Source of the DNA: Lachnospiraceae bacterium
Lineage (GTDB): Bacteria; Bacillota; Clostridia; Lachnospirales; Lachnospiraceae
Direction: 5' to 3'
DNA length: 38,407 nucleotides
Assembly: GCA_017617395.1 (NCBI GenBank)
Contig: JAFZWG010000062.1
Span: forward strand, 1-38,407
Part shown: in pieces, positions 1 to 38,407 of the stretch
Position numbering within the stretch: position 1 is the first letter of the stretch
Layout of the letters: each line of letters begins with the position of its first letter
Notes under the pieces: model-generated
What the model was told of the DNA's origin: nothing
Database searches by the model: none
What the model saw: only the letters and a program-made list of their open reading frames with translations
Program-made: the position numbers and the translations under genes

Positions 1-1647
<1,647 letters not shown>

Positions 1648-1654
1648 ACAAAAA

Positions 1655-1694
1655 CACCCTTCTTACCGATGACGATAAGAAGGGTGCTTTTTAT
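1655..1694. terminator. Bidirectional intrinsic terminator between clpB and the convergent lipoprotein gene
   Basis: An 11-bp perfect stem (1655-1665 with 1676-1686, arm CACCCTTCTTA) has a 10-nt loop. It is followed by a T-rich run on the plus strand and preceded by an A-rich run that serves as the U tract for the minus-strand gene. It separates two convergent transcripts. Confidence 0.9.
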
Positions 1695-1705
1695 TTGCCG
1701 AATGC

Positions 1706-2614
1706 TTATTCGATGTTAAGATACAGAACCCGGAGCATTCCGTCGTTTCGTCCCTCGGAGATAAAGATCGGAACGGGGTCCTTCTCCAGGTTGTAAAGCG
1801 TGTTGCTCTCGCAGTCGGTGCCGGAAGCCTTGATCAGGAGGAAGGCCGCATTTTCCGGGGGATAGAAGCCCGGAATGGTGCTGCCCACAGCGGCCATTGT
1901 TACGGTCTCGCCTACGGGGCGGTTGTCGCGGTCGAGATACGTGAGCGTGTACGTAAGATCCTGCGGTTTGCGCTCGACCAAGATGGTGATGTCGATCTGA
2001 TTGACACCCTGCCTGTCGGCGGTCCACGCGATATCGCTGGTTATAATCTGGTGCATGGAGATCGAGCTTCCGCTGCCGAGATACTCGGGGCCGAGCGGGT
2101 CCTTGCAGTACAGCGAGCCGTCCTCACGCTCGTAGACGTGGTAAAACTTCAGATACCGGTCGGTTTCGGTTGTGCATGCGACGGCGGTGAAAGTCGCGGC
2201 ATTCACTGTGTCCCCATTGATCTGCATGGTCTCTTTGTCGACGTCGGTGATGATTGTGGAGTACGTCACATCCGTTCCATACATGCCTCCGGTGATGATG
2301 AGCCGCTGCGCGTATTCGTATGTTCTGCCGCTGTACGGCATGTAGTAGTTCGCACACAGATACACCTCCCGGTCAAATTCCGTCCGGATGCTCGAGACAT
2401 CGAGAACACCGTCCTCTTTCGTATACAACAATTCAAATTCGTTGATGGAACCGGCGTTATTGTTAAAATCATCCGGCGTAAATACCAGAAAGCCGATTCC
2501 AATCGGAACATCCTTGCTCCCGGGGGAGTCCATGGCCTCCACCGCAAGCTTTCCGCTGCACCCACACAAGCTGCATAATGCTATCAGTAAAAAGATCAAA
2601 CTATACTTCTTCAT
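1706..2614 (-). CDS. Putative lipoprotein of unknown function
   Basis: 302 residues with a type II signal peptide: a short basic start (MKKYS), a hydrophobic stretch, and a lipobox ending in Cys19 (SLCGC). It is therefore predicted to be lipid-anchored on the outer face of the membrane. The mature part has no domain I recognise. It looks beta-rich, with alternating Thr/Tyr/Val segments and the phrase TYTLTYLDRDNRPVGE, which hints at an immunoglobulin-like fold. The start ATG overlaps the end of the upstream regulator gene by 14 bp and has a GGGGAG ribosome site inside that gene, so the two are translationally coupled. It is the last gene of a three-gene operon with a regulator and a polytopic membrane protein, which suggests an envelope-sensing or envelope-stress role (inference only). 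Confidence 0.8.
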   Translation of the reverse strand: MKKYSLIFLLIALCSLCGCSGKLAVEAMDSPGSKDVPIGIGFLVFTPDDFNNNAGSINEFELLYTKEDGVLDVSSIRTEFDREVYLCANYYMPYSGRTYEYAQRLIITGGMYGTDVTYSTIITDVDKETMQINGDTVNAATFTAVACTTETDRYLKFYHVYEREDGSLYCKDPLGPEYLGSGSSISMHQIITSDIAWTADRQGVNQIDITILVERKPQDLTYTLTYLDRDNRPVGETVTMAAVGSTIPGFYPPENAAFLLIKASGTDCESNTLYNLEKDPVPIFISEGRNDGMLRVLYLNIE

Positions 2615-2825
2615 CGTTTAACTCCCCGTCAAATTTCAAGATGTCACCCACATCGCAATGCAGGTGGTAACAGATTTTGTTGATTGTTTCGAACCGCACG
2701 CCTTTTGCCTTGCCGCTTCGAAGAATCGAGAGATTGGCCTCCGTGATTCCGATCAGGGCGCACAGCTCCTTGGATGTCATTCCGTTTTTCTTCAACACAT
2801 CCTCAAGATAGACTTTGATCGCCAT
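2601..2825 (-). CDS. Small Cro/C1-type helix-turn-helix regulator (YozG-like)
   Basis: 74 residues, essentially one helix-turn-helix domain: MTSKELCALIGITEANLSIL forms the HTH, followed by KAKGVRFETINKICYHL and a C-terminal CDVGDILKF. This matches the small XRE-family proteins typified by YozG, which in Firmicutes are usually co-transcribed with a small membrane protein. Here the partner gene lies 9 bp upstream. The TAG stop of that partner is part of this gene's TAGGAGAG ribosome site, so translation is probably coupled. Likely a DNA-binding repressor of its own operon; a palindrome overlapping the operon promoter (3722-3751) is a candidate operator. The family call is confident; the target is inferred. 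Confidence 0.88.
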   Translation of the reverse strand: MAIKVYLEDVLKKNGMTSKELCALIGITEANLSILRSGKAKGVRFETINKICYHLHCDVGDILKFDGELNDEEV

Positions 2826-2834
2826 GGCCCTCTC

Positions 2835-3692
2835 CTAAATGTACAATGAGTTCTCTTCCTTCACTTCGCGCGCCTCGCGGATCATGTGGAGCGCCGCGGG
2901 GATGAAGGCGATGACAATGAGCTCCGACAGCGGCAGGATCATGCTGACTTTCACCGAGGTAAGCCGCTTGATCAACACGAGCTGCATGACGTTGTATGCC
3001 GCGACGAGCAGAAGATATGCGACGATCTCGACGACGCAGAACACGGTAAATGCACGGAGCCTGCGTTCGAGTGCCTGCGTCGCGCCCTCGCGCCGGTAGC
3101 GCCGTACCACGAGCGCGGTCAGAAGAAATGTCGCCGCCAGTGCGATGTCCGAGATGATTCCGAAGACTGCCTTTCCGATCCGGAACGCGTCGTCGAACGG
3201 AGTAGTGTCACCGATCCCGCTCTGTTCCTTAACAAAAACATACACTCCGGAAAATGCAACCGCCACCAGGACGATCGCCGCCAGAATGCAGAGCCGCTCC
3301 ATCAGCCGAAGCGTTTCCTCACGCGAGCCGCGGAGCAGCTTCAGGCTGAACCGAAGAACGAGATAGCAAAGCACCAGCGAGTAAAATGCACACGTGATGA
3401 CCGAGACGCCGAGATCCGCATCGATCGGTGCGCCGAGCATCGACCAGTCACCGATCAGCATCGGATTGACGGACAGGTAGATCGTGACCGCCTCCGCAAT
3501 GGCAATCGGGATCAGACAATAGTCAACCAGGAGGGATTTCTTTCGCAGCCGGAGCACAACCAGCACCGCAACCGGAATCAGGCTGAGCAGAACGAGCAGC
3601 GCCCAGGCACACAGATTGCCGAACGTCCCCGACAGTGACATGTTTCGCAGGAGCTCCCCCAACCGGCGAAACGGAAAATTCGTAATGTTCAT
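2835..3692 (-). CDS. Polytopic membrane protein of unknown function
   Basis: 285 residues with about seven hydrophobic segments, roughly at residues 24-47, 54-74, 93-115, 133-153, 168-190, 207-230 and 246-266. Arg-rich loops (RLRKK, RRYRREG, RRLRA) should face the cytoplasm by the positive-inside rule. No family is recognised. Its position before a YozG-like regulator recalls DUF2975 and similar small membrane proteins, but it is longer than those. The start was placed at the ATG at 3692 because AGGAGG lies 5 nt upstream; an in-frame TTG six codons earlier would place the ribosome site inside the gene. First gene of the operon with the regulator and lipoprotein. Confidence 0.8.
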   Translation of the reverse strand: MNITNFPFRRLGELLRNMSLSGTFGNLCAWALLVLLSLIPVAVLVVLRLRKKSLLVDYCLIPIAIAEAVTIYLSVNPMLIGDWSMLGAPIDADLGVSVITCAFYSLVLCYLVLRFSLKLLRGSREETLRLMERLCILAAIVLVAVAFSGVYVFVKEQSGIGDTTPFDDAFRIGKAVFGIISDIALAATFLLTALVVRRYRREGATQALERRLRAFTVFCVVEIVAYLLLVAAYNVMQLVLIKRLTSVKVSMILPLSELIVIAFIPAALHMIREAREVKEENSLYI

Positions 3693-3721
3693 AGCCGCCT
3701 CCTGTGGCAAATTATTGTTTT

Positions 3722-3758
3722 ACGATAATACCGTAGCACTAAAATTATCGTTTGTCAA
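3722..3758 (-). promoter_or_regulatory. Promoter with overlapping 8-bp inverted repeat (candidate operator)
   Basis: On the minus strand a perfect -35 box TTGACA (3753-3758) is followed after 17 nt by a weak -10 TACGGT (3730-3735). A perfect inverted repeat, ACGATAAT at 3722-3729 and ATTATCGT at 3744-3751, has arms that abut the -35 and straddle the -10. That is the geometry expected for repression by the small HTH protein encoded in the operon. The link to that regulator is inferred. Confidence 0.55.
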
Positions 3759-3808
3759 TAATTTCTTTTGAATTTTTCGAAAAATGTTCCGCGGAGGATT
3801 CCGGCGCA

Positions 3809-3841
3809 CAAAAAAGGAACGCCGGTTCGCTCCGACGTTCC
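3809..3841 (-). terminator. Intrinsic terminator of asd
   Basis: A 10-bp stem with one G-T pair (3816-3825 with 3832-3841) and a 6-nt loop. Read on the minus strand it is followed by six T residues (3810-3815). It ends the asd transcript just before the divergent promoter of the membrane-protein operon. Confidence 0.85.
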
Positions 3842-3877
3842 CTGAATTGGTCTTTTTGTTGTCAAAGCAGCGGAAGA

Positions 3878-4978
3878 TTACTTCGCGCTGATGTAGCCCT
3901 GTGCCACAAGAAGCTCTGCGGAGAGGATTGCACCGCCGGCAGCGCCGCGCTTGGTGTTGTGCGACAGTCCGACGAACTTCCAGTCGTAGACAGCGTCCTC
4001 GCGGAGACGGCCTGCGCATACGCCCATACCGTTCTCGGTCTCGCGGTCGAGCTTGCACTGCGGACGGTTGTCCTCCTCGAAGTAGGTGATGAACTGCTTC
4101 GGTGCGCTCGGAAGCTCGAGCTCCTGCGGAAGACCCTTGAAGTTCTTCCATGCCTCGAGGATCTGCTCCTTCGTGGGCTTCTTCTTGAAGTTTACGAACA
4201 CGGCTGCGGTGTGTCCGTCCGAAACCGGAACGCGGATGCACTGCGTCGTGATGATCGGCGCGCTTGCCTTGACGATCTCACCGTTCTCGATGTGTCCCCA
4301 GATGCGGAGAGGCTCCTGCTCGCTCTTCTCCTCCTCGCCGCCGATGTACGGAATGACGTTGTCAATCATTTCCGGCCAGTCCTTGAAGGTCTTGCCGGCG
4401 CCGGAGATTGCCTGGTACGTCGTTGCAACGACAACCGTGGGCTCAAACTCCTTGAGTGCGTGGAGCATGGGAGTGTAGCTCTGGATGGAGCAGTTCGGCT
4501 TGCAGGTGATGAAGCCGCGCTTCGTGCCGAGGCGCTTCTTCTGGAACTCGATCACCGCGTAGTGCTGCGGGTTCAATTCCGGCACAACCATCGGAACGTC
4601 GGGCGTCCAGCGGTGCGCGCTGTTGTTGGAGACGACGGGCGTCTCGGTCTTGGCGTAAGCCTCCTCGATCGCGCGGATCTCGTCCTTCTTCAGATCCACA
4701 GCGGAAAATACAAAATCACACGTCGCGGCAACCTTCTCCACCTCGCTTGCGTCGTAGACGATCAGGTCCTTGACCGCCTCGGGCATGGGAGTGGGCATCT
4801 TCCAACGGTCACCGACCGCATCCTCGTAACGCTTGCCTGCGCTTCTCGGCGAAGCGGCCACGGTTACGACCTCAAACCAGGGATGGTTTTCCAAAAGAGA
4901 GACGAAGCGCTGGCCGACCATGCCGGTGGCACCGATCACGCCGACGCGCAGTTTCTTGTCAAGATTGAATTTTGCCAT
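3878..4978 (-). CDS. asd: Aspartate-semialdehyde dehydrogenase
   Basis: Reduces aspartyl phosphate to aspartate semialdehyde with NADPH, the branch-point step to lysine/diaminopimelate, threonine and methionine. 366 residues. The Rossmann motif GATGMVG is at residues 16-22, the catalytic Cys163 lies in CKPNCSIQ, and the active-site His256 in SDGHTAAVF. Wording and length fit the archaeal/fungal-type enzyme branch rather than the E. coli type. The start MAKFNLDKK has GGAGG 6 nt upstream; the open frame extends 15 codons further but without a ribosome site. It has its own promoter (5066-5094) with a palindrome at the predicted start of transcription. dapF of the same pathway is 15 kb away on the other strand. 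Confidence 0.95.
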   Translation of the reverse strand: MAKFNLDKKLRVGVIGATGMVGQRFVSLLENHPWFEVVTVAASPRSAGKRYEDAVGDRWKMPTPMPEAVKDLIVYDASEVEKVAATCDFVFSAVDLKKDEIRAIEEAYAKTETPVVSNNSAHRWTPDVPMVVPELNPQHYAVIEFQKKRLGTKRGFITCKPNCSIQSYTPMLHALKEFEPTVVVATTYQAISGAGKTFKDWPEMIDNVIPYIGGEEEKSEQEPLRIWGHIENGEIVKASAPIITTQCIRVPVSDGHTAAVFVNFKKKPTKEQILEAWKNFKGLPQELELPSAPKQFITYFEEDNRPQCKLDRETENGMGVCAGRLREDAVYDWKFVGLSHNTKRGAAGGAILSAELLVAQGYISAK

Positions 4979-5038
4979 AAGAACCTCCGATTTCGACGGG
5001 ATGTCCGATCGTTCCCGCCGCACATTTGTTTTTCTGTC

Positions 5039-5054
5039 ACGGACATTTGTCCGT
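5039..5054. promoter_or_regulatory. Palindrome just downstream of the asd transcription start
   Basis: ACGGACA and TGTCCGT (7-bp arms) flank a TT centre at 5039-5054. It lies a few bases downstream of the predicted start of transcription, a position typical for a repressor operator or a 5'-end hairpin. The binding protein is unknown. Confidence 0.4.
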
Positions 5055-5065
5055 AATTAGTCGCT

Positions 5066-5094
5066 ATTCTACCCCAAGCAAACAAATAATGCAA
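5066..5094 (-). promoter_or_regulatory. asd promoter
   Basis: Minus-strand -35 TTGCAT (plus strand 5089-5094), 17-nt spacer, -10 TAGAAT (5066-5071). It gives a leader of about 80 nt before the asd ATG. Confidence 0.65.
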
Positions 5095-5120
5095 GCACTT
5101 TTTTTGCGATTTTTGCAAAT

Positions 5121-5876
5121 CTATTCGGTTTTCTCCGGAATCGGCAGACCGAACATGATCCGGATGATGTCGAAGGACCGGTCCACGCGCTCCTTGGTGC
5201 AGGGGTGGATGCCCATGTACATGCCGGTCACCTGATAGCCCTCCGGCGTGAGCGACTTCACAAACTCCGAGTTGTCGAGGCGGATGGCGTAGATGTGCAC
5301 GGCGCCGTCGCCGTCCCCGTGCTCGTTGCGGTAGGCCGCGCGAAGGAAGTCTTCCTCCGTGAGCACCGCGCGGATGTCCTCGGGAAGGTCGTCAAGGGAG
5401 TAGAAGACTCCATTTTCCGCATAGCGGAGAATATCTTCCTGCGAGGAAACCAGAAGGTCGAGCGTGTTCGCGAAGAGGAACGTCGAGATCGCGGTCGAGT
5501 CCGCAGTGCTGTCGGAGCGGTAGTTGTGGTTGATCTGCACCGTCTCCTTTTTAATATCCAGCCCGAGCTTGCTCTTGAGCTCCTCGGTGTAATCCTCCAT
5601 GACCTCCATATCCCAGGGGCAGTCGACGATCACCATCTGCGCGACGACATCCGGCTTCGGACGGAAGGTCTGGTACAGCGCGTACCCGAGCAGCGCGGTC
5701 ACCGCCAGAATGATGCCGACCTTCAGCGCGTAATAATCCCAAAGGTAGCGGAACTTCTCCTTGCGGGTCATGCCCGCGAGGCGCTCCTTGAGCGGTTTGC
5801 GGCCGTCCTCCTCGGCCTGCTGATGATAAATCGCAGCGTCGTCATCGAGCGCTGTTTTCTTATTCTCCAGATTCAT
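5121..5876 (-). CDS. Single-pass membrane protein of unknown function
   Basis: 251 residues: a charged cytoplasmic N-terminus of about 50 residues (KTALDDDAAIYHQQAEEDGRK), one transmembrane helix at about 52-70, and an extracellular domain of about 180 residues containing FANTLDLLVSSQEDILRYAENG. That wording resembles hypothetical membrane proteins seen in many Lachnospiraceae; it faintly recalls periplasmic binding folds but I do not assign a family. The AGGAGG site lies about 14 nt before the ATG, unusually far, and no better in-frame start is seen. It follows the DUF2927-like lipoprotein gene by 50 bp and precedes the asd promoter, so it is probably co-transcribed with the lipoprotein. Confidence 0.75.
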   Translation of the reverse strand: MNLENKKTALDDDAAIYHQQAEEDGRKPLKERLAGMTRKEKFRYLWDYYALKVGIILAVTALLGYALYQTFRPKPDVVAQMVIVDCPWDMEVMEDYTEELKSKLGLDIKKETVQINHNYRSDSTADSTAISTFLFANTLDLLVSSQEDILRYAENGVFYSLDDLPEDIRAVLTEEDFLRAAYRNEHGDGDGAVHIYAIRLDNSEFVKSLTPEGYQVTGMYMGIHPCTKERVDRSFDIIRIMFGLPIPEKTE

Positions 5877-5926
5877 TGAAAACCGTACTGTCCTCCTGCC
5901 GTAAAACTGTCGGCTGCATTTTCCGA

Positions 5927-6811
5927 CTAGCGTAAAATGTTCCCGATCTCATTCGCAACCTCATCGATCGTCATGCCGGGCTGTATCGCGGGGTGGTAAA
6001 GCACCTCGAACAAAATCCAGTCGAGCTTTGTCGGCTCCTGGACCTCGTTGTAGCCCTGATAGAAGAGGCTTTCCGGATATTTATATGAGTCATTCTGAAG
6101 GCCGGTGCACTGCACAAGCTCCTCCCAGATGACAGAATTCCGTTCGTGCTGCGACATCGACGTGCGAATGCCGATGCGCGATTTGATGATGGCCGAGCCC
6201 TGGAACCAGCATGTGGCAAATCCATCCGTGAGGTCGGTGATGTTCGACGGTGTGATCTCGTCGTATTTGTCATCCGGGTAGAAATACATGCACACGTTGG
6301 CGTCGTCCTCGTAAAGCACCTCGCTGATGCCCGGGAAGCCGTTCACGCGGTTCATCGCGCTGTAAATGTTCGCAAGCACCTGCCGGTCCTTCTGCGTCGG
6401 AGTTCCTCCGATATAAATCTTGATCGGCGAAGTCCACTTGTGGACCGCATATGCGCTGACACCGTATTCCACGCGCAGCGCGACTTCGTCGAAATACTCC
6501 AGAATCTCCTCCGCGCGGTACCCGTGCCGGTCCACGCGGCTGCTCGAATCCGCCCCGGTGATTCTCGGCGTCGGAGAAACCTTCTCCGTCGGCGTTCCGG
6601 CCTTGGGCGTTGCCGTCGGTTTCTTCGTCGGAGCCTTCGTTATCGTCCCCGTCGGCGGTGTGACGCCCGGCGACAGCAAAAAGCCGTGCTCATCCCGCAT
6701 GCTCGGTGCCTGCACCTCACGCCTTGTGGCGCGCGGCTGCCCGCAGCCGCCCAACATGACCGCCGCCAGCAACAGCAACACCGCTGCAATTGTCGCTTGC
6801 CTATGCTTCAT
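5927..6811 (-). CDS. DUF2927-like lipoprotein
   Basis: 294 residues. The signal peptide has a lipobox ending at Cys23 (LGGCG), followed by a Lys/Thr/Pro linker (APTKKPTATPKAGTPT) that should span the wall, then a globular domain. Segments such as YIGGTPTQKDRQVL, ISEVLYEDDANVCMYF and NSVIWEELVQCTGLQND match the general pattern of DUF2927. That group has a Glu/Gln-containing helix followed by a LGLxND-type motif and resembles degenerate zinc-protease domains. Function unknown. The start at 6811 was chosen because AAAGAGGA lies about 8 nt upstream; the open frame continues 16 codons further without a site. Its promoter -35 box lies inside the palindromic element at 6923-7238. Confidence 0.8.
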   Translation of the reverse strand: MKHRQATIAAVLLLLAAVMLGGCGQPRATRREVQAPSMRDEHGFLLSPGVTPPTGTITKAPTKKPTATPKAGTPTEKVSPTPRITGADSSSRVDRHGYRAEEILEYFDEVALRVEYGVSAYAVHKWTSPIKIYIGGTPTQKDRQVLANIYSAMNRVNGFPGISEVLYEDDANVCMYFYPDDKYDEITPSNITDLTDGFATCWFQGSAIIKSRIGIRTSMSQHERNSVIWEELVQCTGLQNDSYKYPESLFYQGYNEVQEPTKLDWILFEVLYHPAIQPGMTIDEVANEIGNILR

Positions 6812-6907
6812 CACATTCTTCCTCTTTCTTACGCACAAGTCTCTTCTCGTTCTGTTCACGCATCTAAACTTGTCCCCACTTCCGTCGCCGCACCGCGGCG
6901 CTTCCTC

Positions 6908-6936
6908 AGTATATCACATTTATTTGGGGGATTCAA
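6908..6936 (-). promoter_or_regulatory. Promoter of the DUF2927-like lipoprotein gene, embedded in element E1
   Basis: Minus-strand -35 TTGAAT (6931-6936), 17-nt spacer, -10 TATACT (6908-6913). The -35 box is part of the outermost stem of the palindromic element, so the element supplies an outward-facing promoter. Confidence 0.55.
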
Positions 6937-7238
6937 CTGGGGGGGAGATACGGCGGCCCCCACCGCTTGCACATCTTCGCGACAACGCGTGAGGCCTCTG
7001 TGACTCCGGCAGGGCACGGGGAATCTAAGCGCGCGCGGCGATCTCATGGGCGTTTCTGCGGGGCTCGCTTCGCTTCGAACAGTCCTCGAAACGCCCTAAT
7101 CGATCTTGCGCACGCTAAGATAGCCCTCCCGACGGCTGGTACCGTCGGGAGTTGCATGCCTCGTCACAGAGGCCTCGCGCGTTGTTGCGCACATCGGAAA
7201 GGGCGGTGGGAGCCGCCTCCACCGTTGAATTCTCTAAA
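6923..7238 (+). repeat. Element E1: 316-bp palindromic structured element (possible ncRNA or MITE-like repeat)
   Basis: No credible gene lies here; frames on both strands lack starts and ribosome sites. The stretch folds as nested stems. Outer arms 6923-6937 and 7224-7238 pair over 15 bp with three G-U pairs. 6952-6966 pairs with 7202-7216. 6982-7004 pairs with 7163-7185 over 23 bp with a single G-U. 7023-7036 pairs imperfectly with 7108-7122. 7048-7056 pairs with 7088-7096 (9 bp) around a core loop. A separate 10-bp hairpin is at 7126-7135/7142-7151. The G-U pairs are valid only if RNA is made from the plus strand. A related element lies inverted at 7438-7762. Confidence 0.75.
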
Positions 7239-7264
7239 ATAATATAACAAGAGGAGGCCGCGGG

Positions 7265-7394
7265 CGCGGATGTATCCTTTCACATCCGCGGCGTGGCGGC
7301 TCCGCGCACGAGGCAACCGGCCGAGAAGCGCCCCTTCGGGGCAGCGCCGAGGTCGGTTGGATGACAATCGGGGACAGTCCCCCTGTCATCTTTT
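7265..7394 (+). repeat. Folded module between E1 and E2, ending in a terminator-like hairpin
   Basis: Three consecutive hairpins. CGCGGATGT 7265-7273 pairs with 7282-7290. A 9-bp stem 7314-7322/7351-7359 (one G-U) encloses a GC hairpin at 7330-7342 capped by a cTTCGg tetraloop. GATGACA 7360-7366 pairs with 7384-7390 around GGGG/CCCC, followed by TTTTC, resembling an intrinsic terminator. The UUCG cap argues for function as RNA. Confidence 0.6.
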
Positions 7395-7404
7395 CACTCC
7401 GCGT

Positions 7405-7468
7405 GTCTTTTCTTCCCTCCCGGGAAGCGCTGCGCGCGTCTTTCCTTCCCTCTCGGGAAGCGCCGCGG
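7405..7468 (+). repeat. 33-bp direct repeat at the edge of element E2
   Basis: Two adjacent diverged copies start at 7405 and 7438 (each GTCTTTYCTTCCCTCYCGGG then AAGCGC). A third copy lies inverted at 7732-7762 as the other outer arm of E2. The inner copy is the left arm of E2; the outer copy looks like a duplicated end. Confidence 0.65.
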
Positions 7469-7762
7469 ATTCTCCTGCCTTCTTTGAAATGGGGGAAAAC
7501 ACGAAGGGCTCGGCGAGGAAGCATGTAACTCCCAAAGGCGACGCCTTTGGGAGGGATGTCTTGGCGCGCGGGAGCAGAGCATAGGCCGATTCGAGGACTG
7601 TTCGAAGCGAAGCGAGCCCCGCAGAATCGGCCTTGGTTATGCGGGTGAAGCGCGCGCATAGACATCCAGTACCCTGCGATCTCGCCGAGCCTCTTCGTGT
7701 TTCCCCCATCCAGAACCCTGGCGGAGAATCCGCGAGCACACCCCCGGGAGGCAAGAAAAGAC
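7438..7762 (-). repeat. Element E2: 325-bp palindromic structured element, inverted relative of E1
   Basis: Nested stems again. 7438-7475 pairs with 7723-7762, including a perfect 12-bp block 7464-7475/7723-7734. 7491-7517 pairs with 7681-7707 (27 nt with single-base bulges). 7554-7570 pairs with 7651-7667. 7579-7592 pairs with 7624-7642, and its 9-bp part 7584-7592/7624-7632 surrounds the core. The side hairpin is 7529-7538/7544-7553. The 37-nt core at 7590-7626 is identical, on the minus strand, to 7054-7090 of E1, while the flanking stems differ in sequence but stay paired. Size and layout match E1. Confidence 0.75.
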
Positions 7763-7791
7763 TTGCATTTTCCGGGGAAGGAGTGTAAGAT
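7763..7791 (+). promoter_or_regulatory. Promoter of the peptide-transporter operon
   Basis: -35 TTGCAT (7763-7768), 17-nt spacer, -10 TAAGAT (7786-7791). The -35 begins at the base after the outer arm of element E2 ends. The leader to the ATG at 7843 is about 45 nt. Confidence 0.65.
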
Positions 7792-7842
7792 GGGGGCGTA
7801 AAAATCTAATAAGGTCCACTGGAAAGTGGGGAAGGAGCAAAG

Positions 7843-9372
7843 ATGAAGAAAGTATTTGCTTGTTTTCTTCTTCTGGCAGCAACGATGACTGCACTTTGCG
7901 CATGCAAAGGCGGTACGAAGCCGGAGGAAAATCTGGAAGGTGGAGCTGTAGTTGTTGGAATCACACAGGATTTGGACAGTCTTGACCCTCACAAAGCGGT
8001 AGCGGCAGGAACCAGAGAAGTCTTGTACAACATCTTTGAGGGGCTTGTGAAGCCCGATAAGGATGGCAAACTGGTACCCGCAGTAGCGGAGAGTTACGAA
8101 ATCTCGGAAGATGGAACGACATACACGTTCGTGTTGCGCGAAGGCGTGAAGTTCCACAACGGGGAGACCGTTACGGCGGCCGACGTAGTATACTCGCTTA
8201 ATCGATGTGCAGGACGCTTGGAGACTTCCGATCCGGAGGTACAGGTGGTACCTGCATTTTCTGTTATTTCCGACATTGCAGCTTCGAAAAATGCGGCCGG
8301 CAAGGACGTGATCACGGTCACGCTGTCGAGCCCGAACACGGAGTTGATCGGCTTTTTTACAAGCAACATCATTCCGAAGAACTATGCGGATCAGGCGAAG
8401 GCGCCGATCGGCACGGGACCCTTCAAGTTTGTGTCCTACAAGCCCATGGTAGAGCTGGTCATGGAGAGATTCGATGACTACTACGGGCAGAAGGCACATC
8501 TGGCGAAGGTCACATTTTCCATCTCGGAAAGCAGCGACGCGGCATTTCTGCAGCTGCAGGCGGGAAGCATCGACATTTTCCCGTATCTGACGGTTGATCA
8601 GGCGGAGCAGCTCGAAGGCAAATTCACCATCGAAGTCGGCGACATGAGCCTCGTTCAGGGCCTATTCCTGAACAACGCGGTGAAGCCGTTCGACGATGTG
8701 CGCGTGCGCAAGGCCATGAACTACGCGATCGACAAGAAGGAGCTGTTGACGATGCTCAACGGCGGCTACGGCACGGCGATCGGCAGCGGCATGTACGCGA
8801 CGTTCGGCCTGTACTACGATGCGACGTTGGAAAATGCATACCCTCACGACGAGGCGAAGGCGAAGGAGCTGCTCGCTGAGGCGGGCTACGCCAACGGCTT
8901 TACGTTTACCGTGAAGGTGCCGTCGAACTACGTGTATCACGTGCAGACGGCCGAGGTTTTAGCGAACCAGCTGAAGAAGGTCGGCATCACCATGAAGATC
9001 GAGCTGATCGAGTGGGCGAGCTGGCTCTCGGATGTCTACAAGGCGCACAACTGCGAGGCAACCATCATCGGCCTCGATTCGCAGCTCGCACCGAGCGACA
9101 TTCTGAAGTACTACATCGGCGGCTCGGCGAAGAACTTCATGAACTATAAGAGCGATGCATTTGACGCGGCCTACACGAAGGCGACCGCAACCGCAGACAC
9201 GACGAAGAAGGTAGAGCTCTACCACGAGCTTCAGAAGTACTTAAGCGACGACGCAGCATCGGTATTTTTGCAGAGCCCGTCCCTGATGGTAGCCGTCAAC
9301 CCCAAACTCGCCGGCTACACCTTCTACCCCGTCTATGTCCAGGACATGGCCTCGGTATATTTCAAAGACTAA
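7843..9372 (+). CDS. Peptide-type ABC transporter substrate-binding lipoprotein (SBP family 5)
   Basis: 509 residues. A lipobox signal peptide (Cys21 in TALCACKGG) anchors it outside the cell membrane, where it captures peptides or similar solutes for the permease encoded next. Family features in order: VVGITQDLDSLDPHKA near the mature N-terminus, YNIFEGLVKPDKDGKLVPAVAES-type segment, LREGVKFHNGETVTAADVVYSL (the SBP_bac_5 signature), then GTGPFKFVSYKP and the C-terminal lobe with DVRVRKAMNYAIDKKELL. The ATG has AAGGAG 6 nt upstream. It is the first gene of an operon with a permease and a fused permease-ATPase. The ligand cannot be told from sequence; dipeptide, oligopeptide and nickel binders share this fold. 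Confidence 0.93.
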   Translation: MKKVFACFLLLAATMTALCACKGGTKPEENLEGGAVVVGITQDLDSLDPHKAVAAGTREVLYNIFEGLVKPDKDGKLVPAVAESYEISEDGTTYTFVLREGVKFHNGETVTAADVVYSLNRCAGRLETSDPEVQVVPAFSVISDIAASKNAAGKDVITVTLSSPNTELIGFFTSNIIPKNYADQAKAPIGTGPFKFVSYKPMVELVMERFDDYYGQKAHLAKVTFSISESSDAAFLQLQAGSIDIFPYLTVDQAEQLEGKFTIEVGDMSLVQGLFLNNAVKPFDDVRVRKAMNYAIDKKELLTMLNGGYGTAIGSGMYATFGLYYDATLENAYPHDEAKAKELLAEAGYANGFTFTVKVPSNYVYHVQTAEVLANQLKKVGITMKIELIEWASWLSDVYKAHNCEATIIGLDSQLAPSDILKYYIGGSAKNFMNYKSDAFDAAYTKATATADTTKKVELYHELQKYLSDDAASVFLQSPSLMVAVNPKLAGYTFYPVYVQDMASVYFKD

Positions 9373-9474
9373 GTATTTAAAACAAATTTAAAAGATTGGT
9401 ACTGAAGATTGATTTTAAGGTCGTTTTAAAATCGAGTTAAGCTCGATTCAGTAAACGAAACAGTTTCTATACTC

Positions 9475-9607
9475 CCCGCGCGGATAGTTTCTTTGCTACA
9501 GGCGCGGCGGAAACGCGGAGAGAAATCCGAGCGAGCATTTTCCTGCGAGCGAGGATTTCTTCTCCGTGGTAGCCGCCGCGCCGTAGGAACCGGAAAAACC
9601 GCGCGGG
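9475..9607 (+). promoter_or_regulatory. 133-nt imperfect hairpin between binding protein and permease genes
   Basis: CCCGCGCGG 9475-9483 pairs with 9599-9607, GGCGCGGCGG 9501-9510 pairs with 9573-9582, and 9516-9528 pairs with 9553-9566 with one bulged T, leaving a small apical loop. It starts about 100 nt after the binding-protein stop and ends about 10 nt before the permease ribosome site. There is no T run. Likely a 3' stability or processing structure that keeps binding-protein mRNA more abundant than permease mRNA (inference). A smaller hairpin, 9430-9436/9442-9448, precedes it. Confidence 0.7.
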
Positions 9608-9632
9608 AGCCTAAGGAAAGGAGGGCATCGGT

Positions 9633-10538
9633 ATGAAGTGGATCAAAAAAGGCGCCGGCATCTTGATCGCTGTACTGGCGCTCTCTTTTGCTACATTCCT
9701 GGCGTTCCAGGTGCTCCCGGGAGACCCCGCGATGGTAAGGCTCGGGACCAATGCGACGCCGGAGGCGCTGGAGGCCCTCCGCGAGGAGATGGGCCTAAAC
9801 GACGGTCTGCTGGTTCGCTACGGACGGTGGATCGGCGGCGCGATCCGCGGCGATTTCGGCGAGTCGATGAAGTATCGTCGGCCGGTGTCGGCGCTTTTGT
9901 GGCAGGTGCTTCCGAACACGCTGCTTTTGGCGGGGCTGTCCATTTTGATGATATTGGTGATCGCGTTTCCTTTGGGGCTTTTGTACGCGCGATTCCCGGG
10001 TTCGCCCGTCGATCGGGCGGGCGCGGTGGTCAACCAGACCGCGATGGCAGTGCCTGCATTTTTCCTCGGATTGTTAATTTCGGTTGTGCTCGGATTATGG
10101 TTGAGGGTGTTCACGCCGGGTGCATTTGTCTCGTATGACCGGGGCCTCGGGGCATGCCTGTCGTACCTCGTGTTCCCCGCGATGGCCATCGCGATTCCGA
10201 AGGCGGCCATGACCGTTCGTTTCCTGCGAAGCTCGCTTTTGACCGAGCGGAGCAAGGACTACGTGCGGACGGCGCGCAGCAAGGGCCTCACGGAGAATAA
10301 AGTTCTGATGCTTCACATGCTGCCGAACGCGCTCCCGGGCGTGCGCACATTTATCGGCGTCATCGTGTCGGAGATCATCGCCGGCAGCATCGTCGTCGAG
10401 CAGGTCTTCGGCGTGGACGGCCTCGGACTTTTGCTGGTGCAGTCGATCTCCAACCGCGACTACAACGTCGTGCAGGCGATCGTGTTGTACATCGGAATTG
10501 TCGTTTTGGTTGTGAACAGCCTCATGGAGTCGGAATAA
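9633..10538 (+). CDS. ABC transporter permease, DppB/OppB type
   Basis: 301 residues, inner-membrane subunit that forms half of the translocation path. N-terminal helix at about 9-30 followed by FQVLPGDPAMVRLG, a hallmark of DppB/OppB, then five more hydrophobic segments. The cytoplasmic coupling (EAA) loop is DYVRTARSKGLTENKVLMLHMLPNAL. AAGGAGGG lies 8 nt before the ATG. The C-terminus is odd: the last helix stops at VVLVVNSLMESE, whereas family members usually continue with a further dozen or so residues ending in DPRIR. This may be a natural shortening or a late frameshift. The partner permease is fused to the ATPases in the next gene, 54 bp on. Confidence 0.92.
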   Translation: MKWIKKGAGILIAVLALSFATFLAFQVLPGDPAMVRLGTNATPEALEALREEMGLNDGLLVRYGRWIGGAIRGDFGESMKYRRPVSALLWQVLPNTLLLAGLSILMILVIAFPLGLLYARFPGSPVDRAGAVVNQTAMAVPAFFLGLLISVVLGLWLRVFTPGAFVSYDRGLGACLSYLVFPAMAIAIPKAAMTVRFLRSSLLTERSKDYVRTARSKGLTENKVLMLHMLPNALPGVRTFIGVIVSEIIAGSIVVEQVFGVDGLGLLLVQSISNRDYNVVQAIVLYIGIVVLVVNSLMESE

Positions 10539-10592
10539 TCGCCGCGCGAATCCGCGGCTGACAATACATCTGCTAAAGAAAGGAAGCAAGTT

Positions 10593-12998
10593 ATGAAGCG
10601 CAAGCGTTCGTTCAATTTCATATGCGGCTGCACGCTTCTTATCCTGACGTTTTTGCTGATCGTCGGGGGCTTGCTTTTTACGCCCTACGGGCCGGACGAG
10701 ATGGACTCGTCGCTCAAGAATCTCGCCCCGTCGTGGAAGCATCTCTTCGGCACGGACCACTTCGGGCGCGACGTCTACACGCGCGTGGCGCACGGTGCGG
10801 TGACCACGGTCGCCATCGGCGCGATGACGGTCCTGATCGGCGGCATCTTCGGCACGCTCATCGGCGCGCTCGCCGGCTATATCGGGGGAACCTTTGACGC
10901 GATCATCATGCGCATCAACGACTGCCTGCTGGCGTTCCCGAGCATCCTCCTGGCGCTCGTGTTCGTCGGTGTCTTCGGTCCGTCCGAGAAAAATGTCGTG
11001 ATCGCTCTCGGAATCCTCTTTGTTCCGAGTATCGCCCGCGTGGTGCGAAGCGACGTGCGCACCCAGCTGCAGTCGGACTACGTCGCCAACGCGAAGCTGC
11101 TTGGCGCGAACAATGTCCGCATTCTCTTCGTACATATTCTGCCGAACATCCGCGCGACACTTCTGGTCACGATGGCGGTCGGCTTCAACAATGCCGTGCT
11201 CGCGGAGTCCGGCATGAGCTACCTGGGACTCGGCGTTCAGCCGCCGAAGGCGAGCCTCGGACGAATGCTTTCCGAGGGTCAGTCGTACCTTCGCCGCGCG
11301 CCGTGGACCGTGCTGTTCCCGGGCCTTATCCTGGTGCTCGCCGTGCTCGGTGTGTCGCTTCTTAGCGACGCCTACTCGGGCAACCAGGGCGACACCGGCA
11401 GTCCGACGAAGCTTCGCGCGCGCATCACGCGCATGCTTGCGGCCGCGGGCTACGGCGTGAAGACGACCTCGGAAAATGCAGAGAACGCTGTAGCAGCGGA
11501 AGCAAATGCGAAACCGAATGACCTCCCGGACGATGCGGTTTTGTGCGTTCGCAACCTTGCGGTCGGTTTTGAGAGCGCGAAGGGCGAGCTGCAGGCCGTT
11601 GTGAAGGATGTGAATTTTACGCTGCATGCGGGCGAGCGCCTCGGAATCGTGGGCGAGTCCGGCAGCGGCAAGAGCATGACGGCGCTCTCGGTGATGGGTC
11701 TTCTGCCCGATACTGCCGGTGTGACGGGCGAGATTTTGCTTCGAGCGGACGCGGGCTTTACGAACGTGCTCACGTGCGGCAGGAAGGAGCTCGCGGTGCT
11801 GCGCGGCGACGCGATGGCGATGGTGTTCCAGGAGCCGATGACGTCGCTCAATCCCACCATGCCAATCGGCCGTCAGATGCGGGAAATGCTCACGCACAAC
11901 GGCATTCTCCTCTCGAAGGAGGAGCAGCAGAAGCGCCTTGAGGACGCCCTTTTGGAGGTTGAGCTGACGGAGACCGAGCGCATTTTGCGAAGCGTTCCGA
12001 AGGAACTCTCGGGCGGGCAGCGCCAGCGTGTCATGATCGCGATCGCGATGCTTCTTCGCCCGCGGTTGCTGATCCTCGATGAGCCGACGACGGCGCTCGA
12101 CGCGGAGACGCGCGACGGCATCCTGAAGCTTTTGTCGGAGCTTCAGAAGCGCCACGGCATGGCCGTTTTGTTTATCTCGCACGAGCTTGCGGTAGTGCGG
12201 CGGATCTGCCAGCGCGTCATGGTGATGGACGAGGGCAGAATCGTCGAGGAGGGTACGGTCGAGGAGATCTTCGAAGCGCCGAAGGCGACGGAGACGAAGC
12301 AGTTGCTGCAGTCGCTCGCCGGAACGGACTTCCGCGACCGCATGCACTACGAAAAGGACGGCCCGACCATCCTGTCGGTGAACCATCTTCACGTTTATTA
12401 CGGAAAGCGCCGCGGGCGCAATCCGCTCAACTATGAGAGCAAGGTGCTGGAGAATTTTTCGATGGAGCTTCGTGAGGGCGAGGTTCTGGGAATCATCGGG
12501 CGAAGCGGCAGCGGCAAGACGACGCTCGCAAGATGCCTCGTCGGTCTGATCCCGCGCCAGGCGGGGCGGATCGAGACGGCGGCGCGCTTCGGCATGGTAT
12601 TCCAGGATCCGTACGGAAGCTTAAACCGCGCAAAGACCGTGCAGTGGCTTTTGGAGGAGCCGATCCGCAAACTCCCGAAGGAGGAGCGCGAGAAGCAGGT
12701 GAGCGAAATGCTCGCGGCGGTCGGCCTCGGCGAGGAGTACGCGCAGCGCAGGATCACGGAGCTCTCCGGCGGGCAGCGGCAGCGCGTGGCCATCGGTATG
12801 GCGATCCTTGGCAAGCCGGACATTCTGATTCTGGACGAGCCGGTCTCGGCGCTTGACGCAACCGTTCAGGAGCAGGTGCTCGCATTGCTTGCGGACTTCC
12901 ACGACCGATTCGGGCTCACTTACATCTTCATCACGCACGATGAGGCTGTCATGAACCGGATGGCGCATCGCGTGATCTACCTAAAGCCCGGAAAATGA
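10593..12998 (+). CDS. Fused ABC transporter: DppC-type permease plus two ATPase domains
   Basis: 801 residues combining three normally separate subunits of a peptide transporter. Residues 1-265 are a DppC/OppC-type permease: FGTDHFGRDVYTRV at 52-65 and coupling loop DYVANAKLLGANNVRILFVHILPN at 162-185. An Ala/Asn-rich linker covers about 266-312. ATPase 1 (about 313-580) has Walker A GESGSGKS 354-361, Q-loop VFQEP 411-415, signature LSGGQ 472-476, Walker B LILDEP 493-498 and H-loop His530. ATPase 2 (about 590-801) has Walker A GRSGSGKT 636-643, VFQDP 669-673, LSGGQ 724-728, LILDEP 745-750 and His782. All catalytic residues appear intact in both. The second ATPase is short and lacks the usual C-terminal oligopeptide-transporter extension. 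No stop or ribosome site interrupts the joints. Confidence 0.93.
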   Translation: MKRKRSFNFICGCTLLILTFLLIVGGLLFTPYGPDEMDSSLKNLAPSWKHLFGTDHFGRDVYTRVAHGAVTTVAIGAMTVLIGGIFGTLIGALAGYIGGTFDAIIMRINDCLLAFPSILLALVFVGVFGPSEKNVVIALGILFVPSIARVVRSDVRTQLQSDYVANAKLLGANNVRILFVHILPNIRATLLVTMAVGFNNAVLAESGMSYLGLGVQPPKASLGRMLSEGQSYLRRAPWTVLFPGLILVLAVLGVSLLSDAYSGNQGDTGSPTKLRARITRMLAAAGYGVKTTSENAENAVAAEANAKPNDLPDDAVLCVRNLAVGFESAKGELQAVVKDVNFTLHAGERLGIVGESGSGKSMTALSVMGLLPDTAGVTGEILLRADAGFTNVLTCGRKELAVLRGDAMAMVFQEPMTSLNPTMPIGRQMREMLTHNGILLSKEEQQKRLEDALLEVELTETERILRSVPKELSGGQRQRVMIAIAMLLRPRLLILDEPTTALDAETRDGILKLLSELQKRHGMAVLFISHELAVVRRICQRVMVMDEGRIVEEGTVEEIFEAPKATETKQLLQSLAGTDFRDRMHYEKDGPTILSVNHLHVYYGKRRGRNPLNYESKVLENFSMELREGEVLGIIGRSGSGKTTLARCLVGLIPRQAGRIETAARFGMVFQDPYGSLNRAKTVQWLLEEPIRKLPKEEREKQVSEMLAAVGLGEEYAQRRITELSGGQRQRVAIGMAILGKPDILILDEPVSALDATVQEQVLALLADFHDRFGLTYIFITHDEAVMNRMAHRVIYLKPGK

Positions 12999-13012
12999 AT
13001 TTGCAAATAAAA

Positions 13013-13043
13013 AACAGGCTGTCATGAGGCAGCCTGTTTTTGT
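13013..13043. terminator. Bidirectional terminator between the ABC operon and pepF
   Basis: A 9-bp stem AACAGGCTG 13013-13021 with 13030-13038, followed by five T residues on the plus strand and preceded by six A residues that act as the U tract for pepF on the minus strand. Confidence 0.9.
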
Positions 13044-13057
13044 TATCGGTTGAATTC

Positions 13058-14860
13058 TTACTTCGTCAGCTCTTCGGCGCGATCGAGCAGTTCGCGGAAC
13101 TTCGTGAGCGCCTTGGAGATCGGCTCCGGAGTGGAGAGATCGACGCCGCCGTGCGCGAGTGCCTCGAGCGGGTAGACCGAATCGCCGAGCGAGAGGAACT
13201 CGAGGTAGCGCTTCACCGCGGGCGCGCCTTCCTTGAGGATGCCCTCGGAGAGAGCAACCGCCGAGGAGTAGCCGGTCGCGTACTGGTATACGTAGAACGG
13301 GCGGTAGAAGTGCGGGATGCGGGACCACTCGTACTGAACCGCTTCGTCGATGACGATCTCGTCGCCGAAGTAGAGCTTGATCAGGTCGAGATAGATCTTG
13401 TTGAGATCCTCGGGCGTTGCGCTTTCGCCCTTCTGGACGCGCTCATGCGCAATCTGCTCGAACTCTGCGAACATCGTCTGACGGAAAATGGTTCCGCGGA
13501 AGTTCTCCAGATACTGGTTGATCAGGAACAGCTGCATCGTCGGGTCCTCGGTCTTCGAGAGAAGATGCTCGACGAGAAGGTTTTCGTTGACCGTGGAGGC
13601 AACCTCTGCGATGAAGAGCGAGTAGTCGTCGTACTGCGGCGGCTGGTTCTCGTGCGTAAGGTACGTGTGCATCGAGTGGCCCATCTCATGGCACAGAGTC
13701 GATACGGAATCGAGCGTGCCCGTAAAATTCATCGAGATGTGGGGCGTCGTCTTGCAGGAGCCGATGGAGTACGCACCGCTGCGCTTTCCGATGTTCGGGA
13801 AGACGTCAACCCAGCGCGATGCGAGGCCCTTGCGAACGGTCTCCACATAGTGCTCGCCGAGAGGAGCAACGGCCGCGAGCAGCAGCTCCTTCGCCTCGTC
13901 GTAGGTGTAGGAGACGGTCACGTCCTTCGTGATCGGCGTGTAGATGTCGTAGTAGTGCAGTTCATCGAGGCCGAGCAACTTCTTGCGAAGGCGAAGGTAG
14001 CGATACATCTCCGGAAGGAAAGCATGCACGGTCTCCACGAGGTTGTCGTACACCGACTCCGGAATGTTGTAGTTCGACAGGGATGCCGCGCGGTTCGAGG
14101 AGTATTTGCGCAGCTTGGTCATCAGCGCCGACTCCTTCAGGGTGTTTAAGTAGGTCGCACCGAAGGTGTTGTTCAGGTCGCCGTAGGCCTTGTAGAGGTT
14201 GTCAAATGCACCCTTGCGGATCGCACGGTTCGGGCTCTCTTCGAGGGAGATGTAGTTCGCGTGCGTGAGCGGGATCGGATGGTCCGGGTCGTCCGGATTG
14301 ATCACGTCGGCAAATTTCATGTCCGCATCCATCAGCATGTCCGCGACATCGCCGCCGGCGCCGCGAATCTCGCCGAAGGCGGCAACGATGGCTTCCTCGT
14401 CTGCATTTAACGTATGAGGCTTCGAGCGAAGCGTGTCCTCGAAGGTGTGCTTGTAGGGCGCGATTGCCGCAGAGTTGCGGTAATCCTCAAGCTTCTCCTC
14501 GGGAAGGGACAGTAGCTCGGGCTGCAGGAACGAGGCTGCACCGACGAAGCGTACATAGACGGAATCGGCCTTGTTCACCATGTTCTGCGCCTGCGCGTTT
14601 CTTGTGTCCTCCGTGCGGCGCTGGAAAGCGTAGCCGTGCATCGCCTCGAGGCGCTGCGAGAGCGTGTAGAGCGTGCGGTAAGCATCCGCCACAACCTCGG
14701 CGGACTCACCGAGACGGCCGCGGAATGTTTCCAGCTGCTCAAGATCCTCACTGAGCTTGGTGCACTCGACTTCCCAGGCAGCGTCATCAGCGAACAGGGA
14801 CGTCAGGTCCCACAGGTATTCACTCGCAATTTCCTTGCGTTCTTTCGGTTGTTCATTCAT
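13058..14860 (-). CDS. pepF: Oligoendopeptidase F (M3 family)
   Basis: Cytoplasmic zinc endopeptidase that cuts short oligopeptides. 600 residues, the usual length. The zinc motif HEMGH lies near residue 388 (TLCHEMGHSMHTYL), with the further ligand Glu in LFIAEVASTVNENLL about 25 residues on. The C-terminal FYVYQYATGYSSAVAL segment, which lines the active site in M3 peptidases, is present. The start MNEQPKERKE was chosen for the GGGAGGA site 8 nt upstream; the frame stays open for 68 more codons into the promoter area. It is convergent with the peptide-transporter operon, which fits use of imported peptides, and is monocistronic with its own promoter. Confidence 0.95.
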   Translation of the reverse strand: MNEQPKERKEIASEYLWDLTSLFADDAAWEVECTKLSEDLEQLETFRGRLGESAEVVADAYRTLYTLSQRLEAMHGYAFQRRTEDTRNAQAQNMVNKADSVYVRFVGAASFLQPELLSLPEEKLEDYRNSAAIAPYKHTFEDTLRSKPHTLNADEEAIVAAFGEIRGAGGDVADMLMDADMKFADVINPDDPDHPIPLTHANYISLEESPNRAIRKGAFDNLYKAYGDLNNTFGATYLNTLKESALMTKLRKYSSNRAASLSNYNIPESVYDNLVETVHAFLPEMYRYLRLRKKLLGLDELHYYDIYTPITKDVTVSYTYDEAKELLLAAVAPLGEHYVETVRKGLASRWVDVFPNIGKRSGAYSIGSCKTTPHISMNFTGTLDSVSTLCHEMGHSMHTYLTHENQPPQYDDYSLFIAEVASTVNENLLVEHLLSKTEDPTMQLFLINQYLENFRGTIFRQTMFAEFEQIAHERVQKGESATPEDLNKIYLDLIKLYFGDEIVIDEAVQYEWSRIPHFYRPFYVYQYATGYSSAVALSEGILKEGAPAVKRYLEFLSLGDSVYPLEALAHGGVDLSTPEPISKALTKFRELLDRAEELTK

Positions 14861-14924
14861 AGGAAAATCCTCCCGACAAAAGTCATTCCGGCGCACCGCA
14901 CAAGCGAGGTCCGCCGTATCTGAT

Positions 14925-14953
14925 ATCATACCACGAGCGAGCCCGAAAAGCAA
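14925..14953 (-). promoter_or_regulatory. pepF promoter
   Basis: Minus-strand -35 TTGCTT (14948-14953), 17-nt spacer, -10 TATGAT (14925-14930). It is arranged back to back with the greA promoter. Confidence 0.65.
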
Positions 14954-14984
14954 GGTTTCAACCCTCGGAAAAAGGAAATAATGC

Positions 14985-15013
14985 TTGCGTTCCGGGCCCT
15001 CAGGGTTTACTAT
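14985..15013 (+). promoter_or_regulatory. Promoter of the greA-type gene
   Basis: -35 TTGCGT (14985-14990), 17-nt spacer, -10 TACTAT (15008-15013). The spacer is GC-rich. The leader is about 83 nt. Confidence 0.6.
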
Positions 15014-15102
15014 AAAGAGAGGGCGCAAAGGCATTCCGAGGCGGTGCGAAACCGGACACCGCAACGGGCCGAATACAGGCCTTGCGCATGTCGGAGGAAC
15101 GT

Positions 15103-15606
15103 ATGAACGATCGATTGACGAAGAGTGATCTTGAGAAGATACAGGCGGAGATCAACTACCGCCGTCTGGAGCTGCAGCCGCAGATTCTGCAGTCCTTAAA
15201 GGAGGCGCGGGCGCAGGGCGACCTGAGCGAGAATTTTGAGTACCATGCGGCCAAGCGCGACAAGGCGCGCAACGAAAGCCGCATCCGCTACTTAGAGCGC
15301 ATGATGCTGACCGCGCGCGTGATCGAGGACACCTCGGCGGAGGATGCCGTGGGCATGAACAACACTGTTGTCGTGTACTCGGAGAAAGTGTCGCGCGAGA
15401 TCACATTCCGCATCGTGACGACGATCCGGGCCAACCCGATCAAAGGGTTGATCAGCATCGAGTCGCCGCTCGGAAAGGCCATCTACGGACGCCGCGTCGG
15501 CGAGCGCCGTCAGGTCACGATGGAAAATGGCGATTCCTACTACGTCGAGATCCGCTCCATCGACAAGACGACGGACGACTCGGGCGACGAGATCAGCAGC
15601 TATTGA
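15103..15606 (+). CDS. greA: Transcription elongation factor GreA/GreB family
   Basis: Rescues backtracked RNA polymerase by stimulating transcript cleavage through the secondary channel. 167 residues. The N-terminal coiled coil carries the tip motif GDLSENFEYH (residues 39-48) with the acidic pair expected to coordinate magnesium. The C-terminal FKBP-like domain includes ISIESPLGKAIYGRRVGE. Start ATG chosen because GGAGG lies 5 nt upstream; an ATG 21 nt earlier has no site. The C-terminal end (DKTTDDSGDEISSY) is more acidic than usual. Most Firmicutes have one canonical greA; whether this is that copy or a paralogue cannot be told from the window. Confidence 0.9.
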   Translation: MNDRLTKSDLEKIQAEINYRRLELQPQILQSLKEARAQGDLSENFEYHAAKRDKARNESRIRYLERMMLTARVIEDTSAEDAVGMNNTVVVYSEKVSREITFRIVTTIRANPIKGLISIESPLGKAIYGRRVGERRQVTMENGDSYYVEIRSIDKTTDDSGDEISSY

Positions 15607-15654
15607 TTTTTGAGCGTAATTCAGGGAAATTTGTGAGAAACGGAGGCGTGCGGT

Positions 15655-16662
15655 ATGAACAATTTCATCTTCAGTCTGAATGCGACGCTTCCGGTGTTTT
15701 TAGTAATCATGATCGGCTTCGGCCTTCGCCGCATCGGCCTCCTCACGGAGGAGTTTGCGAGAGTCGGTGACCGCCTCGTGTTCCGCGTGGCGCTGCCGGT
15801 GATGCTGTTCGTGGAGATCGCGTCGGTGGACTGGGAGGACAGCTTCGACCTGAAATTCTTCCTCTTCTGCGCGGCGACCGCGTGCGTGTCGTTTGCGGCA
15901 ATCTACGGTCTCGCATGGCTTTTGCTTAAGGACCGCTCGATGATCGGAACGTACTCGATGGTCAGCTTCCGCGGAAGCGCTGCGGTACTGGGCATCGCAT
16001 TTGTCACGAACATCTACGGAAGCGCAGGATTTGCGCCTTTGATGATCGTCGCGGTGGTGCCTTTCTACAACATCTTCTCGGTGCTGGCGCTGGCGATCAG
16101 TGCGAAGCCTGAGGAGGAAGTTTCGGAAGATCCGGCGGATGCTGCGGAAGACGGAGAGACCGCGAAGACGGCGGCTGCATTTTCCGCAAAGAAGGTATTG
16201 CTCGAGGTGATCACCAACCCGCTGATCGTGGCGGTTGTTCTGGCGATCCCCGCGGCACTGCTTCACCTGCCGGCGAAGAGCTGGCTGACGATACCGTTTA
16301 AGTGCCTGACGAGCATCGGCAACATGGCGACGCCGCTCGCTCTTTTAGTTCTCGGCGCGGGGTTTGAGCACCGCGAGGCGATCGCGAAGATCCGGCCGGT
16401 GCTGATGGCATCGCTTACGAAGCTTGTGCTGCTGCCCGCAGTGTTCGTGCCGGCGGCGGTGTGGATGGGCTTCCGCGACGCGCAGCTTCTGGCGATCGCG
16501 GTGATGCTTGCTTCGCCCACGACGGTCGCGTGCTACATCATGGCGAAAAATATGCGTAACGACGCGACGCTTGCGTCCGGAACAGTCTTGTTTACGACGT
16601 TATTTTCCTCGATCACCATCACGGCGATGGTGTACATCCTGCGGACCGCGGGACTGATCTAG
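15655..16662 (+). CDS. AEC-family membrane transporter
   Basis: 335 residues, auxin-efflux-carrier family, a secondary transporter of small organic acids or other metabolites. About ten hydrophobic segments in two halves of five, starting FSLNATLPVFLVIMIGFGLR. The halves are joined by an acidic loop (KPEEEVSEDPADAAEDGET) before the second half, which contains NPLIVAVVLAIPAALL and ATPLALLVLGAGFE. The second half also has the family segment LASPTTVACYIMAKNM. GGAGG lies 8 nt before the ATG. It sits 48 bp after greA and may be co-transcribed. The substrate is unknown; malate and other carboxylates are known for relatives. Confidence 0.88.
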   Translation: MNNFIFSLNATLPVFLVIMIGFGLRRIGLLTEEFARVGDRLVFRVALPVMLFVEIASVDWEDSFDLKFFLFCAATACVSFAAIYGLAWLLLKDRSMIGTYSMVSFRGSAAVLGIAFVTNIYGSAGFAPLMIVAVVPFYNIFSVLALAISAKPEEEVSEDPADAAEDGETAKTAAAFSAKKVLLEVITNPLIVAVVLAIPAALLHLPAKSWLTIPFKCLTSIGNMATPLALLVLGAGFEHREAIAKIRPVLMASLTKLVLLPAVFVPAAVWMGFRDAQLLAIAVMLASPTTVACYIMAKNMRNDATLASGTVLFTTLFSSITITAMVYILRTAGLI

Positions 16663-16668
16663 CGAAGT

Positions 16669-16687
16669 TTTCCGCGACACGCGGAAA
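16669..16687 (+). terminator. Hairpin after the AEC transporter gene
   Basis: A perfect 8-bp stem TTTCCGCG 16669-16676 with 16680-16687 and a 3-nt loop. No immediate T run follows (a TTTTT run appears only 10 nt later), so it may be a weak terminator or a 3'-end stabiliser. Confidence 0.45.
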
Positions 16688-16706
16688 TGCGGGTACATTT
16701 TTGTTG

Positions 16707-16735
16707 TTGCATCTTCTGTGGCGGGAAGGTATAAT
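16707..16735 (+). promoter_or_regulatory. Strong promoter of the PH-domain gene
   Basis: -35 TTGCAT (16707-16712), 17-nt spacer, perfect -10 TATAAT (16730-16735). Confidence 0.75.
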
Positions 16736-16800
16736 AATTTTGCAAGGGGCAGCGGCCGGGCGCGTCAGTGGCCGCAGGAAAGATGAAAGGGGTTTTTGGT

Positions 16801-17265
16801 ATGGAACTGCAGCAGGAAGAAATCCTTTGGAAAGATCGGAAACATTGGATGTGGTTTCCGTTTTCGTTTACACGGTACTCCGTGACGAGGGAGCACCTCA
16901 ACCTGGACGTCGGATTTTTCAAGACGACGTATGACGAGACACTTCTGTATCGTATCGTGGACGTTCGCCTGATCCGGTCCTTCGGACAGAAGATCTTCGG
17001 CACCGGCACGGTGCAGGTGTTCAGCCGCGTGGATACGCAGAAGATGATCGAGCTCAAGAACATCAAGCATCCGAAGCTCGTAAAGCAGTTGATCTCCCAG
17101 CTCGTGGAGGAGGTCCGCAACGAGAAGAAGGTTGTCGGCAAGGAGTTCTACGGCATCATGGGCGGCGGCATGCCGATGGCGGACATGGACGGCGATGGAA
17201 TACCGGATTTGCCCGATTTTGACGGCGACGGTCCTGATATGGACGGCGGTCCGATGCACGGCTGA
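16801..17265 (+). CDS. Bacterial PH-domain protein with acidic DxDGDG tail
   Basis: 154 residues. The body (about 5-110) matches the bacterial PH (YdbS/DUF304-like) pattern: KDRKHWMWFPFSFTRYSVT, then YRIVDVRLIRSFGQKIFGTGTVQVFS, then KHPKLVKQLISQLVEEVR. These are typically cytoplasmic or membrane-associated proteins of unknown role. No transmembrane helix is present. After GGGMP the C-terminus has three acidic calcium-loop-like units (DMDGDG 128-133, DFDGDG 139-144, DMDGG). The start was placed at 16801 with AAAGGGG about 9 nt upstream; a GTG at 16768 and an ATG at 16783 are in frame but poorly placed. It has its own strong promoter and is followed by an independent acyl carrier gene. Confidence 0.75.
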   Translation: MELQQEEILWKDRKHWMWFPFSFTRYSVTREHLNLDVGFFKTTYDETLLYRIVDVRLIRSFGQKIFGTGTVQVFSRVDTQKMIELKNIKHPKLVKQLISQLVEEVRNEKKVVGKEFYGIMGGGMPMADMDGDGIPDLPDFDGDGPDMDGGPMHG

Positions 17266-17273
17266 AAAAGCTA

Positions 17274-17302
17274 TTGACAAAACCATAACACTGGAATATG
17301 AT
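17274..17302 (+). promoter_or_regulatory. Promoter of the acyl carrier protein gene
   Basis: Perfect -35 TTGACA (17274-17279), 17-nt spacer, -10 TATGAT (17297-17302). It begins 8 nt after the PH-domain gene stop, and a strong AAAGGAG site precedes the downstream ATG. Confidence 0.8.
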
Positions 17303-17350
17303 GCAAACGGTACGAGACGTACTTAGCTTTATCGACAAAAGGAGACACAT

Positions 17351-17581
17351 ATGTTCGAAAAAATCTTGGAGATCCTGCAGAATCAGCTTTCCATCGATGT
17401 CACCGGAGTTACCGAGGAGACTTCGTTCCGCGATGACCTTCGCATTGACTCTCTCGATTTGTACGAGGTAGTTACCGCGTTGGAGGATGAGTTCGGCATC
17501 GAGATTCAGCCGGAAGACCTTGACGGGATCCGCACGGTGGGAGATGTTATTGAATTCCTCGCGGCCAACGGTATCGAGTAA
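17351..17581 (+). CDS. acpP: Acyl carrier protein
   Basis: 76 residues, small acidic four-helix carrier that holds acyl chains on 4'-phosphopantetheine. The attachment Ser34 is in the motif RIDSLDLYEV, preceded by FRDDL, the classical ACP context. The C-terminal helix is VGDVIEFLAANG. AAAGGAG lies 6 nt before the ATG and a consensus promoter drives it alone. No fatty-acid-synthesis gene is nearby, so it is either the housekeeping ACP separated from its usual partners or a secondary carrier. Its consensus promoter and well-formed terminator argue for high expression, as for a housekeeping ACP. Confidence 0.93.
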   Translation: MFEKILEILQNQLSIDVTGVTEETSFRDDLRIDSLDLYEVVTALEDEFGIEIQPEDLDGIRTVGDVIEFLAANGIE

Positions 17582-17648
17582 TCGGTCGCAGTACACGCAG
17601 ATGTCCGGCGCATGACAGCCGGCGAATTACAACCAGCGAAAAAACGAA

Positions 17649-17683
17649 CGGCACTGTCGCAACCGCGGCAGTGCCGATTTTTT
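17649..17683. terminator. Bidirectional terminator between the ACP gene and a convergent lipoprotein gene
   Basis: Stem CGGCACTG 17649-17656 with 17669-17676, followed by six T residues at 17678-17683 and preceded by an A-rich run that serves the minus strand. Confidence 0.88.
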
Positions 17684-17700
17684 GTCTGTGAAAAGTGAAG

Positions 17701-18816
17701 TTACTGTTCGGCAGGCTCCTCGTCCGGGATGCGGAGCACCGCGTAGGTGTCGCCCTTGGGCGACAGCGGGCTGATCGGCATGCGCCTGTTCTGTGCGCGC
17801 GTCGGCACTTCGTCGTCGGGAACGACCGTGATCGTCAGGTCGTCGATGTAGTAGGAACAGTAGAGGCCGACGCTGTTGCGGACCTCATCAATTGTGGCGA
17901 GAAGCAGGCAGCCGTTCTCGAGCGCCTTGGCGGTATCCTCCTCGGGATTCTCGGAATCTGCGGGAACGGGCAGCTCGTCGACGTGAAGGTAGAACGTACA
18001 GGCGGTCCACTGGCCGGCGCGGACGGGGTAGGAGTCCGCAATCGGGAAGGAGTCCTGGTCCTTGCGAACGGGGCGGCCCTGACGGTCGAGCTGCACGTCG
18101 CCGTTCACCTTCTCGTAGGTGAGACCGAAGACGCGAACCGTGCGGTACGCATCGAAGAGCGCGAAGTTGAGCGTGTCGGCGACGCCGAAGCCCTCGTCCG
18201 TGTAGTAGATGCGGCAGTCGATGCGGATCGTTTTTCCGACCAGGTCCTTGTAGGAGAGGCCGTTCCGCTCGTCGAGCCGGAAGCCGAGGCCGCTCATGCC
18301 GTGGTAGTCCTGCAGACGCTTGGAAACCTTGTAAGAATACATGCCGGAAAATGAAACCACATCGGTCGCGTAGGCATCCGCATCGTTGAAGGTGTTGCCT
18401 GAGGCGAGACGGTTTCCGCGGTCGCGCTCGAAGTTGTTGGCGTAGATCATGGTGCCGACCGTCACGGGCGCGGCTTTCTTCAAAGTGTCGTCGTCATTCC
18501 ACTCCGCGCAGGCGTTACAGCCGCCGTCCGAGAGACCGGAAATGTCAACCGGCGTCGGGGTTGCGGTCGGCGCGGCCGTGGGCGTTGTCGAGGGCTCGGG
18601 GGTTGCGGTCGGTGCATTTTCCGAAGGAGTTGCGGTGGGGGCAGGGGTCATCGTCGCGGAGACATCCTCGGAGCCGGGCAGTCCCGTGCAGGCGCACAGA
18701 AGCACGGCCGCACACACGCAAAGAAGCGGCAGAAGCAATGCGCGTGGCATCGTGTCTGCCGATGAGCGGCGGGGTGAGGTTGTCTTTCGGACGGTTTTCC
18801 TAAGGAAATGCAGCAT
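17701..18816 (-). CDS. Lipoprotein with Pro/Thr linker and CBM-like domain (paralogue A)
   Basis: 371 residues. A long basic N-region (two RK clusters) precedes a hydrophobic stretch and lipobox Cys43 (VLLCACTG). A wall-spanning Thr/Ala/Pro linker follows (PTATPEPSTTPTAAPTATPT). The globular domain begins about residue 95 and has a jelly-roll-like pattern. MIYANNFERDRGNRLASGN and SFSGMYSYKVSKR resemble the start of carbohydrate-binding families 4/9/22, and YCSYYIDDLTITVVPD resembles their last strand. The likely role is binding cell-surface or dietary glycan, but no ligand residues can be assigned. Start by AGGAGG 6 nt upstream. It lies directly downstream of a shorter paralogue, with a hairpin between. 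Confidence 0.75.
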   Translation of the reverse strand: MLHFLRKTVRKTTSPRRSSADTMPRALLLPLLCVCAAVLLCACTGLPGSEDVSATMTPAPTATPSENAPTATPEPSTTPTAAPTATPTPVDISGLSDGGCNACAEWNDDDTLKKAAPVTVGTMIYANNFERDRGNRLASGNTFNDADAYATDVVSFSGMYSYKVSKRLQDYHGMSGLGFRLDERNGLSYKDLVGKTIRIDCRIYYTDEGFGVADTLNFALFDAYRTVRVFGLTYEKVNGDVQLDRQGRPVRKDQDSFPIADSYPVRAGQWTACTFYLHVDELPVPADSENPEEDTAKALENGCLLLATIDEVRNSVGLYCSYYIDDLTITVVPDDEVPTRAQNRRMPISPLSPKGDTYAVLRIPDEEPAEQ

Positions 18817-18837
18817 TATAGCCTCCTGCCACAAGAA

Positions 18838-18861
18838 AGGAGTGGCCCGAAAGCCACTCCT
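18838..18861 (-). terminator. Hairpin between the two CBM-like lipoprotein genes
   Basis: A perfect 9-bp stem AGGAGTGGC 18838-18846 with 18853-18861 and a 6-nt loop, followed on the minus strand by TTCTTG only. Probably a leaky terminator allowing some read-through into the downstream paralogue. Confidence 0.6.
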
Positions 18862-18883
18862 GTCTGATTCGGGTTTTGAAGAA

Positions 18884-19678
18884 TTATTCTTCCTCTGCCG
18901 GCTTGTGCTCGTCCCAGTATTTCTTAAAACCGGTATAATCACCGACACCGTCGATAACGGTCATCTCTACGTTGTCAATGATAATATCTTCCATACCCTT
19001 GCCGGTCGGACTTTCGAAGTAAATCTGCGGGGTCGCTCCACTGTCTGCGGGATCAAAAATGATATCCGACGGGAAGTAGACAACGCCCTCACCGTGTACC
19101 CAAGCACCGTCAACGGATGTGACGACGATACGGTTGTACTGCGGATAAAGCATTGTGACTCTGCCCGAGGAGTTCGTAATCTGGAATTTTGTTGTGCAGG
19201 AAATCTGCATCTCGTGCTCGTCTTCCTTAAGGGAAGTAGCGCATGCATCGAAGCTGACCTTGAGACCCTTGCCAAAGTACTTCTCATCAATGTTCAATGC
19301 GATACCGTTCCAGGTAGCGGTTCTGCCGGTAACAAGCAAAGCGCCGGAACCGTTCGTGCCCTTGCCGGCTGCGAAATCACCGATGCCGCTGCCGACACCG
19401 CCGAACAGCATGTAAGCAAGCTCGCCGGTCACCGCGTCCGCAAATTCATAAGCGTCAACAACCTGCCCCACGGGCTTGGAATCGAAATCGCACTTGAAGA
19501 AGCAATTCGGGTCCGGAGTCGGAGTCGGGGACGGGGTAGGAGTGTTGGTCGGTGCCGGAGTCGACGTGGCGGTCGGAGTAACAGTCTCTTCCGTCGTGTT
19601 GTTCTTAGCAGGACCGCATGCGCACAGAAGACCGACAACGCAAACCACGGTCAGCATCAGAGCGAGAAACTTTCTCAT
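18884..19678 (-). CDS. Lipoprotein with Pro/Thr linker and CBM-like domain (paralogue B)
   Basis: 264 residues. Lipobox Cys21 (GLLCACG), Thr/Pro linker to about residue 57, then a single beta-sandwich-like domain. NCFFKCDFDSKPVGQVVD is the first-strand equivalent of the ANNFE segment in paralogue A, and GMEDIIIDNVEMTVID the last strand, the usual CBM 4/9/22 ending. GSGALLVTGRTATWNGIALN fits the conserved SLxVTGR-type strand of those families, so assignment is better here than for A. GGAGG lies about 10 nt before the ATG. Driven by a good promoter, with a GC hairpin in the leader. Likely displays a glycan-binding domain on the cell surface. Confidence 0.8.
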   Translation of the reverse strand: MRKFLALMLTVVCVVGLLCACGPAKNNTTEETVTPTATSTPAPTNTPTPSPTPTPDPNCFFKCDFDSKPVGQVVDAYEFADAVTGELAYMLFGGVGSGIGDFAAGKGTNGSGALLVTGRTATWNGIALNIDEKYFGKGLKVSFDACATSLKEDEHEMQISCTTKFQITNSSGRVTMLYPQYNRIVVTSVDGAWVHGEGVVYFPSDIIFDPADSGATPQIYFESPTGKGMEDIIIDNVEMTVIDGVGDYTGFKKYWDEHKPAEEE

Positions 19679-19716
19679 ATAGCATATCCTCCTTGGTGTA
19701 TACAGGAACTATGTTC

Positions 19717-19734
19717 GCCCGCGCTTTCGCGGGC
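19717..19734 (-). promoter_or_regulatory. Leader hairpin of CBM-like lipoprotein B
   Basis: GCCCGCG 19717-19723 pairs with 19728-19734 around a 4-nt loop. It sits near the 5' end of the leader, a common place for a transcript-stabilising hairpin. Confidence 0.5.
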
Positions 19735-19750
19735 AACGATGTTATAGGAA

Positions 19751-19779
19751 AGTATAGCAGTACAGGGCAGAAAAGTCAA
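19751..19779 (-). promoter_or_regulatory. Promoter of CBM-like lipoprotein B
   Basis: Minus-strand -35 TTGACT (19774-19779), 17-nt spacer, -10 TATACT (19751-19756). The transcript then carries a leader hairpin at 19717-19734. Confidence 0.75.
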
Positions 19780-19840
19780 TCGTTTCCGATGTTGCCGGGG
19801 TCCGCGAAACCGCGAAAAATCGACGGGAATGCAACGAATC

Positions 19841-19869
19841 TTGACATTTTCGAAAGTTCGGACTAAAAT
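19841..19869 (+). promoter_or_regulatory. dapF operon promoter
   Basis: Perfect -35 TTGACA (19841-19846), 17-nt spacer, -10 TAAAAT (19864-19869). It lies back to back with the promoter of lipoprotein B. Confidence 0.75.
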
Positions 19870-19928
19870 GACAATGGTTTAATATGAGTTTCTGCGCCCT
19901 TGTGACGAAAGAGCAGGCAGGAGGACAA

Positions 19929-20777
19929 ATGAAGCGGCATTTTACGAAGATGCATGGCTGCGGCAACGACTACGTTTACTTTGATTGTACGCGTGAACCG
20001 CTGCCGGACAGCGCTAAGGCAGCGATCCGGATGAGCGACCGGCACACCGGTGTCGGCGGCGACGGAATCATCCTGATCCGGCCGAGCAGCATCGCGGATT
20101 TCTATATGGAAATGTACAACCTTGACGGCAGTCAGGGGAAGATGTGCGGCAACGGAATCCGTTGCGTCGGCAAGTTTGTTTATGACAAAGGTCTGACCGA
20201 CAAGACCGAGATTACCGTGGAGACGCTCTCGGGCGTGAAGTATCTCACGCTCCATGTGGAGGGCGGCGAGGTCACGGAGGTGACCGTGGATATGGGCAGG
20301 CCTTCGATGGAGCCCGCGGACATTCCGCTCGTGGCGGATGAGCCGGCGCTCGGCAGGGAGATCGTTCTCGCCGGGACGAAGGTTGAATTTACCGCGGTAT
20401 CGATGGGCAACCCGCACGCGGTGATTCCGGTGGCATCCACCGAGGATGCGCCGGTCTTGGAACTCGGCCGCGTGATGGAGCATCACCGGATGTTCCCCGA
20501 GGGAGTGAACACCGAATTTGTCGAGGTGATCGACAGCACGGAAGTGAACATGCGCGTCTGGGAGCGCGGCTCCGGCGAGACGATGGCATGCGGAACGGGC
20601 GCCTGCGCGACGGCGTACGCCTGCTACCGGCTCGGGCTGACCGGCCCGTCGGTACTGGTGCACCTGCTTGGCGGCGACTTAAAGATTGAATATGACGAAA
20701 CGGCAGACCGAATCTACATGACCGGCCCCGCCGTTACCGTGTTCGAGGGCGAGATCGAGTGGCCCCCGCGCAGATAA
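19929..20777 (+). CDS. dapF: Diaminopimelate epimerase
   Basis: Converts LL- to meso-diaminopimelate for lysine and peptidoglycan, in the cytoplasm. 282 residues, normal length. The two-base active site is present: Cys73 in MCGNGIRC and Cys221 in ETMACGTGACA. The N-terminal FTKMHGCGNDYVYFD is the family signature. Start at 19929 with AGGAGG 5 nt upstream; an earlier ATG at 19884 lacks a site. The next gene, a secreted wall hydrolase, follows 15 bp after the stop and is probably co-transcribed, pairing synthesis of a wall building block with a wall enzyme. Confidence 0.97.
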   Translation: MKRHFTKMHGCGNDYVYFDCTREPLPDSAKAAIRMSDRHTGVGGDGIILIRPSSIADFYMEMYNLDGSQGKMCGNGIRCVGKFVYDKGLTDKTEITVETLSGVKYLTLHVEGGEVTEVTVDMGRPSMEPADIPLVADEPALGREIVLAGTKVEFTAVSMGNPHAVIPVASTEDAPVLELGRVMEHHRMFPEGVNTEFVEVIDSTEVNMRVWERGSGETMACGTGACATAYACYRLGLTGPSVLVHLLGGDLKIEYDETADRIYMTGPAVTVFEGEIEWPPRR

Positions 20778-20792
20778 AAGAAAGTGAACCGA

Positions 20793-23231
20793 ATGAAACG
20801 AAGCAACGCTGACAATCGGAAAATGGCAATCCTGCTGGCAATCGCAATGATGGCAGCTCTCTTTGCCATGCCCGCTAACGCGATTGCGTCGACGACAGAG
20901 TCCGGAAAGCTTGCCATGGTCACCGCGGGAACGCTCGTGAACTCCGGCATCCTTGCGGACGCGGAGAATCCCGGCGGCACCGAGAACCCAGGCGGAAACG
21001 AGAATCCGGGAGAGGAGCCTTCGCCGAGTACGGAGCCCTCGCCGAGCGAGGAACCTTCGCCGAGTGCGGAGCCTTCACCGAGCGCAGAGCCTTCGCCGAG
21101 TGAGGAACCTTCGCCGAGCCCCGAGCCTTCGCCGACGAATTCGCCGAGTCCGGAACCGACGCCTTCGAACACGCCGATTCCGACCACACCGCCGACTCCG
21201 ACGTTATCGCCGGTTCCGGCAACGCCGACACTCTCGCCGACGCCGTCTCCTTCGCCGAGTCCGACCCCGAGTCCGACTCCGACGCCGGAGGGCACCGCGG
21301 GCTATGTCAATGTAGCGACGGACCTCAACGTCCGCACCGAATCGCTCGCGATGATGCACGATGCGAAGGGCTATGAGATTCAGCTGACGCCCGGCACGAA
21401 GGTTCGTGTCCTCGAGGACGCCAAGCAGATCGGCGACAGTTACTGGAGCAAGATCAAGTTTGATTTCAACGGCCAGACCGGGCTGGTGGGCTATGTCGCC
21501 AGCGAGTATCTGGTATTGTACGACGATATCGACACCGGAGATCCGGAGTATGCGACCTATATGGCCGAGTTGAAGGAGAAGGGTTTCCCGGATTCGTACT
21601 GCGAGTCCCTGTACATCCTTCATCAGCAGCACCCGAACTGGGAGTTCACGGTGATGAACACCGGCCTGTCGTGGAACGATGTCATCAATGCGGAGGCCAG
21701 CGAAGGCCGAAGCCTTGTGAAAAATACATCCCCGTCCTCGTGGAAGTCCACGGCCAACGGGGAGTACCTCTGGATGGATGCCAACGGCAACGACGGCGGC
21801 TACACGACGCACGACGGCGGCAGCTGGAACGCGGCGTCCAAGGAGATGATCGCGTACTGCATGGATCCGCGAAACTTCCTGAGCGAGCGCGCGGTGTTCA
21901 TGTTTGAGAAGCAGTCGTACGATCCGGAGCTGCACACGGAGGAGGGTGTTCAGCGCATGCTGGTCGGCTCCCACATGGAGAACTCGACCGACGGCACGAC
22001 GTACGCGAAGATCCTGATCGAGGCGGCGCAGACATCCGGCGTGAGCCCGTATTTCCTGGCGGCACGAATTTTCCAGGAGGTCGGCCGTGTTCCGGGCAAC
22101 ACGTCGTCGATCATCAGCGGCAGCAGCGGCTACTACAACTACTATAACTTTGGAGCATACGGTTCGAGTCCTGTGAAGGCCGGCCTCAACTTTGCGAAGC
22201 AGGGCGCGTCGACGTTTACCATCAACGGCAAGCAGGTTTCCGACCAGAGACCGTGGAAGACGAGAAAAGCGGCCATCATCGGCGGTGCGGTCCGTCTCGG
22301 TGCGGACTATGTGGCAAAGGGACAGGATACGCTCTATCTTCAGAAGTTTAACGTCACGTCGACCAACACGTACGGACATCAGTACATGACCAATGTTACC
22401 GCGCCCTACAAGGAAGCGGACCTGTACTATTCGAACCTGACGCGAGACAACGTTGCGATTCTGGATGTCGCATTTGTCTTCAGCATTCCGGTGTATTCGG
22501 GAATGCCCGAGGAGGCCTGCGAGCGTCCGATCAGCGACGGCAATCCGAACGGATACTTAAAGGAACTCTCCATCGGTGACGAGGATTTGACGCCGGACTT
22601 CAGCTATAAGACGCTCTCCTACGACGTAGTCGTGGGACCGGGAACGTCGTCCATCACCATCAGCGCGAAGGCGATCGCCTCGACGACGAAGGTGAGCGGC
22701 ACGGGCAAGGTTTCCATCGCGCCCGGCAACAACACGGTCAATATCAACTGTACGGCGGGAGACGGCAGAGTCACGACCTACGTGCTTCATGTCTTCCGGA
22801 AGGAGACGACCGAGACGATCATCTCCGACAAATACGACCTGACCGAGGAGCGGATCCAGGCGATTCCGCTCGGCACGGATGTCGCAACGTTTTTACAGAA
22901 CGTTACGGTGACGGGCAGCTCGAAGACGCAGGTTGTGAACGTGAACGGCGAGGTCATGACATCCGGTAAGGTCGGTACGGGATGCTGCTTAAAGACCGAC
23001 GATTACAAGATTCCGATCATCATCTACGGCGATGTCACCGGAGACGGCGAAATCAACGCGCAGGATCTTTTGTACATACGACGTCAGATACTTGGAATCA
23101 GCAAGTTATCAAGCGCCGCGGCAACCGCTGCGGATGTACAGGGAAAGGACGGCATTACAGCAACGGACCTGCTGTATCTGCGACGACATATTCTGGGTAT
23201 TTCGAAGATTCAGCAACCGGAGAAGAAGTAA
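20793..23231 (+). CDS. Secreted glucosaminidase-like wall hydrolase with SH3b, cadherin-like and dockerin domains
   Basis: 812 residues, exported by a signal peptide ending near AMPANA (residues 25-30). Domains: Pro/Ser/Glu repeat stalk 72-165 (EPSPS units); bacterial SH3 domain 168-245 ([14 protein letters not shown] ... [11 protein letters not shown]), a wall-binding module; glucosaminidase-type catalytic region about 255-570 with [17 protein letters not shown] (likely catalytic Glu429) and [10 protein letters not shown]; cadherin-like beta-sandwich 583-668; unknown segment 675-742; type I dockerin 744-806 with two calcium repeats, [19 protein letters not shown] and [19 protein letters not shown]. 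The second repeat is slightly off consensus in its loop. The start was put at ATG 20793; a GTG at 20784 has no spaced ribosome site. The adjacent gene encodes a membrane-anchored cohesin-like protein, the natural docking partner. Confidence 0.88.
21005..21290 (+). repeat. Coding minisatellite for the Pro/Ser stalk
   Basis: In-frame short repeats built on GAGCCTTCGCCGAG (15- to 18-bp units), shading into CCGAGTCCGAC units. They encode the EPSPS and TPSPTP stalk of the hydrolase. Likely variable in copy number between strains. Confidence 0.75.
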
Positions 23232-23274
23232 TAGCAAAGATGAAAACTTGTGCAAATCATAAGGGGAGACAGGA

Positions 23275-24936
23275 ATGACAGTAATGAAGACAGGACGTAG
23301 GATTCTTGCGGCATTGATGGTTCCGATGCTTTTGCTCGTGACCGTTGTGATGTCAATGACGCAGAGTACACTGGCTGCGGAAACGGCTTCCATCTCTGCT
23401 TCCGGCGGCAGTTGTACCGTCGGCGGCAAGGTGACGGTGAAAGTCACGGTGTCCGCACCGGCGGATATCGGCGTTGTGGATTTTACGCTGACGTATGATG
23501 CATCGGCGCTCACGTTCGCCGCGGACAGCAGTGTCAATGGTTCCTATCAGGAAGTTGATTTCGACATCAAAGGAAAGTCGAAAACGTACACATACGAGTT
23601 CATCGGAAACAAGGCCGGAACCTACACCGTTACGGTGAAGGCTTCCAAGCAGAGTGTTTTGCGTTTGTATCCCACGGATGGTGGTGACACATTCGATTCG
23701 GTTACGGTCAAGAACGCGACCGTCACGGTCAATCCGCCGTATTCGGCGTCGACCAATGCAAACCTCGGAAAGCTGTCGGTTGGCGAGGGAACGTTGTCGC
23801 CGGCATTTTCCAAGAATACCACGAGCTACACCGTGAACGTGGACGGTGCGGTGACGTCGCTGACGATTTCCGCGAAGTCCGAGGACGGCAAGGGCAAGGT
23901 TTCCGTCTCGGGCAACAAGGACCTCAAGGAAGGTGCCAACACGGTGACGGTAACGTGTACCGCCGAGGACGGAAAGACGAAGAAGACATATACGATCACG
24001 GTCAACCGCGGACCGGCGCCGACACCGACGCCGTCGCCCACGCCGACGCCCGGACTTTCGGTGCGCGTCGGAGATGCGAACCGGACCTTAAGGGACGAGT
24101 TCGAGGGTGATCTTCCGGAGGGCTTCACGGCGGAGACCGTGGAGATGAACGGTTATACGGTTGCGGTTGCGACAGGCGAGGACGGCACGACGAAGCTGGT
24201 GCAGATGGACGACGGACGGCTGTACGTCATGGCAGCGGCGGACCAGTACTATCTCTACCAGATGGTGGAGTCGCCCGCGAGACGGTTCTCGGTAATTCCG
24301 AAGCCGGAGGACACGGCAGTGCCGAAGGGATTTGTCGAGGATACGGACCAGCTGTTCGGACCGAACGTCACCGTCTGGAAGGCGGAGACCGACCCGGCGA
24401 TCGTGCTGTTGTACCTTAGGGATTCGAACGGCGAGGCCGGATGGTTCCTCTATGACATGAATACCAAGAGCGTGATGAACTATCACGATACGATGTTTGT
24501 TCCGAGCCCGACGCCGATTCCGACGCCCACCCCGGAGCCGACACCGACCGAGCCGGTTCGTTCGAAGCCTGACACGAACCCGAACCAGCCCTCGGACACC
24601 GGAGCGAAGGACAGCTTCGTCGCCGGCCTTTCGACGCGCGAGTTCATCGGCGCGGTCACGATCTTCGGACTGCTCGTGCTGGTGATCATTTTCCTCATTC
24701 TGTTCCTCAAGGAGCGCGGTAACCATGTCGAGGAGCCGATGATCATCGACGACTTCGACGAAGACGAGGAGATGAACAAGACCTTTGACCCGCGGTTGTT
24801 GCTGACCGAGGAGGAAGAGGAAGAGATCGAAAAGATGAATCAGGCCAGAGCGAATCGCGAAAAGGCGAAAAATACGCTCAAAGAGGCGGAGGACATTCTG
24901 GCGGAGCTCGCGGACTACGAGAGCGACGACATCTGA
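23275..24936 (+). CDS. Membrane-anchored cohesin-like protein with cytoplasmic acidic tail
   Basis: 553 residues. Signal peptide to about residue 35 (QSTLAAETA). Residues 37-152 read as a cohesin-type domain: GGKVTVKVTVSAPADIGVVDFTL followed by YDASALTFA. Residues 160-246 are a cadherin-like beta-sandwich repeat (LGKLSVGEGTLSPAFSKNTTSY to YTITVNR), the same module as in the neighbouring hydrolase. Pro/Thr linkers are at 247-260 and 409-445, with an unrecognised domain 261-408 between them. A transmembrane helix at about 456-478 is followed by an acidic, probably helical cytoplasmic tail of 75 residues (FDEDEEM, TEEEEEEIEKMNQARANREKAK). The start has GGGGAG 7 nt upstream and lies 43 bp after the dockerin gene. 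Likely tethers the dockerin hydrolase to the membrane; the tail could signal or scaffold inside (inference). Confidence 0.85.
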   Translation: MTVMKTGRRILAALMVPMLLLVTVVMSMTQSTLAAETASISASGGSCTVGGKVTVKVTVSAPADIGVVDFTLTYDASALTFAADSSVNGSYQEVDFDIKGKSKTYTYEFIGNKAGTYTVTVKASKQSVLRLYPTDGGDTFDSVTVKNATVTVNPPYSASTNANLGKLSVGEGTLSPAFSKNTTSYTVNVDGAVTSLTISAKSEDGKGKVSVSGNKDLKEGANTVTVTCTAEDGKTKKTYTITVNRGPAPTPTPSPTPTPGLSVRVGDANRTLRDEFEGDLPEGFTAETVEMNGYTVAVATGEDGTTKLVQMDDGRLYVMAAADQYYLYQMVESPARRFSVIPKPEDTAVPKGFVEDTDQLFGPNVTVWKAETDPAIVLLYLRDSNGEAGWFLYDMNTKSVMNYHDTMFVPSPTPIPTPTPEPTPTEPVRSKPDTNPNQPSDTGAKDSFVAGLSTREFIGAVTIFGLLVLVIIFLILFLKERGNHVEEPMIIDDFDEDEEMNKTFDPRLLLTEEEEEEIEKMNQARANREKAKNTLKEAEDILAELADYESDDI

Positions 24937-24997
24937 TGCGTGCGGCCGGAAACGGTCGTGAATATTTGGAAAATACTGCAATAATGGAGAACTGTTT

Positions 24998-27955
24998 ATG
25001 ATGGATTTAACCGGGTTTACCTGCGAAGGCTACGAGAGAATCGAACACAGAGAGCTTAAGGACCAGCACATGGATGGGCTGGTTCTTCGCCATATTAGGA
25101 GCGGTGCGCGCATCGTTCTTTTGTCGAACGACGATCCGAACAAGGTGTTTGCGATTGCGTTCCGCACGACGCCCATGGACAGCACGGGCGTTCCGCACAT
25201 CATCGAGCATTCGGTGCTTGCGGGCTCCGAAAAATACCCTGTCAAGGACCCGTTCATGGAGATGGAGAAGGGGTCTTTGAAGACGTTTATCAATGCATTT
25301 ACCGCGCCGGACGTGACGATGTATCCGTGCGCGAGCTGCAACTACAAGGATTTCAAGAACCTCGTCGACGTGTACATGGACGCCGTGATGCATCCGCTCA
25401 TTTACCGCAGGGAGGAGATCTTCCTGCAGGAGGGCTGGCGCTACGAGATGGAGAGCCGCGATGCGGATCTGACCGTCAACGGAGTCGTGTACAGCGAGAT
25501 GAAGGGTGTATTTTCCGATCCGGAGAGCAACATGAACCTCGAGCTCATGAAGGCGCTCTTCCCGGACACGACGTACGGCGTGGAGTCGGGCGGCGATCCG
25601 AAGGTGATCCCGCAGCTGACGTACGAGGATTTCCTCGAGTTCCACCGCACGTACTATTCGCCGGCGAACAGCTACATCTACCTCTACGGCGACATGGACA
25701 TGGGCGACATGCTCACGTACCTCGACAAGGCTTATCTCTCGTCGTTTGACATCATCCCCGTGGATTCCGAGATCGGGGTGCAGAAGGCGACGGGCTTTAC
25801 GAAAGTGCAGATTCCGTATTCCGTTTCCGAGGGCGATGACACGAAGGACAAGACGTACCTCGAGTACGGCGTGAAGCTCTTCGATGGGCCGGAGTACAAG
25901 AAGGCGCTCGCGTGGGAGATCCTCGCAAGCATCCTCTTCAGCATCCCCGGCGCGCCCGTGAAGAAGGCGCTTCTGGACGCCGGCATCGGCAACGATGTGA
26001 GCGGCCAGTACATGGGCGATCAGAGACAGCCGATCCTCACGGTGACGGCGCGCGAGACAGAGGCTGACAAGGCCGATGAATTCCTGCGCATCATCCGCGA
26101 CACGGTTGCGGACATCGCGAAGAAGGGCGTCAATAAGAGAAGTATTCTTGCCGCATTAAACCGCGCGGAGTTTTCGTACCGCGAGGCGGATTTCGGCGGA
26201 TACCCGAAGGGAATCGTCTTCGGATTTACATCGCTCTCGGCGTACCTCTACGACGAGACGGCCGGTCTCAAGGGCCTCGACCGCGGCTGGGTGTTCGACG
26301 AGCTGCGCAAGGATCTGGAGAACGGGTATTTTGAGCAGCTTCTTGAGGACTTCCTGGCGACCGACCATGCGGCTTTGGTTGTAATGACGCCCGAGCCGGG
26401 TCTGGCGACGAAGGAGGAAGAGGCGCTGGCGGCGGAGCTTGCGGCGCGCAAGGCTTCGATGAGCGAGGCGGAGATCGACGAGCTTGTTGCGAAGACGAAG
26501 GCGCTCAAGGAGTTCCAGAGCCGTGTGGAGACCGAGGAGGAGCTTTCCTGCCTGCCGTCCCTCTCGCGCGAGGACATCGGACGCGAGCAGCAGCCCGTTC
26601 CGTATACGGTTGAGACGACGGCGGACGGAATTCCGCTCGTTCATGTCGACAAATTCACCGGCGGCATCACGTACGCGCAGCTTCGCTTCGACGCGACCGA
26701 CGTGCCGGAGGAGGAGCTTCCGTACCTCGGACTGCTTTCGGATGTCTACATGTTCATGGACACGGAAAATTATGCATACCGCGAGTTGCAGGATGAGGCC
26801 AACTTCTACACCGGCGGTATCTCAGGATATCTGGAGTCGACTGCCGTGAAGGGCGAGATCGGCGCGATGAAGGCATTTTTCACGATCGCCGCGAAGGTCT
26901 TCGACGGCAACCTCACGAAGGGCATCGACCTTGCGTGGGAGGGCATCGGCCGCTTGAAGCTGGAGGACACCGACCGTCTCCGCGAGATCATGGCGGAGCT
27001 TGCGGTTCGCCTGCCGGCATCGATGGAGGGCCGCGGCCACACGACCGCGAGAAGCCTTGCGTACTCCTACTTCAGCCCCTCGGTGCGTTTTACGCACCTT
27101 TCCTGCGGCGAGAGCTATTACGCACAGCTTCGCAAGTGGATCGCCGACTTTGACAATGTAAAGGATGACCTGCTGGCGCACTTAAAGCGCATGCGCGCGC
27201 ACATTTTCCGCAAGGAGAATCTGACGCTCGGCGTCACGGCGGATGCGGCCGGTTACGAGAAGGCGTGCGAGGCGTTCGCGACGCTGCCGACGCTGTTCGG
27301 TGAGCTTGCGGCGGAGCAGCCGATCGCGGCGATGAAGGAGCTGCCGTGGAAGGGCGGGTATCATTTTGCGAAGAAAAATGAGGTCCTCACCTACGCGGGT
27401 GCCGTGCAGTACAACTGTGCGGCCGGAAACTACCGCACGGCGGGCTACGAGTACAGCGGCGCGTACGCGGTTTTGAACATTCTGCTCTCGCGCGATTATC
27501 TGTGGACGAAGATCCGCGTGCTGGGCGGCGCGTACGGTGCGATGCAGGGCTTCGGCGCGATCTCGGGCGACACGTTTATGGTGACGTACCGCGACCCGAA
27601 CTGCCGCGAGTCGTTTGCGACGTTCGACGGCGCTGCGGACTATGTGGCGAACCTCAATCTGAGCGAGAACGAAATCACGAAATATATCATCGGCACGATT
27701 GCCGATATGGACATTCCGTATACGCCGGCGTCGATCCTCGGAACGGCGATGAACCGGTATTTTACGGGGCTGACCGCAGAGGAGTGGCAGAAGGTGCGCG
27801 AGGAGGTGCTCACGGTGACGAACGAGCAGCTGCGCGCGCTGGCGCCGATGCTTAAGGCAGTGCTTGCGCAGGGCTACCGCGCGGCGCTCGCGACGGAGAG
27901 CACGGCGAAGGAGTGCAAGGACCTCTTCCTCGAGAGCCGCGGACTGCGCGGATAA
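24998..27955 (+). CDS. M16 metalloprotease, presequence-protease type
   Basis: 985 residues, the length of the one-chain M16C zinc proteases (PreP / Cym1 / insulinase-like), which degrade peptides inside a closed chamber. The inverted zinc motif HIIEH is at residues 67-71 and the third ligand Glu167 lies in VVYSEMKG. EKYPVKDPFMEMEKGSLKTFINAFTAPD matches the family block after the motif. Middle and C-terminal halves carry the inactive domains, including the peptide-binding GGAYGAMQGF region. No signal peptide, so cytoplasmic. ATG 24998 has GGAG about 7 nt upstream. It ends 35 bp before era and probably starts the era-recO operon. Confidence 0.92.
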   Translation: MMDLTGFTCEGYERIEHRELKDQHMDGLVLRHIRSGARIVLLSNDDPNKVFAIAFRTTPMDSTGVPHIIEHSVLAGSEKYPVKDPFMEMEKGSLKTFINAFTAPDVTMYPCASCNYKDFKNLVDVYMDAVMHPLIYRREEIFLQEGWRYEMESRDADLTVNGVVYSEMKGVFSDPESNMNLELMKALFPDTTYGVESGGDPKVIPQLTYEDFLEFHRTYYSPANSYIYLYGDMDMGDMLTYLDKAYLSSFDIIPVDSEIGVQKATGFTKVQIPYSVSEGDDTKDKTYLEYGVKLFDGPEYKKALAWEILASILFSIPGAPVKKALLDAGIGNDVSGQYMGDQRQPILTVTARETEADKADEFLRIIRDTVADIAKKGVNKRSILAALNRAEFSYREADFGGYPKGIVFGFTSLSAYLYDETAGLKGLDRGWVFDELRKDLENGYFEQLLEDFLATDHAALVVMTPEPGLATKEEEALAAELAARKASMSEAEIDELVAKTKALKEFQSRVETEEELSCLPSLSREDIGREQQPVPYTVETTADGIPLVHVDKFTGGITYAQLRFDATDVPEEELPYLGLLSDVYMFMDTENYAYRELQDEANFYTGGISGYLESTAVKGEIGAMKAFFTIAAKVFDGNLTKGIDLAWEGIGRLKLEDTDRLREIMAELAVRLPASMEGRGHTTARSLAYSYFSPSVRFTHLSCGESYYAQLRKWIADFDNVKDDLLAHLKRMRAHIFRKENLTLGVTADAAGYEKACEAFATLPTLFGELAAEQPIAAMKELPWKGGYHFAKKNEVLTYAGAVQYNCAAGNYRTAGYEYSGAYAVLNILLSRDYLWTKIRVLGGAYGAMQGFGAISGDTFMVTYRDPNCRESFATFDGAADYVANLNLSENEITKYIIGTIADMDIPYTPASILGTAMNRYFTGLTAEEWQKVREEVLTVTNEQLRALAPMLKAVLAQGYRAALATESTAKECKDLFLESRGLRG

Positions 27956-27990
27956 GGGATGGCAAAAGAGAAACCAAGGAGACCGGGGAC

Positions 27991-28911
27991 ATGAGCGATA
28001 CCAAGAAAAATGCAACCTTCCGCTCGGGCTTTGTCGCTTTGATCGGACGCCCGAACGTCGGCAAATCCACCCTGATGAACCGACTGATCGGCCAGAAGAT
28101 CGCGATCACCTCGAACAAGCCGCAGACGACGAGAAACCGCATTCAGACGGTGTACACCGACGAGCGCGGCCAGATCATCTTCCTCGACACGCCGGGCATC
28201 CACAAGGCCCGCAACAAGTTAGGGGAATACATGGCCGAGGTGACGGAGAGCACTTTAAAGGACGTTGATCTGATCCTGTGGCTGGTCGAGCCGACCGACT
28301 ACATCGGTGCGGGCGAGCAGGCGATTTTAGCGCGCCTTCGCAAGGTGGACACGCCGGTGATGCTTGTCATCAACAAGATTGACAAGGTGAAGAAGGAGGA
28401 GATTCTCCGCTTTATCGATGTGTACCGCAAGGAATATGATTTTGCGGCGATCGTGCCGGTGTCGGCCTTAAAGGGCGAGAACACGGACGATCTGACGGAC
28501 ACGATCTTTACGTATCTTCCGGAGGGACCGCAGTACTACGACGAGGACACCGTGACGGACCAGCCGGAGCGGCAGATCGCGGCGGAGATGATCCGCGAGA
28601 AGGCGCTTCGTAACCTCGAGGACGAGATTCCGCACGGCATCGCGGTGCTGATCGACCGCATGAAGGAGCGCGAGGGCGGCACGCTGATCGATATCGACGC
28701 GACCATCATCTGCGAGCGCGAGTCCCACAAGGGAATCATCATCGGCAAGAAGGGCCTGATGCTCAAGAAGATCGGTACCGATGCGCGCCGCGACATTGAG
28801 ATGATGACCGGAACGAAGATCAACTTAAAGCTCTGGGTCAAGGTGAAGGAGAACTGGCGCGACAGCGACTCGCTGATCCGCAACTACGGTTACCGCGATC
28901 CGGAGGAGTAA
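27991..28911 (+). CDS. era: GTPase Era
   Basis: Essential GTPase that binds the 3' end of 16S rRNA and helps 30S assembly. 306 residues. G1 GRPNVGKS at 19-26, G3 DTPGIHK, G4 NKID, then a C-terminal KH domain with HKGIIIGKKGLMLKKIG, which contains the GxxG loop. Start at 27991 with AAGGAGA about 9 nt upstream. The gene is followed 21 bp later by recO, a neighbour order common in Firmicutes. Confidence 0.97.
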   Translation: MSDTKKNATFRSGFVALIGRPNVGKSTLMNRLIGQKIAITSNKPQTTRNRIQTVYTDERGQIIFLDTPGIHKARNKLGEYMAEVTESTLKDVDLILWLVEPTDYIGAGEQAILARLRKVDTPVMLVINKIDKVKKEEILRFIDVYRKEYDFAAIVPVSALKGENTDDLTDTIFTYLPEGPQYYDEDTVTDQPERQIAAEMIREKALRNLEDEIPHGIAVLIDRMKEREGGTLIDIDATIICERESHKGIIIGKKGLMLKKIGTDARRDIEMMTGTKINLKLWVKVKENWRDSDSLIRNYGYRDPEE

Positions 28912-28932
28912 ACGGCCACAGGAGAGGTGCCC

Positions 28933-29733
28933 ATGACAGACAATACGATACTGCACGGCATCATTCTTTCCTCGATGCCGATCGGCGAATACGACCGGCG
29001 GTTGTCCGTTCTGACGAAGGAGCGGGGGCGCATCTCGGCGTTTGCCAGGGGCGCGCAGCGGCCGAAGTCCGCGCTGGTGGCGGCGACACAGCCGTTTGTG
29101 ACGGGAGCATTTTCCGTCATCGAGGGGCGCACCTCGTACACGATCGTGCGCGCCGAAGTGAACGAGTATTTTACGGAACTTCGCGGGGATCTCGCGAAGA
29201 CGTGCTACGGTTGCTACTTCTGCGAGCTCGCGGAGTATTCGACCGAGGAAAATCTGGACGAGAGCGAGGCGCTTTCGCTTTTGTACGCATCGCTTCGCGC
29301 ACTGGTGAAGGGCGACATGCCGCTTCCGCTGGTGCGCGCCGTTTTTGAGATGAAGATGACGTACGTGCGGGGCGAGGGCCCGCAGGTCAACGAGTGCGTG
29401 CGGTGCCGCGAAAAGAGCGGGCCGTTCGTGTTCCATGTGCCCTCGGGCGGCTGCCTGTGCCGTTCGTGCGCCGGCGAGCTCTTCGATCCGGAGGGGCGCA
29501 AGGCCTACGAGCTGCGCACGCAGATGGTCGCGAGAGGATTTTACAACCTCGACGCGTCGACGTGGTACGCGCTACGGTTCATCGCCGCGACAGCGCCGGG
29601 GAAAATGTTCGCCTTCACGGTGAGCGACGAGGTGCTTGCGGAGTTGCGCGAGGTCGCCGCGGCCTGGTATGAGGAGTACAACGACCACCGATTCCGCAGC
29701 GCGGAGATGCTCGCGGAGGTCGAGAACGAATAA
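28933..29733 (+). CDS. recO: DNA repair protein RecO
   Basis: Promotes RecA loading on SSB-coated DNA in the RecFOR pathway. 266 residues: an N-terminal OB fold (ILHGIILSSMPIGEYDRRLSVLTKERG) and a helical C-terminal part containing a zinc site with Cys155, Cys158, Cys176 and Cys179 (CVRC ... CLCRSC), as in many Gram-positive RecO proteins. ATG 28933 has AGGAGAGG upstream; a GTG two codons earlier is also possible. The order era-recO is conserved in Firmicutes and supports the call. Confidence 0.95.
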   Translation: MTDNTILHGIILSSMPIGEYDRRLSVLTKERGRISAFARGAQRPKSALVAATQPFVTGAFSVIEGRTSYTIVRAEVNEYFTELRGDLAKTCYGCYFCELAEYSTEENLDESEALSLLYASLRALVKGDMPLPLVRAVFEMKMTYVRGEGPQVNECVRCREKSGPFVFHVPSGGCLCRSCAGELFDPEGRKAYELRTQMVARGFYNLDASTWYALRFIAATAPGKMFAFTVSDEVLAELREVAAAWYEEYNDHRFRSAEMLAEVENE

Positions 29734-29761
29734 AACGAAAACGAGAGGAATCACGAACAAC

Positions 29762-30685
29762 ATGGCTGACAAAAAGAGCAAAAACCCGATCATCACTTCG
29801 ATCTACACGGCGGATCCCGCGCCGATGGTGCACGACGGAACGCTGTACCTGTACACGACGCACGACGAGGATCAGCTGATCAACGATTTCTATACGATGT
29901 TCGACTGGAGATGCTACTCCACGACGGACATGGTGAACTGGACGGACCACGGCAAGATCTTCGGCCTCGATGACATCGAGTGGGCAGACGACCGCGCGTG
30001 GGCGCCGCAGTGCATCGCCCGCAACGGCCGATTCTACCTCTACTGCCCGGTGCACAAGAAAAACGGCGGCATGGCGATCGCCGTGGGTGTTTCGGACAGC
30101 CCGACCGGCCCGTTTACGGACCTCGGATATCCGCTCGTGGACGAGGGCGACTGGAACGACATCGATCCGACCGTGTTCATCGATGACGACGGCCAGGCGT
30201 ATCTGTACTTCGGAAACCCCGAGCTTCGCTACGTGCTCCTCAACGAGGACATGATCTCCATCGACGAGAGCGTCGGCGTGCAGAAGATTCCGATGACCGT
30301 GGAGTCGTTCGGCAAGGGCAGCCACATGACCGGCACGACGTACGGCGAGGGACCGTGGTTTTATAAGAGAAACGGTCTGTACTACATGGTGTTCGCAGGC
30401 TTCGCCGAGGGCGAGCGCCGCAACGAGCACTTCGGTTATGCGACGTCGGAAGGACCGACCGGACCGTGGAAGTATCAGGGCGTATTGATGGAGGAGGGTC
30501 CGTGCTTTACGAACCATCCGGGCCTGTGCGATTACAAGGGGCATTCGTACCTCTTCTACCACACCGACGAGCTGCCGGGCGGAAGCCTGTTCCACCGCTC
30601 CGTGTGCGTGGCCGAGTTTACGTACAACGAGGACGGCACGATCGACACGATCGACAAATGCGACGGTGTTGAAGGGATCGAGTGA
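29762..30685 (+). CDS. Glycoside hydrolase family 43 (xylosidase/arabinofuranosidase type)
   Basis: 307 residues, single five-bladed propeller. The three catalytic acids are visible: Asp18 (YTADPAPM, base), Asp135 (NDIDPTVF, pKa modulator) and Glu196 (TYGEGPWF, acid). DDRAWAPQCIARNG is the family block after the first blade. There is no signal peptide, so it should act inside the cell on imported xylo- or arabino-oligosaccharides. It lacks the C-terminal beta-sandwich of the larger xylosidases. It follows recO by 28 bp with no terminator between, so it may be read from the same transcript, an unusual partner for era-recO. Confidence 0.9.
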   Translation: MADKKSKNPIITSIYTADPAPMVHDGTLYLYTTHDEDQLINDFYTMFDWRCYSTTDMVNWTDHGKIFGLDDIEWADDRAWAPQCIARNGRFYLYCPVHKKNGGMAIAVGVSDSPTGPFTDLGYPLVDEGDWNDIDPTVFIDDDGQAYLYFGNPELRYVLLNEDMISIDESVGVQKIPMTVESFGKGSHMTGTTYGEGPWFYKRNGLYYMVFAGFAEGERRNEHFGYATSEGPTGPWKYQGVLMEEGPCFTNHPGLCDYKGHSYLFYHTDELPGGSLFHRSVCVAEFTYNEDGTIDTIDKCDGVEGIE

Positions 30686-30694
30686 GAATAGTAT

Positions 30695-30723
30695 TTGCCT
30701 TGAGGGAAGGATTCTGTTACAAT
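30695..30723 (+). promoter_or_regulatory. ald promoter
   Basis: -35 TTGCCT (30695-30700), 17-nt spacer, -10 TACAAT (30718-30723). It starts 9 nt after the GH43 stop. Confidence 0.7.
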
Positions 30724-30727
30724 GTGA

Positions 30728-30786
30728 AACAGGCGGGCATTTTTCGCATCGGTAAAGCGTTTGGGGCGCGGTGAGGAAGGCCTGTT
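30728..30786 (+). promoter_or_regulatory. Structured leader of ald
   Basis: AACAGGC at 30728-30734, at the predicted 5' end of the transcript, pairs with GCCTGTT at 30780-30786, enclosing about 45 nt of GC-rich sequence. The stem closes about 10 nt before the GGGAAGGG ribosome site. No known riboswitch class was recognised. Confidence 0.4.
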
Positions 30787-30815
30787 AAAATAACATGGGA
30801 AGGGTGTAAACAAAA

Positions 30816-31931
30816 ATGAAAATCGGATGTGTGAAGGAAATCAAGAACAACGAGTTCCGCGTGGGACTCACGCCGGACAACGTGAAGGCCTATGTGGCAG
30901 CGGGGCACCACGTGTACATGGAGAAGGGTGCGGGCGTCGGCTCGGGCTTCTCGGACAATGAGTATGTGGACGCGGGTGCATCCCTGATCGACAACGCGGC
31001 CGATGTCTGGAACCTCGTTGATATGATCGTCAAAGTGAAGGAGCCGCTCGAGGAAGAGTATCCTCTGTTCCACGACGGGCTGATCCTTTATACATATCTC
31101 CATCTCGCAGCGGACAAGCAGCAGATGGATGCGCTTCTTAACGGCAAGGTGAAAGCGGTTGCTTACGAGACGCTGCAGGAGACCGACCGGTCGCTGCCGC
31201 TTCTTGCTCCGATGTCGCAGATCGCGGGTCGCCTTTCCATCCAGGAAGGCGCAAAGTACCTTGAAAAGCGCTTCGGCGGAGAAGGCATTCTTCTCGCCGG
31301 TGTTCCCGGAACGCCGAAGGCAAATGTTGTGATCCTCGGCGGCGGTACCGTAGGTATGAACGCCTGCAAGATTGCCGTCGGTATGGGCGCAAACGTAACG
31401 ATCCTTGACGTTAACTTAAAGCGTCTCGAGCAGCTGGACAACATGTTCGGCGCGCATATCCAGACGCTGGTTTCGACCGACAGCAACATCGAGCGCGTGG
31501 TTAAGGAAGCGGACCTTGTGATCGGCTCCGTATTGATCCCCGGCGCATCGACTCCGAAGCTCTTCAAGAAGAAGTATCTGCCCGAGATGAAGAACGGCGC
31601 GGTGTTTGTAGACGTCGCGATCGACCAGGGCGGATGCGGCGAGAGCAGCCACGTGACGACGCACGACGATCCGGTTTACATCGAGGAGGGCGTTGTTCAC
31701 TACTGCGTCGGCAACATGCCCGGTGCGGTTCCGAGAACCAGTACCATCGCTTTGACCAACGCAACGCTCCGCTACGGTCTGCAGATTGCGGAAGCCGGTC
31801 TTGAGGAGGCTTGCAGGAAGAGCCCTGTCATCTGCACCGGCGTGAACTGCTACGGCGGCAAGCTGACGAACAAGAACGTTGCGGAAGCACACGGCTACGA
31901 GTACACCGACCTGAAGAGCCTGATCGGTTAA
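30816..31931 (+). CDS. ald: Alanine dehydrogenase
   Basis: NAD-dependent interconversion of L-alanine and pyruvate plus ammonia; hexameric cytoplasmic enzyme. 371 residues, full length. Catalytic Lys75 (VKVKEP) and His96 (TYLHLAAD) fall at the positions expected for the family, and the NAD motif GGGTVG is at 175-180. MSQIAGRLSIQEGAKYLEK is the family signature. GGGAAGGG lies about 12 nt before the ATG. Monocistronic, with its own promoter, structured leader and terminator. Codon choice is more optimal (more GTT, GGT, AAC, CGT) than in flanking genes, suggesting high expression. Confidence 0.96.
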   Translation: MKIGCVKEIKNNEFRVGLTPDNVKAYVAAGHHVYMEKGAGVGSGFSDNEYVDAGASLIDNAADVWNLVDMIVKVKEPLEEEYPLFHDGLILYTYLHLAADKQQMDALLNGKVKAVAYETLQETDRSLPLLAPMSQIAGRLSIQEGAKYLEKRFGGEGILLAGVPGTPKANVVILGGGTVGMNACKIAVGMGANVTILDVNLKRLEQLDNMFGAHIQTLVSTDSNIERVVKEADLVIGSVLIPGASTPKLFKKKYLPEMKNGAVFVDVAIDQGGCGESSHVTTHDDPVYIEEGVVHYCVGNMPGAVPRTSTIALTNATLRYGLQIAEAGLEEACRKSPVICTGVNCYGGKLTNKNVAEAHGYEYTDLKSLIG

Positions 31932-31986
31932 TCCGGCGGGACAAAACAAGGTGTGCCGAGAGCGAACGGCCATCCACAGGAAACAA

Positions 31987-32020
31987 AAGCAGGCGGAGTT
32001 GCTTCGCCTGCTTTCTCTTG
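31987..32020 (+). terminator. Intrinsic terminator of ald
   Basis: A 9-bp stem AAGCAGGCG 31987-31995 with 32005-32013 followed by a T-rich run (TTCTCTT). Confidence 0.8.
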
Positions 32021-32032
32021 CGAAAAAAGGAT

Positions 32033-32061
32033 TTGACATTGGGACGCAGTGAGGCTAATAT
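32033..32061 (+). promoter_or_regulatory. glyS promoter
   Basis: Perfect -35 TTGACA (32033-32038), 17-nt spacer, -10 TAATAT (32056-32061). The leader to the ATG is only about 30 nt, too short for a T-box. Confidence 0.75.
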
Positions 32062-32096
32062 ATTGGGGTATAACAGAAGAAACGAGGTGCGACACT

Positions 32097-33485
32097 ATGG
32101 AAAAAACAATGGATAAGATCGTAGCACTCGCGAAGGCGAGAGGCTTTGTATACCCGGGCTCCGAGATTTACGGCGGCCTGGCCAATACCTGGGATTACGG
32201 CAACCTCGGCGTAGAGCTCAAGAACAACGTCAAGAAGGCCTGGTGGAAGAAGTTCATCCAGGAAAATCCTTACAACGTCGGCGTTGACTGCGCCATCCTC
32301 ATGAACCCGCAGACGTGGGTCGCTTCCGGCCATCTGGGCGGATTTTCCGATCCTCTGATGGACTGCAAGGAGTGCCACGAGCGCTTCCGCGCGGACAAGC
32401 TGATCGAGGATTTTGCGGCGGAGAAGGGCATCACGCTTCCGAAGCCGATCGATGCATTTTCCCAGGAGGAGATGAAGGCGTTCATCGAGGACAACAACAT
32501 CCCGTGCCCGACCTGCGGCAAGCATAACTTCACCGACATTCGTCAGTTCAACCTGATGTTCAAGACGTTCCAGGGCGTTACCGAGGATGCGAAGAACACC
32601 GTGTACCTCCGCCCGGAGACCGCACAGGGTATCTTCGTAAACTTCAAGAACGTACAGCGCACGAGCCGCAAGAAGATTCCGTTCGGTATCGGCCAGATCG
32701 GCAAGAGCTTCCGAAACGAGATCACGCCCGGCAACTTCACGTTCCGTACCAGAGAGTTCGAGCAGATGGAGCTTGAGTTCTTCTGCGAGCCCGGCACCGA
32801 CCTCGAGTGGTTCCAGTACTGGAGAGCATTCTGCCGCGACTGGCTCCTCTCCCTGGGCATCAAGGAGGACGAGATGCGTCTTCGCGACCATGCTCCCGAG
32901 GAACTTTGCTTCTACTCGAAGGGCACGACCGATATCGAGTTTTTGTTCCCGTTCGGCTGGGGCGAGCTCTGGGGTATCGCGGATCGTACCGACTACGACC
33001 TCACGCAGCACATCAACACGTCCGGTGAGGACCTCACATACTTTGACGATGAGAAGCAGCAGCGCTACACGCCTTACGTAGTCGAGCCGTCGCTCGGCGC
33101 CGACCGCGTGGTTTTGGCGTTCCTGTGCGCGGCATACGATGAGGAGGAACTCGCCGAGGGCGACGTTCGTACCGTATTGCACTTCCATCCGGCGCTCGCA
33201 CCGGTAAAGATCGGTGTGCTTCCGCTCTCGAAGAAGCTTGCCGAGGGTGCGGACAAGATTTACGCCGAGCTTTCCAAGTACTACAACTGCGAGTACGACG
33301 ACCGCGGAAACATCGGCAAGCGCTACCGCCGTCAGGACGAGATCGGTACGCCGTTCTGCGTCACCTACGACTTCGAGTCCGAGACCGACGGCTGCGTCAC
33401 CGTTCGCGACCGCGATACGATGGAGCAGGAGCGCGTGAAGATCGAGGATCTGAAGGCGTATTTTGCACAGAAGTTTGAGTGGTAA
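32097..33485 (+). CDS. glyS: Glycyl-tRNA synthetase (one-chain dimeric type)
   Basis: Charges tRNA-Gly. 462 residues, class II synthetase of the alpha2 type used by many Gram-positives, archaea and eukaryotes rather than the alpha2beta2 type. A zinc-ribbon-like insertion has Cys90/Cys93 (CKEC) and Cys137/Cys140 (CPTC). [14 protein letters not shown], then motif 2 [19 protein letters not shown] at about 205-223, and motif 3 [12 protein letters not shown] near the C-terminal third. The anticodon-binding domain follows from [17 protein letters not shown]. The start MEKTMDK was chosen with GAGGTG upstream. The gene name follows the Gram-positive convention. No T-box precedes it. Confidence 0.96.
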
Positions 33486-33540
33486 GCGCAGTTGCGGTTT
33501 ACAGATTGAAATTGTGTATTTGATGATTCAGAACAAAAAT

Positions 33541-33577
33541 CAGGGCTTCGGAGTTTTCCGCAGGCCCTGTTTTTTTG
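33541..33577 (+). terminator. Intrinsic terminator of glyS
   Basis: CAGGGC 33541-33546 pairs with 33564-33569, with an inner CGGA/TCCG stem, followed by eight T residues. Confidence 0.9.
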
Positions 33578-33610
33578 AATTGTGCACAAAAAAGAGACCT
33601 TGCGTTCTAA

Positions 33611-33640
33611 TTGTACGGTTCGGCCAGCAGCGGTTATACT
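33611..33640 (+). promoter_or_regulatory. Probable promoter of the nuclease gene
   Basis: -35 TTGTAC (33611-33616), 18-nt spacer, -10 TATACT (33635-33640). The leader of about 108 nt contains a small GGCGG/CCGCC hairpin near 33665. Confidence 0.5.
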
Positions 33641-33754
33641 GACGGGGAAGACGGGCAGAAGGGGCGGCTTCCGCCGGCTGCGGGTTGCGCCGAAAGAAAC
33701 GCAAGACTTTCCAGAAGCTTTGACGTCCGTCGCCGGAGAAGAAAGAGGTTGACC

Positions 33755-34705
33755 ATGAACGGGAAAGAACAAAAGAAAACCAAGAACGGGCGCAGGCGCC
33801 CGGAAAAGCAGGAAGAAAGCAAGTCGCCGGAGAGGATTGGCCGGGACACGAGAAGCAGAATGCAAAACCTCCTGCTGGAGCAGCGGTGCTTTTTGCTGGA
33901 TCAAAACCGGGAGAGCATATTCCTCGCTTTGCGCGAGAGAAAGAGCCTGCTTGAACAGTTTGTGCAGGACATCCGGCCGGAGCGTTCGGCAAATCCGCAA
34001 GGCAGCTTGCGGGTGAGCCGTTGCGGAAGGACGTTTCAGTACTATTGGAGAGAGCAGAAGGACGGCGCGTGGAAGTATTTGGCGAAGCATGAGCTCGGGA
34101 AAGCCAGGCAAAAGGCGGAAAATGAGTATCGCGAGAAGCTTCTTGAACTTGCCCGGAAAGAGCTGTCCGACTTGACCCGCCGCCTGAAATCCCCGGACAT
34201 GTGCATGGTGGGAATCCGCGAAACGTATGAGAGCATCCGTCCCGGGCGCAGAGCCTTGATCGAGCCGTGGATCCTTCCCGACGAGATCATCAGGCAAGAG
34301 TTCTGCGCGGAAACTTTCGCCCCGCTGGAAACCTTCTCGGAAAACAAGATTCACACGACATCCGGCGGTGAAACCGTCCGCTCCAAATCCGAATGGATGA
34401 TCGCGGAGGCACTGCATTCGTTCGGGATTCCCTACCAGTACGAGGCCCCGTTGCTTCTCCCGGACGGCAGCTGCATGCGCCCGGATTTCCGGTGCTTGAA
34501 CGTCCGGACAAGGCGCGTTTTTATCTGGGAACATTTCGGCAAAATGGGAGATCCGGATTATGCTGCTTCAGCCATGCGTAAGCGCTCTCAGTACGAAGCC
34601 GCCGGCTATTTCCCCGGTGAGAACCTGATCCTCACAGAGGAATGCAACAGTAACCCGCTGGTTTATCCCACGATTGAACGTCAAATCCGGCACTGGCTTT
34701 TGTGA
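33755..34705 (+). CDS. PD-(D/E)XK-like nuclease domain protein
   Basis: 316 residues. The N-terminal 35 residues are very basic (KKTKNGRRRPEKQ). A helical middle (about 36-150) is rich in Lys, Arg, Glu and Leu. The C-terminal third carries a nuclease-like core: Glu213 in VRSKSEWMIAEAL, Asp244 in MRPDF, and Glu259-His260 in FIWEHFGKMGDP. That is the E...PD...E-x spacing of PD-(D/E)XK enzymes, with WEH replacing the usual ExK, a variant I recall from uncharacterised Firmicutes proteins. It probably binds and cuts DNA. Start by AGAGG 6 nt before ATG 33755. The codon mix is less biased than that of neighbours, and the gene is followed by repeats into which its stop codon falls, suggesting an acquired island. 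Confidence 0.7.
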   Translation: MNGKEQKKTKNGRRRPEKQEESKSPERIGRDTRSRMQNLLLEQRCFLLDQNRESIFLALRERKSLLEQFVQDIRPERSANPQGSLRVSRCGRTFQYYWREQKDGAWKYLAKHELGKARQKAENEYREKLLELARKELSDLTRRLKSPDMCMVGIRETYESIRPGRRALIEPWILPDEIIRQEFCAETFAPLETFSENKIHTTSGGETVRSKSEWMIAEALHSFGIPYQYEAPLLLPDGSCMRPDFRCLNVRTRRVFIWEHFGKMGDPDYAASAMRKRSQYEAAGYFPGENLILTEECNSNPLVYPTIERQIRHWLL

Positions 34706-34779
34706 CAGGTGATGGTTCCGGCGCTGGCTTCTGTGACAGGTGATGGTTCCGGCATTGGCTTCTGTGACAGACGGTAATT
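34687..34779 (+). repeat. Tandem repeat set A: three 31-bp units overlapping the nuclease gene end
   Basis: Units at 34687-34717, 34718-34748 and 34749-34779, each beginning CCGGCNYTGGCTTYTGTGAC. The first unit holds the nuclease stop codon. The 31-bp period is not a multiple of three, so it is not coding. Confidence 0.85.
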
Positions 34780-34816
34780 CCGGCGTTTGGCGGGGGCGGT
34801 CCGCGGAGGGCGGGGC

Positions 34817-34880
34817 GTTGTGCGCCGGCGAAAGACGGATGTTGGTTTGTTGTGCGCCGGCGAAGGACGGATACTGTTTT
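34817..34880 (+). repeat. Tandem repeat set B: two 32-bp units
   Basis: Units at 34817-34848 and 34849-34880 share GTTGTGCGCCGGCGAARGAC and diverge at their ends. Unrelated in sequence to set A but of nearly the same period. Confidence 0.8.
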
Positions 34881-34898
34881 TGCGAGGTTTATGTCGGT

Positions 34899-35103
34899 TG
34901 ATTTCAGACTAATCAATTATTCTGCGGGCTTTAGTCGGTATGGCTATGTTGGAAAGACATTAAAAAGACAGAGCGTATACGTACTAAATCGGATAAAACG
35001 AGGATTAGTCCTAAGTTCTAAGATGTAAAGCAAGTTGCCAAACCGATAATTTCCTGACCTGTACGGACTAATCCTGAGTTTTTCGGTGATTAGTCTGAAA
35101 TCA
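34899..35103. repeat. AT-rich nested inverted repeats built on GACTAATC
   Basis: An outer 17-bp perfect inverted repeat (34899-34915 with 35087-35103) encloses an inner 11-bp perfect one (35001-35011 with 35065-35075). All four arms contain GACTAATC or its complement. The stretch is clearly AT-richer than the rest of the window and has no gene. Confidence 0.85.
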
Positions 35104-35107
35104 TCAT

Positions 35108-35201
35108 GCAAAAGACGATAATTCAGCGCAGGCGGAGTGCAAAAAGTCATTAATTCCGTGCAGGCGCAGAGCAAAAGTCATTAATTCGCCCCGCCCCCGG
35201 C
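35108..35201 (+). repeat. Tandem repeat set C: three 31-32-bp units
   Basis: Units at 35108-35138, 35139-35170 and 35171-35201 begin GCAAAA and share GTCATTAATTC (diverged in the first) and GCAGGCG. A fourth truncated start is at 35202. No gene lies in 34706-35341. Confidence 0.8.
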
Positions 35202-35231
35202 GCAAAAGCCCCTTTTCACCGCAATATCCGG

Positions 35232-35260
35232 TTGTAACATCCCCCAAAATGCGGTAAAAT
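35232..35260 (+). promoter_or_regulatory. Esterase promoter
   Basis: -35 TTGTAA (35232-35237), 17-nt spacer, -10 TAAAAT (35255-35260). The leader is about 100 nt with small hairpins around 35289-35316. Confidence 0.6.
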
Positions 35261-35341
35261 ATCTTGTACGCTTCTTCGATGGAAGACCGACCCGGAAGGG
35301 CGGGTGCATCTCCCGCGAAAAGCAGTGACAAACAAGGAAAA

Positions 35342-35371
35342 ATGAAACAAACGGAGGGTTTACGTTTATGA
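35342..35371 (+). CDS. Possible leader peptide overlapping the esterase start
   Basis: A nine-codon frame (MKQTEGLRL) starts at ATG 35342 with AAGGAA 4 nt upstream. Its TGA stop (35369-35371) overlaps the esterase ATG at 35368. The esterase ribosome site GGAGGG lies inside it. It could couple translation or be chance; no attenuator is visible. Confidence 0.3.
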   Translation: MKQTEGLRL

Positions 35372-36453
35372 TGAAACAATGGCCGCTTGATACGGCGCTG
35401 TCGTTTGATCCGATCTTCGGAGAGCCGAATCGCGACGGCAATCAGGGGTATGAGATTCTGCCGGACGGCAGAGTGACGATGCGCATCATCGCGCCGAACG
35501 CGAAGGAAGTTCTGGTCGATCAGTTCGGCAAGACGCAGGCGTTTGAGAAGAAGGAGGACGGCTACTGGGAGGGAACGTTCGACTTAGGTCGCGGGTTCCA
35601 GTATTTCTTCCTCAAGATCGACGGCGCGGATGTGCTTAATCCGTACCTGCCCATCGGCTACGGCTGCTGCCGCCCGATGAATTTTATGGACATTCCGGTG
35701 GAGGACATCACCTGGGACGACCTGACGGACATCCCGCACGGTGCTGTTGCACGCCATTATGTAAAGTCTTCGGTGACCGGCAAGCACGAGATCTGCCTCG
35801 TATACACGCCGCCGAAGTACGATCCGAACACGAAGTATCCGGTTTTGTACCTGCAGCACGGCTACGGGGAAAATGAGATCGGATGGACCTTCCAGGGTCA
35901 CGTCGGCCGCATCGCCGACCAGCTGCTCGACAAGGGCGAGATGAAGGAGATGATCATCGTCATGTGCTGCGGTATGACGCAGCTCATGGAGCCGTCGGAG
36001 AAGCCTCCGATGATGCGCATGCCGTTCATCGATGTGCTCCTCAAGGACATCATCCCCTACATCGAGGGACATTACAACGTTCTCACGGACAAGTGGAACC
36101 GCGCGATGGCCGGCCTTTCGATGGGAAGTTTCCAGACCAGCATCACGACGCTGTCGAACCCGGATCTGTTCGGCTACGCGGGTCTCTTCAGCGGTTTCCT
36201 TCGTGCGCCGTGGGGCAACATGCCCGAGCCGCATCTGGCGATCCTCGATGACGCCGAGAAATTCAAGGCGACCTACAAGGTCTTCTACCGCGCGATGGGC
36301 ACGGAGGATCAGTTCTTCAACTCCTTCGATTCGGACGACAAGTTCCTCGAGGGCAAGAACCTCAACATGATCCGCAACACGTTCCCCGGCGGTCACGACT
36401 GGACCGTGTGGAGACGCTGCATCCACGAGTTTTTGCCGCTCATTTTCCGCTGA
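35368..36453 (+). CDS. CE1-like esterase with N-terminal carbohydrate-binding fold
   Basis: 361 residues without a signal peptide, so cytoplasmic. Residues about 25-110 look like an early-set/CBM48 domain (GRVTMRIIAPNAKEVLVDQF ... EGTFDLGRGFQYFFLKIDG). From about 135 an alpha/beta-hydrolase of the esterase D / feruloyl or acetyl xylan esterase group follows: CLVYTPPKYDPNTKYPVLYLQHGYGE, nucleophile Ser251 in GLSMGS, and catalytic His343 in GGHDW. The acid is probably one of the Asp residues near 313-323. Likely removes acyl groups from imported hemicellulose oligosaccharides and fits functionally with the GH43 enzyme 5 kb upstream. GGAGGG lies 9 nt before the ATG. Confidence 0.9.
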   Translation: MMKQWPLDTALSFDPIFGEPNRDGNQGYEILPDGRVTMRIIAPNAKEVLVDQFGKTQAFEKKEDGYWEGTFDLGRGFQYFFLKIDGADVLNPYLPIGYGCCRPMNFMDIPVEDITWDDLTDIPHGAVARHYVKSSVTGKHEICLVYTPPKYDPNTKYPVLYLQHGYGENEIGWTFQGHVGRIADQLLDKGEMKEMIIVMCCGMTQLMEPSEKPPMMRMPFIDVLLKDIIPYIEGHYNVLTDKWNRAMAGLSMGSFQTSITTLSNPDLFGYAGLFSGFLRAPWGNMPEPHLAILDDAEKFKATYKVFYRAMGTEDQFFNSFDSDDKFLEGKNLNMIRNTFPGGHDWTVWRRCIHEFLPLIFR

Positions 36454-36475
36454 TTGCGAAAACATGATATACAGG

Positions 36476-36507
36476 GCGCCTTCCGGCATGTCCGGAGGGC
36501 GCTTTTT
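36476..36507 (+). terminator. Intrinsic terminator of the esterase gene
   Basis: An 11-bp stem GCGCCTTCCGG 36476-36486 with 36492-36502 (one G-T), a 5-nt loop, then five T residues. Confidence 0.9.
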
Positions 36508-36590
36508 GTGTGCATTTTGACAACTGAGCGGACAGCGCGGACGACGTTTTCGTGAGGGCCTACGAAATATGCGCTTAAAACGAAAAATTC

Positions 36591-36619
36591 TTGCCAACAA
36601 AGGGTTCGTGTGCTAAAAT
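36591..36619 (+). promoter_or_regulatory. ppdK promoter
   Basis: -35 TTGCCA (36591-36596), 17-nt spacer, -10 TAAAAT (36614-36619). The leader is about 122 nt. Confidence 0.75.
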
Positions 36620-36629
36620 CTCTACAACG

Positions 36630-36721
36630 GCTGTCCACAGACGTTTCTTTTGCGTGTTTACGTAACGGGGAAGGGAAAATCTTGCTGCGTTTTTTAGATC
36701 GGTTGAAGGATTGTGGACAGC
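36630..36721 (+). promoter_or_regulatory. Structured leader of ppdK
   Basis: GCTGTCCACA at 36630-36639, within a few bases of the predicted transcript start, pairs perfectly with 36712-36721, extended by a G-U. It encloses about 70 nt with a run of six T residues at 36690-36695. The closing stem ends about 10 nt before AGGAGG. The shape suggests a cis-regulatory RNA; no known class was recognised. Confidence 0.5.
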
Positions 36722-36748
36722 GAAAATTCAAGAGGAGGTCATAGATAT

Positions 36749-38407
36749 ATGGCTAAGAAATGGGTATACGCATTTACCGAGGGTAATGCCGACATGAGAA
36801 ATCTTCTCGGCGGCAAGGGTGCCAACCTCGCGGAGATGACGAACATCGGTCTTCCGGTACCGCAGGGCTTCACGATCACGACGGAAGCTTGTACGCAGTA
36901 CTACGAGGACGGAAGAAAGATTAATGACGAAATCATGGCACAGGCCATGGAAGGCGTTAAGAAGATGGAGGAGATCAACGGCAAGAAGTTCGGCGACCTC
37001 AAGAATCCTCTTCTCGTTTCGGTTCGTTCCGGTGCGAGAGCTTCCATGCCCGGTATGATGGACACGATTCTTAACCTCGGTCTGAACGATGAGGTTGTTG
37101 CTGCGATGATCGCCGGCAACCCGGATCCGAAGTTCGAGCGTTTCGTATATGACTCGTATCGCCGTTTCATCCAGATGTTCTCGGACGTCGTAATGGAAGT
37201 CGGCAAGAAGTACTTCGAGGTACTGATCGACAAGATGAAGGAAGAGAAGGGCGTGAAGTTCGATATCGAGCTCGACGCTGCCGATCTCAAGAAGCTTGCC
37301 GAGCAGTTCAAGGCAGAGTACAAGAAGCAGCTCGGTGAGGATTTCCCGTCCGATCCGGTTGTACAGCTCAAGCTCGCGATCGAGGCTGTGTTCCGTTCCT
37401 GGGACAACCCTCGTGCAAACGTATATCGCCGTGACAACGATATCCCTTACAGCTGGGGTACCGCAGTCAACGTAATGCCGATGGTATTCGGTAACCTGAA
37501 CGAGCAGTCCGGTACCGGTGTTGCATTTACCCGCGACCCCGCAACAGGCGAGAAGAAGCTCATGGGCGAGTTCCTCAAGAACGCTCAGGGCGAGGACGTA
37601 GTTGCCGGTGTTCGTACTCCTATGCCGATCACGCAGATGGAGCAGGAGTTCCCGGAGGCTTACGCCGAGTTCGTTAAGGTTTGTGACATCCTCGAGAACC
37701 ACTATCATGACATGCAGGATATGGAGTTCACCGTAGAGAACCAGAAGCTCTACATGCTCCAGTGCCGTAACGGCAAGCGTACCGCACAGGCTGCTCTCCA
37801 GATCGCGTGCGACCTCGTTGACGAGGGCCACAAGACCGAGGCAGAGGCTGTTGCGATGATCGACCCGAGAAACCTCGACACGCTCCTTCACCCGCAGTTC
37901 GATGCGAAGGCTCTGAAGGCTGCTACGCCGATCGGCAAGGGTCTCGGCGCTTCGCCCGGAGCTGCCTGCGGTAAGGTTGTATTTACCGCTGACGACGCTG
38001 AGGCCTGGAACGCAAGAGGCGAGAAGGTCGTTCTCGTTCGTCTTGAGACCTCGCCCGAGGACATCACCGGTATGAAGGCCGCTCAGGGTATCCTGACCGT
38101 CCGCGGCGGAATGACCAGCCACGCAGCCGTAGTTGCCCGCGGTATGGGAACCTGCTGTGTATCCGGCTGCGACGCGATCGTGATGGATGAGGAAAATAAG
38201 ACCTTCACGCTTGCAGGCAAGAAGTTCGTTGAGGGATCCGAGATCTCCATCGACGGTACCACCGGTAACATTTATGAGGGAATCATCCCGACCGTAGACG
38301 CGAAGATCGCCGGAACGTTCGGCCGCGTTATGGCTTGGGCTGACAAATATCGCAAGCTGGCTGTCCGCACGAACGCCGACACGCCTCGCGATGCGAAGAA
38401 GGCTCGT
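36749..38407 (+). CDS. ppdK: Pyruvate phosphate dikinase, N-terminal part (3' truncated by window edge)
   Basis: Interconverts pyruvate, ATP and phosphate with phosphoenolpyruvate, AMP and pyrophosphate; central in glycolysis and gluconeogenesis of many anaerobes. 553 of about 880 residues are present. The N-terminal ATP-grasp domain has LLGGKGANLAEM (about 19-30), SVRSGARASMPGMMDTILNLG, and the ATP-binding end FTVENQKLYMLQCRNGKRT. The swivelling domain holds phospho-His458 in GGMTSHAAVVARG, with the regulatory Thr456 two residues before it. The PEP-binding barrel is mostly beyond the window. Codons are strongly optimised (CGT, GGT, GTA, GCT), unlike most neighbours, indicating high expression. 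AGGAGG about 9 nt before the ATG. Confidence 0.97.
   Translation, partial: MAKKWVYAFTEGNADMRNLLGGKGANLAEMTNIGLPVPQGFTITTEACTQYYEDGRKINDEIMAQAMEGVKKMEEINGKKFGDLKNPLLVSVRSGARASMPGMMDTILNLGLNDEVVAAMIAGNPDPKFERFVYDSYRRFIQMFSDVVMEVGKKYFEVLIDKMKEEKGVKFDIELDAADLKKLAEQFKAEYKKQLGEDFPSDPVVQLKLAIEAVFRSWDNPRANVYRRDNDIPYSWGTAVNVMPMVFGNLNEQSGTGVAFTRDPATGEKKLMGEFLKNAQGEDVVAGVRTPMPITQMEQEFPEAYAEFVKVCDILENHYHDMQDMEFTVENQKLYMLQCRNGKRTAQAALQIACDLVDEGHKTEAEAVAMIDPRNLDTLLHPQFDAKALKAATPIGKGLGASPGAACGKVVFTADDAEAWNARGEKVVLVRLETSPEDITGMKAAQGILTVRGGMTSHAAVVARGMGTCCVSGCDAIVMDEENKTFTLAGKKFVEGSEISIDGTTGNIYEGIIPTVDAKIAGTFGRVMAWADKYRKLAVRTNADTPRDAKKAR

Follow-up and report, generated by a model that had tools for sequence, protein, structure and literature searches.

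A family of small mobile hairpins with a common tip in three bacterial phyla

A stretch of 38,407 nucleotides from a rumen-type Lachnospiraceae bacterium (contig JAFZWG010000062.1; hereafter the window) carries two long hairpins, E1 and E2, with a common core and different arms. A preliminary description read the conserved loop and compensated stems as the signature of selection on the structure of an RNA or of single-stranded DNA. The question that the locus raises is what kind of element these hairpins are and how their arms stay paired.

E1 (6957..7210, minus strand) has arms at 6957-7004 and 7163-7210 and a side hairpin near 7127-7152, and E2 (7492..7707, plus strand) has arms at 7492-7506 and 7693-7707 and a side hairpin at 7529-7553. 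Direct reading confirmed that the 37-nt core at 7054-7090 is the exact reverse complement of 7590-7626; a repeat search returned the complementary pair 7045-7098/7582-7635 (54 nt, 91%). Both elements are real long hairpins, with z-scores of -10 to -12. E1 folds at -181.1 kcal/mol on the minus strand (z -10.4) and at -194.3 kcal/mol on the plus strand (z -12.1), with no shuffle of 100 folding as well in either case, and E2 folds at -139 kcal/mol (z -10.1; 0 of 200 shuffles). The stems had also been called fully re-paired. This holds for the outer long stems, which differ along their whole length, but the inner helices change at only two of nine pairs in the stem hugging the core and two of ten pairs in the side hairpin; by direct reading all of these changes are compensated, as had been claimed. 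The earlier failure to recognize a named RNA family was borne out by Rfam 15, which gave no match at gathering score in the whole window and none in 6800-7850 down to an E-value of 5. In 27 further loci, nothing at the element reached the gathering score, while other RNAs matched nearby.

The spacer between the elements (7248..7358, plus strand) shares 94% identity across about 110 nt with a stretch adjoining the pair on contig C33 of the same genome (23330-23438). A palindrome like GATGACAATCGGGGACAGTCCCCCTGTCATC, at 7360-7395 of the window in the spacer, has many matches in the same genome (contigs C53, C39, C96, C71, C2, C78 and C73). Two inner sequence types occur among E1, E2 and their six closest copies (a prefix g3 marks copies of the congener G003): type I in E1, C74b, g3C34a and g3C71a, and type II in E2, C74a, g3C34b and g3C71b. 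At the orthologous locus represented by C74a and g3C34a, the inner type differs between the two species, as if swapped.

Scanning 99 genomes with a 30-nt core pattern (up to three mismatches) yielded four copies in the genome of the window and four in G003, with no match in the other 97. Among named genomes, the only exact 25-nt matches were four stretches of RUG12897, a rumen Lachnospiraceae MAG that we take to be the same as G003. A covariance model, the check suggested in the preliminary description, did find relatives: at E<=0.001 it matched in 6 of 200 family genomes, with at least ten matches in the window's own genome, at least 14 in G139 (14 candidates were scored per genome), two in G212 and one each in G002, G099 and G129. 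The mismatch-tolerant core scan added one match in the own genome, at C74:11041. Of 392 genomes from the order, 8 contain the pattern TGTYTGAGCGAAGCGAGTTYCG exactly, and with up to three mismatches it matches 95 times in G456, 24 times in G139, 16 times in G268 and six times in the own genome; the same pattern read backwards matched ten times in G456 and never in the other seven genomes, a control that is not clean, the motif being mirror-symmetric. Partly fragmentary genomes supply much of the evidence.

The core also extends well beyond the family. In a sample of the phylum, it was found with at most one mismatch in 6 of 149 genomes, including that of the window, and it formed the hairpin tip in all eight loci fetched from five other genomes of the phylum. 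Outside Bacillota, it occurs at 15 places (up to two mismatches) on plasmid pILYOP01 of Ilyobacter polytropus (Fusobacteriota) and twice on plasmid pAT2 of Aureibacter tunicatorum (Bacteroidota), and on the plasmids of both phyla it is again the head of a hairpin. Among viral contigs, a looser pattern matched six, four of which carry the core at the tip of a hairpin, and two stricter patterns matched none. Matches of the E2 region from a first search (three plasmids, no phages) were short and chance-like and were set aside. Several loci are more complex. At L041 (contig C30 of the own genome, about 3014-3213) an extra hairpin is inserted inside the tip loop, and the Ilyobacter loci L200, L203 and L204 have extra sequence within the tip loop, all being nested insertions. 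In L196, and in most of the Ilyobacter copies that were folded (11 in all), a second hairpin comes next, with arms like GTTACTTTTC/GAAAAGTAAC; L197 has related arms after its core.

Comparison of related genomes shows that the copies are insertions. The orthologous locus of G003 (its contig C103) matches the window up to position 6932 and again from 7750, with 6 nt between, so that E1, spacer and E2 together form an 817-bp block (6933..7749) that this congener lacks. Two G003 copies are in turn absent from syntenic contigs of the own genome, where about 70 other bases (g3C71a) or 12 nt (g3C34b) are found instead. A G212 copy (G212b) is absent from all nine congener loci compared: 7-49 nt are left in five of them (14 nt in G551 and G593), and in the remaining four the site is occupied by 110-200 nt of different sequence. 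At the site of the G212 element (L026), the loci L121, L122 and L125 from the same genus carry a different inverted repeat with a common middle, CTCGACTAACAYGTCTCGCT, recognized by eye, which is perhaps a second tip-defined hairpin family.

Orientation relative to genes is even. With ORFs of at least 100 amino acids as a rough stand-in for genes, the downstream gene has the same sense in 44 of 88 copies (25/47 in G456, 6/15 in G139, 5/10 and 6/7 in the window genus, 2/9 elsewhere), and a role as a gene-linked leader or terminator is therefore not supported. Among the copies listed, none from G456 overlaps such an ORF, and 7 of 17 from the window genus, which is GC-rich, do; the ORFs lying over the latter, for example 7234-8499 on the minus strand of the window, are taken to be spurious. 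Since empty or near-empty sites occur and orientation is even, we conclude that the copies are mobile hairpins, forming a family of small elements with a common tip in three bacterial phyla. Close neighbours in G456 (less than 6 kb apart, n=19, from 92 places on contig C1) are mostly in minus-plus order (13 pairs; plus-plus 4, minus-minus 2, plus-minus 0), which is the arrangement of E1 and E2. Terminal inverted repeats are recognizable in 15 of 43 G456 copies, none of these 15 has a clear target-site duplication, and the ends are not defined in the window clade; a near-repeat of 13-15 bp was seen at g3C34b only. Inverted copying of host flank at insertion is not claimed. Of eight flanks from four insertions, only one fell below 0.05, that on the left of the window block (p 0.005), and the site concerned has no pairing with E1. 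The case of E2, striking at first sight because 7405-7417 holds a perfect 13-nt complement of the G003 flank, gave 0.086, and the other flanks gave 0.11-0.99.

What all these copies share is the tip. By direct reading, the heptamer GCGAAGC is intact in E1 (7067..7073, minus strand) and E2 (7607..7613, plus strand), whose type has other flanking bases and lies outside the set used for statistics. That set comprises 107 distinct copies anchored outside the heptamer, 99 of them with a stem by script score. In these 99, both closing pairs are Watson-Crick and position 5 is A without exception, position 3 is G in 96, and N is free; the tip is thus GC-GNA-GC. An equal-cost core scan, fairer than other searches, some of which favoured changes at N by design, listed 150 matches, and by a hand tally 38 of these have an altered heptamer: at N only in 29, at position 3 in five, at both in one, with the outer pair swapped two-sidedly in two and broken in one, and at position 5 in none. 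In G129, both heptamer pairs are swapped. The same rule of two closing pairs around a loop with fixed G and A and free N applies to the d(GCGNAGC) mini-hairpin: as reported in excerpts of PMC4686876, GCGAAGC DNA is exceptionally stable (Tm 78 C), and N in the GNA loop may be any of the bases, given at least two G-C pairs. In those excerpts it is a DNA fold for aptamers, whereas here it is the tip of a mobile element. ViennaRNA with DNA parameters did not form the mini-hairpin in any of four tips, and with RNA parameters the tip folds differently from it; the published chemistry suggests, short of proof, a DNA fold at the tip. The family core TTGAGCGAAGCGAGTT reads as a perfect mirror repeat, which would allow G-A pairs flanking the mini-hairpin.

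How the arms stay paired is a separate problem. The covariation proposed from E1 and E2 is upheld in eight close copies (four each from the own genome and G003), where 98.1% of cells are paired, two-sided changes affect 10 of 40 pairs, and the covariation score of 0.213, against 0.075 for shuffled data, is reached by 0 of 500 shuffles and exceeds every slid version; a measure of further pair types (12) does not stand above the shuffles, 347 of 500 reaching it. Among 15 close G456 copies there are 48 two-sided Watson-Crick changes, against about four expected if the arms mutated independently. Their spread is uneven, one copy having eight two-sided and no one-sided changes and six copies having 17 one-sided and no two-sided changes, a contrast picked after the data had been seen; it fits compensation that arises among source copies, with simple decay once a copy is inserted. 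Stem changes lacking compensation, which the preliminary description had named as evidence against it, count against it in part: they occur in the four orthologue pairs tested between the own genome and G003. The two clean pairs, C33a and C74c, have five and six one-sided changes and no compensated one, although in C74c one further base pair has both bases altered and does not match, and the rearranged pairs C46 and C74a have 21 and 19 one-sided and seven compensated changes each.

Do these data indicate a structured non-coding RNA, its arms kept paired by selection on the transcript and its copies being dispersed genes? The strong covariation is in favour of it, as is an excess of G-T over A-C mismatches in G139 (27 to 6) and in 38 G456 copies, which have 4297 Watson-Crick cells, 112 G-T, 42 A-C and 190 other mismatches (144 of the latter within 75 nt of the core). 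The bias is opposite in the window clade, where 16 copies have 22 G-T and 46 A-C; without G099, which the script misgrouped, the other 15 have 18 and 44. In a true-RNA control, RNase P of 20 congeneric genomes, the preference for G-U over A-C is stronger (21 to 4 one-sided changes) than the G-T preference of the 15 close G456 copies (23 to 11), and double changes are 30 transitions to 11 transversions, against 23 to 20; this tendency is compatible with RNA selection being weak or absent, though it does not decide the matter. Uncompensated drift in the two clean orthologue pairs and the insertions with empty sites argue in the same direction. Because the copies are insertions, are evenly oriented to the downstream gene and show a G-T over A-C bias with no consistent strand, we doubt selection on an RNA and regard this explanation as unlikely. 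Of the interpretation originally proposed, a conserved loop, compensated stems and some structure-level constraint stand, and RNA under selection is not established; single-stranded DNA, mentioned there as an aside, fits better.

A second explanation, which we consider quite unlikely, is an ordinary MITE-like repeat with no structure-specific mobility, its arms kept alike in place by template switching during replication. Template switching is reported to make the arms of inverted repeats alike (excerpts of PMC8604942), and the G456 arms are near-perfect. On the other hand, changes after insertion look one-sided (11 to none in the two orthologue pairs, 17 to none in the six close copies), and the conserved tip is left unexplained. 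Least probable, and in our view very improbable, is a single-strand origin or primase-loading hairpin of mobile DNA with a single-stranded phase: it would account for a long hairpin with a conserved loop and for the position of the pAT2 hairpin, which has a CHC2 zinc-finger gene on one side and two tyrosine recombinase genes on the other, but the copies are numerous and chromosomal, and the CS-6 motif TAGCGA/T of ssoA-type origins, as given in excerpts of PMC10378824, is absent by direct reading from the E1 and E2 core (TAGCGA does read in some relatives with T at N).

On balance, and with some reserve, we favour a protein-less, non-autonomous hairpin that is moved as folded single-stranded DNA. 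E1 and E2 would be two copies of such an element, about 225-350 nt long. The copies are insertions between genes, sharing the tip and differing in arms that have kept their pairing. The mobile form would be folded single-stranded DNA, in which the GC-GNA-GC tip, within its conserved flanking bases, may fold on itself into a very stable mini-hairpin and serve as the handle for an enzyme encoded elsewhere. The arms might stay paired in either of two ways: poorly folded copies fail to be propagated, or the making of a new copy includes rewriting one arm to match its partner. We lean slightly towards rewriting at copying. A transition/transversion test for arm copying does not settle the choice, two-sided changes even having more transversions than one-sided ones. 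A bolder version, which we offer as a doubtful possibility, is a self-templating hairpin transposon that inherits one arm and the GCGNAGC tip, the tip snapping back to prime the other arm and having spread through Bacillota, Fusobacteriota and Bacteroidota. Each new copy would be born freshly matched, and the arms could drift without limit while always pairing. Counting against the single-stranded DNA reading are the G-T excess in G456 taken alone, as RNA would predict, the compensated changes in C46 and C74a, the ViennaRNA result with DNA parameters, the fact that no enzyme was found and the lack of clear target duplications in the G456 copies with recognizable ends.

The search for a partner enzyme found none and gave one lead. 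The HUH family PF01797 is absent from four of eight carrier genomes tested (the own genome, G003, G259 and G367, the first two being 85% and 79% complete), and an HUH transposase as a universal partner was rejected on this ground. No transposase of the element's own was recognized in the neighbourhoods read, PF01797 being the only profile searched. Nor do wide pairs hold one: in G456, the two pairs whose members lie about 2.3 kb from each other have between them what we read as an alpha-galactosidase-like and a LacI-like frame. The CHC2 and tyrosine recombinase neighbourhood on pAT2 is a lead only. At L220 (pAT2, 160000-186000), about 8.2 kb with the CHC2 gene, the hairpin and the two recombinase genes occurs twice in tandem.

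Similarities to known systems are partial. Integron attC sites are also imperfect hairpins of variable sequence that are recognized by their fold. In attC sites, the base is conserved and the tip is variable, and the mobile hairpins described here are the reverse, with a conserved tip and variable arms. With MITEs and intergenic stem-loop repeats, as described in excerpts of PMC2267715, they share being short, non-coding, multi-copy, intergenic inverted repeats, and end repeats can be recognized in some G456 copies; in contrast to the MITEs described there, it is the tip and not the ends that is conserved across genera and phyla, a parent transposase was not found and there is no clear target duplication. 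REP/REPIN sequences with RAYT (excerpts of PMC3733652) are likewise dispersed palindromes, often in opposed pairs, but their stems are 5-13 bp as against up to about 150 bp here, and PF01797 is missing in half of the carriers tested. Searches of the open-licence PMC literature turned up no description of this hairpin family, and none of five core strings was found in the papers searched.

If borne out, the family would represent a widespread class of mobile hairpins, absent from Rfam and from the literature searched, whose defining feature is a DNA-type tip and not the ends; one genome alone has about 95 core matches. A warning follows as well, that covariation among multi-copy inverted repeats does not by itself prove RNA function: here compensated changes separate source lineages, whereas some inserted copies accumulate changes without compensation. 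If arm rewriting were confirmed, compensatory change in such elements would be automatic, and selection would be unnecessary to explain it.
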